Part shown: piece by piece, positions 1-64,000 of the stretch | How positions within the stretch are numbered: the first letter of the stretch is position 1 | Layout: each line of letters starts with the position of its first letter | Origin: Methanoculleus bourgensis MS2 | GTDB taxonomy: Archaea; Halobacteriota; Methanomicrobia; Methanomicrobiales; Methanoculleaceae | Assembly (NCBI RefSeq): GCF_000304355.2 | Contig: NC_018227.2 | Coordinates: 1,922,001-1,986,000 of the forward strand | Reading direction: 5' to 3' | DNA: 64,000 nucleotides | The notes under the pieces: generated by a model | The model's input: only the letters and a program-made list of their open reading frames with translations | What the model was told of the DNA's origin: nothing | Database searches by the model: none | Translations under genes and position numbers: made by a program

Positions 1-24
1 TACTGGGAGCGGCACACCCGGTGA
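1..24 (+). CDS. 3' end of a PRC-barrel paralogue (partial)
   Basis: The first eight codons read YWERHTR followed by TGA. The complete gene just downstream ends in YWEHPPER and TGA, with nearly the same DNA (tactgggagc). This suggests the window opens in the last codons of a tandem copy of the PRC-barrel gene. Only 24 bases are visible, so the call rests on that terminal similarity. Confidence 0.45.
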   Translation, partial: YWERHTR

Positions 25-55
25 GCCTGCAGGCACCGGAGAAGGGGTGATAACC

Positions 56-448
56 GTGAGAGGCGAGGCCGCCATGCAGGAGGAGCGGGCCGGGGTGCTC
101 TCCGCGAGTGCCATGATGCGCAATTCGGTGAAAAACCCGCAGGGGGAGGACCTTGGGAAGATCGAGGATCTGGCAATCGACCTGGACGCAGGGCGCATCG
201 CCTATGCGGTCATCTCCTTCGGCGGGTTCCTGGGGCTCGGGGAAAAGCACTTTGCCATCCCCTGGGAGGCCTTGAGGATCGATCCGCACGAACATGCGGT
301 TATCCTGGACATCCCAAAGGAGCGGCTCAAGAACGCGCCCGGGTTTGAACGGGGTGCCCGGCCGGCGACCACGGATCGGGAGTGGCTCCGGTCTGTGTAC
401 ACCTATTATGGCTACAGACCCTACTGGGAGCACCCCCCGGAGCGGTGA
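56..448 (+). CDS. PRC-barrel domain protein
   Basis: A small cytosolic protein with one PRC-barrel domain. The region with NPQGEDLGKIEDLAIDLDAG, then the AYAVISFGGFLGLG strand and a FAIPWEALRI strand, is the usual signature. These domains bind partner proteins or RNA (as in RimM and photosynthetic reaction centres), but the archaeal stand-alone forms have no agreed role. The GTG at 56 is preferred because GGTGAT lies 5 bases upstream; GTG 47 and ATG 74 are alternatives. The C-terminal tail (YTYYGYRPYWE) is aromatic-rich. The upstream fragment appears to be a tandem paralogue. Confidence 0.8.
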   Translation: MRGEAAMQEERAGVLSASAMMRNSVKNPQGEDLGKIEDLAIDLDAGRIAYAVISFGGFLGLGEKHFAIPWEALRIDPHEHAVILDIPKERLKNAPGFERGARPATTDREWLRSVYTYYGYRPYWEHPPER

Positions 449-652
449 AGCCCTCCTGAGGGGCGGGCGGCCAGGGGCTGAGCCCGGCTGCCGCCGTTTT
501 TTCCTGGTATCAGGAATTAGAGTCGCTCCCTGAGACGGTTCTTCGGCGGCCGATCGTTCGTTGAAGACCGTCAGGCCGGGGTAGTTCCTGCCCCTATCGG
601 AACGCCCGCCACAACCCCCAAAATAACCCGCATTTCAGCCTCAGTTCTACCC

Positions 653-663
653 TTTTATTTAAA
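653..663 (+). promoter_or_regulatory. TATA box upstream of uvrA
   Basis: TTTTATTTAAA is an AT-rich archaeal box A in GC-rich DNA, about 60 bases before the uvrA ATG. It predicts a start site near 688 and a short leader. Confidence 0.55.
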
Positions 664-721
664 CGTTTCGAGATCACACAATGGCTATGAACTAAGAAGG
701 CCAACAGATCTGCACGCTACA

Positions 722-3535
<2,814 letters not shown>

Positions 3536-3544
3536 TTTTCCCAC

Positions 3545-3683
3545 ATACTCCGGGCTGCTTCACGCGAAGCCGCGAAGTCCGTGGGATTACTACCCCCTGC
3601 ACCGCCCCTTCGCGCCCTTCGCGGCTTCGCGTGAGACCGGCGGCGCCCCCCCACCCGCAAATGAAGATGACTCGATGCACTAG
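3545..3683. repeat. Degenerate family A MITE-like element between uvrA and uvrC
   Basis: The spacer holds the CACGCGAAGCCGCGAAG arm (from 3562) and its inverse, CTTCGCGCCCTTCGCGGC with TTCGCGTGAG (to 3639). A decayed right end, CCCGCAAATGAAGATG...CACTAG, matches the CCCGCAACATAAGGTG...CACTAG end of intact family A copies. The terminal CTAG (3680-3683) lies 4 bases before the uvrC ATG. The left end is not recognisable. Confidence 0.7.
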
Positions 3684-3687
3684 AACC

Positions 3688-5238
3688 ATGATCGACCTGC
3701 AAAGCCTGCCTGCCGAGCCCGGGTGCTACCTCTTCTCTGACGATGAAGGGAGCATCATCTACGTCGGGAAGGCAAAGAACCTCAAGCGGCGTGTATCAAG
3801 TTACTTCTCCCGGCACGACCTCGACCCGAAGACAAGGATCCTCGTCGCCGCCATCGCCGCAGTCGACTTCATCGTCACCGACACCGAGGTCGAGGCGTTC
3901 ATCCTCGAGAACACCCTGATCAAGAAGCACCAGCCGAAGTACAACATCGACCTGAAGGACTCGAAGAGTTACGCCTACATCCACATCACCGACGAGCCCT
4001 ACCCCCGGATCCATGTCGCCCGGGGACCTGACGGGAACGGCCGCTACTACGGGCCGTTCGTCTCGGCGCGGGAGCGTGACGACCTCCTCCGCCTGCTGAA
4101 GAGGACGTTCGGGCTCCGGTCCTGCAGGCGGCTCCCCCGGCGCCCCTGCCTCAGGGCTCACATCGGTTCGTGCAGCGCCCCCTGCACGAGAGAGATCGGT
4201 GAGGACGACTACCAGGAGCTGGTCGGACGAGCCGAGGCTGTCCTGAAAGGGGACATCGCCGGGCTTATCAGGACGCTCCGGGAGGAGATGGCGGCGTGTG
4301 CAGAGCGGCAGGACTACGAACGGGCGCTGGAACTCCGCGACCAGGTCGCGGCGCTTGAGGGCTTACGTGAGCGGCAGCACGTCGACCGACAGAAGACCTA
4401 TAACGAGGATATTGTCAACTATATCGCAAGCGACGGGACCGTCTTCCTCATGCTCTTCAACGTCTACCGCGGAACGCTTGCCGGGAAGCGCGAGTATACC
4501 TTCGATGCGAAAGAGGGGTTCCTTGAAGAGTTCCTCACCCGCTACTACGCAGACCATGAACCCCCCGAGGAGGTGATCCTCCCTGAGGCGGTGGATGACG
4601 GGGTCGCAGGCTACCTCTCCCACCTCAGGGGCGGCAAGGTCAGGATGGTCGTGCCGCAGCGGGGCGAGAAGAAGAAACTGCTCGACCTGGTGCGGAAGAA
4701 CGTCGAGATCGGGTTCTTCGGCGACCGGATCAAGGTGGAGGAACTGAAACGCCGCCTGCACCTCCCCGACCTCCCGGTCGTGATCGAGTGCTTCGATATC
4801 TCCCACCTCTCCGGCACGGCGATGGTGGGCTCGATGGTCCGGTTCAGGTGGGGACGACCTGATAAGCGGAACTACCGGCGCTTTAAGATACGCACGGTCG
4901 AGGGCATCGACGACTTCGCCGCCATCGCCGAAGTGGTCGGGCGGCGCTACTCGCGGCTGCAGAGGGAGGGGGGCGACCTCCCTGACCTGATCATCGTCGA
5001 CGGCGGAAAGGGGCAGCTTGCAGCGGCCGGTGCGGTGCTCAGGGAACTCGGGATCAGGGTTCCGATCGTGGCTATCGCAGAACGCGAGGAGGAGGTCTTC
5101 GTGCCCGGATTCACCCATCCACTGCCGCTTGACCGGCACGAGAAGGCGTCGCTCTTCATCCAGGAGATACGCGACGAGGCGCACCGGTTTGCGATAACCT
5201 ACCACAGAACCCTTCGGAAGAAGACGGTGACACCATGA
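3688..5238 (+). CDS. uvrC: Excinuclease ABC subunit C (UvrC), short form without C-terminal HhH
   Basis: This is the dual-incision nuclease of UvrABC. From the ATG at 3688 it is 516 aa, with an N-terminal GIY-YIG domain (GCYLF...IIYVGKAKNLKRRV, about residues 11-35). A UVR motif (REEM...CAERQDYERALELRDQ) lies near residues 195-222. The RNase H-like nuclease domain contains ECFDISHLSGT, IIVDGGKGQL and RDEAHRFAITYHR. The chain stops at RTLRKKTVTP, where E. coli UvrC continues into a tandem helix-hairpin-helix domain. The upstream in-frame codons from 3631 lie in repeat DNA and are not used here. The stop overlaps the uvrB start (ATGA). Confidence 0.95.
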   Translation: MIDLQSLPAEPGCYLFSDDEGSIIYVGKAKNLKRRVSSYFSRHDLDPKTRILVAAIAAVDFIVTDTEVEAFILENTLIKKHQPKYNIDLKDSKSYAYIHITDEPYPRIHVARGPDGNGRYYGPFVSARERDDLLRLLKRTFGLRSCRRLPRRPCLRAHIGSCSAPCTREIGEDDYQELVGRAEAVLKGDIAGLIRTLREEMAACAERQDYERALELRDQVAALEGLRERQHVDRQKTYNEDIVNYIASDGTVFLMLFNVYRGTLAGKREYTFDAKEGFLEEFLTRYYADHEPPEEVILPEAVDDGVAGYLSHLRGGKVRMVVPQRGEKKKLLDLVRKNVEIGFFGDRIKVEELKRRLHLPDLPVVIECFDISHLSGTAMVGSMVRFRWGRPDKRNYRRFKIRTVEGIDDFAAIAEVVGRRYSRLQREGGDLPDLIIVDGGKGQLAAAGAVLRELGIRVPIVAIAEREEEVFVPGFTHPLPLDRHEKASLFIQEIRDEAHRFAITYHRTLRKKTVTP

Positions 5239-7163
5239 CGGCATTTTACCTTACAGCGGATTTTGCGCCCCGGGGATCGCAGCCCGACGCTATCCGGGAC
5301 CTCACGGAGGGGATCGCCGCCGGCGAGCGGTTCCAGACCCTGCTCGGGGTCACCGGGTCGGGGAAGACCTTCACGATAGCGAATGTCGTTGACACCGTCC
5401 AGAGACCAACACTCGTCATCGCCCACAACAAGACGCTTGCGGCCCAGCTCTACAACGAGTTTCAGTCGTTCTTCCCGGAGAACCGGGTGGAGTACTTCGT
5501 CTCCTACTACGATTACTACCAGCCCGAATCCTACATCCCGAAGCGCGACCTCTACATCGAGAAGGACGCCCAGATCAACCCGAAGATCGAGCAGATGCGC
5601 CTTGCGGCCACCGCATCGGTCCTCTCGCGCCCCGATACGATCGTCGTCGCCTCGGTCTCCTGCATCTACGGCCTCGGGAACCCTGCGAACTTCCGTGGGA
5701 TGGGGTTTGAGGTGAAGGTCCGGGACCGGATGCGGCGTGACGATATCATCAGGCGGCTCATTGATATCCAGTTCGAGCGCAATGATATCGAGCTCGCGCC
5801 GGGCCGGTTCAGGGTGAAGGGCGACACCATCGATATCGTCCCCGGCTACTTCAACAACGTCATCAGGATCGAACTCTTCGGGGACGAGGTTGACCGGATC
5901 AGCGAGATCGACCGGGTCTCAGGGCAGCGGCTTGAGACGATGGACTACTTCTTCGTCTACCCGGCCCGCCATTTTGTCATCCCGGAGGAGGAGAAGGAGC
6001 GGGCGATAGCGTCCATCGAGAAGGAACTCGAGGAGTGGCTCCCGAACCTCGGTATGCTCGAGGCGCACCGCCTGCGCCAGCGGACCCTCTACGACATCGA
6101 GATGATCCGGGAGACCGGGACCTGCAAGGGGATCGAGAACTACTCCCGCCACTTCGACGGGAGGAGGGCCGGGGAGCAGCCCTACTGCCTGCTTGACTAC
6201 TTCCCTGAGGACTTCCTGATGGTGATTGACGAGAGCCACCAGACGATCCCGCAGGTCCACGGGATGTACCGCGGCGACTACTCGCGGAAGAGGTCGCTCG
6301 TGGACTACGGGTTCCGGCTGCCGTCGGCGTTCGATAACCGGCCGTTGAAGTTCGACGAGTTCTCGCGCTACATGAGGAACGTCATCTTCGTCTCGGCGAC
6401 ACCGGGGGACTACGAACTCAAGCGCTCAAGCGTGACCGAGCAGATCATCCGGCCGACCGGGCTTGTGGATCCGGCGGTTGAGGTCCGGCCGATCGAGGGG
6501 CAGATCCCTGATGTCATCAACGAGATCCGGGCCACGATCGACCGCGGCGACCGGGTGCTCCTGACGACGCTCACAAAGCGGCTCGCCGAAGAACTCTCCG
6601 GCTACCTGGCTGACCAGGGGATCAAGACCCGCTACCTCCACTCCGAGATCAACACCATCGAGCGGACCGAGATCATCAGGCAACTCCGCCTCGGGAAGTA
6701 CGATGTGCTTGTGGGGATCAACCTCCTGCGGGAGGGGCTTGATATCCCGGAGGTCGGGTTCGTCGGTATCCTTGATGCCGATAAGGAAGGGTTCCTCCGC
6801 GACGCCCGGAGCCTGGTCCAGATCATCGGGCGGGCCGCCCGGAACGTGAACGCGAAGGTCGTGCTCTACGCCGACACCATGACCGACTCCATCAAGAGGG
6901 CGCTTGCCGAGACCGAGCGGCGGCGCACGATGCAGCTCGCCTACAACGCCAGGCACGGCATCACGCCGCAGACGATTCAGAAGCCGATCCGGGAGAAGGA
7001 GGTCGAGATCACCGACGTCAAACATGTCCCGAAGCAGGAGATCCCGAACCTGATCATCGAACTCGAGGCCGAGATGAGGGAGGCGGCGGAACGCCTGGAG
7101 TTCGAGCGGGCGATCGCGCTCCGCGACACGATCAGGAAACTGCAGGAGAGGGCGCCGCAGTAA
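5235..7163 (+). CDS. uvrB: Excinuclease ABC subunit B (UvrB)
   Basis: This is the helicase-like subunit that verifies damage and recruits UvrC. It is 642 aa, close to bacterial length. Features are Walker A GVTGSGKTF near residue 38, the beta-hairpin region with YYDYYQPESYIP, DESHQTIPQ as the DExH-type motif II, the ATPGDYE segment, and the C-terminal helicase core with QIIGRAARN. A C-terminal UVR motif (AERLEFERAIALRDTI) contacts UvrC. The 4-bp ATGA overlap with uvrC indicates translational coupling. The gene order A-C-B with a MITE remnant between A and C suggests one original operon. Confidence 0.98.
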   Translation: MTAFYLTADFAPRGSQPDAIRDLTEGIAAGERFQTLLGVTGSGKTFTIANVVDTVQRPTLVIAHNKTLAAQLYNEFQSFFPENRVEYFVSYYDYYQPESYIPKRDLYIEKDAQINPKIEQMRLAATASVLSRPDTIVVASVSCIYGLGNPANFRGMGFEVKVRDRMRRDDIIRRLIDIQFERNDIELAPGRFRVKGDTIDIVPGYFNNVIRIELFGDEVDRISEIDRVSGQRLETMDYFFVYPARHFVIPEEEKERAIASIEKELEEWLPNLGMLEAHRLRQRTLYDIEMIRETGTCKGIENYSRHFDGRRAGEQPYCLLDYFPEDFLMVIDESHQTIPQVHGMYRGDYSRKRSLVDYGFRLPSAFDNRPLKFDEFSRYMRNVIFVSATPGDYELKRSSVTEQIIRPTGLVDPAVEVRPIEGQIPDVINEIRATIDRGDRVLLTTLTKRLAEELSGYLADQGIKTRYLHSEINTIERTEIIRQLRLGKYDVLVGINLLREGLDIPEVGFVGILDADKEGFLRDARSLVQIIGRAARNVNAKVVLYADTMTDSIKRALAETERRRTMQLAYNARHGITPQTIQKPIREKEVEITDVKHVPKQEIPNLIIELEAEMREAAERLEFERAIALRDTIRKLQERAPQ

Positions 7164-7199
7164 GACTATGGGTTATTGGCGATCACGCCTCCCCTCGTC

Positions 7200-7442
7200 C
7201 AGGTCTGCCATACACAGGTGCTCCACGCGAAGCCTTGACGGGGCGTTGCAGGTGCCCGGACAGATCTTCGCGTGCTTCGCGGCTTCGCGTGAACTTTCAG
7301 CGCAGGGGGTGAGCGGGCCTCACGCGAAGACGCGAAGGACGCGAAGGGGCGTTGCCTACATCGATTATCAAAATTCGCGCTCTCCCGCGTGCTTCGCATG
7401 AAGCAACAATCGCGTGGAATATGGGATGCAATGTTCCACTAC
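7200..7442. repeat. Composite CACGCGAAG repeat, reverse family A end at the pelA stop
   Basis: Inverted arms CCACGCGAAG (7219) and TTCGCGGCTTCGCGTG (about 7278-7294) are followed by TCACGCGAAGACGCGAAGG (from 7321). The right part, read on the minus strand, begins GTAGTGGAACATTGCAT and continues into CCACGCGATTGTTGC, matching left ends of family A. The terminal GTAG overlaps the stop codon of pelA. I see no gene between 7164 and 7438. Confidence 0.7.
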
Positions 7443-8473
7443 ATCGGCGACCCGATCGTATACCGCAGGAGCGCCGCAGCGCCGCCGAGGGCTTCCAGGC
7501 GCTCCCCGGGTTCGAACTCGGTGCTCATCACCACGACCGATGCGCCGACGTACTCGGCCTGCTCAATGAGACCGGTAACCTCCTCATTCCGGAGCAGGAC
7601 ATCTGAGACCAGCACCGTCTCCGCCGCGCCATACGCGATCGCCCTTCGCACCTCGTCGATCCCGTAGGCAACGGCGCCCTCAGTGGCGATCCTGAGCAGG
7701 ACTTCGTCCATCAGCCTGACCTCCCTTGCGAGGTGGAGGTCGCCGAGCAATCGGTCGAGGATCCCCTGCCCGATGACCTCCTGCACGGCCCCCCGCCCGA
7801 TACGCCGCGTCTCGACGACGAGCATCCGTTCCGCGAGGTCGGGCGCGTCTCTCCTCACGTAATCCGCAAACTCCTCCTTCACGAATCCCGGACCCGCCAC
7901 GACCAGGGGCCCGGTGATCATCGTGAGCACCTCAAGCGTCTTCTCGAAGAGCACCGACCGGGTGCCGGTATCCGCACCCTTGCTGCTCCCGGCCGTGATG
8001 GTGGTCACCCACTCAGGGCCGAACTGGCGCAGACGGTAGACCTGCGCCTCCCCTTCTTCAACGCTCACGACATGGACCACCCCGTATGCGGAGGCATCGA
8101 CGGCCCGTTTCAGCCGTTCGCAATCGAAAGACCGCCACCGCTTGATGACCGATATCTCGAATCCCGGTTCGACGTTGAGGGTGTGGTGCGAGCTGACGTC
8201 CACGCCGCTCTCGATGACCCCGGCGATGCGGAGGCGGTTCGTGTGCTGGTGGAACTCTACCTTCTCGACCCTGATACCGAGCCTGACCGGCCGCTTCTCC
8301 GCCTTCTCAGGCCGGATCTTATCGGTTGCCGCCTCCACGCTCCGGAATGTCGTCGCAAAGACGAGATCGCCCGGCCCGACCAGGTGGGAGAGGTGCCAGA
8401 GATCGTCGAGCGTCTCGGGAAAGAGCCGTATTTCGCCGAACTGTCTCTTTATCTCCCTGACTTCAGCCTTCAT
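7439..8473 (-). CDS. pelA: aPelota (Dom34), ribosome rescue factor
   Basis: An eRF1-like protein that enters the empty A site of stalled archaeal ribosomes and, with ABCE1, splits them. It is 344 aa from the ATG at 8473, normal for the family. The N-terminal Sm-like domain shows PETLDDLWHLSHLVGPGDLVFATTFRS (shortened: LDDLWHLSHLVGPGD), and no GGQ motif is present, as expected for Pelota. The central and C-terminal domains (VVAGPGFVKEEFADYV, VLVSDVLLRNEEV) also match. It overlaps rqcH by 4 bp, so the two are co-translated. The TAG stop lies inside a repeat end. The ABCE1 partner is encoded nearby at 11459. Confidence 0.96.
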   Translation of the reverse strand: MKAEVREIKRQFGEIRLFPETLDDLWHLSHLVGPGDLVFATTFRSVEAATDKIRPEKAEKRPVRLGIRVEKVEFHQHTNRLRIAGVIESGVDVSSHHTLNVEPGFEISVIKRWRSFDCERLKRAVDASAYGVVHVVSVEEGEAQVYRLRQFGPEWVTTITAGSSKGADTGTRSVLFEKTLEVLTMITGPLVVAGPGFVKEEFADYVRRDAPDLAERMLVVETRRIGRGAVQEVIGQGILDRLLGDLHLAREVRLMDEVLLRIATEGAVAYGIDEVRRAIAYGAAETVLVSDVLLRNEEVTGLIEQAEYVGASVVVMSTEFEPGERLEALGGAAALLRYTIGSPM

Positions 8474-10368
8474 GGTTCCACGATATCGGAGCCCCCGGGC
8501 GGGACGAACGCAGCGACCGCCTCGGTGTTCAGGGCGCCCTTGAGCCCTTTCCACTCGTCCTCCGGGAGTTTCTCCCTGAGTGCCCGGATCACCTTCTTTG
8601 CTATATCGTTTGGCTCATACTGCCCGGGCTGGAGTGTTACCCATACCTTCGCACGCCCGGTGACGGCCCCGGGCGGGCCGCCGATGACGGCGACCTCGGG
8701 CGCCACCTGGAGGCCGATCGCCACCCCTACGGGCACGTTCCTGAAGTACTGCCGCTCTCCCCTGACGATGAAGGCACCCCGCGCCACGTATTCACCCGAC
8801 TCGGCCGTCTTGCTCACCTGGTCCGGGCGGGCGGCGTAGACGTCGGCCGAGAAATGCCCGGCCTTCCAGGCGTTGGAGTAGGACGCGGCGAACTGTGCGG
8901 CCTCGTCCAGGTGTTCGGTGGCGCCCTTCACGATGACGACGCTTCCCCCATGGACGTCGGCGTGGATGAAGAGGTCCCCGCCTTCCATGTACTTCTTGAC
9001 AAGTTCCTCGTTCTGGGAGGCATCCCGGCCGCCGATGACGAGAACGCCGTCTGAGGTGGAGAACCACCGGAACCGGTGATACCACCGCTTCTTCTGGAAG
9101 ACCAGGTGCTGCTTCCGCCGGGGCTTTACGGTGATCGCCCGCTCCATGGCAGCAAGGGCGCCCGCCTTCTTCTTCTTGAACTTCTTTATCTGGTCGTAGT
9201 ATCGGCCGATGTTCTGCTCGATCGTCTCGTGGACATAGACCTTCACCCGCTCTCCCGCGAGATCGAGTTCCACCGCCGCTTCCGCCGGGTGGACCGCACG
9301 GATCATCTTCGCGGCCGCGTTATCGCTGTTTGATTTGAGGATCTGCTCGATCTCCTGCCACGACCGGTCTCTGCTCGCCGCATCAAGCGTCGTTATGACC
9401 CCGGTGACGGCCGTGTAGTTCTCGTAGAGCACCTCCACGACCCGCTCGTAGCGCCGGATCTTCTTCTCAAAACCCTTTATCGCCTCCGCCTGGCGCTGGC
9501 GGATCACCTCTTCCCGGGAGAGACGGGGTTTTTCGGCTGCGGCTTCCTCCTTCTCGCCCGCTACCTTCGGGTAGAACGCGTCCAGAGCCTCGCTGAAGGT
9601 CTCAAACCGCTCACGGACCTCTTCGCCGGCCAGCACCACCGGCCAGCATCCCGACTGCGTGATCACCGGGTCCCGGCGCCTCCCGACGTCGGCCATCAGG
9701 CAGTCAAAGGCGTCCCTGACCGCCTCTGCGTCCACCTCTGCGGCTGCGGCGCTCTTCTCGACGCCTGCTGCGAGGCAGACTTCTTCAGCATACGCGCCGC
9801 CGAGCATGCACCCGACGGCTAACGTCCTGACAATATCGCGGTCAGACCCTGCAAGCATCTCCCGGAACTCTTCGGGCGAGAGCGTCGAGCAGTCGGTCCC
9901 TTCGAAGGCGTAGACCACGCCCGGGACCACATCCCGGTTCTTGAACCGGTGGTGCCAGAGGGGCTTGATGATCGTGTACTCTTCGTCACAGAGGATTGCG
10001 TTCCCCTCGTCGAAGAGTTCGAAGATGAGGTGGTAGGTCGTATCTCTCTTCCCGATATCGATGCTCATGGTGCGCTCGATCCCGAGCTGGCGGATGTCGA
10101 GCACTTTTCCGCCCTCAAGGTGCTTGCGGAGCAGCATCGCAAAACTTGGCGGGTTCTTCGGGGGTTTTGGGAACTCTGCGGTGAAGTGGATGCGCCGCCC
10201 GGTCTCCACGAGCAGCAGGTATTTTGCCCGGTCTTCCCCGTTTAACCTGATACCGAGGGTCTTTGCATCGAACTGGTAGATCTTGCCGACCCAGAGCGGG
10301 AGACGATCGGCCGCCTCCGCTACCAGCGCCCGTAGATCGACCCCGCTCATTCCCTGTAGTGTTGCCAT
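8470..10368 (-). CDS. rqcH: RqcH/NEMF-type NFACT protein (ribosome-associated quality control)
   Basis: NFACT proteins bind 50S subunits still carrying peptidyl-tRNA and, in eukaryotes and Bacteria, direct C-terminal tailing of the stalled chain. This copy is 632 aa from ATG 10368. It has NFACT-N at residues 1-110, a helical/coiled-coil middle (EEVIRQRQAEAIKGFEKKI), and NFACT-R near 440-560 with RWFSTSDGVLVIGGRDASQN and HADVHGGSVV. At the site of the conserved Asp-Arg pair of NFACT-N it reads E98-R99. The ATGA overlap with pelA couples the two rescue factors. The longer upstream reading frame lacks support, and a TATA box sits just upstream of 10368. Confidence 0.93.
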   Translation of the reverse strand: MATLQGMSGVDLRALVAEAADRLPLWVGKIYQFDAKTLGIRLNGEDRAKYLLLVETGRRIHFTAEFPKPPKNPPSFAMLLRKHLEGGKVLDIRQLGIERTMSIDIGKRDTTYHLIFELFDEGNAILCDEEYTIIKPLWHHRFKNRDVVPGVVYAFEGTDCSTLSPEEFREMLAGSDRDIVRTLAVGCMLGGAYAEEVCLAAGVEKSAAAAEVDAEAVRDAFDCLMADVGRRRDPVITQSGCWPVVLAGEEVRERFETFSEALDAFYPKVAGEKEEAAAEKPRLSREEVIRQRQAEAIKGFEKKIRRYERVVEVLYENYTAVTGVITTLDAASRDRSWQEIEQILKSNSDNAAAKMIRAVHPAEAAVELDLAGERVKVYVHETIEQNIGRYYDQIKKFKKKKAGALAAMERAITVKPRRKQHLVFQKKRWYHRFRWFSTSDGVLVIGGRDASQNEELVKKYMEGGDLFIHADVHGGSVVIVKGATEHLDEAAQFAASYSNAWKAGHFSADVYAARPDQVSKTAESGEYVARGAFIVRGERQYFRNVPVGVAIGLQVAPEVAVIGGPPGAVTGRAKVWVTLQPGQYEPNDIAKKVIRALREKLPEDEWKGLKGALNTEAVAAFVPPGGSDIVEP

Positions 10369-10395
10369 TGATTCCAGAATACATTCGGTCCGGTA

Positions 10396-10406
10396 CCTAA
10401 ATAAGG
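10396..10406 (-). promoter_or_regulatory. TATA box of rqcH-pelA
   Basis: On the minus strand this reads CCTTATTTAGG, about 30 bases before the rqcH ATG, implying a very short leader. Confidence 0.5.
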
Positions 10407-10544
10407 GTACTACCGGCGGCAGGAACCCCGGGTTTGCCGGATCCGGCATCTCTTCTCCCCCGGAGAGGTGGCGCCCGGTGGGGGAGTCTGTGCCCGGGGT
10501 GTGAAGAGAACCGCAAAGCCTCCTGCTGCTTTTGGGCAGGTACT

Positions 10545-10921
10545 ATCCACGCACCCCGCCCGCAGCCTTCGCGGCAACGTGGGAGTTTTCAGCACAGAGG
10601 GTGTTCGAGCCTCTCGCGTTGGCCGTGGAGGGGCGTTACAGGTACCCAAGACAAGTCTTCGCGTCCTTCGCGCACTTCTGCGTGAGTTTTCAGTACGGGG
10701 GCAGTAGAGCCTCACGCGAAGAGCGCGAAGACGCGAAGGGGCGTTACAGGTACCCGGACAGATCTTCGCGCTCTTCGCGTGAGATACTGTACAAGGGTAA
10801 CAAACAAGGCCTCACGCGAAGCCGTGAAGTAACGTTGCCAGCATGTCCCGCTTCGTCTTCGCGTCCTCCCGCGTGAGACCGGCGATCTACACCAGGACCA
10901 GCACGATAAGGTAACATGCTC
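10545..10921. repeat. Composite CACGCGAAG hairpin repeats between rqcH and the EMC6-like gene
   Basis: Several arms occur in a row. CTTCGCGTCCTTCGCG lies near 10656, CACGCGAAGAGCGCGAAGAC near 10713, and CTTCGCGCTCTTCGCGTGAG near 10763-10784. CACGCGAAGCCGTGAAG is near 10813, and TTCGCGTCCTCCCGCGTGAG near 10857-10876. A family A right end (GATAAGGTAACATGCTCCACTA) closes the block at about 10921. The repeated phrase GGGGCGTTACAGGTACCC occurs at about 10632 and 10739, so units have duplicated in tandem. I see no gene in 10369-11086. Confidence 0.7.
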
Positions 10922-11086
10922 CACTACAGGATCTCTCCGGTTTGTGCCCGGGGCCCGGAGGTACTTATCTTTATAACCGGAGAACACCCTAATACTATAA
11001 GAATTCCGTCAATCCGGGAAGTCGCCTGCAGCCGCCGGAAGAGGCATGCAACCGTTTCCTTCCAGGAATAGCGTAATACTGGTGTC

Positions 11087-11452
11087 ATGATGAGCGATAA
11101 TGCGGTAGCAGCAGAGGCTGAAACGACACGGCCGCGGACACGCGCCGAGAAACAGGTCGAGCACAGAAGTAGGATAAAACGGACGCTTGTAGCCTGTTTC
11201 ATGGGTATCCTGACAGGGGCACTCTCATTCTACCTCTCCGGCACACCGGACCCGGTCACCGGGCTCCAGGCCAACAATATCATCGGCCTGCTCCTTCTCG
11301 CGGCAGGCGTGGTCTTCCAGAAGCATGTCTTCATGCTTCTTAAGGTCGACTACCTGGATTTGACCGGCAAGGACTGGTTCTACCAGAGTTTCATGACGTT
11401 CGCGCTCTGGTTCATGACCTGGACACTCCTTTTAACCACTGCTGTTCTGTGA
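11087..11452 (+). CDS. EMC6-like small membrane protein
   Basis: A 121-aa protein with a charged N-terminal tail and three predicted membrane helices at about residues 34-51, 64-84 and 102-120. Size, topology and position next to the RLI gene fit the archaeal EMC6-like family. EMC6 is a subunit of the eukaryotic ER membrane insertase. No catalytic motif is expected. The gene ends 6 bp before rli, so the two probably form one transcript, placing a candidate membrane-insertion factor beside a ribosome-recycling ATPase. Two adjacent ATGs (11087 and 11090) are possible starts. The family call is from general resemblance and context. Confidence 0.7.
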   Translation: MMSDNAVAAEAETTRPRTRAEKQVEHRSRIKRTLVACFMGILTGALSFYLSGTPDPVTGLQANNIIGLLLLAAGVVFQKHVFMLLKVDYLDLTGKDWFYQSFMTFALWFMTWTLLLTTAVL

Positions 11453-11458
11453 TCACCC

Positions 11459-13231
11459 ATGCGAATTGCTGTTGTACACCGTGATCGGTGTCACCCCATT
11501 AAGTGTGGCACCGAGTGTATCCTCTACTGCCCACGTGTCCGAACCGGTGATGAGACCGTCGTCATCGGCGAAGACCAGAAGGCCGTCATATCAGAAGAGC
11601 TCTGCGTAGGTTGCGGCATCTGCGTGAAGAAGTGCCCGTTCGAGGCGCTTGATATCGTCAACCTCCCCGAAGAACTCGACCAGCCGACCCACCGTTACGG
11701 CCAGAACGGGTTCGTCCTCTACGGTCTCCCGATCCCGGTCGAGGGCAAGGTCACCGGCATCCTCGGGCCAAACGGTATCGGGAAGAGCACGGCGGTCAAG
11801 ATCCTCTCAGGTATGCTCGTCCCGAACCTGGGGATGACCGACGCCCCGGTATCCTGGAAGGACGTCCTCGACCTCTTCCAGGGGACCGAGCTCTTCGACT
11901 ACATCCAGTTGCTCTCGCAGAAGAACGTGAAGGTCGCCGTAAAACCGCAGTACATCGACCAGATCCCGAAGGTCTTCTCCGGATCGGTGCGCGACCTCCT
12001 CGCGACCACCGACGAGCGCGGCCGGCTCGACTACTACGTCGACCGGTTATCGCTCAGGCCGATCCTCGACCGGACAATCGTGAACCTCTCCGGCGGCGAA
12101 CTCCAGCGGGTGGCGATCGCTGCCTGTCTGGCACGGGACGCCGACTTCTACTTCCTCGACGAGATCACGCCCTATCTTGACGTCTACCAGCGTATGGCCG
12201 CCGCGAACCTGATCCGCGAACTCGCCCAGGAGCGGCCGGTCGTGATCGTCGAGCACGACCTCGCTATCCTTGATATGCTCGCCGACACCGTGCATATCGC
12301 CTACGGAGAACCGGCGGTCTTTGGTGTCATCACCTACCCGAAGGGCGTCCGGGTGGGGATCAACCAGTACCTGGAGGGCTTCCTCCCGGAGGAGAACGTC
12401 AGGTTCAGGGACTTTTCGGTGGCGTTTGAGACCCGGGCCCACACCACGGAAGTGAACCGGGAAGAACTCTTCGTGTTCCCGTCGATGACGAAGCGTTTCG
12501 AGCAGTTCTCGCTTGTCGTCGACGGCGGGGAGATCCGGAGCGGCGAGGTCCTCGGGGTCGTCGGGGCGAACGGTATCGGAAAGAGCACGTTCGCAAAGCT
12601 CCTTGCCGGGGTGCTCGAGCCCGACACCGGGTCGATGGATACCAGGGTGCGGATCTCCTACAAGCCGCAGTACCTCAAAGGCGACACTGAGGCGACCGTC
12701 GAGGAGATCCTCAGGCAGACGACGACGAAATTCGACACATCGTTCTACCAGCACGAGATCCTGGAACCCCTCTCCCTCACACAGGTTCTCCAGGCGCCGA
12801 TAAACACCCTCTCCGGCGGCGAACTCCAGCGGGTGGCGATCGCGATCTGCCTCTCGCGTGACGCCGACCTCTACATCCTGGACGAGCCGAGCGCACACCT
12901 CGACGTGGAGCAGCGGGTCAAGATCTCCCGGCTGATCCGGAGGCACGCTGAAGGGCGGGACGCGAGCACGCTCGTGATCGACCACGACATCTACGTGATC
13001 GATATGATCAGCGACCGGATTCTGGTCTTTGAGGGTGAGCCCGGCATCAGCGGCAAGGCCACGGGGCCGTTTGATATGGCGCCGGGCATGAACCGGTTCC
13101 TCGCGGCGCTCGGGATCACGTTCCGGCGGGATAAGACCGGACGGCCGCGGATCAACAAACCGGGGTCGTTCCTGGACCGGGAACAGATGGCTGCCGGCGA
13201 GTACTACTACGCTGAGATCTCGAAGTCCTGA
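11459..13231 (+). CDS. rli: ABCE1/RLI ribosome-recycling ATPase
   Basis: A twin-ATPase with two 4Fe-4S clusters that splits ribosomes after termination or Pelota-mediated rescue. The 590-aa chain starts MRIAVVHRDRC. Cluster cysteines are visible at 11, 16, 20 and 24, and at 49, 52, 55 and 59. NBD1 has GPNGIGKST (103-111) and LSGGELQRVAIAACL. NBD2 has GANGIGKST and LSGGELQRVAIAICL with LDEPSAHLDVEQR. The first D-loop region reads LDEITPYLDVYQR. It follows the EMC6-like gene by 6 bp and lies divergently from rqcH-pelA, whose Pelota product is its functional partner. Confidence 0.97.
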   Translation: MRIAVVHRDRCHPIKCGTECILYCPRVRTGDETVVIGEDQKAVISEELCVGCGICVKKCPFEALDIVNLPEELDQPTHRYGQNGFVLYGLPIPVEGKVTGILGPNGIGKSTAVKILSGMLVPNLGMTDAPVSWKDVLDLFQGTELFDYIQLLSQKNVKVAVKPQYIDQIPKVFSGSVRDLLATTDERGRLDYYVDRLSLRPILDRTIVNLSGGELQRVAIAACLARDADFYFLDEITPYLDVYQRMAAANLIRELAQERPVVIVEHDLAILDMLADTVHIAYGEPAVFGVITYPKGVRVGINQYLEGFLPEENVRFRDFSVAFETRAHTTEVNREELFVFPSMTKRFEQFSLVVDGGEIRSGEVLGVVGANGIGKSTFAKLLAGVLEPDTGSMDTRVRISYKPQYLKGDTEATVEEILRQTTTKFDTSFYQHEILEPLSLTQVLQAPINTLSGGELQRVAIAICLSRDADLYILDEPSAHLDVEQRVKISRLIRRHAEGRDASTLVIDHDIYVIDMISDRILVFEGEPGISGKATGPFDMAPGMNRFLAALGITFRRDKTGRPRINKPGSFLDREQMAAGEYYYAEISKS

Positions 13232-13245
13232 CCGGCACCGGCCAA

Positions 13246-13256
13246 TCTCTTCTTTT
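13246..13256 (+). terminator. T-rich terminator after rli
   Basis: TCTCTTCTTTT follows the rli stop by 15 bases. Archaeal termination typically occurs at such T-tracts. Confidence 0.4.
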
Positions 13257-13275
13257 GCGGGAGATGCACCTTGGG

Positions 13276-13453
13276 GTAGTGTATCATTTCATCTAATATT
13301 GTCCATGCAATACCATCTCACGCGAAGGGCGCGAAGCCGCGAAGTTCGGTTGCTGGGCGGCATAGTCCCCTTCGCGTCCTTCGCGCCTTCGCGTGCGGTG
13401 GCGATCGCCACTACGCATCAGGACCCGCAACATAAGGTGAAATGGTCCAGTAG
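13276..13453. mobile_element. Family A MITE-like element, GTAG target duplication
   Basis: About 170 bp lies between two GTAG tetranucleotides (13276-13279 and 13450-13453). The left end reads TGTATCATTTCATCTAATAT and the right end AACATAAGGTGAAATGGTCC, which are imperfect inverted repeats of each other. The core is a hairpin with arms CACGCGAAGGGCGCGAAG and CTTCGCGCCTTCGCGTG around a loop of about 25 bases. Near-identical copies occur at 42574-42752 and 62919-63096. There is no coding capacity. Confidence 0.85.
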
Positions 13454-13586
13454 CCTCAGGCTTCACGAATGAAAGCAGCCTTCCCTGGTTTTTCCTCTGG
13501 GTATCGCCCCGCACTGCCCTCGCTGCAGGTCGGGCGGGGAGGGGGTCTCGCTGGGCACAGCTTCCTATCAGGCGGGGAGGGGGAGA

Positions 13587-13852
13587 CCCCCATATGCGCT
13601 AACTTTAGCCATGAGAATTCGAGAGGATAATGCCCTATTCGATTAAATGTGGCTGATTTGACGAGATATCAGCCACACAATTCCAGTGGTGTGCGGCAAT
13701 CGTCCTCCTCCGCTGAAAACGATAGGGATCATGGAAATCTCATGGGAAACGGATTGCCTTGGGGCAGAGATGAGAACTCGCCGATTGCCTGATACTTGCC
13801 GGTATCACCGAGAATGCATTCCACCCAGCTGGTAAGTTAACGCCTATGGGGG
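13587..13852. repeat. Family C repeat with inverted ends
   Basis: The left end CCCCCATATGCGCTAAC (13587-13603) and right end GTTAACGCCTATGGGGG (13836-13852) are inverted repeats with few mismatches. The inner left part matches the other family C loci at 31.7 kb and 62.3 kb only weakly. An inverted pair GTGGCTGATTTGACG / ATATCAGCCACAC near 13648-13677 could form a small hairpin. No open frame is convincing. Confidence 0.6.
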
Positions 13853-14012
13853 AGACCCCCTCCCCGGTCCTCTCCCCCCAAGGCGATGTCCACCACGGTC
13901 CACTGTCTCAGGTGAGCCGGGAAACAGTCCGGATCCGGCATCCACCCGGGAATGCAGTGCACCCAGTTGTGTTCGCGCCAATGGGGGCGGGCTCTCCCCC
14001 CATGCCCGGGGC
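13853..14012. repeat. Second family C right half
   Basis: After CCCCCTCCCCGGTCC the text CCACCACGGTCCACTGTC...CAGTCCGGATCCGGCATCC ends in GCACCCAGTTGTGTTCGCGCC (split: GCACCCAGTTGTG then TTCGCGCCAATGGGGG). The same ordered blocks occur at 32005-32212 and 62484-62712. This is probably a truncated neighbouring copy. Nothing coding is seen between 13232 and 14140. Confidence 0.5.
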
Positions 14013-14140
14013 GTGATGAACTGACCGTCGAAGGCTTCTCATAACCCAAAACCAGGGATGTATCATGGGGAATTTGGCCTTCATGATGCAGGGGCGGTGC
14101 AGACGTCATCTCGCCGGGGCAGAGCCCCTCCCCCGCACTC

Positions 14141-15337
14141 TCAAGCCCCGGTCAGCCCGCCGCTCACCGAGCCGATCCACTCCATGAGAGACGCCCAGGC
14201 CCCTTCGAGCATCCCGGTCACCCCGGAAGGCTCGCTGGGCGGCGGGGCCTCCGGTGCCGGGGTGTCGTCGGGAACGTCAGGGGTCGTCTCCGGCACGTCC
14301 GGTGTCTGCACGGGCTCAGGATTCAGGTCGAGGGAGGCTGATCCGGTCATCGGCGGGATATACCCCACGTTCCCGGGCACCACGAACCAGCACCGCCCGT
14401 AGGCATCGACGAAGAGTTTCTTGACGACGTTTGAGCGAATGCCGTCCCGCGATGTGAGATGCAGGGCGACGCCGGATCCGTTCCATCCGTAGATCCCGTT
14501 ATCGGACGCGATAAGGAGCATCCCCCCGGATGTTGCCGCGATATCGTTGATAGCGACCGGGAACTCCTCCAGGTCCCCGGAGTGGAGGACAGGGGTGACC
14601 CCCGCGCCCGGGGCATACCGGAGGACCGTCGTGCGGTTGAAGAGGTACACGCCCCCGAAGGGGTTGGCCCGCACTTGGGAGACCCCCTGGACTGGTTCAT
14701 CCCGGTAGACCACCGGCTCAAACCGGACCTCCCCGACCCTGTCCCGGAGCACCCGGACGCCATCGCGCTCCGACCCGATGACGAGCGCATCGCTCGCGGC
14801 ATCGACCGCCATGCTCACGATGGTATGACATCCCAAGTTCTCGGGTCCGAGCGGTTTGTACCACGTCCAGTTCCCGTCGTGGTAACGGTGGAGGCCTGCC
14901 CGCCCGGTGGCAACCCAGACCTCATCTCCCCACCGCACCATGCAGTTGATGTTCAGGTTCTTGAGGAACTGCTGGTCCTGGATGACTTCGTACCCGGTCC
15001 CGGTCTGGAACTGCAGCCCGTTCGGGTAGCCTATCCAGAGGTGGCCCCCGGAGTCCAGGGCAACGGCGCTCACCATGATATTGAGGGGCGCGAGCATGCC
15101 GTAGGCTGTCTCCCCGGGGTGCCTCGTGTTGACCGAATACCAGGTCCCGTTTGCCGTATACACAGAGATACCGCTATCGGTCGCGAAGATGACATCCCCA
15201 TACCTGCCGTTGGTCACATCCTTCACCCCGGCGGACGCGATACCTGTATCGTAGTCGGGAACTTCGATGTAGATGGCTGATGATAAAGGGATGAGAAGAG
15301 ATGCCAGAACAGCAGAGATTATAAGAGTTTGGTACAT
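14141..15337 (-). CDS. Secreted beta-propeller-like protein at the end of the che operon
   Basis: A 398-aa protein of unknown function. Residues 1-21 form a Sec-type signal peptide (MYQTLIISAVLASLLIPLSS). Residues of about 25-330 contain repeated strands of the pattern DSGGHLWIGYPNGL, WGDEVWVATGRAGLHRY, SDALVIGSERDGVRVL, GMLLIASDNGIYGW and YGRCWFVVPGNVGYI. These resemble the blades of two-component-regulator-type propellers. A Pro/Glu/Thr-rich linker follows, then a short Gly/Ser-rich amphipathic C-terminus. The gene overlaps cheD by 19 bp, so it is the last cistron of the chemotaxis unit. I infer an extracytoplasmic role linked to motility or sensing; other roles remain possible. Confidence 0.75.
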   Translation of the reverse strand: MYQTLIISAVLASLLIPLSSAIYIEVPDYDTGIASAGVKDVTNGRYGDVIFATDSGISVYTANGTWYSVNTRHPGETAYGMLAPLNIMVSAVALDSGGHLWIGYPNGLQFQTGTGYEVIQDQQFLKNLNINCMVRWGDEVWVATGRAGLHRYHDGNWTWYKPLGPENLGCHTIVSMAVDAASDALVIGSERDGVRVLRDRVGEVRFEPVVYRDEPVQGVSQVRANPFGGVYLFNRTTVLRYAPGAGVTPVLHSGDLEEFPVAINDIAATSGGMLLIASDNGIYGWNGSGVALHLTSRDGIRSNVVKKLFVDAYGRCWFVVPGNVGYIPPMTGSASLDLNPEPVQTPDVPETTPDVPDDTPAPEAPPPSEPSGVTGMLEGAWASLMEWIGSVSGGLTGA

Positions 15338-15813
15338 GTTCCGTCCGCCCTCTTGATGATCAGGCGGCCCTTCTTCTCGGGCCAGTAATACACCGACCGG
15401 CCAACCTTCCCGCCGGTCTCCTCATGCGCGATCCTGACACCCAAGTCGTTGAGCAGCCCCCTCACCGCGGCAGTGTTCCTCTCCCCGATATTCAGGGAGT
15501 TTGCCGAATACTCAAACATGCTCGCACCGCCGATGACATTCGCCGTGATCGCGGACCTCGTGCTCCCGAGCCTCTCCATCTCCAGGAGGAGGGCACTTGT
15601 GGCGGTGTCCGCAAACTTGCCGGGCCGGTCGGTGTTCCCACGGCTTTCCGGGAGCATGATGTGTGCGAGCCCCCCGAGTGATTGCCTCTGGTCGTGCAGG
15701 ATGAGTGCGATACAGGAACCAAGCCCGATCGTCCCCATCGGGCACGTCCCGACCCGGAGTTCGCCAAGGCCCAGGATTACAGCCTTCTCTTCACCAAAAA
15801 AATTGTTATCCAT
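15319..15813 (-). CDS. cheD: Chemoreceptor glutamine deamidase CheD
   Basis: CheD deamidates receptor glutamines and is a partner of CheC. The 164-aa chain carries the catalytic Cys in GLGSCIALILHD (Cys34) and the His in GLAHIMLPE (His51). The downstream GKFADTAT and NVIGGASMF segments, with the IGERN turn, are also typical. It lies 17 bp after cheC on the minus strand, the usual CheC-CheD pairing in Archaea. Confidence 0.95.
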   Translation of the reverse strand: MDNNFFGEEKAVILGLGELRVGTCPMGTIGLGSCIALILHDQRQSLGGLAHIMLPESRGNTDRPGKFADTATSALLLEMERLGSTRSAITANVIGGASMFEYSANSLNIGERNTAAVRGLLNDLGVRIAHEETGGKVGRSVYYWPEKKGRLIIKRADGTCTKLL

Positions 15814-15830
15814 GCTATTCGTGCGGCTTT

Positions 15831-16445
15831 TCAGGTGAGCGGCGTCATCAGGTCTTCCAGCATCGTGAACAACTGCTGCATGAGTTCTGGTTTCGGGAGC
15901 ATGTAGATGCTCCCGTAGATGGGCGGCGCCTCGCTCGTAAGCTCGGTGTTGAAGATCAGGATATCATTCACGTCACCGGCCATCTGTGCTATGATGGACT
16001 CAAAGGCGGCATGCGCCATATCAATGGCCAGCGCCGGCGGGGACGGCAGCATAATGATCTCCAGAAGTTCGGCGGTCGCATCAAGAAACGCCGATATCAT
16101 GATATTCCCGATCTCGATTGCGGCGCTCTGGTCCATCTCGTTGATCTCGCGGTCGGCGTCGGTGGTGCCGAGCATCTGGTTCGTCAGCCGGACGATGGTC
16201 TCCCGAGGCATGCTGACGACGATATACCCTCCGTCCGCGACCTCCCCCTGGATCTGGAAGACGACAATGGCTGCTATCTCGTTGCCGATGTAGTTGTGCA
16301 TATCAGCGATATCAACTGCCTGCACCTCCGGCACCGTCATCTCAATCGGGCTCATCAGCATCTGTGAGAGGCTTGTCGCAGCGTGCGCCGCACCGATGTT
16401 CCCAAGTTCCCTCAGCGCATCAGCCTGAAACGGGTCAAGTTCCAT
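15831..16445 (-). CDS. cheC: CheY-P phosphatase CheC
   Basis: A 204-aa CYX-family phosphatase. Two D/S-x3-E-x2-N active sites are visible: D9-ALR-E13-LG-N16, and S-AAI-E-IG-N in the second half (near residue 107). Two active sites are the CheC hallmark. It acts on CheY-P and binds CheD, whose gene is next. Confidence 0.95.
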   Translation of the reverse strand: MELDPFQADALRELGNIGAAHAATSLSQMLMSPIEMTVPEVQAVDIADMHNYIGNEIAAIVVFQIQGEVADGGYIVVSMPRETIVRLTNQMLGTTDADREINEMDQSAAIEIGNIMISAFLDATAELLEIIMLPSPPALAIDMAHAAFESIIAQMAGDVNDILIFNTELTSEAPPIYGSIYMLPKPELMQQLFTMLEDLMTPLT

Positions 16446-16456
16446 GAAAACGTCTC

Positions 16457-18352
16457 CTACACAATCGTGTTCACATCGAGAACCGGCACAACCTCGCCGT
16501 CTCCCGGGATGGTGATCCCGCTGATCCCGCGGCAGCTTCCTGCAAGCCGGGAGAGCGGTTTCACCACCACTTCCTGCTGGCCGTCCACGGTATCAACGAC
16601 GATACAACATTTTCTGCCGCTGTTCTGCAGCACAACGAGCGTATCACTCTTCTGCGCCCGGCCAAACATATCCTCAAGGCGGTACATGGGAAGGATCTCG
16701 TCGCGAAGCAGGACCGTCTCGGCATCGCCGATCCGGTGGATCGCTTCCGGCCTGGCCAGGGCCACCTCGACGACGTTGCTGATCGGAATGGCACACCGCC
16801 TCCCGTTGATCTGCACCATCATGACGTCGATGATCGCCATCGTCGGGGGCAGCATCAGCTCAAACGTCGTCCCGCTGCCGAGTTCGGACTCGACCCTGAT
16901 GGTCCCCTTGAGCGACTCAATGGTCTGCCTGACCACATCGAGACCGACACCCCTGCCGCTGATGTCGGTGATCGTCTCAGCCGTGCTGAACCCGGGCTCG
17001 AAGAGCAGGTTGATGAGGTCCTCTTTTGTTGCGGCCGCTGCCGCTTCGGGCGTCATGATGCCTTTGTTCACCGCTTTATCCTTGAGTTTCTCAGGGTCGA
17101 TACCGGCACCGTCGTCCTCGATCTCGATGATGACGTTATCCTTATCCCTCCGTGCAGTCAGCCGGAGCGAGCCCTTCCGCGGTTTCCCGTTGGCCTCGCG
17201 GACCTCCGGGAGCTCGATCCCGTGGTTTACGGCGTTCCTGATGATGTGCAGGAGCGGGTCGGAGAGCCCGTCCATCATACCCCTGTCAAGCTCGGTCTCG
17301 CCGCCCTCGATGGTAAACTCAACCTCCTTTCCGTCATGGGTCGCGACGTCCCGCACAACACGGGGAAGGCGGTTGAAGATGCGGTCAAGCGGCATCATCC
17401 TGATTCCCATCATGAGGTTCTGGAGGTCTGAGACCGAACGGCCGATCATACTCAGCGCTTCATCAAACTCCTTGATGCCGTGCTTCCTTGCTATCTGTTC
17501 GAGCCGTCCGCGGTTGATCACCAGATCCTCGACAAGATTCATCATCTGGTCGAGCCGCTGGATATCGACGCGGATATTCTTGATCTCGCGGCTCTTTTCG
17601 CCCCTGGCCGGCTTAGGCGCCGGCGGTTCGGGCTTCTGAGTCTCCTCCGGCACCTCCGGTGCCAGGGATAGTTCAAGAAGCGAGATCTCGGTACCTGAGG
17701 CGACGGTCCGGAGCGCCTCCTCCCCCGCCTCGCTTGCGATCCGGATCTCAATCGGTCCGTCGAACTTCCCGTCCTCGATAAGGTCCCGCGTGGGCGTTGT
17801 TCCGAGGATCGTCCCGATCTCGTCAAGGTTCTGCAGGAGCAGCATGGCCCGGACGTCTTTCATGGCGCAGGAGGGGTCGATGGCGACTGATAACGTGTAG
17901 ACGGGTCCACCAACCCCCTCTACCGCTGCCACTGCCTTATGGGGGGTCTCCTGCTCGTCATCAGGGGCTTCCTCGGTGAACGCCCGGAGTTCCTGCACCA
18001 GGCTCCCTGACGCCTCATCTGAGGATGCCCCGCCCGCCTCGATCTCGTCCAGCATCTCCTCGATCGCGTCGGTGCAGGTGAGCAGAAGGTCGGTGAGGGA
18101 CACAGTCACCTCCCGGCGGCCGCTGCGGATGAGCGAGAAGACATCTTCCATCGAGTGACAGAGATGCTCCATTGCATCAAACCCCATCGATGCCGACATC
18201 CCCTTGAGCGTATGAGCGGACCGGAAGATCTCATCGATAGCAGCTTGCTGGTCTTCCCCGCTCTCAAGGGCGAGGAGGTTATTTACGATATTCTCGTGGT
18301 TCTCCCGTGACTCCTCAACAAAGAGTTTCCGGTATACCTCTTCATCAACCAT
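16457..18352 (-). CDS. cheA: Chemotaxis histidine kinase CheA
   Basis: A 631-aa cytoplasmic kinase that phosphorylates CheY and CheB in receptor arrays. The HPt domain has the phospho-acceptor in RSAHTLKGMSASMGF (His47). The P3 dimerisation region contains VDIQRLDQMMNLVEDLVINR. The ATPase N-box DPLLHIIRNAVNHGIE is near residue 370, with G-boxes DDGAGIDP and GRGVGLDVV, and a CheW-like P5 domain is at the C-terminus. It overlaps cheB by 8 bp. No cheW, cheR or receptor gene occurs in the window, so those partners must lie elsewhere. Confidence 0.97.
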   Translation of the reverse strand: MVDEEVYRKLFVEESRENHENIVNNLLALESGEDQQAAIDEIFRSAHTLKGMSASMGFDAMEHLCHSMEDVFSLIRSGRREVTVSLTDLLLTCTDAIEEMLDEIEAGGASSDEASGSLVQELRAFTEEAPDDEQETPHKAVAAVEGVGGPVYTLSVAIDPSCAMKDVRAMLLLQNLDEIGTILGTTPTRDLIEDGKFDGPIEIRIASEAGEEALRTVASGTEISLLELSLAPEVPEETQKPEPPAPKPARGEKSREIKNIRVDIQRLDQMMNLVEDLVINRGRLEQIARKHGIKEFDEALSMIGRSVSDLQNLMMGIRMMPLDRIFNRLPRVVRDVATHDGKEVEFTIEGGETELDRGMMDGLSDPLLHIIRNAVNHGIELPEVREANGKPRKGSLRLTARRDKDNVIIEIEDDGAGIDPEKLKDKAVNKGIMTPEAAAAATKEDLINLLFEPGFSTAETITDISGRGVGLDVVRQTIESLKGTIRVESELGSGTTFELMLPPTMAIIDVMMVQINGRRCAIPISNVVEVALARPEAIHRIGDAETVLLRDEILPMYRLEDMFGRAQKSDTLVVLQNSGRKCCIVVDTVDGQQEVVVKPLSRLAGSCRGISGITIPGDGEVVPVLDVNTIV

Positions 18353-19379
18353 GATTGACCTCGAGCCTGTTGACCGCTCTTACGATCTCCCGCGCAAGAC
18401 CCTCGAGTGGAACCACCTTGTCGACGCTGTTCCGGGTGAGGGCGGATCGTGCCATCCCGTAGACGAGGCAGTCTTCTTCAGCGCATACCATTGTGGTGCC
18501 ACCTGCAGTCTTCACCGCGAGAGTACCCTCACCGCCGTCGTTTCCCATCCCCGAGAGAATCACTGAGACCGTTCGCGGGCCGAAGACGTTCGCGGCGGAG
18601 GTGAACGTCTTATCGACGGCCGGTCTGACTGCATGCAGGGGAGGGGCGGTCGAGTGGATGACCCGCCCGTGGTTTCTCCCGCCGGCTGCATAGATCCCGG
18701 ATATCACGGTGTGATATCCGGCCTTCGAGACCAGGACTGTCCCGGTCTCGAGGGTGTCTCCGTTTGTGGTCTCTTTCACCGGCAGGGGCGAGACACGGTT
18801 CAGGCGTTCGGCGAGCGATGCGGTGAATCCCTCAGGCATATGCTGGGTGACGACGACCGCTGCGGGCAGGTCAGGCGGGAGCGCGGAGAGGAGTGTATCA
18901 AGCATCGGCGGTCCTCCGGCAGACGAGCCGATCAGCACTGCCGCATCGGCGCTCTTCTGCCGGGTCTCCCGGGTTTTTATGATCGTCGGAAGGGAGACGA
19001 GGTTCTTGATCTTCTGGATGAGTTCTCTCTCGATGCCCCTGACCTTCGGGACGTCCCTTGGTTTGAGCATGAAGTCATCAGCCCCGAGACGGAGCGCCCG
19101 GTGGGTCATATCGGCCTGCCGGGACGTCAGCGTGCTCAAAACAATCACCTTCGGTTTCACGCTCTCCCCCTGGAGGGCTTCAAGAACCTCAAGGCCGCCC
19201 ATCCGGGGCATCTCGATATCGAGGGTGATAACGTCGGGTTTCAGCTCTGATATCTTCGCAAGGGCATCGATACCGTTGACCGCCGTCCCGACGATCTCGA
19301 TATCAGGGCTGCCTTTGAGCATGTCCCGCAGGATCGTCCGGATAAAGAGTGAGTCGTCGACGATCAGAACCCGTATCAT
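18345..19379 (-). CDS. cheB: Receptor methylesterase CheB
   Basis: A 344-aa response regulator-methylesterase. The receiver domain starts MIRVLIVDDS and has phospho-Asp54 (ITLDIEMPRMGG). The esterase domain shows the Ser in LIGSSAGGPP (about 152), the His in TQHMPEGF (180) and the Asp in GMGNDGGEG. The ATG at 19379 is used because the longer frame upstream runs into cheY. It starts 2 bp after cheY. Confidence 0.96.
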   Translation of the reverse strand: MIRVLIVDDSLFIRTILRDMLKGSPDIEIVGTAVNGIDALAKISELKPDVITLDIEMPRMGGLEVLEALQGESVKPKVIVLSTLTSRQADMTHRALRLGADDFMLKPRDVPKVRGIERELIQKIKNLVSLPTIIKTRETRQKSADAAVLIGSSAGGPPMLDTLLSALPPDLPAAVVVTQHMPEGFTASLAERLNRVSPLPVKETTNGDTLETGTVLVSKAGYHTVISGIYAAGGRNHGRVIHSTAPPLHAVRPAVDKTFTSAANVFGPRTVSVILSGMGNDGGEGTLAVKTAGGTTMVCAEEDCLVYGMARSALTRNSVDKVVPLEGLAREIVRAVNRLEVNHG

Positions 19380-19381
19380 GG

Positions 19382-19744
19382 TTACGCACTGAGAACGTTC
19401 TTCACTTCTTCGAGAACCTTTGGGGCCTGGAACGGTTTGACGATGTAGCCTCTCGCACCGCTCTTGATAGCAAGTTTGACCATCTGCTCCTGGCCGACCG
19501 CCGTGCACATGATGACCTTTGCCGCCGGGTCGGCGGCCTTGATGGCCTTGAGCGCCTCGATCCCGTTTACTTTCGGCATAACAACGTCCATCGTGACGAG
19601 GTCGGGTTTGAGTTCCTGGTACCTGGCAAGCGCCTCCGCGCCATCGGCTGCCTCACCGACGATGTCGTGTCCGCCGGAGAAGAGGATGTTCTTCAGCAGC
19701 GTTCTCATAAACATTGTATCATCGACGATCAGGATTCTCCCCAT
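19382..19744 (-). CDS. cheY: Chemotaxis response regulator CheY
   Basis: A 120-aa single receiver domain with the acidic pair in ILIVDDT (D8-D9), phospho-Asp53 in VTMDVVMPKVNG, a Thr in VIMCTAVG and the Lys in YIVKPF. In Archaea CheY-P signals through CheF to the ArlCDE ring. It is the first gene of a unit with its own TATA box and is followed by cheB, cheA, cheC, cheD and the propeller gene. Confidence 0.96.
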   Translation of the reverse strand: MGRILIVDDTMFMRTLLKNILFSGGHDIVGEAADGAEALARYQELKPDLVTMDVVMPKVNGIEALKAIKAADPAAKVIMCTAVGQEQMVKLAIKSGARGYIVKPFQAPKVLEEVKNVLSA

Positions 19745-19775
19745 CGAACACCACTCAATGAGTATTTGAAGAATA

Positions 19776-19788
19776 CTGTATATAGACC
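19776..19788 (-). promoter_or_regulatory. TATA box of the cheY unit
   Basis: On the minus strand it reads GTCTATATACAG, about 35 bases before the cheY ATG. It separates the cheYBACD unit from cheF. Confidence 0.55.
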
Positions 19789-19800
19789 TTCGTATTCTGG

Positions 19801-19812
19801 AAAAATAAGATT
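19801..19812 (-). terminator. T-rich terminator after cheF
   Basis: Right after the cheF TAA the minus strand runs AATCTTATTTTT, a T-tract typical of archaeal termination. The cheY promoter follows. Confidence 0.45.
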
Positions 19813-19813
19813 A

Positions 19814-20623
19814 TTAATTTGTTGAGGATTTTACTGCATCAGAGATATACCGGACGCCTTTAGCGGTCAATTGTATCTCTTTCCTGACGTAGAGCACCTC
19901 AGCGAACCCGGTGGCAAGGAGCCGCTCATAGATGGCGTCGAGGTCTTTGTGCGAGAGTTTGAGCATGTTCTCGATTGCACTTGAGTCCATCCCGCTGTAG
20001 ACCAGCATGGCCACCTGCCCGGTCAGCGGGTCGAGTTCTCCTTCATATTCTGAGTTCTGTGTCGCCTCACTGAGGAAGTTGTAGAGAACCTGGAGCGTTG
20101 TCTTCGGGCAGAGGACGAAACTTGTCACGACCTCGTTCTCGATGAGATGGTCGATCTTCACGACATCAAGATCCTTCTCCTGGATCTCCCGGCGCGTGAA
20201 CTCGATGCCTGCCACGTCTCCCAGCGGTATGCAGACCTGGCTCTCCTGGCTGACGAACCAGATGCCGGTCTTCATGACTGCGATCGCGCCCTTCTCCCAG
20301 TGGGCGTCCTGAACGAGCACTCCTCCGCGTATTGCGGGCGACATAAAGAAGGCGTTCAGCCGGTAGGCGCTGCACTGGGTGATAATAAATTTCTTTAAGA
20401 CCGAGAGGACCTTCTCAACTGATGCGATGCGGTAGGTCTCCTCCGCATCCGGACCGGCGGTGATCAATACCTGGTTCTTCTTCTCCTCGAGATCGACCAT
20501 GGATTTATAGGGGATCTCGCAGTCGAGGGGGGCGCCGATATGGATACGGTCCTCACCGATGCCCATTGTCGTCGGGATCCACTTCCCTTCATGCTCAATC
20601 TTCACCGGAACAGATTTCATCAT
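19814..20623 (-). CDS. cheF: CheF, chemotaxis-archaellum adaptor
   Basis: CheF proteins exist only in motile Archaea and bridge CheY-P to the archaellar motor. The 269-aa chain has the expected two halves. An N-terminal PH-like region contains EHEGKWIPTTMGIGEDRI and a FVSQESQVCIPL strand; a C-terminal winged-helix-like region contains GQVAMLVYSGMDSSAIE and LSHKDLDAIYERLLATG. ATG 20620 is an alternative start. The position between the arl genes and cheY supports the call. Confidence 0.9.
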   Translation of the reverse strand: MMKSVPVKIEHEGKWIPTTMGIGEDRIHIGAPLDCEIPYKSMVDLEEKKNQVLITAGPDAEETYRIASVEKVLSVLKKFIITQCSAYRLNAFFMSPAIRGGVLVQDAHWEKGAIAVMKTGIWFVSQESQVCIPLGDVAGIEFTRREIQEKDLDVVKIDHLIENEVVTSFVLCPKTTLQVLYNFLSEATQNSEYEGELDPLTGQVAMLVYSGMDSSAIENMLKLSHKDLDAIYERLLATGFAEVLYVRKEIQLTAKGVRYISDAVKSSTN

Positions 20624-20669
20624 CGCCGTTGCACCTCCTCCTGTATTATTTCCTCACAAAAGACCATCA

Positions 20670-21722
20670 TCATTTTGATTTCAGCATTGTGAGGATCTCC
20701 TCAAGTTCTGCAGCAAGTTCTCTTGCGCAGTATTTCTCTCCTCGTAGCTCGCGGACCAGGCTGATATCCTCCACAAACTTCTTTTTCTTTACGTCGGATT
20801 TGAGCGCGGCGATCAGATCGTCATCGACCATGCCGCCGGAGGCGAAAGAGACCATATCAAAGTCTTCTTCCGGCGGCTCGCCCGGCTCGTCAGGGACCTC
20901 TTCCTCAGGGGCGGGCTCATCCGCATCGATCTCTTCATCATCGACTTCCTCACCCTCAATCTCGATCTCATCGAGGTCAAGGTCGTCGAGTGCTGAGAGT
21001 TCCTCGCTCAGCGCACTCATATCAGGCAGTCCTGAGAGGTCTGCGGCGATTCCGGAGTCGCCGGGAAGGTCAAGGTCGAGATCCTCAAGTTCGCTCTGGT
21101 GCGCCTTGAGGATCTCTGATACGGCGCTTGCCTCTTCCTCGGAGAGGAGGGAGATCTGGTCAGACTCAAACGCTGTCTCCGGACCGGCAGCCTCATCAAG
21201 GTCGAGGTTGTCCAGGGAATCGAGGTCGAGGTCCGCGAGCGCGGCGAGGGGATCAACCACACCCCCGGCGGTCTTTGAGGGGGCCGGGGATGCGGCCTGA
21301 TCGGGGGCCGAGCCGTCGACCGCCTGGTCGAGCATGGCATCGATCTCCTTGATCGATCTCTTCTTCTCGCCTTCAGGGGTACGGGCATGCGTGATCGCCT
21401 CCCGGACCGATGCCGTGAGAGTCCCGAGCATGCCGGCGAGGTCGATCTCGGTGGAGGCAAGTCTCTGAATGAGGGGTGGTTTTGGCGCTGCAGTATCAGG
21501 TTTTTCCTTCTTCTCCTTCTTCGACCGCTCCCGGAGCGCGGCACGCAGTCGTGAGGGCTTCAAGTCTGCAGGATCCAGCGCTCCGGTGACGAGGAGCGCG
21601 CAAAACCCTGCGAGCACGGTGCCCGCGACGATGACCTCGACCGGGGCATCGATGATGATGATCAGGGATCCTGTACCGACAGTGATCAGGAACAGGAGCG
21701 GCCGGCGTACGTTCTCCTTCAT
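20670..21722 (-). CDS. Acidic membrane-anchored protein between arlJ and cheF (unnamed)
   Basis: A 350-aa protein from ATG 21722. Two closely spaced hydrophobic helices at about residues 6-50 form a hairpin, followed by a basic stretch (RSKKEKKEKP). A long Asp/Glu-rich low-complexity region repeats the LDDLDLDE type of phrase. The C-terminus is a predicted helix (CARELAAELEEILTML). I do not recognise a family. It starts 2 bp after arlJ and is followed 46 bp later by cheF, so it belongs to the archaellum transcript. A membrane-tethered cytoplasmic scaffold at the motor or a motor-chemotaxis link is a reasonable inference. Confidence 0.8.
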   Translation of the reverse strand: MKENVRRPLLFLITVGTGSLIIIIDAPVEVIVAGTVLAGFCALLVTGALDPADLKPSRLRAALRERSKKEKKEKPDTAAPKPPLIQRLASTEIDLAGMLGTLTASVREAITHARTPEGEKKRSIKEIDAMLDQAVDGSAPDQAASPAPSKTAGGVVDPLAALADLDLDSLDNLDLDEAAGPETAFESDQISLLSEEEASAVSEILKAHQSELEDLDLDLPGDSGIAADLSGLPDMSALSEELSALDDLDLDEIEIEGEEVDDEEIDADEPAPEEEVPDEPGEPPEEDFDMVSFASGGMVDDDLIAALKSDVKKKKFVEDISLVRELRGEKYCARELAAELEEILTMLKSK

Positions 21723-21723
21723 G

Positions 21724-23328
21724 CTATACCCCCGCAAATGTTGGAATGGTGAAGAATGCGCTCACAATGATCGGTGCAACGATGTAGACGATGCCGGTGG
21801 TCGCACAGAGCAGGCTTGCGAAGAAGTAGTAGATGTACCGGTCGCCGCCCATGACAATCCTTCCCGCAAACATGTTTGCAATGGTCAGCATTAAGAGGAT
21901 CGTCACCACGTACGTCCGCATCGTATCTTCAGGGAAGTCTACGAAGATATTCAGGGCCATCCCCATGCCGCCGCCGATCGTGGACGAGCCTCCCGAGAGC
22001 GCAGCCGAGGTCTCTGCAAAATGGTCCATCACGTCTGTCACCGCGTGGGACATCGTGAGGAGGATCTCGAAGAGGAAGACGAAGATACCGATCATCGCCC
22101 CGTGCATCGGCACGAGCAGGACGACAAACCCCTTCACCATCATGTCGCGTTTCCTCCTGAGGAGAACCTGTTCGAGCATCGATGAACCGGTGATCTTTCC
22201 TATCTCGTCCGGGGATCCGCCGAGGGCCACCGCGTCACGGAAGATGTTCATGTACTTGTAGATCAGGTAACTGCCGGTCTCGCCGATGAACTTCCTCCAG
22301 CTCGCGGCTTCATCGAGCCCGAGGTTCAGTTTCGATGATACCGAGTCGATGAACGGCTCCAGGTAAGGGAGGGATTTTTTGTCCACCTCCTGGAGTGCAT
22401 CGCCGGTGGTGATGCCCTTGCCCCCCATCACCGACCCGAGGCTCCGGATAAACGTGGAGAAGTCGGTGTCACGGTTGATGACGTTGGCATCATCGATATA
22501 GCCGATGATCCCAAGCGGCATCAGGAGCAGACCGGCGAGCAGGAATATAACACCGGCGTTGACGCCGATGAGGATGAGGATAAGTGCGATTGCGGCGACG
22601 ATCGGTAGGACCAGGCGCTCCATTCTCCGGATGATGCCCTGCTCCCTGGAACAGATCGCTGTAAGCCCGTGCGTCCTCGGGTCGTCGGGGACGGCCCGGT
22701 ACATGATCCCGAGGCCGAAGATTGATATGCCGATGATGAGGGTATATGAGGCGTTGAGCGCCTGATCAATCCCGCCGGGGGCGTAGATCGCCACCGATAT
22801 CATGATGATGATCGCGACAAGTGCAGCCGAGAGGAGCATCGCGATGTAGGCGTCGCCCCATTTCTTCAGGAGCTCGATCCCCTGCTCAAACGTGTTTCTG
22901 TAAATACTCCTGATGCTTGAGAGCTCCGTGGTGATGAAGTCGTCGTCGGGAACCCCGGAGTCGATGGAGTTTGCGTAGCGGTTCAGCATGCTCTGGAGGG
23001 TCTTGTTCCGGCACCGTTCGGCGACCGCCCGGAGCCCTTCGGCATAACTGTAGCCCCACCCGGCGACCAGGCGCTGCACCTTTGCAATATAGCGCGACGG
23101 GACGTACTCGAACCTCTCAGATGTGTATTCAAAGATCTCGGGCCTGGTCACGGCTGCCGTGGTGATCGCGGCCATGTAGGTGTACATGAAGAGCAGGTCC
23201 TGCTCCATCTTCTTGTTCTCGAGGACGGATGACCGGAGGTCGCTTAAGTACTCTACCTGGTCCTCGAACGGTAGTTTGCCCTGATTTGCCTCCCTCAGCC
23301 GATCAGCCACGTCCTCGAACAACGTCAC
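21724..23328 (-). CDS. arlJ: Archaellum platform protein ArlJ (FlaJ)
   Basis: The polytopic membrane platform of the archaellum motor, related to TadC/GspF. It is 534 aa with two T2SSF-type cytoplasmic regions (near ARVVAGWGYSYAEGLRAVAERC in form, and EVDKKSLPYLEPFIDSVSSK). Membrane helices cluster around residues 165-290 and 400-534. It overlaps arlI by 4 bp. The preceding ATPase ArlI drives it. Confidence 0.93.
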   Translation of the reverse strand: MTLFEDVADRLREANQGKLPFEDQVEYLSDLRSSVLENKKMEQDLLFMYTYMAAITTAAVTRPEIFEYTSERFEYVPSRYIAKVQRLVAGWGYSYAEGLRAVAERCRNKTLQSMLNRYANSIDSGVPDDDFITTELSSIRSIYRNTFEQGIELLKKWGDAYIAMLLSAALVAIIIMISVAIYAPGGIDQALNASYTLIIGISIFGLGIMYRAVPDDPRTHGLTAICSREQGIIRRMERLVLPIVAAIALILILIGVNAGVIFLLAGLLLMPLGIIGYIDDANVINRDTDFSTFIRSLGSVMGGKGITTGDALQEVDKKSLPYLEPFIDSVSSKLNLGLDEAASWRKFIGETGSYLIYKYMNIFRDAVALGGSPDEIGKITGSSMLEQVLLRRKRDMMVKGFVVLLVPMHGAMIGIFVFLFEILLTMSHAVTDVMDHFAETSAALSGGSSTIGGGMGMALNIFVDFPEDTMRTYVVTILLMLTIANMFAGRIVMGGDRYIYYFFASLLCATTGIVYIVAPIIVSAFFTIPTFAGV

Positions 23329-25187
23329 ACCTCGATGTTGAGCAGACCCTGTTTCTTGATCTTCGTGGTCATGTGGAAGAGGTCCCAGAACTGGGTGTAT
23401 CCGGCTTTGTGGAGCCGTTCGAGGATCCGGGCACGTTTATCGACCTCGTCGTAGATCTCGGCCCGCCTGTTCTCGGGGATGCCGAGCATCGTTGCGATCT
23501 TGTTCTCGAGGAGGTAACTGCTCCCTCTGCCGGTGAAGGTGAAGGTGTCGGTTGCTGGGTCCCAGACGAACGCCGCCATGAAGGAGAACCCCTCTGTCTC
23601 GGGGTCGTAGCCCACGAGTTCGTTGATGCTGAGCATCCGCCGGACGGTCCCGCCCCCCGGGAGTTTCACGGCGCTCTGGATGATGACCAGGTTGAGGTTG
23701 TCGACGTAGGTCTTCGGGATGTTGATAGGGTCCCCGCAGAGACGCTGGATCAACTTCTCGACCGACGCGGCGTGGAAGGTGCTCATCACCGGGTGGCCGG
23801 TCTGCATCGCAGAGAACGCGACTGATCCTTCCACGCCACGGATCTCGCCGACCAGGATCTGGTTCGGGCGCTGACGGAGGGCGGCTTTGAGGAGGTCAAA
23901 CATCGTGACCTCCGAGCCTTCGCCTTCGCCCTTCCCCTTGGCTTTCGCGACCTCACGGGTCCAGTTCCTGTGGGGGACCGTCAGTTCGGGGGTATCCTCG
24001 ATGGTGACGATCTTGTTCTCGGGCGGGAGGAACGTTGTTAAGGCGTTTAAGGACGTCGTCTTACCGCTCGCGGTCTCGCCTGAGACGAACATCGACATCC
24101 CGTACTCGAGGCAGATCCAGAGATATGCGGCCATCATGTAGTTGCACGTCCCGCTCTCGATGACCTGCATGATGCTCATGGGGACCTCGCTCACCTTACG
24201 GATGGTGAAGTTGCTGCCGTGCTTGCTGATCTCGGTCCCGTAGACGATGTTGATACGCGAACCGTCGGGGAGGGTCGCGTCCACGATGGGGTTTCTGTAG
24301 GTCAGGGGCCGTTTGATCCGTTCGGCAAGTTTTATGACGAATTTGTCGAGTTCGGTCGAGTCCCGGAACCCGACGACCGATTTTAAGCCTTTGAAGATCT
24401 TGTGCTCGATGAAGATCGGTCCGACGCCGCCGCAGGTGATATCTTCGATGTACCGGTCGGAGAGGAAGGGTTTGAGGGTCCCCATCTCGATCTTGTCGCG
24501 GATCATCAGGTACTCAAGCGCCTTATACTCCTGCTGCGAGAGGATGACCCGGCCGTCGGAGAGTTCAGGGAGCCCGTCCGCCTGCGGTTTTGCCGATGCA
24601 CCGATATCGGAGGTGAGGAATTGTATGATCCGGTCTTTGAGGTCTTTTGGCGTCCCGCCGGAGAGCAGGGATTCATCGACCTCCTCACCCGGCTGCCTGA
24701 CATACACAAGCTGCTGGATGAAGTTCCTGAGCACCTCGATACGCGCCTCATCGGTCACCGGCTCCTCGTCGAGGGCATCGATCATGTCGATGAGTTTCTC
24801 CTCGATCACCGGGAGGATCGCTTTTACGGAGTGGAGGAACGAGGGTTCGATCGGGATGTACCAGTTCCGTACATCGTCAGGGTCAGGGAAGATATGGATG
24901 AAGGTTGTCTCGTTCACCGGGTAGATGATGTTCGGGTTCTCCATCGATTTGAGGTCACGCTTCAGTTCCGAGAGGAAGAGCGGGATCCCGACGGTGTTGA
25001 CCGGCAGGATGTGGAGGTACTCAAGGAGGTGCGGACTCTCCCTGACATAGTCCCGGGCGTTTGCCGGGAGCATCCGGTAGAGGGCGCAGGACTCTACGTT
25101 GTTGTAGCAGTCGTTCCCCTCGTCGATGAACTCGGGCTCGAAGGGGAGGGTTACTGTTGCTTCCAGCGCCGATCCCATCCTCCTCAC
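23325..25187 (-). CDS. arlI: Archaellum motor ATPase ArlI (FlaI)
   Basis: The hexameric secretion/rotation ATPase of the archaellum. It is 620 aa. The Walker A GETASGKTTSLNAL is near residues 368-381, and DTPELTVPHRNW and RQRPNQILVGEIRG give the Asp box and Walker B. TGHPVMSTFHAAS supplies the His box. ATG 25178 is an alternative start. It overlaps arlH by 4 bp and arlJ by 4 bp, a tight translational chain. Confidence 0.96.
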   Translation of the reverse strand: MRRMGSALEATVTLPFEPEFIDEGNDCYNNVESCALYRMLPANARDYVRESPHLLEYLHILPVNTVGIPLFLSELKRDLKSMENPNIIYPVNETTFIHIFPDPDDVRNWYIPIEPSFLHSVKAILPVIEEKLIDMIDALDEEPVTDEARIEVLRNFIQQLVYVRQPGEEVDESLLSGGTPKDLKDRIIQFLTSDIGASAKPQADGLPELSDGRVILSQQEYKALEYLMIRDKIEMGTLKPFLSDRYIEDITCGGVGPIFIEHKIFKGLKSVVGFRDSTELDKFVIKLAERIKRPLTYRNPIVDATLPDGSRINIVYGTEISKHGSNFTIRKVSEVPMSIMQVIESGTCNYMMAAYLWICLEYGMSMFVSGETASGKTTSLNALTTFLPPENKIVTIEDTPELTVPHRNWTREVAKAKGKGEGEGSEVTMFDLLKAALRQRPNQILVGEIRGVEGSVAFSAMQTGHPVMSTFHAASVEKLIQRLCGDPINIPKTYVDNLNLVIIQSAVKLPGGGTVRRMLSINELVGYDPETEGFSFMAAFVWDPATDTFTFTGRGSSYLLENKIATMLGIPENRRAEIYDEVDKRARILERLHKAGYTQFWDLFHMTTKIKKQGLLNIEV

Positions 25188-25927
25188 ACCTTCGCAACCG
25201 AGACCGGGATGATCTTGATGCCGTACCCGGGGTGGACCTCGAAACTGATGATGTTCCCCGTCGTCTTTCGTGCGCCGCGGACCTTGACGACCTCGAGCAT
25301 CATGACGTACTTGCCGCCGACGAGCGCCTTCTTCATGAAGAGGTGAGCGTCGCAGATCGAGCGGATACGGACAAGGGAGTCCTCGACGAAGGCGTAGGTG
25401 TGCAGGGTGATCAGGATGGTCTTGCCGTGGTCGACGAGGTTTTTGCAGTTCGTGAAGAACGTGAGGACCGTGTCCTGCCTGGCGTACTCGGTGAAGAGCG
25501 TGAGGGAGTCGATGACGATCACCTCTGCCCTGCTCTGCTCCATGTAGGCGATCATCCGCTCAAGCGTCCCCTGCATCTTCTCCTTCGTCCATTCGAAACC
25601 GACGACGTGCATGGGAAAGACCCGGAGGTAGCCCCAGGCGAAGTAGTCGGAGATATCGAGGCTCATCGACTCCATCTGGGTGAGGAAACTCTTGCTCGTG
25701 TTCTCAGTCGAGAAGAGGTCGACGTTGAATCCCTGTTTTAAGGCCCCCCATATGATCTGCTGGGTCAGCACGCTCTTTCCTGTGTCGTTCTCTCCCTCGA
25801 TGAGCGAGAGGGACTGGAGCGGGAGGCCGTCTGCGATCTTCTTGTCGAGTTCGGTGTTCCCGGTCGAGAGGATCGTCCGATCAGGCATCTCAAGGATGCT
25901 GTTGTTTGCGTCTTCGCTTGTAGCCAT
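25184..25927 (-). CDS. arlH: Archaellum regulatory ATPase-like protein ArlH (FlaH)
   Basis: A RecA/KaiC-like nucleotide-binding protein that sits under ArlI within the ArlX/ArlCDE ring. It is 247 aa, with Walker A GENDTGKS at 45-52 and a Walker B-like VIVIDSLTLF. Its place between arlF and arlI follows the standard archaellum order. Confidence 0.95.
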   Translation of the reverse strand: MATSEDANNSILEMPDRTILSTGNTELDKKIADGLPLQSLSLIEGENDTGKSVLTQQIIWGALKQGFNVDLFSTENTSKSFLTQMESMSLDISDYFAWGYLRVFPMHVVGFEWTKEKMQGTLERMIAYMEQSRAEVIVIDSLTLFTEYARQDTVLTFFTNCKNLVDHGKTILITLHTYAFVEDSLVRIRSICDAHLFMKKALVGGKYVMMLEVVKVRGARKTTGNIISFEVHPGYGIKIIPVSVAKV

Positions 25928-25933
25928 GGTTAT

Positions 25934-26410
25934 TCACCGGATGTATGCTGAACTCGAGACCCCGTTCGGGGTGACGACCTGGACCCATGTGGGTTGTGCG
26001 TCTTTCTCGTGGGTGATCCGGAGGGTGAGGGTCTCGCCGGGGTCAAGTTCCCTGGGGTGGATATGGTCAGGGTCTATCCCCATATTGCTCCAGTAGTTCA
26101 CATCCCCCACATTATAGGGGACATAGACCGGGGCGTTCCCGATGTGGAGGTAGACGTCGATCAGCTGGATATCGACGACCGGTTCGCTCCCGGTGTTCTT
26201 CACCTCGACAGAGAGGGTCTCGTTGTCGACGATCGTCGTGTTCTGGATCTCGATCGCCGTCCGCATCCGGGCTTCCTGGTACATGGCGAGATTGCTCTGG
26301 GCCTCGACCATCACCTCAGTGGTTGCGAGGGTGCCGCCGACCAGGACGTAGGCGGTGACGACCAGGAGGAGGATGCCGATCCCGGATGCAACGAGGGGTC
26401 CCGCACTCAT
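25934..26410 (-). CDS. arlF: Archaellum stator protein ArlF (FlaF)
   Basis: A 158-aa protein with an N-terminal helix (ASGIGILLLVVTAYVLVGG) followed by an archaellin-like beta-sandwich with VDNETLSVEVKNTGSEPV. ArlF and ArlG form a filament-like complex that anchors the motor to the S-layer. It starts 2 bp after arlG and ends 6 bp before arlH. Confidence 0.85.
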   Translation of the reverse strand: MSAGPLVASGIGILLLVVTAYVLVGGTLATTEVMVEAQSNLAMYQEARMRTAIEIQNTTIVDNETLSVEVKNTGSEPVVDIQLIDVYLHIGNAPVYVPYNVGDVNYWSNMGIDPDHIHPRELDPGETLTLRITHEKDAQPTWVQVVTPNGVSSSAYIR

Positions 26411-26412
26411 GG

Positions 26413-26916
26413 TTATGTACCTGCGGTGAATGTGGTCGACCGTGAGAGTCCTGTGGAGAGGACGAACTGGACGTAGACAACCTCCCCGGGACCGGGGATC
26501 CTGTCGCTATGGCCCTGGATGTAGAGGGTCTCGCCGGGGTCCCAGTAGTTGTTCTTCTGGGTGTCCTCGAGGATCTCGTAGGTCCACTGGTTCGATCCCG
26601 GTGTGCTTGGTGGTACAACCAGGCCGAGCCGGGTGAAGTTCCCCGGGGCCCCGAGGAAGACATCGGCCTTCCCGATGTCTGATGGGGATATCCTGGCTGT
26701 TCCGACGTTCTTTAACCAGATTCTGGCTTCATCTCCGCTGGCATACGTCGTGACGATCTTCACATCGTTACTCAACCGTTCGTCCACTGTGTGGGAGGAA
26801 GACGAGATCGTGCCTGCGAGGGTGTAGATTACGGGAAAGACTGCGTTAATGAGGACGCCGGCCGCAATGATGGCGGCGATAAGGAACATCGCTGTGGTGA
26901 AGGCTTCGCTTGACAT
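26413..26916 (-). CDS. arlG: Archaellum stator protein ArlG (FlaG)
   Basis: A 167-aa protein with an archaellin-like N-terminal helix (TTAMFLIAAIIAAGVLINAV) then a beta-rich extracellular domain (ARIWLKNVGTARISPSDIG). In Archaea ArlG forms a filament capped by ArlF in the pseudoperiplasm. The assignment of F and G relies on the N-terminal sequence pattern and order, so a swap is possible but unlikely. Confidence 0.82.
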   Translation of the reverse strand: MSSEAFTTAMFLIAAIIAAGVLINAVFPVIYTLAGTISSSSHTVDERLSNDVKIVTTYASGDEARIWLKNVGTARISPSDIGKADVFLGAPGNFTRLGLVVPPSTPGSNQWTYEILEDTQKNNYWDPGETLYIQGHSDRIPGPGEVVYVQFVLSTGLSRSTTFTAGT

Positions 26917-26919
26917 CCA

Positions 26920-27729
26920 TCATATCCTATCCAGCAGGTCGATCCAGGTATCACCGGCATCACGTTCGGGTGAGGATGGTTTCCCGGCGCTCTGTTCTCC
27001 CGGGCGGCGGTGGGCGAGCATCAGCACCTCGATCATGTCCCGGTCGAGCGTCGCGTCCTCGGGGTCGAGGATCCGGTTTAAGACGTAGAGTTCTGAGACA
27101 AACTCGTTCGGGCCGATATCCTGGATATCTCTCCGGGTCTCGGGGGCCATCCGCATGATGTCCCGGACCTGGTCGGAGACTTCGTCGGTGATGTAGCCCA
27201 TCGACCGGTAGGCGTCGATCATGATTGTCATGTGCTCGTGCCCGTATTTCCTGCATCCCTGGTGCACCCACTCAAACAGCCGGTGGACCTTCTGGAGTTT
27301 GAGTTTCCCTGTAGGTTTTGCCTGCGGGAGCGTGAGTGTGCCGTCCGTGGGGAGGCAGGCCGTTGCGATGTCTGCCGGGAAGAGGTCAGCCGCGTCCAGG
27401 CTGCCGGCGAGCGGACCTTGGAACCCATCTGTGTCCTGCAGGCTGCTCATACCAGAGGGTGCATCGTCAAATGCGGTATCCTCATCGGCCTTGTCCTCAC
27501 TATCTGTCAGGAGGTCCTGTCGCTCGAACCGACCCCCTGCATACGCGGCGGCGCTGGTGAACGGGTTGTCCAGTTCGTTCATCCGCTCCCGGAGGTCGAT
27601 AAGAAGTCGCTTGATCGATGTCTTGACAAAGTCCAGCTCCTTCTCGAGGGTGTCGAGACGGGCCTCCGGGTCATCGGATGATGCACCGGCAAGTATCTTA
27701 TCGATCTGAGCCTGATCTACCCCCACCAT
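26920..27729 (-). CDS. ArlC/D/E-type archaellum ring protein, fused form
   Basis: A 269-aa cytoplasmic protein. Residues of about 22-57 match the coiled ArlC part (LEKELDFVKTSIKRLLIDLRE then LDNPF; shown in pieces). An Asp-rich linker follows, and residues of about 140-195 match the ArlD/E domain (HRLFEWVHQG...GYITDEVSDQV). In Euryarchaeota ArlC/D/E form the cytosolic ring that receives CheF/CheY signals. Here one gene appears to carry the C-like and D/E-like modules. It starts the main arl operon with a TATA box about 27-35 bp upstream. Confidence 0.82.
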   Translation of the reverse strand: MVGVDQAQIDKILAGASSDDPEARLDTLEKELDFVKTSIKRLLIDLRERMNELDNPFTSAAAYAGGRFERQDLLTDSEDKADEDTAFDDAPSGMSSLQDTDGFQGPLAGSLDAADLFPADIATACLPTDGTLTLPQAKPTGKLKLQKVHRLFEWVHQGCRKYGHEHMTIMIDAYRSMGYITDEVSDQVRDIMRMAPETRRDIQDIGPNEFVSELYVLNRILDPEDATLDRDMIEVLMLAHRRPGEQSAGKPSSPERDAGDTWIDLLDRI

Positions 27730-27753
27730 AATGTTGAATTATATGAGTGTTAT

Positions 27754-27766
27754 CATTAATAAAATT
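27754..27766 (-). promoter_or_regulatory. TATA box of the arlCDE operon
   Basis: The minus strand reads AAATTTTATTAATG, about 30 bases from the ATG at 27729. Transcription would begin almost at the start codon. Confidence 0.55.
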
Positions 27767-28095
27767 TGCTCATATCGATACAGGATTTCCTGTCGCTTTA
27801 CTATCTTCTAATCTTTCTCGCGGACTGGTTTGGGGTACTGGCTGTTGATATCGCTGATGGCGACGGGGAGGATCCGTGGTGGCGACTGGCAGGGCATTTT
27901 GTGTGGGGTGGTGGAAAGTGCTCGCTGGGTTCGAGAGGGTCAGCGGGTTTATATCTCACGGCCCGGACGAAATATGCCGGGGCCGGTGCTGGAAGCTCAG
28001 GTGCGTTTCATAAAAAATGCGCATGGGCACCTGGATCGAGCACGGGTGTCGTGGCTGGGATTACCCGGAACGGTGTTCGCACCGGTTGCCCGGGG
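27767..28095. other. Gap between archaellin and arlCDE units, no gene seen
   Basis: About 330 bases with no supported gene. The short frames here lack ribosome sites and protein-like composition. One AT-rich patch (GGGTTTATATCTCAC near 27946) resembles a plus-strand TATA box with nothing obvious behind it. Confidence 0.5.
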
Positions 28096-28106
28096 GAAAA
28101 AGAGGG
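28096..28106 (-). terminator. T-rich terminator after the archaellin pair
   Basis: The minus strand reads CCCTCTTTTTC about 20 bases after the second archaellin stop. It would separate archaellins from the motor genes. Confidence 0.45.
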
Positions 28107-28124
28107 TTAGTGGGGTGTTCACTG

Positions 28125-28835
28125 TTAGATGATGTTTACCGCGTACAGGGACGACGGCACGGTCTTCTTGATCGGGAAGGCAGCACCGACCGCCGGCTGG
28201 AGGTTCACGGAGAACCGGGTGTTGGGTGTCAACACTGTCGGCCCCTCACCATTTCGTGGGAACGCGACCGCCAGGACAAACTGCTCACCAGGTTCGAGGA
28301 GATTATTCCTGTTCTCGGTAGCATTAGTCGCGTTGATGCCAATGTCATTGTACGTCATAATGACGCCCCAGGCGCCTTCTTTGGTGCTGTTGGCGGCAGC
28401 AATGATGGCGTCCCTGGCCCCCGTTTCGTTATTCTTGCCACTTGTCCCATTAACACCTTTGATGGAGGCAGAACCGTTAAACGGTATGACCTGTGCTTCC
28501 TCTCCGCAGACAAACGTCACCAGCATCTGGTTGATATCGATCGGTGTACCGCCAGCGGTATTTCCAACGGTAAACTCGATCCACTCCAAGTATCCTTGTT
28601 GAGTAGCGTTTACAGTTGTGTTCGTAGTCCTGCCATAGACGTTACCGATGATCTCCAGGCTGGAGCTGGCCTGCTGCGACCCGGTGTGCACGGTCCTCTG
28701 CGCCTCCTGGGTCGCGAAGAACCCGGCCCCGAGCATCACGTACGAGAATACCGCCGCCACGACGATGAACGCGATCAGCACGATCGCCGCCTCAAGCCCG
28801 GTGAATGCATCTTCGTTCTTAAGTAGTTTCATCAT
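28125..28835 (-). CDS. Archaellin (second copy)
   Basis: The filament subunit. The class III signal peptide ends KNEDAFTG before LEAAIVLIAFIVVAAVFSYV, the hydrophobic core of the filament. The third ATG (28835) is chosen because GAGGTGA lies 6 bases upstream; two further in-frame ATGs flank it. The mature domain has about eight N-X-S/T sequons (NTT, NAT, NGS, NGT, NET, NST, NAT, NAT). The ribosome site overlaps the stop of the first archaellin, coupling the two. Confidence 0.95.
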   Translation of the reverse strand: MMKLLKNEDAFTGLEAAIVLIAFIVVAAVFSYVMLGAGFFATQEAQRTVHTGSQQASSSLEIIGNVYGRTTNTTVNATQQGYLEWIEFTVGNTAGGTPIDINQMLVTFVCGEEAQVIPFNGSASIKGVNGTSGKNNETGARDAIIAAANSTKEGAWGVIMTYNDIGINATNATENRNNLLEPGEQFVLAVAFPRNGEGPTVLTPNTRFSVNLQPAVGAAFPIKKTVPSSLYAVNII

Positions 28836-28846
28836 GTTCATTCACC

Positions 28847-29425
28847 TCAGTAGACCTCATATTTATGGCTCGCTTTCAAGTCGGGTGGTGCTATCCGGTT
28901 GATCGGGAGCCTCGCACCGACGTCAGGCTTGACCTCTACGGTGAACCGGTCGTTCGGTTCGATAACGGGTAGTGTTCCCGCATCATTCTCCCCCGGGATC
29001 ACGATCTGCACAGTCTCGAATCTTTCGAGCAATTCATTCATATCAGTCTTATTAACTCCATCCTGATACCAAGTATGGCTAACATTTGCATACTGGTAGG
29101 TCGTCATATTCTTAGCCGTCGATACGGTGAAGATTACCTTCTGCATATCCACCGGTGCCCCCCCGGCAGCAAGCTGCAGGAAGAATCTTATATCGGTCAC
29201 ATTACCATCAGCAGACCCGTTCACGATCACCGGCCCCGATAACTCGACGGCCGAACTCGCCTGCGCCACGCCCGTATCCACGACCCTCTGCGCCTCGCCG
29301 GTTGCGAAGAACCCGGCGCCGAGCATCACGTATGAGAAGACCGCGGCCACGACGATGAATGCGATCAGGACAATCGCCGCCTCAAGCCCGGTGAATGCAT
29401 CTTCATTTTTCACCAATTTACTCAT
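28847..29425 (-). CDS. Archaellin (first copy)
   Basis: A 192-aa filament subunit whose first 50 residues are almost identical to the second copy (KNEDAFTG cleavage site, same core helix, GFFATGEAQR). The C-terminal domain is shorter and diverged, with five N-X-S/T sequons (NGS, NVT, NMT, NVS, NKT). It has an AGGAGG-type ribosome site upstream of the ATG. It is the first gene downstream of a strong TATA box and a leader hairpin. Confidence 0.95.
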   Translation of the reverse strand: MSKLVKNEDAFTGLEAAIVLIAFIVVAAVFSYVMLGAGFFATGEAQRVVDTGVAQASSAVELSGPVIVNGSADGNVTDIRFFLQLAAGGAPVDMQKVIFTVSTAKNMTTYQYANVSHTWYQDGVNKTDMNELLERFETVQIVIPGENDAGTLPVIEPNDRFTVEVKPDVGARLPINRIAPPDLKASHKYEVY

Positions 29426-29449
29426 GAAACGTTTCCTCCTGTTACCGGA

Positions 29450-29474
29450 GTCCGAATGAGCGCCTCATTCCGAC
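29450..29474 (-). promoter_or_regulatory. Inverted repeat in the archaellin leader
   Basis: GTCCGAATGAG, CGC, CTCATTCCGAC forms an 11-bp inverted repeat with one mismatch and a 3-base loop. It lies between the TATA box and the archaellin ATG, so it is either an mRNA hairpin in the 5' leader or an operator. Confidence 0.5.
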
Positions 29475-29505
29475 TAGTACGGTTCATTGGAGTGTATGCA
29501 CAAAC

Positions 29506-29517
29506 GTGTATAAAAGG
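29506..29517 (-). promoter_or_regulatory. TATA box of the archaellin operon
   Basis: The minus strand reads CCTTTTATACAC. With the usual spacing transcription would start near 29487, giving a leader of about 60 bases that contains the inverted repeat. Confidence 0.6.
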
Positions 29518-29771
29518 TTATTCAATCGGAAAGCGATTTTTCAGATACGTATTTTGATAACCGCCGCGTGTAAACCTCTTGTTCTCGGTCCCGGGCAGGA
29601 TCAGGCAGGTATTTGTAACCAGGAGTGCAACGATACCAGCAACAGCAATACTGTGCGGCAGGCTGCCTGTTTCGGGAAAGGATGTTTCAAAGCGCGTAAC
29701 CATCCTTTCATCTTCCAGTTCCGGGGGGGCAGGACCGCACAGCCTCATCGACCAATGAAGAGGAACCGGGT

Positions 29772-30458
29772 ATGGCGGAGAAGAAGGATTTCATATATGT
29801 CGTCCTGGCTATCGTGGTCGTCCTTGTTATAGCCCTGGTCATAAAGCCGGCAGCGACCGGGGAGCTCCCGGGCATCCGGTGGCCCGGGGAGCCGACGCCC
29901 GAGCCGGTCACCCCGGCCTGGACACCGGGCCACATCCCCACGGCACCCCCCGCGACCACGGCACCGACGCCCACCCCGGTGCCAACCTGGGACGGGAAGC
30001 CGCAGAAGATCGGGTTCGTCGACCCCGCGACCTACCATATACCAACCGGAGAGAGCCGCCCGAACATGACCGCACCCCGGCCCGCAACCGCGCCTGCCAC
30101 CACAAAGTGGGTGACCTACGCGACCATCGACGGCCGGGGATCGGGGACAACCGGGATTGTCAGGGTCCCGTTCCCCCTCTGGCGGCTCGAATACTCGGAT
30201 ATCACGACTACGAACGACGAGATCCCGTTCTTCAACTGCCAGGTCATGGACGCCGAAGACCCGAACCGGTTCGTCCATATCGTCACCCTCAACTTCCCCG
30301 ACTTCAAGGGGATGAAGGATAAACCGGAGCTGCGGAAGGAACAGTGGGTGAAGACCTTCTACGAGGGATACCACGACTATTATTTCGTCATCAACGCCCG
30401 GTGCATCGGCGCCTACCACGTGAAGATCCAGGTGCCGGAGACGTATATGGGGACGTAA
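29772..30458 (+). CDS. Anchored extracytoplasmic protein with Pro/Thr-rich stalk
   Basis: A 228-aa protein of unknown function. An N-terminal membrane helix (YVVLAIVVVLVIALVI, about 9-24) is followed by a Pro/Thr/Ala-rich stalk (about 30-75) and a compact C-terminal domain. That domain holds VRVPFPLWRLEYSD, VHIVTLNFPDF and YDYYFVINARCIG-like strands (YHDYYFVINARC). It is transcribed divergently from the archaellins. The architecture suits a cell-surface protein in the pseudoperiplasm. No family is recognised. Confidence 0.75.
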   Translation: MAEKKDFIYVVLAIVVVLVIALVIKPAATGELPGIRWPGEPTPEPVTPAWTPGHIPTAPPATTAPTPTPVPTWDGKPQKIGFVDPATYHIPTGESRPNMTAPRPATAPATTKWVTYATIDGRGSGTTGIVRVPFPLWRLEYSDITTTNDEIPFFNCQVMDAEDPNRFVHIVTLNFPDFKGMKDKPELRKEQWVKTFYEGYHDYYFVINARCIGAYHVKIQVPETYMGT

Positions 30459-30487
30459 GGATGGTCATACGCGGGGAGGTGAGGTTT

Positions 30488-30708
30488 GGTGGTTTGGTCT
30501 CACGCGAAGCCGCGAAGCCGCGAAGGTGGGAGTAGGTGGTTTGGCCTCACGCGAAGGGCGCGAAGACGCGAAGGTGGGAGTAGGTGGTTTGGCCTCACGC
30601 GAAGACGCGAAGACGCGAAGGTGGGGCTGACATGCTTTCACGCTAAGTCGTGATGGGCGTGAAGCGGGGGGTGGTGCTTTTGTCTCATGCGAAGGACGCG
30701 AAGGTGAG
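30488..30708 (+). repeat. Tandem CACGCGAAG array leading into the GxxExxY gene
   Basis: Three direct units of 44-48 bp (30488-30534, 30535-30582, 30583-30626) each start GGTGGTTTGGNCTCACGCGA and carry two or three GCGAAG steps followed by GTGGG. A fourth, decayed unit (30670-30708; GGTGGTGCTTTTGTCTCATG then CGAAGGACGCGAAGGTGAG) supplies the GGTGA ribosome site of the next gene. Confidence 0.85.
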
Positions 30709-30712
30709 CGCT

Positions 30713-31153
30713 ATGAATGTGGAAGAGGTCTCGGCGATTGTCGTTGATACGGCGTACCACTTGCACCGGGCTCTGGGGCCTGGACTGCTCGAATCGGTCT
30801 ATGAAACTATCCTTGCACGCATGCTGGAGAAGCGGGGATTGCAGGTGGAACAGCAGAAGCCTGTGGCGTTTGAATTTGACGGGATACATTTCAACGACGG
30901 CCTGCGGGTTGATTTACTGGTGGCAGGTTGTCTGGTGGTTGAGCTGAAATCTGTCGAAAAAATTGCCCCGGTTCATTCCAAGCAGGTACTGACCTACCTG
31001 CGGTTGATGCAACTCCCCCTGGGTCTGTTAATCAATTTCGGCGCGGGGACGTTCAAAGAAGGCGTGAAACGGATCGCTAACAACCACACAGACTTCACGT
31101 CTTCGCGTCTTCGTGTAAACCAACAGGGTATGAAAGACCCCGGGGATGAATAA
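30713..31153 (+). CDS. GxxExxY protein (PDDEXK nuclease-like fold family)
   Basis: A 146-aa protein with the name-giving GPGLLESVYE motif at about residues 22-31. It has FEFDGIHFNDGLRVDLLVAG...VVELKSVE, which fits a PDDEXK-type D...ExK site, then KQVLTYLRLMQLPLGLLINF. The biochemical role of the family is not established. ATG 30713 is chosen over ATG 30650 because GGTGA lies 5 bases upstream. The last codons (TDFTSSRLRV) are written by an inverted copy of the same repeat that precedes the gene, so the frame is bracketed by repeat arms. The usual family core seems to end near GVKRIANN. Confidence 0.9.
   Translation: MNVEEVSAIVVDTAYHLHRALGPGLLESVYETILARMLEKRGLQVEQQKPVAFEFDGIHFNDGLRVDLLVAGCLVVELKSVEKIAPVHSKQVLTYLRLMQLPLGLLINFGAGTFKEGVKRIANNHTDFTSSRLRVNQQGMKDPGDE
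31092..31117. repeat. Inverted repeat arm inside the 3' end of the GxxExxY gene
   Basis: CTTCACGTCTTCGCGTCTTC then GTGTAA is the reverse complement of a CACGAAGACGCGAAGACGTG-type arm. With the array upstream it places the gene between oppositely oriented repeats. Confidence 0.7.
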
Positions 31154-31202
31154 TGGGCCATTTCGCCTTATTTCGTGGGTCCTGGTGGGTGGGGCAGATC
31201 GT

Positions 31203-31560
31203 CAACCGCACGCGAATCCGCGAAGGAAAAGTAGTGGATATTTCCACGCGATTGTTGCGTCACCCGGAAGCACGCGGGAGAGCGCGAAATTCAGTTACTG
31301 GACGGTATAGTCACCTTCGCGCTCTTCGCGGCTTCGCGTGAGCCTTCAGTACAGGGAGGGGATAACATCTCACGCGTTGAGCACGAAGCCTTGGCGCCTG
31401 TGTAACTCCTCCATCACCCTTCGCGTCCTCACGCGCCCTCCCGCGTGAGCTTTCAGTACAGGGAGGGGATAATGTCTCACGCGAAGAGCGCGAAGCCGCG
31501 AAGGATGTATCGTTCCACCGCTGTCACTCTTCGCGCCCTCCCACGTGCTTCGCATGTGAA
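31203..31560. repeat. Composite CACGCGAAG / family A-like repeats
   Basis: Starts with CCGCACGCGAATCCGCGAAGG. GTAGTGGATATTTCCACGCG (31231) is a family A-like left end also seen at about 39867 and, inverted, at about 7424. Hairpin arms follow: AAGCACGCGGGAGAGCGCG with CTTCGCGCTCTTCGCGGC, and two copies of AGTACAGGGAGGGGATAA after TTCGCGTGAGC-type ends (about 31349 and 31456). No gene is supported in 31154-32708. Confidence 0.65.
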
Positions 31561-31696
31561 CCTGGCGGGAGTTTTCACCATCATGTCCGGTTATAATTTA
31601 GCGCTCTACCGGTCTTCCCGCTCCGCCCCGCACGATAGATCGATCCATTTCAAAAGTAGGAGGTCGTCCCAAAATGCCTCTGCCGGGAGGTGGACA

Positions 31697-32212
31697 CCCC
31701 CATACGCGCTAACGTTTGGTATAGAGATTCACGAAGATACCGCTCAATTCAGGAGACGAGCGCTGACTATGGGCATTATTGGTTGGTCTGCGGCCAGTCC
31801 TCCTCCTCGGAGAACAGTCTTGATCCCTGTCGGGGAGTACGAGATGAGAGCCTGACCTGTCCGCTCCGGATGGTCGCGAGTCCCCGGGTCACGCTCGGGC
31901 AGTTTGCCCCTGGGTATCACCATACACTGCCCCCGCCCCAGAGGGGCGGGGGAGGAGGCCGGAGGCCGGGCGGGGTGGGGGCAACGAGGAGGGACCTACG
32001 AGTTCCGCCCCCTCCCCGGTCCCCACCCCCCAGGGCGATTCCCACCACGGTCCCCTGTCCGGGTGAGTCGGGGAACAGTCCAGATCCGGCATCCGGCACC
32101 GGGCTTCGTCAGATCCGGGTTTCAAGCAATTGACTGGGATTCAGCAAAGGTTGAGACTCTCCGGTATCACCATGAGTGCAATGCACCCATGATACGTTCG
32201 CGCCAATGGGGG
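31697..32212. repeat. Family C repeat, 516 bp, with inverted ends
   Basis: The left end is CCCCCATACGCGCTAAC (31697-31713) and the right end GTTCGCGCCAATGGGGG (32196-32212), mutually inverted. Inside, the phrases GATTCACGAAGATACCGCTC, GGTTGGTCTGCGGCCAGTCC, CCACCACGGTCCCCTGTCC and GAGTGCAATGCACCCATGAT recur at 62.3-62.7 kb. A G-rich block (GGGGCGGGGGAGGAGG, 31943) could form a quadruplex. Confidence 0.65.
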
Positions 32213-32368
32213 ACACCCCCTCCCGGTCCCTCCCCCGCCCGGGCGTATACCCGGTGGAAAGCCGTGTCCGCGATTTGGCGCTGGATATTGCTCAATTATC
32301 TGCGAACGTGCGCCAGAGTGCTCTGAACCATGTGGATATTCGGTCGCAGAGTACTTTTGGGATGTGCT

Positions 32369-32666
32369 CTAGTGTCATGTCAACGACGAATTGTCGCAAT
32401 AGTGCATCGTGTCATCTTATTTTAGAGATTTTTGGAACGTGCCAGGATGGGCACTCTGGTCTCACGCGGGAGAGCGCGATGTTCGGTATAATCCCCTGCA
32501 ACGCCCCTTCGCGCCCTTCGCGGCTTCGCGTGAGGGGTACTAGAGAGTACCGAAGTCTCACGCGAAGCCGCGAAGACGCGAAGAGAGACGGGAGATCTCT
32601 ACGTTGAAGATGACAACAAGCACGAGCACGCCCATATCCGACGTTGAATGATTGACTCGGCACTAG
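32369..32666. mobile_element. Family B MITE-like element, uninterrupted copy
   Basis: About 290 bp between CTAG (32369-32372) and CTAG (32663-32666). The right end inverted reads TGCCGAGTCAATCATTCAAC; the left end is TGTCATGTCAACGACGAATT. Two CACGCGAAG hairpins lie inside. The sequence GGGGTACTAGAGAGTACC at 32534-32551 is the empty target of the A insertion seen in the other B copy. The right end is 42 bp from the hicA stop. Confidence 0.8.
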
Positions 32667-32708
32667 GTTAAAGTCGGTATACACAAGAGAGATTTGAAGA
32701 TGGAGTAG

Positions 32709-32951
32709 TTACCTGATTGCGTCGATCAATTCATTCCGGGGGATTCCAGTTGCTTTTGAAACCTCGTCGAGTATTGAATATAGTGTTCCAACTCTCAGTT
32801 CGTTGTGCAGGGGAACGACAACATGAAATTTTTCATCACCATTTTGGGTAACCATTCGAACATGACTCCCTGTTTGTCGAAGGCATGTGTAACCGAGGGA
32901 TTCGAGGTATTTGATGACCTTAAGTCCACTAACAACTGGTCGCCTTGACAT
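32709..32951 (-). CDS. hicA: HicA-type toxin (mRNA interferase)
   Basis: An 80-aa dsRBD-like protein. The active His lies in RQTGSHVRM (His30), and the VVVPLHNELRVGTLYSIL segment is typical of HicA. HicA degrades mRNA unless bound by HicB. ATG 32951 gives a normal family length. It overlaps hicB by 23 bp, an antitoxin-first order. Intact, with no frameshift. Confidence 0.93.
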   Translation of the reverse strand: MSRRPVVSGLKVIKYLESLGYTCLRQTGSHVRMVTQNGDEKFHVVVPLHNELRVGTLYSILDEVSKATGIPRNELIDAIR

Positions 32952-33225
32952 TGCGATCGACTTTGAATTGACATTCAAACTGTTGAGTAAGTGGTTCGGC
33001 GTCGGCCTGGTCGAGTTCAAGGATAAAGTCGGGTACAGGTTCGGTTGTAACGGTGACTGTGATCTGTTCTCCTTGCCCAATTTGATCTTCGAAATTGAGT
33101 TCTGTTGCTTCTATGATATTATCGAGAAGTTCGCCGATAGTCTCTCCCTGAGTGATGATGCCATGGTCTGTAGCACGGGCGGTCCATCCTTCGTCGTAAT
33201 AGAAGATATTAAATCTGACTAACAT
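32929..33225 (-). CDS. hicB: HicB-type antitoxin
   Basis: A 98-aa protein whose N-terminal half is the HicB partial RNase H fold (FNIFYYDEGWTARATDHGII then TQGETIGELLDNIIEATEL). The start at 33225 is set by GGAGGTGA 5 bases upstream. A TATA-like ACATTTATTATGG precedes it (33264-33276 on the plus strand). It presumably neutralises HicA and autoregulates the pair. Confidence 0.9.
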   Translation of the reverse strand: MLVRFNIFYYDEGWTARATDHGIITQGETIGELLDNIIEATELNFEDQIGQGEQITVTVTTEPVPDFILELDQADAEPLTQQFECQFKVDRNVKATSC

Positions 33226-33263
33226 GACGTTCACCTCCAATCAGTTGGGATGTGTGTGGTTTG

Positions 33264-33276
33264 CCATAATAAATGT
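33264..33276 (-). promoter_or_regulatory. TATA box of hicBA
   Basis: The minus strand reads ACATTTATTATGG, about 40 bases before the hicB ATG. Confidence 0.45.
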
Positions 33277-33387
33277 AGTGACGATGCTGGGTCCGGTGTT
33301 TCGAGGGAGGCATCACGTTTAGCCGGTTTGGCACTCTCCCGCGTGAGTCTGTGACGAAACGAAACAAAGAGGAAAAAATCCGGACGT

Positions 33388-34242
33388 TCACCGCTCCGCG
33401 ACCCAGTGCCGCGCGATGAACTCCCGCACCATCTGTGCCGCCACCGCCGCCGTCTGCCCGGAATCGAACGGGGCGACCTCCACGTAATCGAACCCGACCG
33501 CATGCGGCGCGAGGGTCCGCACAACCTCCCTGATATCGAGCGGCGTCATCCCGAACGGCTCGGGCGTCCCGAGGCCCGGGGTGAGGCAACAGTCGATCGC
33601 ATCGGCGTCGATCGAAAGGTATACTTTTTTGTCCCCAATATGCGCGAGAACCTCACCGAGGACGCCGGCGATCCCTCGCTCCCGCACCGCGTCAGCGGTA
33701 TACAGCCGCGTCCTCTCCTCTGCAACCTCGAACTGCTCGCGGTCGCCGCTCCGGGCGCCGATGATGACGACGTCATCCACCCCGAGATCAAGGACGCGCC
33801 GCGTGACGCACCCGTGGCTGTAGGGCGTCCCGTCGAGTTCGTCCCGAAGGTCCAGGTGCGCGTCGCAGACGACGTAGACATCCGGTTGTACGGCCCTGAC
33901 CGCGCCTATCGTCGCGGTATGCTCACCGCCGAGCATCACCGGAACCTTCCCGTCACCGCCGATCTCGCCCGCAACGTCCGCCACCTGGTCAACCAGGTCC
34001 TCCGGGACCTTTGAGACCGCGAGGTCACCGAGGTCGGTGAAAGGAACCTTGTAGAGGTCTATCCCGGTCGAGGGTTCGTACGACTCAAAGTTGAACGAAG
34101 CCTCCCTGATCGCCCGGGGGCCGAACCGCGCCCCGGGCCGAAACGACGTCGTCCCATCGTATGGCACGCCGAAGACGGCGTAGCGGGCATCCTCGTATGA
34201 CGCGTCAGCGTCAGCAAAATGGAGATGGGCGAGTTCGTTCAT
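33388..34242 (-). CDS. speB: Agmatinase (SpeB)
   Basis: Hydrolyses agmatine to putrescine and urea. The ureohydrolase metal ligands are visible in GGEHTAT, CDAHLDLRDE and SIDADAIDCC, and GVPYDGTTSFRPGARFGP is the usual N-terminal block. ATG 34242 gives a typical length (284 aa). A TTG at 34275 would overlap the aIF5A stop by 8 bp and is also possible. Pairing with aIF5A makes sense because spermidine supplies the aminobutyl group for deoxyhypusine. Confidence 0.94.
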   Translation of the reverse strand: MNELAHLHFADADASYEDARYAVFGVPYDGTTSFRPGARFGPRAIREASFNFESYEPSTGIDLYKVPFTDLGDLAVSKVPEDLVDQVADVAGEIGGDGKVPVMLGGEHTATIGAVRAVQPDVYVVCDAHLDLRDELDGTPYSHGCVTRRVLDLGVDDVVIIGARSGDREQFEVAEERTRLYTADAVRERGIAGVLGEVLAHIGDKKVYLSIDADAIDCCLTPGLGTPEPFGMTPLDIREVVRTLAPHAVGFDYVEVAPFDSGQTAAVAAQMVREFIARHWVAER

Positions 34243-34267
34243 GCCCGCCTTCGAGAGCCAGAAGAGG

Positions 34268-34645
34268 TCACTCAAGTTTCTTCTTGCCCAGGGATGTTAT
34301 GTAGGCGATCTCCTTGCCGGGTTCAAGATCACTGACCTGGTCCTCGGTCAGGTTGAGCTCGAACATCTCAAAGTCCTTGACGTCCATGAACTGGACGGTC
34401 GTGCCGGCGATCGAGATGACCTGCGCAATTTTTCGCTCCACTACCGGGACGTAGGTCTTCGCCGATACCGGCTGGACGATCGAGCGCTTGACACCGTCAA
34501 AGATGCCGATACAGTCGATCCGGGACTTTGCAGCCCCGTGCTTGCCGGGCTTGGATATAGCGATGGAGACAATCCTGCAAGGCTCATCATCAACAATGAC
34601 GTAACGTCCCTCTTTCAGTTTTCCAACTTCTGTCTGTTCCTTCAT
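34268..34645 (-). CDS. eif5A: Translation factor aIF5A
   Basis: A 125-aa factor that relieves ribosome stalling at difficult peptide motifs. The modified lysine is in SKPGKHGAAK (Lys35). The N-terminal SH3-like and C-terminal OB domains are both complete. It is first of a two-gene unit with speB, driven by a TATA box shared with the divergent phosphatase gene. Confidence 0.97.
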   Translation of the reverse strand: MKEQTEVGKLKEGRYVIVDDEPCRIVSIAISKPGKHGAAKSRIDCIGIFDGVKRSIVQPVSAKTYVPVVERKIAQVISIAGTTVQFMDVKDFEMFELNLTEDQVSDLEPGKEIAYITSLGKKKLE

Positions 34646-34690
34646 ATTGTCCCACTCAACAAACGCGTGATTAATGTATCTGGATTGCAG

Positions 34691-34702
34691 TACATAAATA
34701 CA
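34691..34702. promoter_or_regulatory. Bidirectional TATA element
   Basis: TACATAAATACA reads as a TATA box in both directions: 45 bases before the aIF5A ATG on the minus strand and about 32 bases before the TTG at 34734 on the plus strand. It is the only AT-rich box in the 88-bp divergent spacer. Confidence 0.5.
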
Positions 34703-34733
34703 CCGTAAGAACGAGAGGAGGCACGAGGAGCAG

Positions 34734-35513
34734 TTGACAGAATTCATCCGGGCATGCGACGACCTGGCAGGGGTTGTCAGGGACGCAGTAGCCGGTCTGG
34801 CCGGAACGCCGGAAGCAGGGGAGTACGTACGGATGGGCGCGGACGGCACGCCCACGAAGAAGATCGATCAGGTTGCAGAAGAGATCATCGTGGACTACTT
34901 CACGAGCCATCCGTTCTGCCGGCGCCTGATCAGCGAGGAACTCGGGCACGCCGAGATGAGCGGGGAGAAGGGCACCATCTTCCTCGACCCGGTCGACGGC
35001 ACCTACAACGCAGTGGTCGGGATCCCGTTCTACGCCCTCTCCATCGCCTACGCTGAAGAGGGCATCGTCCAGCAGGGATACGTCCAGAACCTTGCCACCG
35101 GCGAGACGTTCCATGCCGTACGGGGCCGGGGCGCCTGCCTTGACGGACGCCCTGTCCACGTCTCTGATACATCGCTCCTCGAAGAGAGCGCCATGAGCGT
35201 TTACGGCCGGAAGTTCGACCCGACCCGCGTGCTTGAGGTCAGCCGGAAGATCCGGCGGTGGCGTCTCCTCGGCGCATCGGCGCTTGAACTCTGTTATGTC
35301 GGGTGCGGCCGTATCGATGGGTTTATCGACGTGCGGGGGACGCTCCGTGTCACGGACGCGGCGGCAGGGATGCTGGTCTGCGAGGAGGCGGGGGGAATCG
35401 TCTCCGACCTCGAGGGGAGGGGCCTCATCTTCCCGGACGAGGTCTCTGTCGGGCGAAGCCTCGTCGCCACGAACGGCGTCGTGCACAACAAAGTTATCGA
35501 GTACCTGAGGTGA
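34734..35513 (+). CDS. Inositol-1-monophosphatase / fructose-1,6-bisphosphatase
   Basis: Archaeal bifunctional IMPase/FBPase of the MJ0109 type. It is 259 aa from a TTG preceded by GAGGAG. Metal site 1 is SEEL (Glu68-69) with DPVDGTYN (Asp85, Asp88). The second metal motif appears as [17 protein letters not shown]. With the ino1 gene at 41105 it would complete inositol synthesis for lipid headgroups or solutes, and it may also serve gluconeogenesis. It ends 7 bp before nadK. Confidence 0.92.
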
Positions 35514-35520
35514 CCCGGGC

Positions 35521-36333
35521 ATGAAGATCGTGCTGGTATCGCGTATCGACGATGAGGAGGCACTCCGCTACACCGCCTCACTCGCCCGGGATCTCGAAGA
35601 CCTGGGGCACGGCGTCACCCTTGAGGAGGGTACGGCACAACGCCTGGGGAGGGAAGGGATCCCGTTTGAGGAGATCACCGGCGACCTGGTCGTGGTCGTC
35701 GGCGGCGACGGGTCGGTCCTCCTCACCATCCACCAGATGAGAAAGCAGGTCCCGGTCCTCGGTATCAACTGGGGTGAGGTCGGGTTCCTTGCCGACCTGG
35801 AGCCTGACGAGGCAGGCGCATTCTTCGCCACCCTCAAAGACGGGTTCCGGGTCGAGCGCCGGATGCGGGTCAGCCTCTCCGTCGACGGGAAGCACCTCGG
35901 GGACGCCCTCAACGAGGCGGTGATCGTCACCGAGCGCCCGGCAAAGATGCTCCGGTTCGGCGTCTACGTCGACGGGATACCCTCAGAGCGGTTCAGAGCC
36001 GACGGCCTGCTCATATCGACCCCGACCGGGTCGACCGCCTACGCCATGAGTGCAGGAGGACCGATCGTCGACCCGCAGATCGAGGGATTCCTCCTCATAC
36101 CGCTCGCGCCCTACATGCTCTCGTCCCGTCCCCACCTCATCAGCACCGGGAGAATCCTGGAAGTCACCCTCGAGACCGAGAAGCCGGCGCACCTCGTCAT
36201 CGACGGGCAGAGCACGTTCGAACTCGAGAGGGAGGCGAAGGTCACGGTCACAAGATCCAGCGAACCGGCACTCTTCGTCCATACCGGGAAACCCTTCTTT
36301 GAGAAGGTGAACTATAAACTCCGCAACCTCTGA
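35521..36333 (+). CDS. nadK: NAD kinase
   Basis: Phosphorylates NAD to NADP. It is 270 aa, with GGDGS at residues 61-65, [11 protein letters not shown], and [20 protein letters not shown] as the C-terminal substrate loop. It forms a unit with the phosphatase gene; IMPase/NADK neighbours, and even fusions, are known in Archaea. Confidence 0.97.
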
Positions 36334-36355
36334 CCCTGCCGATACCTCAAACCGA

Positions 36356-36364
36356 GATTTTATG
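36356..36364 (+). promoter_or_regulatory. TATA-like box of the DUF169 gene
   Basis: GATTTTATG about 45 bases before the chosen ATG at 36407. It argues against the earlier ATG at 36362. Confidence 0.4.
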
Positions 36365-36406
36365 AGTGTCCGGGAGGACTATTTCAGCAGAGGAGTGAGC
36401 ACGAAT

Positions 36407-37123
36407 ATGGAAGATCAGATGCGCACAGAGATCTCCTACGCAGAGATTGCAGAGACGCTGAAGAAGACCCTCAACCTCCGGGGATCCCCGGTCGCGGTGA
36501 AACTCGCAAAGAGCCCGGAAGCCATCCCCGACGGAGTCGGGCCGATCGATGATGCGGTCCGGCACTGCCAGATGGTCAGCAGGGCCCGCCTGAACGGCGA
36601 GATCTTCTACGCGACCGCCGACAAACATGTCTGTATGGGCGGCGGCTGGGCCCTCGGGCTCAAAGAACTTACAAAGAGTCTCCGCACAGGGGAGTTCTAC
36701 TACAAGCTGGGCAAGTTCGAGAGCTGGGCCGCCTGCATGCGGACCATCCAGCAGGTCCCGCACGTCCCCGAGCTCGAGACCTACGCGACGGTCTACGCGC
36801 CGCTTGAGAAGACACCGTTTGACCCGCACGTCGTCATCATCGTCGCCGAACCCCGGGCGATGCTGAAACTCGCGCAGGCCACGCTCTACAGGCTCGGTGG
36901 GCGGATAGAGTCCTCGATGTCGGGGATCCAGTCGGTCTGTGCGGATGCGACAGCGCAGCCCTACCTCACCGGCAGGATCAACTACTCTCTCGGGTGCGAC
37001 GGTTCACGCCGGTTCTCCGGCATCGAGGATAACGAACAGGTCATGGGCATCCCGGCCGAGATCCTCCCCGAGTTTGCCCGGGCTCTCACGGTCGTCACCG
37101 CTGCGCCCGGGTCGGTGCGGTAA
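36407..37123 (+). CDS. DUF169 family protein
   Basis: A 238-aa cytoplasmic protein of the DUF169 family, common in methanogens and anaerobes. Family blocks seen are LRGSPVAVKLAKSPEAIP, HCQMVSRARLNGE, CMGGGWALGL, and the C-terminal NYSLGCDGSRRFSG. Conserved cysteines (HCQM, VCMGGG, SLGCDG) hint at metal or redox chemistry, but the function is unknown. The start is fixed by AGGAGTGAG 7 bases upstream. Confidence 0.88.
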   Translation: MEDQMRTEISYAEIAETLKKTLNLRGSPVAVKLAKSPEAIPDGVGPIDDAVRHCQMVSRARLNGEIFYATADKHVCMGGGWALGLKELTKSLRTGEFYYKLGKFESWAACMRTIQQVPHVPELETYATVYAPLEKTPFDPHVVIIVAEPRAMLKLAQATLYRLGGRIESSMSGIQSVCADATAQPYLTGRINYSLGCDGSRRFSGIEDNEQVMGIPAEILPEFARALTVVTAAPGSVR

Positions 37124-37142
37124 CCGGCACCCAGTTCATACC

Positions 37143-37149
37143 TTTTTTT
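37143..37149 (+). terminator. T7 tract after the DUF169 gene
   Basis: Seven T residues 20 bases after the stop, typical of archaeal termination. Confidence 0.45.
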
Positions 37150-37232
37150 ACGCTGCATCCCCCATCAACGGACCTCTCCTGAGGTACAAGGCTTATCTTC
37201 ACGGCAGGTCAACTATTCAGCAGGTGGTTTTT

Positions 37233-37733
37233 TTGCAGGTATCCATGAAACTGGAGATGAGAGACCGGCCCGGACAGCTGGTCGCGGCCCTCAAACCGAT
37301 CTCTGCCGTCGGAGGGAACATCATCGCGGTTATTCACCAGAGGGAGGCCACGACGGCCGCAGAGGCGCTGGACGTCCAGATTGTGCTCGAACTGCCGGAA
37401 GGGAGGCTTGAGAGGCTCCTTGAACTGCTCAGGGAGCAGGGCGTCAACGTCGTGCGCATCGGCGAAGAGCGGCTTCTCTATGAATGCACGCTGATCGTGA
37501 TCGGGCACCTGATGCATACCGATCTCTCAGACACGGTCAACCAGATCGATAAGACCGGTTCTGCTGAGGTGACGGAACTCTCCATGGTCATGCCTGCGAT
37601 CGACTCTCCGTCTTCAGCTCGTATCACCATCCGCTCGACCACCCGGGCTGAGATGAAGAGGGCGATAAGGATCCTGCGCGCTGTCGCCGAACAGAAGAAA
37701 CTCCTTATCATCGAGCCCCTGGAGGATGCATGA
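37233..37733 (+). CDS. ACT-domain amino-acid-binding regulator
   Basis: A 166-aa protein with one clear N-terminal ACT domain (KLEMRDRPGQLVAALKPISA then VGGNIIAVIHQRE) and a second ACT-like half (ARITIRSTTRAEMKRAIRIL). The TTG at 37233 is chosen because AGGTGG lies 5 bases upstream; ATG 37245 is the alternative. It overlaps the homoserine dehydrogenase gene by ATGA. In Methanomicrobia this pairing suggests a detached allosteric subunit sensing threonine or methionine, an inference from context. Confidence 0.88.
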   Translation: MQVSMKLEMRDRPGQLVAALKPISAVGGNIIAVIHQREATTAAEALDVQIVLELPEGRLERLLELLREQGVNVVRIGEERLLYECTLIVIGHLMHTDLSDTVNQIDKTGSAEVTELSMVMPAIDSPSSARITIRSTTRAEMKRAIRILRAVAEQKKLLIIEPLEDA

Positions 37734-38719
37734 TGCGAATCGCACTCCTGGGCTTTGGTTCGGTCGGCCGGGGCATCGCCCGGGCGATCCTCGCGAAAGG
37801 CCTGGATATCACCGTCACCGGGCTTGCCGACTCGCGGAGCGGGATCATTGATGCCGGCGGGGTCGATCTCGCGGCGGCGCTTGCCCGGAAAGAGCAGGGC
37901 GGCCCCTGCGGCAACCCGGGTGTCAGCCCCATGGACGTCGTGGAGAAGGCGGAGTACGACATCCTTGTCGAGGTGACCCCGACAGACGTCGAGACCGCCG
38001 AGCCGGCGCTGGGCCATATCAGGGGAGCCCTCCGGCGGGGCAAGCACGTCGTCACCTCGAATAAAGGCCCGATCGCTCTCGCCTACCCCGAACTCCGGGC
38101 TCTCGCTGAGGCAAACGGGGTCCTCCTGAAGTACGAGGCGACGGTCTGCGGCGCAATCCCGCTCATCCATGCCATGCAGGAAGGGATTGCCGGGAACACC
38201 ATCACCCGGATCTGCGGGGTCTTCAACGGCACCTGCAACTATATCCTCACCCGGATGGCCGCAGAGGGTCTCACCTACGAGCAGGCCCTTGCCGAGGCCC
38301 GGGATCTCGGCTACGCCGAGGCGGACCCCACCTACGACGTCGAAGGGATCGACGCAGGCATCAAACTGGTCATCCTTGCAAATACCATCCTTCATATGGA
38401 GACCACGCTCGACGATGTGGAGAGGACAGGGATCAATCTTCTCTCGCCTGAGGCCCTGCAGCTGGCAGAAGACCAGGACTGCACTATCCGGCTCATCGGC
38501 GAGATCATCCCCGAGGCCGGGGTGCTGCGGGTATCGCCGAGGATTGTCCCGAAAGTCCACCCCCTTGTCGTCGAAGGAACGCTCAACGCCGTCACCGTGG
38601 AGGCGGATCTCGCCGGGGATCTCACGTTCGTCGGGAAGGGTGCAGGTTCCACCGAGACCGCCAGCGCCGTGATCGGCGACCTTCTGTATATCCAGAGCAG
38701 GCATGTCCAGGGTTCTTGA
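37730..38719 (+). CDS. hom: Homoserine dehydrogenase
   Basis: Reduces aspartate semialdehyde to homoserine for threonine and methionine. It is 329 aa. The N-terminal Rossmann motif is IALLGFGSVGRGIA, followed by VTSNKGPIALAYPEL and the catalytic-domain blocks GVFNGTCNYILTRM and GYAEADPTYDVEGIDAGIK (split). It lacks its own C-terminal ACT domain; the ACT protein is encoded just upstream with a 4-bp overlap. Its end overlaps the next gene by 17 bp. Confidence 0.96.
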   Translation: MMRIALLGFGSVGRGIARAILAKGLDITVTGLADSRSGIIDAGGVDLAAALARKEQGGPCGNPGVSPMDVVEKAEYDILVEVTPTDVETAEPALGHIRGALRRGKHVVTSNKGPIALAYPELRALAEANGVLLKYEATVCGAIPLIHAMQEGIAGNTITRICGVFNGTCNYILTRMAAEGLTYEQALAEARDLGYAEADPTYDVEGIDAGIKLVILANTILHMETTLDDVERTGINLLSPEALQLAEDQDCTIRLIGEIIPEAGVLRVSPRIVPKVHPLVVEGTLNAVTVEADLAGDLTFVGKGAGSTETASAVIGDLLYIQSRHVQGS

Positions 38720-39830
38720 ACGGAGAAAACAGTATCTGCGGCTGATGCGCCAGGTGACGCTTGAAGCGGGCTCCTTTACGGTGACCGATATCGCTGAGGC
38801 CACCGATACCCCCCGGAGCACCGTCCAGGACTGGGTGAACCGCCTCATCGAGGAGGGGTGCGTCGTCCTCACCGAGGAGCAGCGGGGGCGGCACCCCGCC
38901 CGGTACGCGGCGAGCAGCGCGATGCCGGAGAGTGCCTGCCGGCGGGTCTTCACCACGATCGACGGCGACCAGGTCGAGATCTATCACGAGTGCATGAGCG
39001 GAGGGTGCGCCGCCTTCTGCGAGTTCCACCATGCCCGCGCCGGGGGTGCCCTGCGGTCTGTCCACCGCGACGGGACCCTGCTCCGGGAACGGGCGTTCCT
39101 CGGGCGGCGGGATGTCGCTGTCGGGCTCGACCCGGCGCCGGCGGTTGGTATCGCCGGCGTCTTGCATGAGGACGGGTACATCCACCAGCACATCAGGTGT
39201 ATCGGGGGTCCGGCCTACTCGCTCACTGATATGCTCTCCCTCGCTGAGGGCGTCTGCGGTGTCACCGTCCACCGCGAGGGTGCGGTGGTCGAGGGGGAGG
39301 TGATCACTCAGGCGCTTGCCTATGTCGCCATCGGGATCGACGACACCGATACCGGGACCGAGGGTGCAACGTTCGCCCTCGCCCTCGCCCTCCTCCAGCA
39401 CCTCGCAAACCTGGAGGGCGTCATGCCCATCGGTCACCGGGTGGCGATGCTCAACCCCCGGCTCGAGAACCCGACGGCCGGGAACTCCTGCAGTTATATC
39501 GAGCTCGCGGTAGAGCCCGGGCAGGTGCCGCGGGTCGAAGAGGCCGCTGTGCGGTTCGTCGCCGACGAGGCGGCGTCCCCTGAGTGGGGAGTCGCAGTCA
39601 GACAGGGGTTTCGGGTACCGCGGGGCCTCCGGGCCTACGGCAGGAGCGTACGAGAGTCGGTGGTCACGCGGGATGCGGCGGACGCGACCGCCGAGCGGTT
39701 CGGGGCCCGTCTCTACGGCGGGAGGGGCGCCATCGGGGCGCTCGCGGCCGTTGCGCTTGTGGGGCTCCCGCACGACGTGCTGCTCGACCCGAAGCGGGAT
39801 GTCTGCATCGGGTGGGAGACGGAGGGGTGA
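38703..39830 (+). CDS. HTH protein fused to a TiaS-like DDTD domain
   Basis: A 375-aa protein. Residues of about 1-70 are a winged helix-turn-helix (FTVTDIAEATDTPRSTVQDW). A Cys/His cluster follows (ECMSGGCAAFCEFHH). Residues of about 205-370 carry IGIDDTDTGTEGATFALALA, resembling the nucleotide-binding domain of TiaS and of methanogenesis marker protein 11. This combination suggests a regulator or RNA-related enzyme. I cannot name its substrate. The 17-bp overlap with hom implies co-expression with threonine/methionine synthesis. Confidence 0.8.
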   Translation: MSRVLERRKQYLRLMRQVTLEAGSFTVTDIAEATDTPRSTVQDWVNRLIEEGCVVLTEEQRGRHPARYAASSAMPESACRRVFTTIDGDQVEIYHECMSGGCAAFCEFHHARAGGALRSVHRDGTLLRERAFLGRRDVAVGLDPAPAVGIAGVLHEDGYIHQHIRCIGGPAYSLTDMLSLAEGVCGVTVHREGAVVEGEVITQALAYVAIGIDDTDTGTEGATFALALALLQHLANLEGVMPIGHRVAMLNPRLENPTAGNSCSYIELAVEPGQVPRVEEAAVRFVADEAASPEWGVAVRQGFRVPRGLRAYGRSVRESVVTRDAADATAERFGARLYGGRGAIGALAAVALVGLPHDVLLDPKRDVCIGWETEG

Positions 39831-39840
39831 GATACTCCAC

Positions 39841-39987
39841 GAATGGATCATCGCATTTAATATTTCCACGCGATTGTTGCGTCACGCGAAGACGCGAAGG
39901 GCTCTGGTTGGGAGGAGTTACATGGACTTCGCGTGATGCGGTAGTGCATAGGCAATATTAGATGAAACAGTCCACCACCCTGCCCCT
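39841..39987. mobile_element. Degenerate family A element in reverse orientation
   Basis: The right side GGCAATATTAGATGAAACAG then TCCACCA is the reverse complement of the family A left end. The left side AATGGATCATCGCATTTAAT is a decayed copy of the inverted right end. CACGCGAAGACGCGAAGG and GGACTTCGCGTGATG form the core. It begins 11 bases after the stop at 39830. Confidence 0.65.
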
Positions 39988-40073
39988 CCCTGCATTCAAC
40001 AGCACCCCACGCCCTCCGCAACACCCATAAATACCCGGAGGGTGAGAGAGACCTCTCACCTGGGTGAAGTGCG

Positions 40074-40721
40074 GTGAGACGGGAACTCCGGGAGGAGATC
40101 GATAAACTCTCCTCCCTTGCACGGGAACGCGGTGCAGAGGCGCGGCAGATAGCGGCCAACGATGTGGTCGTTGCGGAGTGGGTCCGGTTCAAGTGCCGGT
40201 TCGGTTGCAAGGGCTACGGGAAGCACATGTCCTGCCCGCCGTATGCCCCTGCCCCCGCCGATACCCGTCGACTGCTCACCGAGTACAGCACCGGCCTCCT
40301 CCTCCGATTTGAGGGCGTGCCTGGGCATCCCGACCTGAAACCTGAGGATATACCGCTCGACTTCCACCCGTTCCTCCGCGACCTCATCCTCTGGGTGAGC
40401 TCCACGGTACACTTCCTCGAAAAAACAGCCTTCTACGACGACTTCCCGAAGGCGTTTGGGTTCGGGGCATACCCCTGCATATACTGCGAGCACCAGCACT
40501 GCGTCGCTGAAGAGTATGAAGGAATCGTCGACGAGAGCATCCGGAGGCTCTGCCGGCACATGGGCCTTGTCCGTCCGAGCATGGAGGCCGCCGGGATCGA
40601 CGTCTTCTCCACCGCCCAAAACGCCGGGTGGGACCTGCACGTCATCCCCTGCAGGGATCTCGAGTACGGGAAGATCGTCCACGGCAACGTCGTATCGATA
40701 GCGCTCGTGCTCATCGAGTGA
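40074..40721 (+). CDS. DUF2284 putative metal-binding protein
   Basis: A 215-aa protein with Cys-rich N-terminal KCRFGCKGYGKHMSCPPYAP (Cys41, Cys45, Cys54) and a second CIYCEHQHC cluster, as in DUF2284 proteins of anaerobes. These cysteines suggest an iron-sulfur or metal site. The function is unknown. The GTG start has GGTGA 6 bases upstream, and a TATA box CCATAAATACC lies at about 40025-40035. Confidence 0.88.
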   Translation: MRRELREEIDKLSSLARERGAEARQIAANDVVVAEWVRFKCRFGCKGYGKHMSCPPYAPAPADTRRLLTEYSTGLLLRFEGVPGHPDLKPEDIPLDFHPFLRDLILWVSSTVHFLEKTAFYDDFPKAFGFGAYPCIYCEHQHCVAEEYEGIVDESIRRLCRHMGLVRPSMEAAGIDVFSTAQNAGWDLHVIPCRDLEYGKIVHGNVVSIALVLIE

Positions 40722-40734
40722 CGCGGTTGCCTCA

Positions 40735-41090
40735 CCCTCCCTTCGCGTCCTTCGCGCCTTCGCGTGAGGCCATTTCTCGCTGCTTCATGCAGAAGTTCGC
40801 GAAATCCGTGGGGTTATTGGGGTTCCGTCTCGCGCACTAAAAAATAGTTCTACTGCATCGTGTCATCTTATTTTAGAAACGTTTGTCGCATGTTGGGACG
40901 GGCGGCACTCTGGCCTCACGCGAGAGGACGCGAAGTTCGGTATAATCCCCTGCAACGCCCCTTCGCGGCTTCGCGGCTTCGCGTGAGACGTCGGTACTCT
41001 CGATTACCCCTCACGCGGAAGCACGCGGGAGACCGGAAGAGGGATGGGAGAACTCTACATTTAAGATGACAACAAGCACTACCCACAAAG
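40735..41090. repeat. CACGCGAAG arms and a degenerate family B element
   Basis: TTCGCGTCCTTCGCGCCTTC then GCGTGAG (40743-40768) is a lone arm. From about 40855, ACTGCATCGTGTCATCTTAT matches family B inner left sequence at 32400 and 42419. GGTATAATCCCCTGCAACGC (about 40939) and GATGACAACAAGCACTAC (about 41066) match further along. The CTAG termini are lost. No gene is seen. Confidence 0.7.
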
Positions 41091-41104
41091 GTGGCTCGAT
41101 GCAC

Positions 41105-42208
41105 TCAGCGGTCCCGCACGCCCCGGATGAACTCCTCGGTCATGCGCTGGGCGTCGTTGTCCCTCACCTGCACCGGCGGGTGCTTCATGAAGTAGGCGGA
41201 CGGGGATATGAGGGCGCCGCCGATGCCCCGGTCGAGGGCGACCCTGCAGCAACGGATGGCGTCGATGACGATCCCAGCGGAGTTGGGCGAATCCTCGACC
41301 GAGAGGCGGAGGTCGAGGTGCATGGGGACGTCGCCGAAGAGCCTTCCTTCCATGCGGAGGAAACAGACCTTGTTGTCCTTCTGCCAGCGAACGTAATCGC
41401 TTGGGCCGATATGGATGTCGTCATCATCGAGGGGCTGATCGAGGACCGACTGCACCGCCTCGGTCTTTGATTGTCTCTTCGAGGCAAGGCGGTCACGGTT
41501 GAGCATATTCAGGAAGTCGGTGTTGCCGCCGGTATTCAGCTGATAGGTCCGGTCCAGCCTCACGCCCCGCCGCCGGAAGAGGTCGGCCAGGACCCGGTGG
41601 GTGATCGTCGCCCCGAGCTGGGCCTTGATGTCGTCGCCGATGATCGGGAGGCCCTTTGCCCTGAACCGCTCAGCCCATACAGGGTCGCTCGCGATGAAGG
41701 CCGGCATGTTGTTGATAAACCCGATGCCCGCCTCCAGCGCACACCCGGCGTAGAACCGTGTGGCCTCCTCCGACCCTACGGGGAGGTAGTTGAGTAGCAT
41801 CTCGGCACCCGAGTCCTTGAGTTCGCCGACGATATCCTCAGCCGACGCCTCCTCCTCATCGGCGAGCACGAACCTGGACTCCTCCTTGTAGCCCCGCATA
41901 TGCTCCGGAAAGCCGTCGAGCACCCGCCCCATCCGGACGGTCGCCCCGGTCTTTGGTATCTTGGGACAGAAGACCGTGGTGCAGTTCGGAGGTGAGAATA
42001 TCGCTTCAGAGACGTCTTTTCCGACCTTCCTTTTATCGATATCAAACGCTGCTGCCACTTCTATATCAGACGGCCGGTAGCCGCAGAGGTCCCAGTGCAT
42101 CAGCCCTGTTGCATCGGCCTCATCTCTCCCCCTGTAGTATTCAATTCCCTGGAGTAGCGAACTGGCACAGTTCCCGACGCCCACAATTGCAATCCTGATC
42201 GAGTCCAC
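41105..42208 (-). CDS. ino1: myo-Inositol-1-phosphate synthase
   Basis: Converts glucose-6-phosphate to inositol-1-phosphate with NAD. It is 367 aa from GTG 42208. IRIAIVGVGNCASSLLQGIE is the Rossmann motif, IGDDIKAQLGATITHR and LNTGGNTDFLNM are the hallmark catalytic blocks, and a Lys-rich SKRQSKTEAV follows. The product feeds the phosphatase encoded at 34734, for archaetidylinositol-type lipids or di-inositol phosphate. Confidence 0.96.
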   Translation of the reverse strand: MDSIRIAIVGVGNCASSLLQGIEYYRGRDEADATGLMHWDLCGYRPSDIEVAAAFDIDKRKVGKDVSEAIFSPPNCTTVFCPKIPKTGATVRMGRVLDGFPEHMRGYKEESRFVLADEEEASAEDIVGELKDSGAEMLLNYLPVGSEEATRFYAGCALEAGIGFINNMPAFIASDPVWAERFRAKGLPIIGDDIKAQLGATITHRVLADLFRRRGVRLDRTYQLNTGGNTDFLNMLNRDRLASKRQSKTEAVQSVLDQPLDDDDIHIGPSDYVRWQKDNKVCFLRMEGRLFGDVPMHLDLRLSVEDSPNSAGIVIDAIRCCRVALDRGIGGALISPSAYFMKHPPVQVRDNDAQRMTEEFIRGVRDR

Positions 42209-42386
42209 GTCAGTCCCTCAGTATAGTTAGTGTGCTGCTTCACGCACCCCCCTCTTGCGACGGGTGCGTTAAACATTACTTGAGAGAACGCAATTGCATA
42301 ACAGTTGCGCTTTTCACCATACTGCAGAGGAAAATATAAGAGTATGGTTGAAGCGTCGCCGGAGAGCGGCTTCCCGCATCACCGGG

Positions 42387-42875
42387 CTAGTGCCGAGTCA
42401 ACGACGAATTGTCGCAATAGTGCATCGTGTCACGTTATTTTGATGCGTGAGATGCAACGCCGATGACCTCATGCGAATATGAAGATTTGACCTCACGCGG
42501 AAGCATGCGAAGTTCGGTATAATCCCCTGCAACGCCCCTTCGCGGCCTCCCGCGTGCTTCCGCGTGAGGGGTACTAGTGGAGCATTTCATCTAATATTGT
42601 CCATGCAATACCATCTCACGCGAAGGGCGCGAAGCCGCGAAGTTCGGTTGCTGGGCGGCAGAGTCCCCTTCGCGTTCTTCGCGTCTTCGCGTGAGGTGGC
42701 GATCGCTCGCCCCGCATCAGGACCCGCAACATAAGGTGAAACGGTCCACTAGAGAGTACCGAAGTCTCACGCGAAGACGCGAAGACGCGAAGAGAGACGG
42801 GAGATCTCTACGTTGAAGATGACAACAAGCACGAGCACGCCCATATCCGACGTTGAATGATTGACTCGGCACTAG
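42387..42875. mobile_element. Family B MITE-like element interrupted by a family A element
   Basis: Outer CTAG sites are at 42387-42390 and 42872-42875. The ends TGCCGAGTCAACGACGAATT and TTGACTCGGCA are inverted over 11 bases. Without the inserted A element and one CTAG the length is about 306 bp, close to the 290 bp of the copy at 32.4 kb. It lies between ino1 and fae. Confidence 0.85.
42574..42752. mobile_element. Family A MITE-like element nested in family B, CTAG duplication
   Basis: 171 bp between CTAG 42574-42577 and CTAG 42749-42752. Ends TGGAGCATTTCATCTAATAT and AACATAAGGTGAAACGGTCC are imperfect inverted repeats. The flanks GGGGTA and AGAGTACC rejoin to the uninterrupted sequence found at 32534-32551. 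Confidence 0.9.
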
Positions 42876-43075
42876 GGGCCGTGCACGCCCCTGCAATGTT
42901 GCCACCGCAGTCCTGGCGGCCGTGTATGGCCCGGTTCGCCCCGCCGAGCAGTCCGCCCGGAGCAACCGGAAACCCGGGGCTTACCACACGCGGCAGCGAT
43001 CTACTCCCCTCTCCACAATCTTTTTCCATCTCACTCCCCATATCAACACTATCCACACTCAAGAGGTGATAGACT

Positions 43076-43579
43076 ATGGTTAATTTTGAACACGCACTTA
43101 TTGGAGAAGCGCTCGTCGGCGAAGGGCCGGAGGTTGCCCACATCGATCTCGTCATCGGGAAGAAGGGGAGCAGCGTCGAGCAGGCCTTCGTCACGGCGCT
43201 CGCATCGCCTGCCCGGGGGCATACGCCGCTGCTTGCCGTTCTTACCCCGAACATTCCCGCAAAGCCCCCGACGCTGATGGTCAACAAGGTCACGATCAAG
43301 AACGCAACTCAGGCTCTCCTGATCTTCGGCCCGGCACAGGCCGCTGTCGCGAAGGCGGTGGTGGACAGCGTTGCGGAGGGTATCATCCCTGAGTCTGAGG
43401 CCGATAATCTGCTCATCATCGCATCAGTCTTCATCGAGTGGGATGCGGCTGATAAGAAGAAGATCTACGACTGGAACTACGAGGCGACAAAGACCGCCAT
43501 CCGCCGGGCGATCACGGGCGAGCCGAAGATGAACGAGGTGCTCGCAAAGAAAGATACCGCGAAACATCCCTTTGCGTGA
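43076..43579 (+). CDS. fae: Formaldehyde-activating enzyme (Fae)
   Basis: Fae condenses formaldehyde with tetrahydromethanopterin. It is 167 aa, a stand-alone form with no Hps fusion. Family blocks are FEHALIGEALVGEGPEVAHI (His22 is the likely catalytic base), GHTPLLAVLTPN and LMVNKVTIKN. The start is marked by GAGGTGAT 5 bases upstream. In a methanogen it probably detoxifies or recycles formaldehyde. It stands alone between repeat blocks. Confidence 0.95.
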   Translation: MVNFEHALIGEALVGEGPEVAHIDLVIGKKGSSVEQAFVTALASPARGHTPLLAVLTPNIPAKPPTLMVNKVTIKNATQALLIFGPAQAAVAKAVVDSVAEGIIPESEADNLLIIASVFIEWDAADKKKIYDWNYEATKTAIRRAITGEPKMNEVLAKKDTAKHPFA

Positions 43580-43619
43580 TTAAGCCTGCACGGCAACCAA
43601 CGGTCATCCCGGGGCATCA

Positions 43620-43776
43620 TATGTCCCACACGCCCCGGGTTGCCTCACGCGAAGAGCGCGAAGACGCGAAGGATGACGTAACAATCCCACGGACTTCGCG
43701 CCTTCGCGTCTTCGCGTGAAACCGGCGATCACTCCCACGCACCCTCACGTTAAGGTGGAAATGGTCCACTACTGTT
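43620..43776. repeat. Degenerate family A element between fae and the permease
   Basis: CTCACGCGAAGAGCGCGAAG and CTTCGCGCCTTCGCGTCTTC then GCGTGA form the hairpin. The right end GTTAAGGTGGAAATGGTCCA then CTAC matches the family A end. The left inverted end is not clear. Confidence 0.65.
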
Positions 43777-43878
43777 ACCCTTCGCGCACTTCGCGGCAAC
43801 GCGAGAGACCGCGTGACCGCCCCTACAATAAATCGACTATCCGGCTGCCCCCCTTTCTTCTGCGATCGGTTCCTATCA

Positions 43879-45303
43879 TCACCTTCCAGGGAGTTTGCGG
43901 CTATCTGACCGCCTGAATCGCCGGTAGACTGTGCGGATGATGCCAAGCAGGTTTGCAAGATAAGTCTCCTTTGCTTCGAGCCTTCGCCGGAGCACAGCCT
44001 CTTCGGAGAGGAAGAGATCTTTGAGGTGATATATGTCTTCCTTTGGTGAGTAGTAGAGGTAGATCGGAATACCGGTGAGGATGACCAGGAGCCCTATGAC
44101 CTTATCGAAGGTCGTGGTGGAGAAGAGGAGGAAGAGGCAGATTGCGATGCCTGCAAGGGGGAGGATGTGCTGGCCGCGGAGTTTGACATCACCGTCGCTC
44201 CGCAGAACGATAAGGGCGAAGCAGGTGAGCAGGAACGAGAACGCGAGGTTGAGGACGGCAAACGATATCAGCCCGGAGAGGTTTCCGACGTTAGAGAGGA
44301 CAAACGCGATTGCTCCCTGGACGATGAGGACCACATAGGGTGTGCCGTAGCGTGGGTGAACCCTGGCAAACGCCCGGGGGAAGAGGCCGTCGATCGCCAT
44401 CGCGTACGCGAGCCGGGCGCTGCCGAGCATTCCGGACTCGTCCGACCCCGAGACTGAGAAGAGGGCGCCAACCGTCATGATGAGCGCCCCCGCCGACCCG
44501 AAGAGAGCGGTCCCGGCGACGACGAGCGGCACGGTGCTCTGGTCGAGCAGGGTCCAGTTGACGAGCCCGAAGAGGACGAAGTTCGTGAGGAGGTAGAAGA
44601 CGGAGACGATCAGCATCCCGCTGGTGATGGCGCGGGGGATGGCTTTTTGCGGGTCCTGCACCTCACCGGCGGGGAGCGTCCCCATCTCGAACCCCGCGTA
44701 TGCCCAGAAGATCAGGACGAGTGCATGCGAGGCGTTCTCGAGCCCGAGCGGGAGCAGGGGCGTGTAGTTTGCGACGAACGTCTCCGGCCGGACGATGAAG
44801 ACGCCAAGTCCGGCCACGATGAGGAGGAGCAGGGGGGAGAGTTTGATGAGTGTGAGAGCATCGTTCACCTTCCCTGCAGCCCGGACGCCGACGATGTTGA
44901 CGAGCGTCAGGGAGGCGATGAAGAGCGCCCGGACAGCGACCTCTGCGGCCGGGGTGAGGGGGATGAGTGCCTGGAGGTAGTTTGTGAATGCTATCGCAAA
45001 GACCGGGAGCGCGAGGAGTTCAGCGATCCACATGCTCCAGCCGGTGAGAAACCCGTAGAAGTCGTCGAACGCCTCCGAGACGTAGGCGAACGGCCCGCCG
45101 ACACGGGGGACGTAGTAACTGCAGTAGGCGAAGACCATCGCGATCGTTGCGGCGAAGAGCCCGGCCACCACCCAGAGGACGATCGAGAACGGGCCGACGA
45201 GGCCCGCGGTGAGGGCGGACGCGATGTAGATGTCGGCACCGACGATCGCCCCGACGATGATGTTCGTTAGATCAAACTGCGAGAGCCCCCGCTGTAACTC
45301 CAT
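43879..45303 (-). CDS. APC-family amino acid permease
   Basis: A 474-aa transporter with about 12 membrane helices. The APC signature near the N-terminus is IIVGAIVGADIYIASALTAG, then SYYVPRVGGPFAYV and an FWAYAGFEMGTLPAGEVQDP region. It probably imports an amino acid or amine; the substrate cannot be read from the sequence. The soluble C-terminal tail is basic. A TATA box at 45331-45339 (minus CCTTTATAG) lies about 30 bases upstream, predicting a leaderless mRNA. Confidence 0.9.
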   Translation of the reverse strand: MELQRGLSQFDLTNIIVGAIVGADIYIASALTAGLVGPFSIVLWVVAGLFAATIAMVFAYCSYYVPRVGGPFAYVSEAFDDFYGFLTGWSMWIAELLALPVFAIAFTNYLQALIPLTPAAEVAVRALFIASLTLVNIVGVRAAGKVNDALTLIKLSPLLLLIVAGLGVFIVRPETFVANYTPLLPLGLENASHALVLIFWAYAGFEMGTLPAGEVQDPQKAIPRAITSGMLIVSVFYLLTNFVLFGLVNWTLLDQSTVPLVVAGTALFGSAGALIMTVGALFSVSGSDESGMLGSARLAYAMAIDGLFPRAFARVHPRYGTPYVVLIVQGAIAFVLSNVGNLSGLISFAVLNLAFSFLLTCFALIVLRSDGDVKLRGQHILPLAGIAICLFLLFSTTTFDKVIGLLVILTGIPIYLYYSPKEDIYHLKDLFLSEEAVLRRRLEAKETYLANLLGIIRTVYRRFRRSDSRKLPGR

Positions 45304-45330
45304 GGTAGCAGGGGGAGGAGGCGGTAGGGG

Positions 45331-45339
45331 CTATAAAGG
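45331..45339 (-). promoter_or_regulatory. TATA box of the permease gene
   Basis: CCTTTATAG on the minus strand, 28 bases before the ATG. Confidence 0.5.
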
Positions 45340-45563
45340 TTCTGCACCAGTCTGCCTGATTGCCGGAGTGTTGATCACTGGATGCTGTGGGTGCCCGGGA
45401 CCGGGGCGGGGTTGTGCTGGAAGCGACATCCCTGGAGGAACTCCCCACGTTCACGCGGTAAGGTCTCCTCCGGAGGAGCAGCGCTGGTGCTCCCCTGGTA
45501 CGGTTGTAACGATCATGCAGGTATGCTGAAGGAAAGATACAGTCTGAGAAGAAGTATCCCAGT

Positions 45564-45634
45564 GCGCCGACCGGGACTCGAACCCGGGTTTAGGCGTTGG
45601 CAACGCCTAGTGATAACCACTACACTATCGGCGC
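45564..45634 (-). tRNA. tRNA-Gly (GCC)
   Basis: The minus strand folds as a complete tRNA of 71 nt. The acceptor stem is GCGCCGA / TCGGCGC, the D arm has GTGTAGTGGTTATCAC, and the anticodon stem AGGCG / CGCCT surrounds TTGCCAA. The T arm is CGGGTTCGAGTCCCG with one extra pair. The loop gives anticodon GCC. CCA is not encoded and there is no intron. Confidence 0.95.
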
Positions 45635-45797
45635 ACGCTTGTGCTTTGCACTGTGTGCCTTACAACATGGGATTTCCTGAATATTAAGCCTATCGAATCG
45701 CGGCCAGGATCAGGCGGTGCCGTCCCCGCCGGATCGGCATCCCGGGGCGCTCTCCAGGGGGCGATCACCGCATCTCCGCGCAGGGAGACCGCGGCAC

Positions 45798-46493
45798 CTA
45801 CCGCTGCCTCTGCCAGCCGAGCGCACTCCTGATGTTTCTGTCCGTAAGTATCCATAACCCCGGTGTCAGGACCAGGATGAAGATGAGCATGGCATAGGCG
45901 ACAACGTCGGCGGAGAAGAGCAGGAGGTTGAAGATACCGTGCAGCACCATCCCCAGGACGAGCCCCCGGAGGACGATCCCTTTGCGCTGTTCGGCGACCA
46001 TGAACCTGGCCCGACCGAGGGCGTAGCCCCAGACGCCGGAGAAGAGCGCGTGCCCGGGGACCGAGAATATTGCCCGGACGATGATCGTGCCGATGGCAAG
46101 CGACGGCGACGTCACGTATGCTGCAAAGACGTAGAGGACGTTCTCGAGGGATGCAAGCCCGAGGGCGGCTGAAGCGGCGTAGACGATGCCGTCCATCGGT
46201 TCATCGAACTCGACATTCCGGTAAGCGAACCGGCGCACAACCCAGAACTTCCCGTACTCCTCGACGATGGGCGCGACAATAACGCCCATGACCAGCTGGG
46301 ATGCTATGAAGAGGCCGAAGAGCCCCTCGATGAAGGCAACAGGAAACGTGACGAGGACGCCGAGGAGGAAGATCTTCACGATCAGGGCCGCCGGCTCGGG
46401 CTCGAATTTGTCCCGGCGGTAAAAGTACCATGCCCAGAAGACCCCCGGCCCCAGCGCCAGGGCAAGGATCACCAGCGGCTCGACATCGACCAT
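45798..46493 (-). CDS. PrsW-family intramembrane metalloprotease
   Basis: A 231-aa multi-pass membrane protein. The EExxK motif is VAPIVEEYGKFW (Glu78, Glu79, Lys82). SLENVLYVF and the His residues in PGHALFSGVWG and VLHGIFN are the other conserved sites of PrsW. In Bacillus PrsW cleaves an anti-sigma factor; the archaeal substrate is unknown. Confidence 0.9.
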   Translation of the reverse strand: MVDVEPLVILALALGPGVFWAWYFYRRDKFEPEPAALIVKIFLLGVLVTFPVAFIEGLFGLFIASQLVMGVIVAPIVEEYGKFWVVRRFAYRNVEFDEPMDGIVYAASAALGLASLENVLYVFAAYVTSPSLAIGTIIVRAIFSVPGHALFSGVWGYALGRARFMVAEQRKGIVLRGLVLGMVLHGIFNLLLFSADVVAYAMLIFILVLTPGLWILTDRNIRSALGWQRQR

Positions 46494-46718
46494 GAGTGTT
46501 CAGAGTTCTGGTCTCGATGGTGGAAGAGTTTTTCTCTTCCGGGTTGCTCCGGGTGTGCATACCGCATTCCCTGAAACGCGCGTGAGGCTGCGCTTCATGG
46601 TAATTTCATGCTTGTCGATGCACCAGCGACTGCAGACACCAGAAACGCGTAACGGTGACTCACCGGCGGACAGAAGACCCCCTTGCCTGGTGACAGGCGG
46701 TCTCCGTCCGAAAAAAGG

Positions 46719-47657
46719 TTACTCCGGGAGGAACCGGTACTCAGGGAGAAGCCCTTCCAGCACCAGCAGAGCGTAGTACCGGAAGAACGTGATGAACGGC
46801 ACCGCGATCAGAAGCGCGACCGGGATGGCGATGATCAGGTATGGGATAACGAGGGCGAGGAGCAGCACGATATTCTCCTGGAGCGCGGCGAGGAGCACGA
46901 TCCCGACGAGGATAAAGGGTATCGCAATGACCACCAGCGCGAGGATGACCAGGATTACCTGCGCGATCGCGGCAACAAGCCCCAGCACGAACCTGACGAT
47001 GACGTAGATGACGGTCTGCCAGAAACGCGAGGCGATCATGCCGATGAGCCGCCGCCATCCCGCGATAATACCGCAGTCCTCACGGATCATGATCGGGACG
47101 ACGAAGTCGGTGGTCAGGAGGAAGACGAGCCCGAAGAGGAGGGCAGCAACCAGGATGACCGGTATAAGCGCAATAATCAGGAGCGACGTGGCAGCGCCGG
47201 CCCCCTCAACCCCGATGAGCATGAAGACGAATGCCGCAATAGCGAGGATCATGACCGCGATGAGGGCAAGCTCGAAGAGGAAGAGCCTTGCTCCTTTGCC
47301 GAGCCGCTCCCGGAAGAAGCGCCTGATATGGATATCCCCGGTCGAGAGCATATCAACGAAGACGAACTGCATCGTAGCACCGATCAGCGTCCAGAGGAGG
47401 GCGATCACCAGTACGACGGCGATGATCCCCAGTACGACCATCGGCGCGACGCCAGAGAAGGGGCCGGCTGTGCCGGCCGCAAAATCGCTCCCGTCAAATT
47501 GATACTGGAAGATGTTCGGCATGCTGATGCCGCCCCCCACAAAGAGCGCGATCACGGCCAGGCGGAGCCAGACGCCCCATCTCACCGGCCAGAGCAGGCT
47601 TTTCGTGCGATGGAACGCACCTTCCAGCCTGCTGAATGCATATGTCTCTTCAGCCAT
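46719..47657 (-). CDS. Multi-pass membrane protein of unknown function
   Basis: A 312-aa protein with a cytosolic N-terminus (EETYAFSRLEGAFHRTKSLL) and about six long membrane helices rich in Ile, Val and Ala. The pattern resembles archaeal DUF7544-type membrane proteins, though I cannot confirm the family. A loop IHIRRFFRERLGKGARLFL between helices is basic. It is divergent from the precorrin-2 dehydrogenase gene. Confidence 0.7.
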   Translation of the reverse strand: MAEETYAFSRLEGAFHRTKSLLWPVRWGVWLRLAVIALFVGGGISMPNIFQYQFDGSDFAAGTAGPFSGVAPMVVLGIIAVVLVIALLWTLIGATMQFVFVDMLSTGDIHIRRFFRERLGKGARLFLFELALIAVMILAIAAFVFMLIGVEGAGAATSLLIIALIPVILVAALLFGLVFLLTTDFVVPIMIREDCGIIAGWRRLIGMIASRFWQTVIYVIVRFVLGLVAAIAQVILVILALVVIAIPFILVGIVLLAALQENIVLLLALVIPYLIIAIPVALLIAVPFITFFRYYALLVLEGLLPEYRFLPE

Positions 47658-47810
47658 GGTTCTCTCAGAGAGATGGATCTAATCGCTGTTAATACCTCCT
47701 TTTGAGGAGCCGGTCGAGGTGTTCCGGATCACGGGAATATGCCCGCCCCTCCATGGGGAAACGGGCTTTTCAACACTTTAATGTAGTCTGTTCACCACAC
47801 TATAGAACGA

Positions 47811-48437
47811 ATGATCCCTCTCATGCTTGACCTGGCGGGCAGGAGGGTGCTTATCTTTGGTGGAGGCGACGTCGGTGCCCGGAAGGCTGCGTACTTTGAG
47901 CATGAGGCAGAGGTGACCGTGATCAGCCGTTCTTTCTCTCCGGCTCTCGACGATCTCGCGATCAGGCGGCAGAAGGTCGACCTCTCGACCCTCGCAGACG
48001 AGGAACTTCGGACCCTCCTGCAGGATGCCTTTCTCGTGGTAGCGGCGACATCGGACCCCGGACTCAACGACCGTATCGGGAGAATGTGCGCTGAGAGGGG
48101 TATCCTCTTCAACAACGCCGCCGGAGAACCCGGCGACGTCACCATCCCTTCGGTCGTCCGGGGCCGCAACTACCTGGTCGCGATCAGCACCCGCGGAAAG
48201 AGTCCTGCCGTATCGCGGTATCTCCGCATGCAACTCGAGGCGGAGTATGCAGACCTCGACCTGATGATCGACCTGCAGGACGAAGTGCGCTCGATGCTCA
48301 AGGAGATCGAACCGGTGCAGGCAAAGAGGTCCCGCGCCCTCTGGAGTATACTCGGGGACGAAGAGATCTGGAGGACGCTTGCCTCCGACTATGATCGGGC
48401 ACGCACTCTGGCGATAGAGAGGTACCTGTATGCCTGA
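47811..48437 (+). CDS. Precorrin-2 dehydrogenase / sirohydrochlorin synthase
   Basis: An NAD-dependent enzyme oxidising precorrin-2 to sirohydrochlorin, the branch point to F430, cobamides and siroheme. It is 208 aa. The Rossmann motif is RRVLIFGGGDVGARKAAYF, and VVAATSDPGLNDRI and FNNAAGEPGDVTIPSVV are typical of the Met8/CysG N-terminal family. It overlaps hemA by 8 bp and opens the tetrapyrrole operon. Confidence 0.94.
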   Translation: MIPLMLDLAGRRVLIFGGGDVGARKAAYFEHEAEVTVISRSFSPALDDLAIRRQKVDLSTLADEELRTLLQDAFLVVAATSDPGLNDRIGRMCAERGILFNNAAGEPGDVTIPSVVRGRNYLVAISTRGKSPAVSRYLRMQLEAEYADLDLMIDLQDEVRSMLKEIEPVQAKRSRALWSILGDEEIWRTLASDYDRARTLAIERYLYA

Positions 48438-49701
48438 ATCGTTCACAATCCCGCTGGCGCTTGCGGGTCTGAGCCACCATATCGCAGATATCGCCACGCT
48501 TGAGGCGTTCCGGTTCCCTGATGAGGTGGCGTTCCTCCACGAGGCGCGGGAGCGGTTCAAGGGCGTGCTCCTGCTCCAGACCTGTAACCGCGTCGAGGTC
48601 CTGGTGGAAGGCGATGCCCGGAGCCTTGAAGCGTTCCTGCAGGAGCAGGGCCGGAAGGACTTTATGGTCATCGGGGGCGCGGACGTGCCCCGCCACCTCC
48701 TGGAACTTGCCGCAGGCATCGACTCCCTGATCGTCGGTGAAGACCAGATCCTCGGGCAGCTTAAGCAGGCGCTCGCAACAACGGAGGAGGCAGGAACCTG
48801 CAGCGGCGCCATCAAACTCTGCATCAACAAGGCGGTGCATGTGGGGGTCAGGATCCGGCGCCAGACGCAGATCAACCGGGGAGCGGTCTCTGTCGGTTCC
48901 GCGGCCGTGACGCTTGCGGAAAGACTCCTCGGCACTTTACGTGACCGGCACATCCTGGTCATCGGGAGTGGGGAGATGGGACTGCTGGTGACCCAGGCGC
49001 TTGCCGCCAAAGGCCTGACCGCCATCTACGTCGCGAACAGGACCTATGAACGCGCGGTGGTGCTTGCGGACAAAATCGGTGGGCGGGCGGTCAACTTCAA
49101 GGATCTCTACCGCTACATCGCTCTCTCCGACGTCGTCATCTCCTGCACCGCCGCGCCACATCCGGTCATCCGCACGGAGGAGGTCAGGGGAGTAATGGAG
49201 AAGCGCCTCTGGCCGCTCGACCCGCATCCCCGCCACCTGGTCCTCATCGATATCGCCCAGCCCCGTGATATCGAGGATGAGGTGCGGTCCATCGAGGGCG
49301 TGCACCTCTTCACCATCGACGACCTCCGGAGCGTCAACGACGCCGCCATGGATTCCCGGAGGAGCGAGGCTGACCGGGCCAGGGGGATCATCGACGAGGA
49401 GCTCGACCACTTCATCAGGCTTCTCCGGCGGACGGCGGCCGACGAGACGCTCGCCCTCCTCTACACCTGGGCTGAGTCGATCAGGGCGCGTGAACGCGAC
49501 CGAGCGCTCGCCCGTCTGGGGGAGGAGGATACCCGCACGGCAGCGATCATCGACGATCTCTCGCGGGTGCTCACGAAGAAACTCCTCTCAGACGTGACCA
49601 CATCCATCCGCTCAAGCGCGGAGTGCGGTGATATGGAGAGGGCAGAAACCCTTGTTCGGGCGATTACCCGGGGAGAATTATGTTTCCACAACGACGAATG
49701 A
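48430..49701 (+). CDS. hemA: Glutamyl-tRNA reductase (HemA)
   Basis: First committed step of C5-pathway tetrapyrrole synthesis. It is 423 aa. The nucleophilic Cys is in LLQTCNRVEVLV (Cys52), and GIDSLIVGEDQILGQLKQAL is the catalytic-domain signature. ILVIGSGEMGLLVTQAL starts the NADPH domain, and the C-terminal dimerisation helix is complete. It overlaps both neighbours. Confidence 0.97.
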   Translation: MPESFTIPLALAGLSHHIADIATLEAFRFPDEVAFLHEARERFKGVLLLQTCNRVEVLVEGDARSLEAFLQEQGRKDFMVIGGADVPRHLLELAAGIDSLIVGEDQILGQLKQALATTEEAGTCSGAIKLCINKAVHVGVRIRRQTQINRGAVSVGSAAVTLAERLLGTLRDRHILVIGSGEMGLLVTQALAAKGLTAIYVANRTYERAVVLADKIGGRAVNFKDLYRYIALSDVVISCTAAPHPVIRTEEVRGVMEKRLWPLDPHPRHLVLIDIAQPRDIEDEVRSIEGVHLFTIDDLRSVNDAAMDSRRSEADRARGIIDEELDHFIRLLRRTAADETLALLYTWAESIRARERDRALARLGEEDTRTAAIIDDLSRVLTKKLLSDVTTSIRSSAECGDMERAETLVRAITRGELCFHNDE

Positions 49702-50663
49702 GGCGGATACGGCGGCGGATAATCCAGCCGCTCCTCCGCGAGACAGAACTTCGGAAGACCGACCTCGTTATGCCGGTCTTCGTAGACGAATCGATCAGCA
49801 CACCACTACCCATACCATCGATGCCGGGGCAGTTCCGGCACCCGGTGGACGGGGCCGCCGACTACTGCCAGCGTCTCTGGGACGCCGGTATCAGGGCGGT
49901 GATCCTCTTTGGGGTCCCGGCCAAAAAAGACAGCGAGGCGACCGAAGCCTACGCGGCGGACGGTGTCGTCCAGCGGGCCGTCCGGATCATCAAGGAGCGA
50001 TTGGGGCAGATGGCGGTCGCTACCGACGTCTGCGCCTGCGAATACACCGACCACGGCCACTGCGGCATTGTCGGCGAGACCGCCGACGGCCCTGACCTCC
50101 AGAACGACCCTTCGCTTGCGCTGATGGCCCGGATCGCCGTCTCCCACGCAGAGAGCGGCGCCGATATCGTCGCACCGTCGTGCATGCTCGACGGGATGGT
50201 GCAGGCGATCCGGGGGGCACTGGACGCTGCCGGATACCAGGACGTCCTCGTTATGTCCTACTCCTCAAAGTTTGCGAGCGCTCTCTACGGGCCGTTCCGT
50301 GACGCGGCAGACTCGGGATTTTCGTTCGGCGACCGAACGACCTACCAGATCAACCCGGGGAACGCACGTGAGGCGGTTATGGAGTCGGAACTGGATGCAG
50401 CCGAAGGGGCGGATATCCTGATGGTCAAGCCGGCCGGGATCTACCTCGATGTCCTTGCATCGGTGACGGAGTTCGGGCTGCCGGTGGCGGCCTACCAGGT
50501 CAGCGGGGAGTATGCGATGATCAAGGCGGCCGGAGAACGTGGCTGGCTGGACGAGCGTGCCGTCGCCCTCGAGAGCCTCACCGCCATCAAGCGCGCCGGG
50601 GCCGACCTGGTCATCACGTATTTCGCCGAAGAGGCTGCGAGGTGGCTCGATGAAGAGCAGTGA
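49680..50663 (+). CDS. hemB: Porphobilinogen synthase (HemB)
   Basis: Condenses two 5-aminolevulinates. It is 327 aa. The zinc-type site is [15 protein letters not shown], and the Schiff-base lysines lie in [19 protein letters not shown] and [13 protein letters not shown]. The initial ATG lies inside hemA with a 22-bp overlap. Confidence 0.97.
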
Positions 50664-51897
50664 CCTCTTCGCACGCGCAAAGACCCTGATGCCGGGCGGT
50701 GTCAGCAGTCCGGTCAGGGCCATCAAGCCCTACCCGTTCTATGTGGAGCGGGCGGCGGGCTCGCACCTTACGACCGTCGACGGGGCCGATCTCATCGACT
50801 GCTGCCTCGGCTACGGCCCCCTCATCCTCGGCCATGCTCACCCGGTGGTCAGGGAGGCGATCGAACGGCAGCTCGAGAAGGGCTGGCTTTACGGCACGCC
50901 CTCGCCCCTTGAGATCGACCTTGCTGAGATCATCACCGGCGACCACCCGGGAATCGATATGGTCAGGTTCGTCTCGTCGGGTTCTGAGGCGACGATGGCT
51001 GCGATCAGGCTCGCCCGGGGCTACACCGGGAAACAGGACATCATCAAGGTCGAGGGCGGGTTCCACGGCGCTCACGATGCGGTCCTCGTGAAGGCCGGAT
51101 CGGGGGCGACCACCCTTGGGGTGCCCGACTCCGCAGGCGTCGTCGCTGACCTTGTGGCGCACACGCGGCAGGTCCCGTACAACGACCCCGAGGCGCTGGA
51201 GAAACTCCTCTCCGGGAACGATGACGTCGCCGCGTTCATCCTTGAGCCGATCATGGGGAACGTCGGGCCGGTGCTCCCCGACGACGGCTACCTCGCCGAC
51301 GTGCGGGAGATCACCGCCGCCCACGACGTCCTCCTCATCCTCGATGAAGTGATCACCGGCTACCGGGTCGGTATCGGCGGCGCTGAGGTGCTCTACGGGG
51401 TGAAGCCCGATATCGCCACGTTCGGCAAGATCATCGGCGGCGGTCTCCCCATCGGGGCTTTCGGCGGGCGGCGCGATATCATGGAACTGGTCGCTCCCTC
51501 AGGGCCGGTCTACCAGGCCGGGACGTTCAGCGGCAACCCGGCAAGCCTCGCGGCGGGATCTGCGGCTCTCCGCTACCTCCACGACCACCCTGAGATCTAT
51601 CGAAGGCTTGACGACGCCACGCGGGCGATCGAGGAGGTCGCCGTCGATGCGCACCAGGGCTCCTTTGTCCGGATAGGCTCGGTCTTCAAGCACTTCTTCA
51701 GGGGCTCGGCCCCGCGGAACTACCGGGAGGTCAAGGAGTGCGACACAGAGGCGTTTTCGCGGTTCTGGAAGGCGATGCTTGATGCAGGAATCTTCCTCCC
51801 ACCGGCGCAGTTCGAGACGAACTTCCTCTCTGCTGCGCACACACAAGTGGATATCGAACAGATAGCGGATGCATACAGGTCATGTCTCTTCGCATAG
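50650..51897 (+). CDS. hemL: Glutamate-1-semialdehyde aminomutase (HemL)
   Basis: A PLP enzyme making 5-aminolevulinate. It is 415 aa from ATG 50650, 14 bp inside hemB. N-terminal [17 protein letters not shown], the [20 protein letters not shown] block, LDEVITGYR and the PLP lysine in [17 protein letters not shown] are visible. [13 protein letters not shown] completes the family pattern. Confidence 0.97.
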
Positions 51898-52766
51898 GCA
51901 CACGGGGAAGCGCTCTTGCGCTTGTCCAGACTGAGAATGTGGTCGGCATGCTCGCCGACCGTGGTATCGAGGCAGAGGTCATCACGATCACGACCGCGGG
52001 CGACACCGCGACGCACGTCCCGCTCCACGCCATTGGGGGGCAGGGGGTCTTTGTCAGGGCGCTTGACGATGCGATCCTCAGGGGCGAGATCGATGCCGCG
52101 GTGCACAGCATGAAGGATATCCCGGCGGCCCGCCCGGCTGGGCTTACCTGCTCTGCGGTGCTTGAGCGGGACTCTCCCGCTGACTTCCTTGCGTACGAGG
52201 GTCCCCTCGATGCGGTTCGCATCGTCGGGTCGTCGAGCACCCGGCGCCGCGCCCAGGTCCTCCGAGCCGACCCGACGCTTGAGGTGAAGCAACTGCGGGG
52301 GAACGTCGATACCAGGATCAGGAAACTCCGCGAGGGGCAGTACGACGCCATCATGCTTGCAGAGGCCGGTCTCCAGCGGCTCGGGCTCCAGTTGCCCGGG
52401 GAGGCACTCCCCACGGACCGGTTCGTTCCGTCGCCGAACCAGGGGACCGTCGCGGTTGTCTGCCGGGACGATCCGGAGATCACCGGTCCCCTCGCGGCGC
52501 TTGACCATGCGCCAACCCGTCTCGACGTGGCGATCGAGCGTGCCGTCATGGAGGAGGTCGGCGGCGGGTGCTTCACCCCGCAGGGGATCTACTGCAGGGA
52601 CGGGGACCTGATCGCCGAGGTGCTCGCGCTCGACGGTTCCCGGTGGGAGCGCATCGAGCGGCACGTCGCGACGCCCGAAGAGGCCCGGGAGTGCGGGCGG
52701 GCCCTGCGCGAGAAGGCGGGGGACCTGATCAGGGAAGCGCGGGCTGCACTGGGGTTGAAATCATGA
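51882..52766 (+). CDS. hemC: Hydroxymethylbilane synthase (HemC)
   Basis: Polymerises porphobilinogen. It is 294 aa. [15 protein letters not shown] is the N-terminal signature, then [10 protein letters not shown] and [11 protein letters not shown]. The dipyrromethane cofactor Cys lies in [12 protein letters not shown]. It overlaps hemL by 16 bp and SUMT by 4 bp. Confidence 0.97.
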
Positions 52767-53563
52767 CTGGAAAAGCGTATCTTGTGGGGTCGGGCCCGGG
52801 CGGGCTCGGCCTCCTGACGATGAGGGCGCGTGAGGTGATCGACGGGGCGGACGTGGTCCTCTACGATCAGCTCCCGGGGGAGGAGGTCCTCTCAACGCTC
52901 CCGGAAGGTGCTGAACTGATCGACTGCGGGAAGTACGGCGGCAACCACACGCTGGAGCAGCACGAGATCGAGGCGCTGATGGTCGAGCGTGTGAGGGAGG
53001 GGAAGACGGTCGTGCGCCTGAAAGGGGGCGACCCCTTCCTCTTCGGCCGCGGCGGGGAGGAGATCGAGGTGCTCCGGGAGCACGGCATCCAGGTCGAGGT
53101 GGTGCCGGGCGTCACGAGCGCCATCGCCGTCCCCGAGATGGTCGGCATCCCGGTCACCCACCGGCGGTATGCATCGCAGGTGACGTTCATCACCGGCCAC
53201 GAGGACCCCACGAAGCCCGAGTCAGCCCTCGACTGGGGGGTCCTCGCACGCCTGAAGGGGACCCTTGTCATCCTGATGGGCGTGAAGAACCTCCTGGCAA
53301 TCGCAGCGGCGCTCACCGAACACGGGAAAGACCCCCAGACCCCGGTAGCGATCATCGAGCGGGGACTCCGGCCCGACCAGCGCGTGACGGTCGGGACTCT
53401 CGCCGATATCGCCAAAAAAGCCCGTACTGTCGGCGTCAGGCCCCCGGCGGTGATCGTCATCGGGGGCGTCGTGAATCTCTACGACGAGGGCTCGGTCCCG
53501 GGAGGCACTAGAGCCTCACGCGAAGGCCGCGAAGACGCGAAGAACAAGGCTGGAGACAGGTAA
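52763..53563 (+). CDS. cobA: Uroporphyrinogen-III C-methyltransferase (SUMT) with repeat-encoded tail
   Basis: Methylates uroporphyrinogen III to precorrin-2. It is 266 aa from ATG 52763. AYLVGSGPGGLGLLTMRA, VVRLKGGDPFLFGRGGEE and VVPGVTSAIAVPEMVGIPVT (20 or fewer each) define the family. The normal core ends near IVIGGVVNLYDEGS. The final residues RASREGREDAKNKAGDR are written by a CACGCGAAG repeat that begins at CTAG (53508). hemD, which usually accompanies these genes, is not found after it. Confidence 0.95.
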   Translation: MTGKAYLVGSGPGGLGLLTMRAREVIDGADVVLYDQLPGEEVLSTLPEGAELIDCGKYGGNHTLEQHEIEALMVERVREGKTVVRLKGGDPFLFGRGGEEIEVLREHGIQVEVVPGVTSAIAVPEMVGIPVTHRRYASQVTFITGHEDPTKPESALDWGVLARLKGTLVILMGVKNLLAIAAALTEHGKDPQTPVAIIERGLRPDQRVTVGTLADIAKKARTVGVRPPAVIVIGGVVNLYDEGSVPGGTRASREGREDAKNKAGDR

Positions 53564-53745
53564 CCTTCGCGCCTTCGCGTGATTTTTCAGTACTGGGGGT
53601 GATCGAGCCTCACGCGTTGCCCGCGAAGGTCGCGAAGAACAAGGCCTGAGACTGGTCCCCTTCGCGCTCTTCGCGTCTTCGCGTGAGTTTTCGGTACTGG
53701 GAGGCACCAGAGTCTCACGCGTTGCCCGCGAAAGACCCGTCCCGA
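53508..53745. repeat. Tandem CACGCGAAG hairpin repeats after SUMT
   Basis: Starts at CTAGAGCCTCACGCGAAGG. Two hairpin units follow, with inverted ends TTCGCGCCTTCGCGTGA (53566) and CTTCGCGTCTTCGCGTGAG (about 53666). AGTACTGGGGGTGATCGAGC and GGTACTGGGAGGCACCAGAG are repeated joins, and CTCACGCGTTGCCCGCGAA occurs twice (about 53609 and 53713). Confidence 0.75.
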
Positions 53746-53789
53746 CCCACAACAGAAACACTCTTTTCCCCCGGCGCGCTTACACTTCC

Positions 53790-55445
53790 ATGAGAATTAC
53801 CATGCGGAGTGAGACGGTAAAGATCGGCTATCAGCGCGCCCCGAACCGGGCGCTGCTTCGGTCGCTCGGCGTGACCGACCGGGAGATGGACCAGCCCTTC
53901 ATTGGGATAGCAAACGCGTATACCACCATCGTCCCCGGGCACATCCACCTCCGGTCCCTCTCGCAGAAGGTGCAGGAGGGCGTGGCGGCGGCGGGCGGGG
54001 TCCCGTTTGAGTTCGGGACCATCGGTATCTGCGACGGGATTGCCATGGGCCACGAGGGGATGCGGTATTCGCTCCCGTCACGGGAGAACATCGCCGACGC
54101 CGTCGAGCTGATGGTCGAGGCGCACCGGTTTGACGGCCTGGTCTGCGTCGGTACCTGCGACAAGATCGTCCCCGGGATGCTCATGGCGGCGGTGCGATGC
54201 AACATCCCGACGATCGTCGTCACCGGCGGCCCGATGCTCCCCGGCTACGCGGCGGGCCGGGAACTCTCCCTGATCGACGTCTTCGAGGGCGTGGGCCGTG
54301 TCGCGGCCGGCACCATGAGCGAGGAGGAACTCGGTGAACTCGAGTGCGCGGCGATGCCCGGGTGCGGGAGCTGCCAGGGGCTCTACACCGCAAACACCAT
54401 GGCATGCGTGACCGAGGCGCTGGGCCTCTCTCTTCCCGGTTGTGCGGCCATCCCTGCGGTCGACGCCGCAAAGCTCCGCATTGCCCGGGAGAGCGGGGAG
54501 CGGGCGGTCGACCTCGTCCGGGAGGGTGTCCGTCCGCGGGATATCATCACCGAAACGAGTCTTGCAAACGCCATCAGGGTGGATGTGGCGCTCGGCGGGT
54601 CGACGAACACGGTGCTCCACCTGATGGCCGTCGCCCGGGAGGCGGGCGTCCCCCTCGACCTTGAGACCTTCAACACCATCGGTGAGGAGACCCCGCATAT
54701 CTGCCATATGCAGCCCGGCGGCCCGCACTCGATGCTCGCCCTCTACCGGGCAGGGGGCATCCCCGCGGTCCTCGCGATGCTCAAGCGCTACCTCGACGAC
54801 GCCCCGACGGTCTCGGGCCGCTCAATCCTTGAAGTCGCGAGAGACGCGCGGGTCGCCGACCCGGACGTGATCAGGACGGCCGACGCCCCGATCAGCCCTG
54901 CCGGGGGTCTGAAGGTCGTGCGGGGGTCGCTCGCCCCCGACGGCGCCGTTGTCAAGTGCGCCGCTGTCCCGGAGCAGATGTGGCGGCACCAGGGCCCGGC
55001 CCGGGTCTTTGACGGTGAGGCGGCAGCGATGGAGGCGATCCTCCACCGCGAGATCGTGGAGGGCGACGTTGTGGTGATCCGCTACGAGGGGCCGCGGGGA
55101 GGGCCGGGGATGCCTGAGATGCTCTCGCCGACGTCTGCCCTGATGGGGCTTGGCTACGCCCGGGTCGCTCTGGTGACCGACGGCCGCTTCTCGGGCGGCA
55201 CCCGGGGACCGTGCATCGGGCACGTCGCCCCTGAGGCCGCAGTCGGCGGGCCGATCGCCCTCGTGGAGGACGGGGATGAGATCGTGATCGACCTCTACGC
55301 AAAAAGCCTCGACCTCTCGGTCGATCCTGAGACCCTGGAGGATCGGCAGCGGGCCTGGAAGCCGCCGGTGCGCCGGCTCGCGGGCGTGCTCGCCCGGTAC
55401 GCCCGGACCGTCGAGCAGGCGAACCTCGGTGCCGTCCAGAGATAA
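53790..55445 (+). CDS. ilvD: Dihydroxy-acid dehydratase (IlvD)
   Basis: An Fe-S dehydratase of branched-chain amino acid synthesis. It is 551 aa; ATG 53802 (MRSETVK) is an equally good start. Cluster cysteines appear in [10 protein letters not shown] and [20 protein letters not shown], and [14 protein letters not shown] and [20 protein letters not shown] are hallmark blocks. It stands as a single gene. Confidence 0.97.
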
Positions 55446-55844
55446 TCACTCATGCCCCTCCCATGAGGTGGGGAGCGGCAACCCTCCCCCCGGGGATTAG
55501 CCACTACGGTCAGGGCACCAATCTCTATTGGTTCAGCCAGGGCAACACCCCATGAGTTTTTCCCCTGGAAGAGACGTGATTCGAGGGGGCCTGGCCCCCC
55601 TCAGGGGGAGCGCATACCCCTCGCCGGCGCCGTGGTCAGGTCTCCGATCACTTTCAGTTAATAAAAGTCATTTGTTAACTATACTGGCCTCTCCATCGTG
55701 GTGCGTTCAGCCCCCCTAAACCTCTGATCCCTGCACTGATGCGCAGGGATGTTCAGGCGTGCCAGACCCCCTTCCTGGCAGAAACGTCGTCAATTTGCGC
55801 CCGGTTCATGCCCCCTCCCTCTCCCTGCAAAATCCAGCTGTATG
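55446..55844. other. Intergenic region between ilvD and carbonic anhydrase
   Basis: No gene is supported. GC-rich inverted stretches include CCTCCCATGAGGTGGGGAG and GGGGGCCTGGCCCCCCTCAG then GGGG. An AT-rich patch TTTCAGTTAATAAAAGTC lies at about 55646-55663. Confidence 0.5.
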
Positions 55845-55854
55845 TATTTTTAAA
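55845..55854 (+). promoter_or_regulatory. TATA box of the carbonic anhydrase gene
   Basis: TATTTTTAAA lies 78 bases upstream of the ATG, predicting a leader of about 50 bases. Confidence 0.5.
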
Positions 55855-55931
55855 CCCCGGGGCGCAAACCCACTCTCCAGGCGCACCCGTCTTGGCGGTC
55901 GCCTGCATTGTCATCAAAGGAAGTATGAGAG

Positions 55932-56513
55932 ATGATAGAGAAGTTTCTCGAGGGAAACGAACGATTCAGGGAAGACGATTTCAAGAAGAACCCTGATCAT
56001 TACAATGCCCTGGCATCAAGCCAGCATCCGGTGGTCCTCTGGATCGGGTGCTCAGACTCAAGAGTAGATCCCGAACGCATCACCGGTGCGCAGGCCGGCG
56101 AGATTTTTGTGCAGCGAAACATCGGCAACATCGTCCCGGTCCATGACTGGAACTTTGCGACCGTGCTTGAGTACGCGCTCAACCATCTCCAGGTCGGTGA
56201 CATCGTCATCTGCGGGCACTCGGACTGCGGCGCCATAAAGGGACTCGACCACGAGAGTGACGACGCATACGTCCCGCTCTGGCTGAACAACGCGATGGAG
56301 GCGAAACGCCGTGTCGAGACCAGGATCCAGGTGCCAAAGACCCCGGAAGAAGAAGACCTCCGCCGGCGGCTCATCGAGATCGAGAACGTCGGCCTGCAGC
56401 TTGAGCATCTCCGCACCTACCCGCCGGTCAGGGCTGCGGAAAAAGAGGGACGGGTCCGGCTTCACGGCCTGTACTTCGACCTTGCGACCGGAGAGTTGAA
56501 GAAGATATTCTAG
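55932..56513 (+). CDS. Beta-class carbonic anhydrase
   Basis: Interconverts CO2 and bicarbonate, useful for a CO2-reducing methanogen and for the carbamoyl-phosphate synthase encoded nearby. It is 193 aa. Zinc ligands are Cys40 in GCSDSRVDPE, and His96 and Cys99 in VICGHSDCGAIKG; the Asp42-Arg44 dyad is intact. Confidence 0.96.
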   Translation: MIEKFLEGNERFREDDFKKNPDHYNALASSQHPVVLWIGCSDSRVDPERITGAQAGEIFVQRNIGNIVPVHDWNFATVLEYALNHLQVGDIVICGHSDCGAIKGLDHESDDAYVPLWLNNAMEAKRRVETRIQVPKTPEEEDLRRRLIEIENVGLQLEHLRTYPPVRAAEKEGRVRLHGLYFDLATGELKKIF

Positions 56514-56854
56514 GACTCCTCAAGGGCATACTCAATCTCCTCTTTTATCAGGCCGAGCGAGACCCTCCCGATCGACGTGAGCCGCCCGTTGACAAGAACG
56601 ATCGGGATAGGCGGGTGGCGCTCCTCGATGAGTTCCCTGACGTATTCGGGCATCTCCTCGTCGATCAGTGTCATCTTCACCTCAACCGTATCGCCGTACT
56701 CGGCGAGGAGTTCGTCGCGCAGGGCGCCGATGGCATCCATCAGGCGGTTTGAGGGATAACAGGTCTCAAGCCCGCAGGATCTTGTCTCATCGCAGGGGAA
56801 CGGGCCGCAATCCGACTCCGCGAGCCCGACAATCTCAACAGTCACTTCTGCCAT
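56510..56854 (-). CDS. Small thioredoxin-like Cys-rich protein
   Basis: A 114-aa protein starting AEVTVEIVGL with clustered cysteines (SDCGPFPCDETRSCGLETC). A helix then a strand of the form DTVEVKMTLIDEE, and PPIPIVLVNGRLTSIG with a cis-Pro-like turn, match a thioredoxin fold. No exact family is recognised. It overlaps the carbonic anhydrase gene tail to tail by 4 bp. Confidence 0.75.
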   Translation of the reverse strand: MAEVTVEIVGLAESDCGPFPCDETRSCGLETCYPSNRLMDAIGALRDELLAEYGDTVEVKMTLIDEEMPEYVRELIEERHPPIPIVLVNGRLTSIGRVSLGLIKEEIEYALEES

Positions 56855-56881
56855 GCATCATCGGTGGGGGATTTGAGAATA

Positions 56882-57763
56882 TTATCCTTCGGCCCCGGGC
56901 CCAAGCAGCACACGCAGCGCCGACCTGATCTCATCCTCAACCCCCTCGATCGTTCTGATATCCCGGGCCCGGTCGAGATCGCCGACCAGCACCGATCCTG
57001 TGGGCCGGATGCCAAGGTTCTCCATAAACGCGTTGACCACGGGTGTTACACAGGCAAACGGCTCTCTCCCCCGTCGTCCCGCGACAGCAATGAGCAGGCC
57101 CCGGGCGCGGACCTCGCTCCCCAGGATCTTCTCCCGGGCGTGGAGCCACTGGCACCGGTCCATCACCGTCTTCAGGCCGGCCGGGACGGTGCTGGTGTAG
57201 ACCGGCGTGCAGACGACGATGATGGATGCGGATTCAAGAGCCCGGATGATCCAGGGCATATCATCCTCGATTGGGCAGTAACCGTAGTTGTAGCAGGTAT
57301 AGCAGCCGATGCACGGCCTGATATCCATCTCCTGCAGAAAGAAGACACGGGAAGAGAGGCCGGCCCGGTCAGCCTCGTCATCGCACCATGACGCGGCCCG
57401 GGCGGAGTTCCCGAACCTTCGTGGGCTCCCCTGCAGGATGACGACATCGTAGGTCCCCCTGCCCGGGAGCGGGCGGGTAAAAACCCTTGGGCGGGTGTAG
57501 GTCTTCGGACGGGACACAACATCATGCGCGAGCCGCGCGAAGACGATCTCAGCCACCTTCCGGGTCTCAAAGAGTGAGCCGGGCGGCACCTCGTAGGAGT
57601 TGATGGCGTAGGTGTAGACCGGCTCGGTGCCGTAGAGGACCTCGACGGTATACCTGACCATGCCCGGGTAGATCTTCCCAAGGTCATCGAGGATGAGCCT
57701 GACGGTAAACGTCCCTTCCGGGGTCTCAATCGTCAGGGTCTTCTCTGTCGCGCTCTCGTTCAT
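56882..57763 (-). CDS. Isf-type iron-sulfur flavoprotein with extra N-terminal domain
   Basis: A 293-aa protein. Residues of about 105-290 form an NADPH-FMN-reductase-like domain (VILQGSPRRFGNSARA). It has a compact cluster motif CIGCYTCYNYGYC near 152-164, as in methanogen Isf, and PVYTSTVPAGLKTVMDRC. Residues 1-100 are a separate beta-rich domain I do not recognise. Isf proteins handle electrons and oxidative stress. The start has AGGTGA 6 bases upstream. Confidence 0.88.
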   Translation of the reverse strand: MNESATEKTLTIETPEGTFTVRLILDDLGKIYPGMVRYTVEVLYGTEPVYTYAINSYEVPPGSLFETRKVAEIVFARLAHDVVSRPKTYTRPRVFTRPLPGRGTYDVVILQGSPRRFGNSARAASWCDDEADRAGLSSRVFFLQEMDIRPCIGCYTCYNYGYCPIEDDMPWIIRALESASIIVVCTPVYTSTVPAGLKTVMDRCQWLHAREKILGSEVRARGLLIAVAGRRGREPFACVTPVVNAFMENLGIRPTGSVLVGDLDRARDIRTIEGVEDEIRSALRVLLGPGAEG

Positions 57764-57871
57764 CGCGCGTCACCTGGTGCCGTGCCAACGCCGCGTTTCG
57801 GGGCAGGATTGGCTCGCGTTTCCGGGTTCCCGGCCCGGTTTCCGGGGATGCGTTTTGATCCGGCATTACGG

Positions 57872-57879
57872 TTAATAAG
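57872..57879 (+). promoter_or_regulatory. TATA box of carAB
   Basis: TTAATAAG lies about 32 bases before the carA ATG, so the mRNA is probably near-leaderless. Confidence 0.5.
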
Positions 57880-57907
57880 GAATCTGTTCCACATGATATG
57901 GTAATTC

Positions 57908-58963
57908 ATGAAGGCGGTTCTGGGTCTTGAAGACGGAACATTTGTTGTAGGGAGTGGTGTTGGCGTCGAGGGGATCTGTTCCGGTGAACTCGTCTTTTCC
58001 ACGCAGATGACCGGTTATATGGAGGCGTTAACAGACCCCAGTTATGCCGGGCAGATATTGATGTTTACGTATCCTCTTATCGGGAATTATGGCGTAGATC
58101 ATCAGAATTTTGAGAGTTCAGGGGTCCGCGCACGGGCTCTGGTCGCGCGCGAGATCTCTCGCACACCAACAACAAAACCCTCGGTTGCAGAATATTTTGA
58201 AGAGAACGGTCTTTTGGGTATATCGGACGTCGATACCCGCAACCTGACGATAAAGACCCGGACGGTCGGCACGCTCCGGGCATCTCTCATCGTCGGTAGC
58301 GACGACGGCGACGAGGCGGTCAGGTGCGCCCGGGCCGCCCCCCCGCTCAGCGATCTCGACCTCATCGCGAGCGTCTCCTGCCGGGAGCCCTACCGGATCA
58401 GCGGCCCGGGGAAGAGGATCGCTGTCATCGATCTCGGGGTAAAACGGCAGATCCTCGCAAGCCTCAGGCAGCGGGACGCCGATATCCTTGTCTTCCCGCA
58501 CACCGCCGCACCTGACGAGGTGATGGCCGCAGAGCCCGACGCACTCTTCATCACGAACGGCCCCGGTGACCCCAGGAAGGCAGTCGACGCCATCCGGTGC
58601 GTCAGGGAGCTCGCCGGCGCGGTGCCGGTCATCGGCATCTGCATGGGCATCCAGGTGGTCGCCCTAGCCCTCGGTGGCGAGACCTACAAGATGAAGTTTG
58701 GTCATCGGGGAACAAATCAGCCGGTCCGCTACCGGGACGGGAGCATCGCCATCACCACGCAGAACCACGGTTTTGCGGTGGACGAAGAGACCCTGCCCGA
58801 AGGGTGCGTTGTCTCGTACCGGAACGTGAACGACGGCACGGTGGAGGGCTTCGAGGTGCCGGACCTCAACATAACATGCGTCCAGTTCCACCCGGAGGCG
58901 CACGGCGGGCCACGGGACACGGAGATGCACTTCTTTGACCGCGTCTACAGGGGGATCCCATAA
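57908..58963 (+). CDS. carA: Carbamoyl-phosphate synthase small subunit
   Basis: The glutaminase subunit that supplies ammonia to CarB for arginine and pyrimidine synthesis. It is 351 aa. The N-terminal CarA domain contains STQMTGYMEALTDPSYAGQI and TYPLIGNYG. The class I amidotransferase part has the nucleophile Cys in GICMGIQVVA, with the His and Glu in FHPEAHGG. It overlaps carB by 1 bp. Confidence 0.97.
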   Translation: MKAVLGLEDGTFVVGSGVGVEGICSGELVFSTQMTGYMEALTDPSYAGQILMFTYPLIGNYGVDHQNFESSGVRARALVAREISRTPTTKPSVAEYFEENGLLGISDVDTRNLTIKTRTVGTLRASLIVGSDDGDEAVRCARAAPPLSDLDLIASVSCREPYRISGPGKRIAVIDLGVKRQILASLRQRDADILVFPHTAAPDEVMAAEPDALFITNGPGDPRKAVDAIRCVRELAGAVPVIGICMGIQVVALALGGETYKMKFGHRGTNQPVRYRDGSIAITTQNHGFAVDEETLPEGCVVSYRNVNDGTVEGFEVPDLNITCVQFHPEAHGGPRDTEMHFFDRVYRGIP

Positions 58964-61900
58964 TGCCGAAGAGACCGGATATCAGAAAAGTCCTCATCAT
59001 CGGCTCCGGCCCCATCCAGATCGGGCAGGCGGCTGAGTTCGACTTCTCGGGGTCACAGGCCTGCCGGGCGCTCCGGGAAGAGGGTGTCGAGGTCGTCCTC
59101 GTGAACTCCAACCCCGCAACGATCCAGACCGACCCTGATATGGCGGACGCCATCTACATCGAGCCCCTGAAGGCCGATGTCATAGCAGAGATCATCAAAA
59201 AGGAGAAGCCGGACGGGATCCTGAGCGGCATGGGCGGCCAGACCGGCCTGAACATGACGGCCGAGCTCGCGGAGATGGGCGCGCTTGCGGGCGTCGAGAT
59301 CCTCGGGACGCCGCTTGAGGCGATCTACCGGGGAGAAGACCGCGAGCAGTTCCGCGACCTGATGAACGCCATCGGTGAGCCCGTCCCCCGGAGCATGATC
59401 CTCGGGAACACAAAGCAGATCGACGAGGCTATCCGGGAGGTTGGTCTCCCGGCGATCATCAGGCCGGCGTATACCCTGGGCGGCTCAGGGGGCGGTGTTG
59501 CGCACACGCCCGATGAGATGCGGCGGATCATCGAGATTGGGCTCTCCCGCTCCAGGATCCACCAGGTGCTGGTGGAAGAGAGCGTCGCCGGGTGGAAGGA
59601 GATCGAGTTTGAGGTGATGCGGGACTCAGGCGATACCTGCATCATCGTCTGCGGCATGGAGAACGTCGACCCGATGGGCGTCCATACCGGGGAGAGCGTG
59701 GTCGTTGCGCCCATCCTCACCCTGCGGGACGACGAGTACCAGACGCTCAGGAGTGCTGCCATCCGGATCATCAGGGCGCTTGACGTGCAGGGCGGGTGCA
59801 ACATCCAGTTCGCCTACAACGACGGTGACTACCGGATCATCGAGGTGAACCCCCGGGTATCGCGGTCGTCGGCACTCGCGTCCAAGGCGACCGGCTACCC
59901 GATCGCCCGGGTGGCGGCCAAGATCGCCATCGGGCTCAGGCTCGATGAGATCACAAACCCGGTGACCGGCGTCACCCCGGCATCGTTCGAGCCTGCCATC
60001 GACTACGTGGTGGTGAAGGTGCCGCGGTGGCCGTTTGACAAGTTCAAGTCCGCAGACCGGACGCTCACCACGGCGATGAAGAGCACCGGCGAGGTGATGG
60101 CGATCGGGCGGACGGTCGAGGAGGCGTTCAAGAAGGCGCTCCGGTCGCTTGATACCGACATGAAACGCCACACGAACCCGAGCGAGATCAGGATGATCCT
60201 CACGGCGCCCACCGACGAGCGGTTCGGGTGCCTCTTTGACGCTTTCCGGGCAGGGTTCACGGTCGATGAGGTCGCCGACCTCACCTCCATCACGCCGTTC
60301 TTCCTTGAGAAGATCAAGAACATCGTGGACCTCGAAGGGAGACTCCTGACCGCATCCGCGCCCGGGGATATCAGGGCTGCCAGGCGCTATGGCTTCTCGG
60401 GCGAGGAGCTGCAGGCGCTGACCGGGAAGACCGCAGATGAGATCGAGGCGCTCTCGGGAACGCCGACCTACAAGATGGTGGATACCTGCGCCGCCGAGTT
60501 CCCTGCCACCACGCCCTACTTCTACTCGACCTGGGAGGAGGGGTGCGAGCTCGTCCGGGACGGCGCGAAGAAGGTGCTGATCCTCGGCTCCGGGCCGATC
60601 CGGATCGGCCAGGGGATCGAGTTCGATTACTGCACCGTCCACGCGGTGATGGCGCTCCGCGAGGAGGGGGGAATCGAGGTCCATATCGTCAACAATAACC
60701 CCGAGACCGTCTCGACCGATGCCGATACCTCAGACCGGCTCTTCTTTGAGCCGATGCAGCTTGAGGATGTCATGAACATCCTCAAGAAGGACGAATACTA
60801 CGGGGTTATGGTCCAGTTCGGCGGCCAGAACTCGGTGAACCTGGCCGTGCCGCTGGAAGCCGAGATCAAACGGCTTGGTCTCTCAACAAAGATCCTCGGC
60901 ACGTCCCCCGACGCCATGGACGTCGCTGAAGACCGTGACCGGTTCAGCCGTCTCCTCAACCGGCTCGGTATCCCGAGCCCGGCGAACAGTTCGGCCTACT
61001 CGGAGGAGGAGGCGCGGGAGAAGGCGCGGGCAATCGGCTACCCGGTGCTGGTCAGGCCGTCCTACGTCCTCGGCGGGCGGGCGATGGAGATCGTCCACGA
61101 CGGGGCCGAACTTGAGAGTTACATCAAAGAGGCTGTCCGGGTGAGCAGGAAGCACCCGGTCCTGATCGACTCGTTCCTCAGGGGCGCCGTCGAGATCGAC
61201 GTTGATGCGGTCTCTGACGGAACCGATGTCCTGATCGGCGGCATTATGGAGCATATCGAGTGGGCGGGGGTCCACTCCGGCGACTCGGCCTGCGTGATCC
61301 CGCCGCAGTCCCTCTCGCCCTCGGTGGTCGCGCGGGTGCGCGACTACACGAAGAAGATCGCCCTCGGTCTTGGGGTCGTCGGTCTGATCAACATCCAGTA
61401 TGCTGTCCAGGACGATGTGGTCTATGTGCTCGAGGCGAACCCGCGTGCGAGCCGGACCGTGCCGTTCGTCTCGAAGGCGACGGGCATTGCACTCGCAAAG
61501 ATCGCGGCGAAGGTGATGGTGGGCCGGATGATTGCCGATATGGATATCGCCGAGCCCGAGATCGGGCACGTCGTGGTGAAGGAGGTGCTCCTGCCCTTCA
61601 ACAAACTCCCGGGCGTGGACACCGTGCTCGGGCCTGAGATGAAGAGCACCGGTGAGGTGATGGGGATCGACTACGACTTCGGCCGTGCCTACTACAAGGC
61701 GTGCACCGCCGCAGACAACACCCTGCCGACGGAAGGGAACGTCTTCATATCGGTGACTGACGAGCAGAAGGAAGAACTCCTGCCGATTGCGCGCAAGCTC
61801 CGGGAGCTCGGCCTCTCACTCTACGGCACGAGCGGAACGGTTGAGTTCCTCACCCAGAACGGCGTCGAGACAAACCTGGTGCGCAAGGTCCAGGAAGGGT

Positions 61901-62130
61901 CCCCGAACGTCATCGATATCATGCGCTCCGGGGGGATCCGGCTGATCATCAACACCCCGGCGGACAAGGCGTCCCGGCAGGACCATATCCGGATTATGCG
62001 GGCCGCCGTCGATTACGGCATACCCTACATCACCACGCTCCAGGCGGCCCGGGCTGCGGCGATGGCGATCGACGCCATCAAGCGCGAAGAGATCACGATC
62101 GAGCCGCTCCAGCACTACATCGGTGCCTGA
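58963..62130 (+). CDS. carB: Carbamoyl-phosphate synthase large subunit
   Basis: Makes carbamoyl phosphate from bicarbonate, ammonia and 2 ATP. It is 1055 aa, full length and unsplit. The first synthetase half starts VLIIGSGPIQIGQAAEFDFS and the second VLILGSGPIRIGQGIEFDYC; the tandem ATP-grasp folds each have an EVNPRVSRSSAL / EANPRASRTVPF block. The C-terminal MGS-like domain (YGTSGTVEFLTQNG) binds allosteric effectors. Confidence 0.98.
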   Translation: MPKRPDIRKVLIIGSGPIQIGQAAEFDFSGSQACRALREEGVEVVLVNSNPATIQTDPDMADAIYIEPLKADVIAEIIKKEKPDGILSGMGGQTGLNMTAELAEMGALAGVEILGTPLEAIYRGEDREQFRDLMNAIGEPVPRSMILGNTKQIDEAIREVGLPAIIRPAYTLGGSGGGVAHTPDEMRRIIEIGLSRSRIHQVLVEESVAGWKEIEFEVMRDSGDTCIIVCGMENVDPMGVHTGESVVVAPILTLRDDEYQTLRSAAIRIIRALDVQGGCNIQFAYNDGDYRIIEVNPRVSRSSALASKATGYPIARVAAKIAIGLRLDEITNPVTGVTPASFEPAIDYVVVKVPRWPFDKFKSADRTLTTAMKSTGEVMAIGRTVEEAFKKALRSLDTDMKRHTNPSEIRMILTAPTDERFGCLFDAFRAGFTVDEVADLTSITPFFLEKIKNIVDLEGRLLTASAPGDIRAARRYGFSGEELQALTGKTADEIEALSGTPTYKMVDTCAAEFPATTPYFYSTWEEGCELVRDGAKKVLILGSGPIRIGQGIEFDYCTVHAVMALREEGGIEVHIVNNNPETVSTDADTSDRLFFEPMQLEDVMNILKKDEYYGVMVQFGGQNSVNLAVPLEAEIKRLGLSTKILGTSPDAMDVAEDRDRFSRLLNRLGIPSPANSSAYSEEEAREKARAIGYPVLVRPSYVLGGRAMEIVHDGAELESYIKEAVRVSRKHPVLIDSFLRGAVEIDVDAVSDGTDVLIGGIMEHIEWAGVHSGDSACVIPPQSLSPSVVARVRDYTKKIALGLGVVGLINIQYAVQDDVVYVLEANPRASRTVPFVSKATGIALAKIAAKVMVGRMIADMDIAEPEIGHVVVKEVLLPFNKLPGVDTVLGPEMKSTGEVMGIDYDFGRAYYKACTAADNTLPTEGNVFISVTDEQKEELLPIARKLRELGLSLYGTSGTVEFLTQNGVETNLVRKVQEGSPNVIDIMRSGGIRLIINTPADKASRQDHIRIMRAAVDYGIPYITTLQAARAAAMAIDAIKREEITIEPLQHYIGA

Positions 62131-62149
62131 CCGATCCCTGGAACCACTC

Positions 62150-62154
62150 TTTTT
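62150..62154 (+). terminator. T5 tract after carB
   Basis: CTCTTTTTGC, 20 bases after the carB stop. Confidence 0.35.
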
Positions 62155-62279
62155 GCCGGGCCCGGTACAGACCCGTGCTGTGCTCGGATTGAATCACCCG
62201 CCCCGGGGCTCGCGGGGGTTTCCCCCACCCCCCGGGGGCGGGGGAGGAGTTCCGAATGCGCGGGCGGGGTGGGGGCGAG

Positions 62280-62659
62280 CCCCATACGCGCTAACTTTTC
62301 GCAGGGAGGTTCATGAGGATACTGCTCAGTTCCAGAGACACGGGTCGATTTAGGGTACTATTGGTCGGTCTGCAGTCATAGCCCTCCTCCCCGGAAAAGG
62401 TCGCAGTCCCGGAGCCACGCCCGGGCGGGGTGGGGGCTATGAGGAGGGATCTACGAGTCCCGCCGCCTGCGGGGAGGGGGCAAGCCCCCTCCCGGTCCCC
62501 ACCCCCTGAGGTGATTCCCACTACGGTCCACAGTATGAGTGAAGCGGGGGATACTCCGCGTCCACCAGAATCGACATGGGGGTTCAACAGAACTTGAACC
62601 TCGCCGATCGCCAACCCGGAACGCAAGTGCACCCATGTGGTAAGTTCGCGCCAATGGGG
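62280..62659. repeat. Family C repeat, 380 bp, with G-rich inverted ends
   Basis: Left CCCCATACGCGCTAAC (62280-62295) and right GTTCGCGCCAATGGGG (62644-62659) are inverted. The inverted match extends outward: GGGGTGGGGGCGAG on the left against CTTGCCCCCTCCC...CCCCACCCCC on the right. Inner phrases CTGCTCAGTTCCAGAGAC and GGTCGGTCTGCAGTC correspond to the copy at 31.7 kb. No gene is found in 62131-63276. Confidence 0.65.
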
Positions 62660-62773
62660 CTTGCCCCCTCCCTGGTCCCCACCCCCCACGGCGATTCTCA
62701 CCACGGTCCACTGCCCGGGGAGCAGGTTGCGTTCATGCATGCAGCCTCTCGGTCTGCTCCATGAACGCTCCAC

Positions 62774-62840
62774 ACCCCTTCGCGTTCTCCCGCGTGATCT
62801 GCACCAGAACCCGCAAAATAAGATGAAATAGTCCACCAGG
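62774..62840. repeat. Right half of a family A element
   Basis: CCCTTCGCGTTCTCCCGCGT then GATC is an arm remnant. CCCGCAAAATAAGATGAAAT then AGTCCACCAG matches the family A right end. The left half is missing. Confidence 0.6.
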
Positions 62841-62918
62841 GTCCAGGTGCTCAGATCCAGCCTGATCCCGGACCCCACGGAAGCAGGGACACGCGCCCAG
62901 GATAGCGGACCATGGTGG

Positions 62919-63096
62919 CTAGTGGAGCATTGCATCTAATATTGTCTATGCAATACCATCTCACGCGAAGGGCGCGAAGCCGCGAAGTTCGGTTGCTGGG
63001 CGGCATAGTCCCCTTCGCGTCCTTCGCGCCTTCGCGTGCGGTGGCGATCGCTACTACGCATCAGGACCCGCAACATAAGGTGAAATGCTCCACTAG
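62919..63096. mobile_element. Family A MITE-like element, CTAG duplication
   Basis: 170 bp between CTAG 62919-62922 and CTAG 63093-63096. Ends TGGAGCATTGCATCTAATAT and ATAAGGTGAAATGCTCCA are inverted with the outer nine bases exact. A small extra stem ATTGCAT / ATGCAAT lies just inside the left end. The core hairpin is nearly identical to the copy at 13.3 kb. Confidence 0.9.
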
Positions 63097-63276
63097 TCGC
63101 GATGGGAGAGGGGACCGGAGAGGAGCAGTTGCTGGAGGTAATGCAAGTGCGGCAAGGCTGAGATCGCCCCCACCTATTGGAGGTATGCCGATAGGGGCTT
63201 GATTTTGAGGATTTCCTAAAAATCCATCGTGGAGAGAATAGATGGTGTCTCAACAAAACCCAAAAAAAGAGTGAAT

Positions 63277-64000
63277 TCAGTTCTCGCCGATCCACTCAGC
63301 GACCTTATCTGGATGGGCATCCACCCATGCCTTTGCGGCATCCTGTTCCGACTCGCCGTTCTCGATGGCGAGCATCACCGACTCCATATCGGCAGGTGTC
63401 CAGTGGAACCGCTCAAGGATGCCGTAGACACCTGGTTTCTCCTCAGCAAGCCCCTTCCGAGCGAGTGTGCCGATATACTCTTCGCCGCCATAGACACCTT
63501 TCGGGTCGTCGAGGTACTTGAGGTCCCAGCGGGCGAACATCCAGTGCGGGGTCCAGCCGGTCACCACGATCCACTCCTCCTTGTTGATGGCCGTTCGGAG
63601 TTCTGCTGCCATTCCAGCGCTGCTGCTGGCGACGAGTTCATATTCGAGGCCGTACTCGGTTATCGCTTCTTCAGTGTTCTGCATGACCCCGGCACCAGGA
63701 TCGATGCCGATGATCTCGCCGCCAAATTTGTCACTGACACTGTTGAGGTCCTCGATGGAATCGATGGTCACGTAGGTTGGGACCACAAGCCCGACCCTTG
63801 CCCCCTCAAGGTTCTTACGGACATGGTCGATATCATCGCCAAACTTCTCCCAGAAGTTGGCCTGTGTGACCGGGAGCCAGGCTGAGACCGTACAGTCGAT
63901 ATCTCCCTTCGCAATCCCCTGGTAGAGTGGTCCTGCATCGACGGCGACAATCTCTGCATCGTATCCGGCTTTCTCAAAGACCTGTTTGATTACGTTGGTG
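63277..64000 (-). CDS. Glycine betaine/choline-type ABC binding protein (partial)
   Basis: The frame continues past the window edge, so the N-terminus is missing. About 240 residues are visible, from TNVIKQVFEKAGYDAEIV. VAVDAGPLYQGIAKGDIDCT, SAWLPVTQANFWEKFGDD, GIDPGAGVM and VTGWTPHWMFARWDLKYLDD are typical of the OpuAC/ProX family, with Trp residues for the quaternary amine cage. It probably serves import of a compatible solute. The transporter genes would lie outside the window. Confidence 0.93.
   Translation of the reverse strand, partial: TNVIKQVFEKAGYDAEIVAVDAGPLYQGIAKGDIDCTVSAWLPVTQANFWEKFGDDIDHVRKNLEGARVGLVVPTYVTIDSIEDLNSVSDKFGGEIIGIDPGAGVMQNTEEAITEYGLEYELVASSSAGMAAELRTAINKEEWIVVTGWTPHWMFARWDLKYLDDPKGVYGGEEYIGTLARKGLAEEKPGVYGILERFHWTPADMESVMLAIENGESEQDAAKAWVDAHPDKVAEWIGEN

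Follow-up and report, generated by a model that had tools for sequence, protein, structure and literature searches.

Several described systems share features with the elements analyzed herein. Members of the IS630 family (Tc1/mariner; IS630 and ISY100) use a CTAG/TA target, and those studied so far duplicate 2 bp, TA (PMC2170065). A preference of IS630 for TA within CTAG is given in the title of a reference quoted in the same paper. MITEPsy1 of Pseudomonas syringae is a short MITE with a 4-bp CTAG-type duplication, as described in passages of PMC3189936. In archaea, MITEs were described in Haloquadratum walsbyi, a genome in which CTAG is also avoided; passages of PMC3119063 report that some of these MITEs are mobile without an intact partner transposase, and that mobile elements target mobile elements. 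TIME-COMPs consist of two Tn3-derived MITEs whose outer ends make the pair a single transposable unit, which has direct repeats of its own (PMC13367494).

The window, a stretch of 64,000 nucleotides (1,922,001-1,986,000) within the single contig of Methanoculleus bourgensis MS2 (2,789,774 bp), contains three copies of an element named family I in this study. All three lie on the plus strand and have inverted ends and matched 4-bp flanks. Copy 1 (13280-13449, 170 bp) has the left end TGTATCATTTCATC and the right end TGGACCATTTCACC, read inward, and is flanked by GTAG at 13276-13279 and the same letters at 13450-13453. Copy 2 (42578-42748, 171 bp) lies between CTAG at 42574-42577 and 42749-42752, and copy 3 (62923-63092, 170 bp) between CTAG at 62919-62922 and 63093-63096. 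The inverted ends and the matching tetranucleotides reported in an earlier note on this DNA are present at these positions. The lengths given there also agree; the term near-identical was slightly strong, since the pairwise identities are 93.6%, 96.5%, and 93.0%.

Copy 2 is nested within a CTAG-flanked composite of two further MITE families, II and IV, with IS630-type ends (42391-42871, plus strand), which it splits. An uninterrupted relative at 32373-32662 (plus strand) served as the empty-site reference. The empty site reads GGTACTAGAGAGTACC, and the occupied locus reads GGTACTAG, the 171-bp element, and CTAGAGAGTACC. The insertion of copy 2 is confirmed by this empty site in the same genome. 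As single-stranded DNA, the 171-bp copy folds back on itself (z = -5.2). Solitary or decayed family-I-like ends were also seen in the window at 7425-7441, 39844-39974, and 62822-62835; they are probably relics of older copies.

The family extends far beyond the window. When up to 2 mismatches were allowed, the end pattern TAGTGGANCATTTCANC gave 178 + 178 matches in the genome, compared with 3 + 1 for the reversed control. These roughly 356 ends indicate at least about 175 elements, including about 45 nearly full-length copies of the subfamily found in the window. With up to 1 mismatch, 109 + 120 matches were found here versus 0-13 in each of 34 other Methanoculleus genomes, and an exact, longer pattern was matched 120 times here, whereas none of 231 other genomes of the order had more than 4 matches. 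Of all genomes searched, only this species shows the burst; the genus- and order-wide end searches revealed it in no other genome and did not find an autonomous element. Stretches at end sites, a contiguous block of 520 kb, and additional stretches (about one third of the genome) were read, and 154 elements were delimited in them, totaling 33 kb and mostly 150-300 bp long. Clustering at 85% identity resulted in ten clusters and 70 singletons, and the largest cluster, with 49 members, is the Family A of the earlier note. The elements are shorter than 600 bp, multi-copy, and without a transposase gene, and they carry terminal inverted repeats and a target duplication. Family I elements are MITEs, and the earlier reading as a MITE is borne out by the ends, the 4-bp duplication, the copy number, and one empty site. 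Together they probably form a large group of non-autonomous cut-and-paste elements that was active recently.

The flanks of all 154 delimited elements were tabulated, as the earlier note had proposed. An identical 4-mer was found on both sides of 97 elements, while the permutation mean was 48 and the maximum 66. Identical flanks other than CTAG were found in 32 elements (permutation mean 6, maximum 16). Both counts lie far above the chance level. Similarly, when only the 92 isolated elements were considered, 52 had matched flanks versus 18 upon shuffling, and 27 had matched non-CTAG flanks versus 6. The matched flanks were CTAG (65), CTAC (16), GTAG (6), ATAG (3), and CTAT (2), with one case each of GTAT, GGAG, CTGG, CGAG, and CTCC. 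TA was central in 138/154 left flanks and in 138/154 right flanks.

The 32 matched flanks other than CTAG indicate that the duplicated target is a 4-bp NTAN. The duplicated unit is 4 bp because a duplication of TA alone, combined with fixed terminal bases, cannot produce identical non-CTAG 4-mers. The argument in the earlier note that CTAG lies outside the element is therefore correct. Its definition of the target as NTAG held for the 4-bp length; for the sequence, NTAN with a strong CTAG preference fits better because CTAC, CTAT, GTAT, and GGAG occur as well. In the 520 kb of contiguous sequence (2262000-2781999) and in the window, CTAG is the rarest of the 256 tetranucleotides (about 3.5-fold under-represented). 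In the 520 kb, 131 were seen and 480 expected, and 26 of these 131 sites abut a family-I end.

Two types of ends were distinguished within family I, with CTAA marking the left and CTTA the right. One left and one right end were present in 135 of the 154 elements, and two like ends in 10. Neighboring elements sharing exactly one 4-mer formed 35 junctions, many of which link elements from different subfamilies. Among the 32 junctions with an assignable orientation, the neighbors were head-to-tail in 28 and inverted in 4 (p = 2e-5). Each insertion doubles CTAG, and landing beside an existing element therefore needs no special targeting. The succession of events within the arrays is our inference; the orientation bias would arise because a pair has outer ends of both types, and can hence be mobilized, only when it stands head-to-tail.

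Some joined pairs were found more than once. The dimer D-CTAG-A, named after its two subfamilies, occurs at 261037-261493 with CTAC on both outer sides and at 625887-626343 with CTAG on both outer sides, and the inner junction is CTAG at both loci. The two copies agree at 464/467 positions, and the likeness stops at the outer 4-mers. The pair at these two loci thus has the hallmark of a composite MITE of the TIME-COMP kind, in which two MITEs move together and carry direct repeats of their own. Another dimer, A-CTAG-B, is 351/352 identical between 364846-365187 and 2021841-2022182. Within 400 bp on each side of the dimer loci, no common unique DNA was seen beyond short repeats. The simplest reading is that the two dimers evidently transposed as units. 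A trimer at 73469-73989, whose two inner junctions are GTAG and whose outer flanks are CTAG, is consistent with the movement of joined elements.

Homologous recombination or segmental duplication could in principle produce such arrays and repeated dimers, and unequal crossing-over could expand a dimer into homogeneous arrays like those at 73469-73989 and 1444296-1444809. However, in both repeated dimers the outer 4-mers are the exact limit of identity, one dimer copy carries CTAC on both outer sides yet CTAG at its inner junction, and the junctions often unite different subfamilies. This origin of the arrays is regarded as very unlikely, and transposition of joined elements is the preferred reading.

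The enzyme that moves family I was searched for among PF01609, PF13546, and NF033545 transposases. No convincing transposase was found in the window among these families, in agreement with the earlier note. The genome search for an IS with matching terminal inverted repeats that had been proposed there gave no full match: an IS with fully matching ends (TGGANCATTTCANC; TGGANC) was not found in the genome or in the order, and the family-I ends match IS630-type ends in part only. Collection-wide pattern scans returned 14 matches and 1 match, several of them in coding sequence and none with a matching transposase. A full-text literature search for the end sequence returned nothing relevant. Several candidates were rejected. 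An IS701-like DDE_5 element (one copy) has the ends TAGGAGTTACGCA, and an IS1634-like element in two identical copies has the ends CCGATCATCCGCAG. Long end pairs enclosing open reading frames (529730-530834, 617688-620016, and 1886000-1886816) contain only host genes or spurious frames.

The earlier note had suggested an IS5-type transposase acting in trans. A 4-bp duplication with a central TA is the pattern of the IS5 group, whose target is YTAR, and the 4-bp length and CTAG fit this target. In addition, a CTAG MITE tied to IS5 is known: MITEPsy1 duplicates CTAG or YTAA, and the authors who described it connect it with ISPsy2 of the IS5 family (in passages of PMC3189936); IS5 is therefore kept as a weaker rival. 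However, the targets CTAC, GTAG, ATAG, and CTAT fall outside YTAR, the resident IS5-like element carries the ends GGCTCTGTTGAA and an 8-bp repeat, and the family-I ends look like IS630-type ends. Family-I-like ends were not seen on any PF01609 or PF13546 element of the genome. The resident IS5/DDE_Tnp_1 elements were rejected as partners on the basis of their different ends; the nearest elements are of the IS630 type. Mobilization by an IS5-group enzyme is thus considered unlikely.

At least three copies of IS630 elements of the relevant clade are present in the genome. These resident elements (NF033545) are located at CTAG, and two of them directly abut family-I ends. In the copies at 620021-621229 (L071, 3537-4745) and about 570340-571548 (L239), an A7 run splits the transposase into two frames, and each copy is joined via CTAG to a different family-I element. 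In the copy at 1,857,286-1,858,482, two overlapping frames with an A7 run encode HTH domains and a DDE_3 domain, an arrangement that suggests frameshifting.

Three further CTAG MITE families were found in the genome during the array checks. Family II (about 290-305 bp), seen at 32373-32662 and 42391-42871 of the window, has ends TGYCANGTCAACGAC / TGCCGAGTCAATCATTCAACGTCGG, like the IS630 element at 620,021; genome-wide it lies nearly always in CTAG, and several members contain a family-IV element. Family III (about 240 bp) has ends TGCATCGATTCYCAATTACC, like an IS630 element of a relative in the same genus (G033). Its loci include 260794-261032, 712551-712785, and 2457062-2457304, and it often adjoins family-I elements with one common 4-mer. 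Family IV (about 225 bp) has ends TGCTTGTTGTCATCTTANATT / TGCATCGTGTCATCTTATTTTAG, related to the IS630 element at 1,857,286. Genome-wide, family IV was found at non-CTAG targets with CTAC/CTAC three times and TTAG/TTAG once; the 225-bp window copy, on the minus strand at 40854-41078 (genome 1962854-1963078), has IS630-type ends and CTAC on both sides. Most informative copies of the IS630 elements and their derived MITEs show a 4-bp duplication. IS630 elements of this clade lie in CTAG/CTAG, and one autonomous element (L319) lies in GTAG/GTAG. The flanks of an element from G033 (L258), GTAG/CTAG, fit a 2-bp TA duplication.

The relationship between the ends was quantified with a family-I end matrix. 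The right end of family IV outscores all 7,312 background TG starts, and 18/22 positions agree. For five IS630 elements, each from a different genome, one end also scores (p = 0.0003-0.0019) and the second end does not. Because these five elements are homologous, their tests lack independence. The outermost 3-10 positions of the family-I ends differ from those of IS630. Taken by features, family I has ends related to IS630 ends of the genome and order (18/22 positions; one end each at p <= 0.002) and a CTAG, TA-centered target, and its 32 identical non-CTAG flanks depart from a 2-bp TA duplication. Because the studied IS630 elements duplicate TA, family I is not filed as an IS630 member, only as an element moved by a relative. 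From this sequence likeness, a candidate IS630-type transposase is likely to mobilize family I.

The likeness could instead reflect a short AT-rich motif only, with family I moved by a transposase of another or unknown family that was lost from the strain. The searches of the genome and order, which found no autonomous element with matching ends, are in line with this explanation. So are two cyanobacterial cases, in Okeania sp. SIO3I5 and on the Pseudanabaena plasmid ABRG53b, where MITEs (about 110-180 bp; ends TAGTGGACTGTTTCATCT) resemble family I at their ends and are likewise without an identified transposase. The MITE copy of the Pseudanabaena plasmid, which is flanked by CTAG, was the only element with similar ends in the plasmid and phage searches, and no IS with matching ends was found among the Okeania transposases. 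An Okeania DDE_Tnp_1 element between TAGTGGACTGTTTCATCT-like ends has long repeats of its own, looks nested, and was rejected. The similarity of these cyanobacterial ends to family I may be due to shared ancestry or convergence. However, the family-IV right end agrees at 18/22 positions and outscores every background TG start, family IV shares the target and the 4-bp duplication, and IS630 elements are repeatedly CTAG-linked neighbors of family I. A lost enzyme of another family is given a low probability, and an IS630-type transposase is preferred.

In the proposed mechanism, a transposase in trans, most likely from the IS630 (Tc1/mariner) clade of this order, would recognize one left-type and one right-type end (TGGANCATTTCANCTNATNTTG...). 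The ends would be joined to an NTAN site, with CTAG strongly preferred, by a 4-nt stagger, and gap repair would create the 4-bp duplication. Because CTAG is the rarest tetranucleotide and is copied at each insertion, existing elements would be frequent landing sites, leading to tandem arrays with one 4-mer between neighbors. The outer ends of a head-to-tail pair are again one left and one right, and the pair would therefore be mobilizable as a unit. The more general proposal, that a Methanomicrobiales IS630/Tc1-mariner clade integrates at NTAN with a 4-nt stagger and that its MITEs form transposable, polarized head-to-tail trains of mixed subfamilies at the rarest tetranucleotide, is held at even odds.

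Comparison with the known systems places these observations in context. The motif TG...CAYCTWAWTTT is common to the ends of family I, of the resident IS630 elements, and of the MITEs belonging to the latter, and resident IS630 copies abut family I; family I and IS630 differ in the outermost end positions, and a transposase with identical ends was not found in the genome or the order. Studied IS630 members duplicate 2 bp (PMC2170065), whereas the duplication of family I is 4 bp long and, if caused by IS630 transposases, departs from the TA rule of the studied IS630/Tc1/mariner elements. Unlike family I, MITEPsy1 is 100 bp long, has the ends GGAAGGTCTGAAAAAGCC and few copies, and also uses YTAA, and tandem arrays are not among the features described in the corresponding passages of PMC3189936. 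Similarly, CTAG-linked head-to-tail arrays with end polarity are not described in the passages of PMC3119063 on the Haloquadratum walsbyi MITEs. TIME-COMPs have 5-bp repeats and a long cargo between their MITEs (PMC13367494), whereas the family-I dimers have only the common 4-mer between them and ends that are polar, left and right. MITEs are common; less so is a combination in which polar elements number at least about 175, the target is rare and self-renewed, and tandem pairs evidently jump together. The inner versus outer 4-mers of the arrays provide a record of elements moved singly or jointly. The end polarity, CTAG as the rarest 4-mer, the single-4-mer head-to-tail junctions, and the dimers moved as units are new here.

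Follow-up and report, generated by a model that had tools for sequence, protein, structure and literature searches.

The protein encoded at positions 14141–15337 on the minus strand of the window, that is, the whole 64,000-nucleotide stretch of Methanoculleus bourgensis MS2 DNA that was analysed, probably belongs to the outer parts of the archaeal swimming apparatus and not to the chemotaxis system. This protein (398 aa, ATG start, one copy in its own genome), here called PROP, is predicted to be a secreted seven-bladed beta-propeller, and its gene is the last of a single unidirectional archaellum-chemotaxis cluster (14141–29425, minus strand). Because it co-occurs with archaellins and is retained where che genes are missing, PROP follows the archaellum and not chemotaxis. 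We are fairly confident that it acts on the outer side of the membrane together with the archaellum, and it is rather likely to be a lineage-specific extracytoplasmic accessory of the Methanomicrobiales archaellum.

The original prediction placed PROP at the end of a chemotaxis operon; it is indeed the last gene, but this operon is the downstream half of the larger cluster. Counting upstream from PROP, all on the minus strand, Pfam recognises cheD (15319–15813, CheD 1.2e-26), cheC (15831–16445), cheA (16457–18352), cheB (18345–19379, its start picked within a longer ORF), cheY (19382–19744) and cheF (19814–20623). The role of the last is taken from the literature, in the part of the source used here, where CheF is the adaptor linking chemotaxis and the archaellum (PMC4858521). 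The archaellum half consists of arlJ (21724–23328, T2SSF), which encodes the platform protein, arlI (23325–25187, T2SSE), which encodes the motor ATPase, the KaiC-like arlH (25184–25927), an arlF-like stator gene (25934–26410; NF052590 4.7e-9, under its cut-off), an arlG-like stator gene (26413–26916; NF052591 6.3e-6, under its cut-off, and Arch_flagellin 7.3e-11), an arlCDE-like gene (26920–27729, Arch_fla_DE 2.5e-4) and two archaellin genes (28125–28841 and 28847–29425). Between arlJ and cheF lies a divergent gene, U355 (20670–21737), whose product shows, by eye, a pair of hydrophobic segments near the N-terminus, a long low-complexity acidic region and a C-terminus alike in relatives, and which has no Pfam or NCBIfam family above cut-off. 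U355 is recognised after arlJ in most loci read, with a similar-sized unmatched ORF there in several others, and may be a further unnamed archaellum part. The genome has a single MCPsignal match, so that the whole chemotaxis cluster may serve one receptor.

The earlier description of PROP as a propeller protein with a signal peptide is borne out by a Sec-like signal, a Reg_prop match over its cut-off and a propeller model. The predicted Sec signal peptide (residues 1–21, 15275–15337) was placed by eye and from homologue rows; by a home-made rule, 65 of 69 chosen homologue rows have a Sec-like core with an AXA-like site after it, and three of the four misses (L070, L085 and L118) are ORFs whose starts were called too far upstream. 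A position-locked count gives 27 of 69 rows only, because the N-termini vary in length. The 69 rows are a selection that includes five Methanoculleus-type sequences only, the window among them, and from which L068 was dropped for masked letters. No lipobox was found in the scanned stretch of these rows. A class III (pilin-type) signal peptide was also considered; by eye, PVSA- or PASA-like ends recur and the position following the basic residue varies, and Sec is therefore preferred.

Reg_prop (PF07494) is the sole Pfam family in PROP at E ≤ 1, scoring 23.4 bits against a gathering cut-off of 20.4, with no individual repeat passing; at the same threshold there is no kinase, Y_Y_Y or PilY1 family match. 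Against NCBIfam, PorZ alone appears (E 0.024, far under the PorZ cut-off), and no ArlF or ArlG model matches at E ≤ 0.1. The AlphaFold2 model (mean pLDDT 70.7, pTM 0.69), computed from a shallow alignment of 13 close sequences (the window and 12 of 15 loci), places the propeller domain at residues 22–330 (14348–15274). Blade counting by structure prediction, proposed earlier as a check, gives six four-stranded blades and a three-stranded seventh within residues 38–327, with pLDDT mostly 75–93 in the blades; an N-terminal strand at residues 23–25 (pLDDT about 40) could complete the seventh. We count the model as seven-bladed, with the seventh blade three-stranded unless that strand joins. By sequence, the closest protein of solved structure is the propeller of the BT4663 sensor (4a2l, 1.4e-9), and the best 15 Foldseek rows include the propellers of BT4673, BT4663 and BT3049 (3ott, 4a2l). 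Ycf48 is found among the matches by fold (5ojp, Foldseek) and by sequence (8am5, E 0.023), and among the 50 best VIA-align entries propellers give Z values of 24.4–26.6, with Vgb lyases at the top. Thus, as a prediction, the propeller fold is secure, and its specific relatives are not.

Beyond the propeller, the model has, at low confidence, a Pro/Thr-rich linker (residues 331–375, 14213–14347) and a C-terminal helix (residues 376–392, 14162–14212), and by eye the protein has no second hydrophobic segment. The helix is amphipathic by eye and by a moment count whose shuffle values are biased, the best window having been picked first; the script left out L112 although its tail is long, and this locus was counted by hand. 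A tail of at least 45 residues past the propeller is present in 7/7 rows of family f1, 7/7 of f2, 18/18 of f6, 8/27 of f5 and 0/10 of f4, and a shorter one in 29 of the 69 rows, namely all ten f4 rows and 19 of the 27 f5 rows, one of the 29 being a truncated ORF (L088). Since tails are short in f4 and in most of f5, tethering by the tail cannot apply to every member, and comparison of the rows suggests that the tail is not the core of the function. The families are divergent, with 27–48% identity to the window protein in alignment A3. In a tree of 68 rows, f1 and f4 are clades, f5 is a clade if the tree is read as unrooted, and f2 and f6 are not clades.

The 19 bp by which the end of cheD overlaps the start of PROP, noted in the original prediction, lie at 15319–15337, and the linkage of the two genes is conserved in relatives. 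By coordinates, PROP directly follows CheD on the same strand in 96 of 107 carrier genomes, and it follows cheD in four more: G063 (L009, cheD found by tblastn, which is the same as L042, with identical coordinates in the named contig), G011 (L070), and G107 and G094, where the cheD pieces are cut off by contig ends. Two genomes with PROP at contig ends (G078 and G185) were left out, so that 105 of the 107 are informative; among these, PROP follows cheD in 100 and arlJ-U355 in five, and is found nowhere else. The two ORFs overlap in all 68 loci counted among L031–L125, a count that comprises loci with both genes called as same-strand ORFs and that measures overlap from the first possible PROP start. 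In 52 of the 68 loci a start is found exactly 16 nt within cheD (45 ATG, 7 GTG), and the 19-nt overlap is found in L034 and the window; the remaining 15, of which 14 belong to f6, begin in a different frame relation, with true starts that are uncertain. Five loci fall outside the 68 because a wrong upstream PROP start hid cheD, which tblastn finds in each (L036, L038, L070, L085 and L118). The linkage of PROP to cheD is not chance.

In genomes with CheD and without PROP, a replacement gene after cheD was looked for and rejected: after the last gene of the cluster, the next ORF of at least 130 aa is convergent in 10 of 12 loci. In one of the others (L058), a same-strand ORF of 484 aa follows the cluster, with an N-terminus unlike a signal peptide; its product is apparently cytoplasmic, and its end resembles the end of the convergent neighbour in other loci. 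In L057 the cluster stops at a contig end and the next ORF is unreadable. In three PROP-less loci (L054, L062 and L065), a cheC-like ORF of 548–572 aa lies convergent beyond cheD and not between cheA and cheD.

The separation of PROP from chemotaxis comes from five genomes of two genera in one family (G001, G002, G007, G008 and G009), in which PROP follows arlJ and U355 with no che gene between. Neither CheF nor CheD was found in any of the five, and neither CheB nor MCP in four of them (assemblies 56–91% complete); G001 (98% complete, nine contigs) carries a single CheB and a single MCP, on a different contig. The five group together with a support of 0.32 in the PROP tree and 0.999 for ArlJ. 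In four pairs of these genomes, three of which share three genomes, dN/dS is 0.26–0.34 for PROP, 0.10–0.19 for ArlJ and 0.28–0.52 for U355, which indicates that PROP is under purifying selection here, with weaker constraint than ArlJ. PROP is thus not lost together with the che genes, as would be expected of a chemotaxis component. As the main reading, a partnership with chemotaxis is rejected on account of these five carriers, and the original prediction of PROP as a partner of Che proteins is not supported, since PROP can stay with the archaellum genes where che is lost and the archaellum kept. Elsewhere, neither che genes nor PROP follow U355 and the archaellum operon ends there (G139, on one contig, G137, G168 and G162), so that the two are sometimes absent together. 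In two further genomes, cheF adjoins U355 in opposite orientation (G134, L150 9398–10210; G136, L151 3339–4148), and the 13.0 and 6.6 kb examined there show no further recognisable che gene; these are apparently remnants of a rearranged cluster.

At E ≤ 1e-5, a PROP orthologue is present in 107 of 232 genomes of Methanomicrobiales and in 75 of the 135 near-complete ones. A class-level search gave 232 genomes, those listed being of this order; its weaker, incomplete hits with A3, to fragments or to other propeller proteins (9.8e-17 at best), were not taken as orthologues. Outside Methanomicrobiales, none was found at E ≤ 1e-8 in a sample of 392 genomes of the phylum. A search with a 25-row alignment gives 112 of 232, the five extra genomes (G124, G125, G163, G203 and G208) having partial, weaker matches only. 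The match in G163 resembles the C-terminal part of PROP and sits at the end of a contig, next to the usual convergent neighbour, so that 107 is a lower bound. In two others, which have archaellins and CheD and lack PROP, the propeller profile matches an open frame of about 1330 aa partially at several points (G203, contig C42; G208, contig C36).

Archaellins are found in all 75 near-complete carriers, and PROP in none of 18 near-complete genomes free of archaellins. Taking all genomes together, archaellins are found in 104 of 107 carriers and in 73 of 125 non-carriers (Fisher p 1.6e-13, uncorrected for shared ancestry), and the three carriers without them are assemblies 56–83% complete. In G086, a 98% complete member of a carrier genus, PROP, CheD, archaellin and ArlJ were all not found. 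PROP thus occurs only in archaellum loci (105/105 informative genomes) and only in archaellated genomes (75/75 near-complete). Four states are seen, namely che with PROP (100 genomes), CheD alone (55, by the search threshold, 50 of them with archaellin), PROP without linked che genes (5) and neither. Because the 50 genomes with archaellin and CheD, as well as the archaellum operons without che genes, manage without PROP, the protein is dispensable.

PROP would share a transcript with the motor genes and have its translation coupled to that of cheD; it would be exported by Sec and fold as a seven-bladed propeller between the membrane and the S-layer or outside. Where present, the Pro/Thr-rich stalk and C-terminal helix may anchor it to a component of the motor or to the face of the membrane. 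An exported propeller encoded at an archaellum locus most plausibly binds other extracytoplasmic parts, and PROP could be a protein-binding platform at the filament base, which would help the ArlF/ArlG stator or the S-layer to hold or guide the rotating archaellum. Such a basal position with an anchoring role is the favoured, though tentative, reading. The more specific arrangement, a collar or bushing round the archaellum base that couples ArlF/ArlG to the S-layer in Methanomicrobiales, is rather unlikely as such; if true, it would be an anchoring solution for which no description in other archaella was found. For the question of how the archaeal envelope holds the archaellum, PROP, present in about half of the genomes of the order, is a concrete candidate part, and its role can be tested through its natural pattern of presence and absence in genomes that have chemotaxis genes and in genomes that lack them.

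Two of the alternatives, a tip or cap protein and an assembly factor, sit within the broader claim that PROP works outside the membrane, and the probabilities given here therefore overlap. Propellers are common assembly scaffolds, and PROP might serve outside the cytoplasm as a chaperone for archaellins or the motor, or as a scaffold for their maturation, in the way that Ycf48 serves photosystem II; the Ycf48 matches by fold and sequence speak for this, but relatives with archaellum genes manage without PROP, and we consider it improbable. A cap or adhesin at the tip of the archaellum or bound to its filament, in the manner of PilY1, is given a similarly low probability: PROP is secreted and tied to archaellum loci, many members have a Thr/Pro-rich stalk and the families are divergent, whereas the PilY1 family itself was not matched.

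It is also conceivable that PROP is an extracellular sensor, which would bind a ligand or surface and signal through a chemoreceptor, like Reg_prop in hybrid two-component systems. CheD acts on receptors, and the overlap with cheD as well as the best sequence and Foldseek matches, which are periplasmic sensor domains, fit such a role. Set against this are the lack of kinase and Y_Y_Y matches at E ≤ 1 and, by eye, of a second hydrophobic segment, and the retention of PROP in the four genomes in which no MCP and the five in which no CheF was found, so that this reading is distinctly improbable. Among the three options offered in the original prediction, the best fit is a part of the archaellum, for instance a stator component; a role as periplasmic partner of a chemoreceptor is disfavoured, as the search for chemoreceptors found none in those four carriers (56–91% complete). 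Finally, PROP could be a surface protein with no relation to the cluster that neutral linkage has fixed at the operon end, which would agree with its absence from many archaellated lineages. The lack of any other site among the 105 informative genomes, the overlap in every locus counted, and the five che-less genomes in which PROP is kept, apparently under purifying selection, make a mere passenger very unlikely.

A 2025 paper, in the part consulted, casts doubt on what the putative stators ArlF and ArlG do and calls for motor structures (PMC12448462). Archaellum parts named in the portions of the literature used are ArlB to ArlJ, ArlX and CheF (PMC12448462, PMC12488501, PMC4858521), and by word search "propeller" is used in PMC12448462 only for the archaellum itself and is absent from PMC12488501, PMC4858521 and PMC11641113. 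We found no description of a PROP-like protein in the open-access literature, searched by titles and the beginnings of abstracts; within that literature PROP seems undescribed.

Several known systems resemble PROP in part. The Bacteroides sensors BT4663, BT4673 and BT3049 share its Reg_prop (PF07494) repeats and give its best matches, BT4663 by sequence and all three by Foldseek. Unlike these, PROP is a single secreted propeller in an archaellum cluster, with no Y_Y_Y, kinase or receiver domain found, and it differs from a hybrid two-component sensor (HTCS) in ending in a linker and one helix. The PilY1-type tip propellers of type IV pili are, as PROP is, secreted propellers tied to a type IV-like filament, from which PROP is set apart by its lack of a PilY1 family match (Pfam E ≤ 1). 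Ycf48-type assembly propellers have the same seven-bladed secreted scaffold fold (5ojp), but PROP belongs to another system, with no lipobox seen and marginal sequence similarity. Unlike ArlF and ArlG, whose models it does not match (E ≤ 0.1), PROP has the predicted fold of a propeller; with this stator it shares the cluster and, presumably, an extracytoplasmic location.
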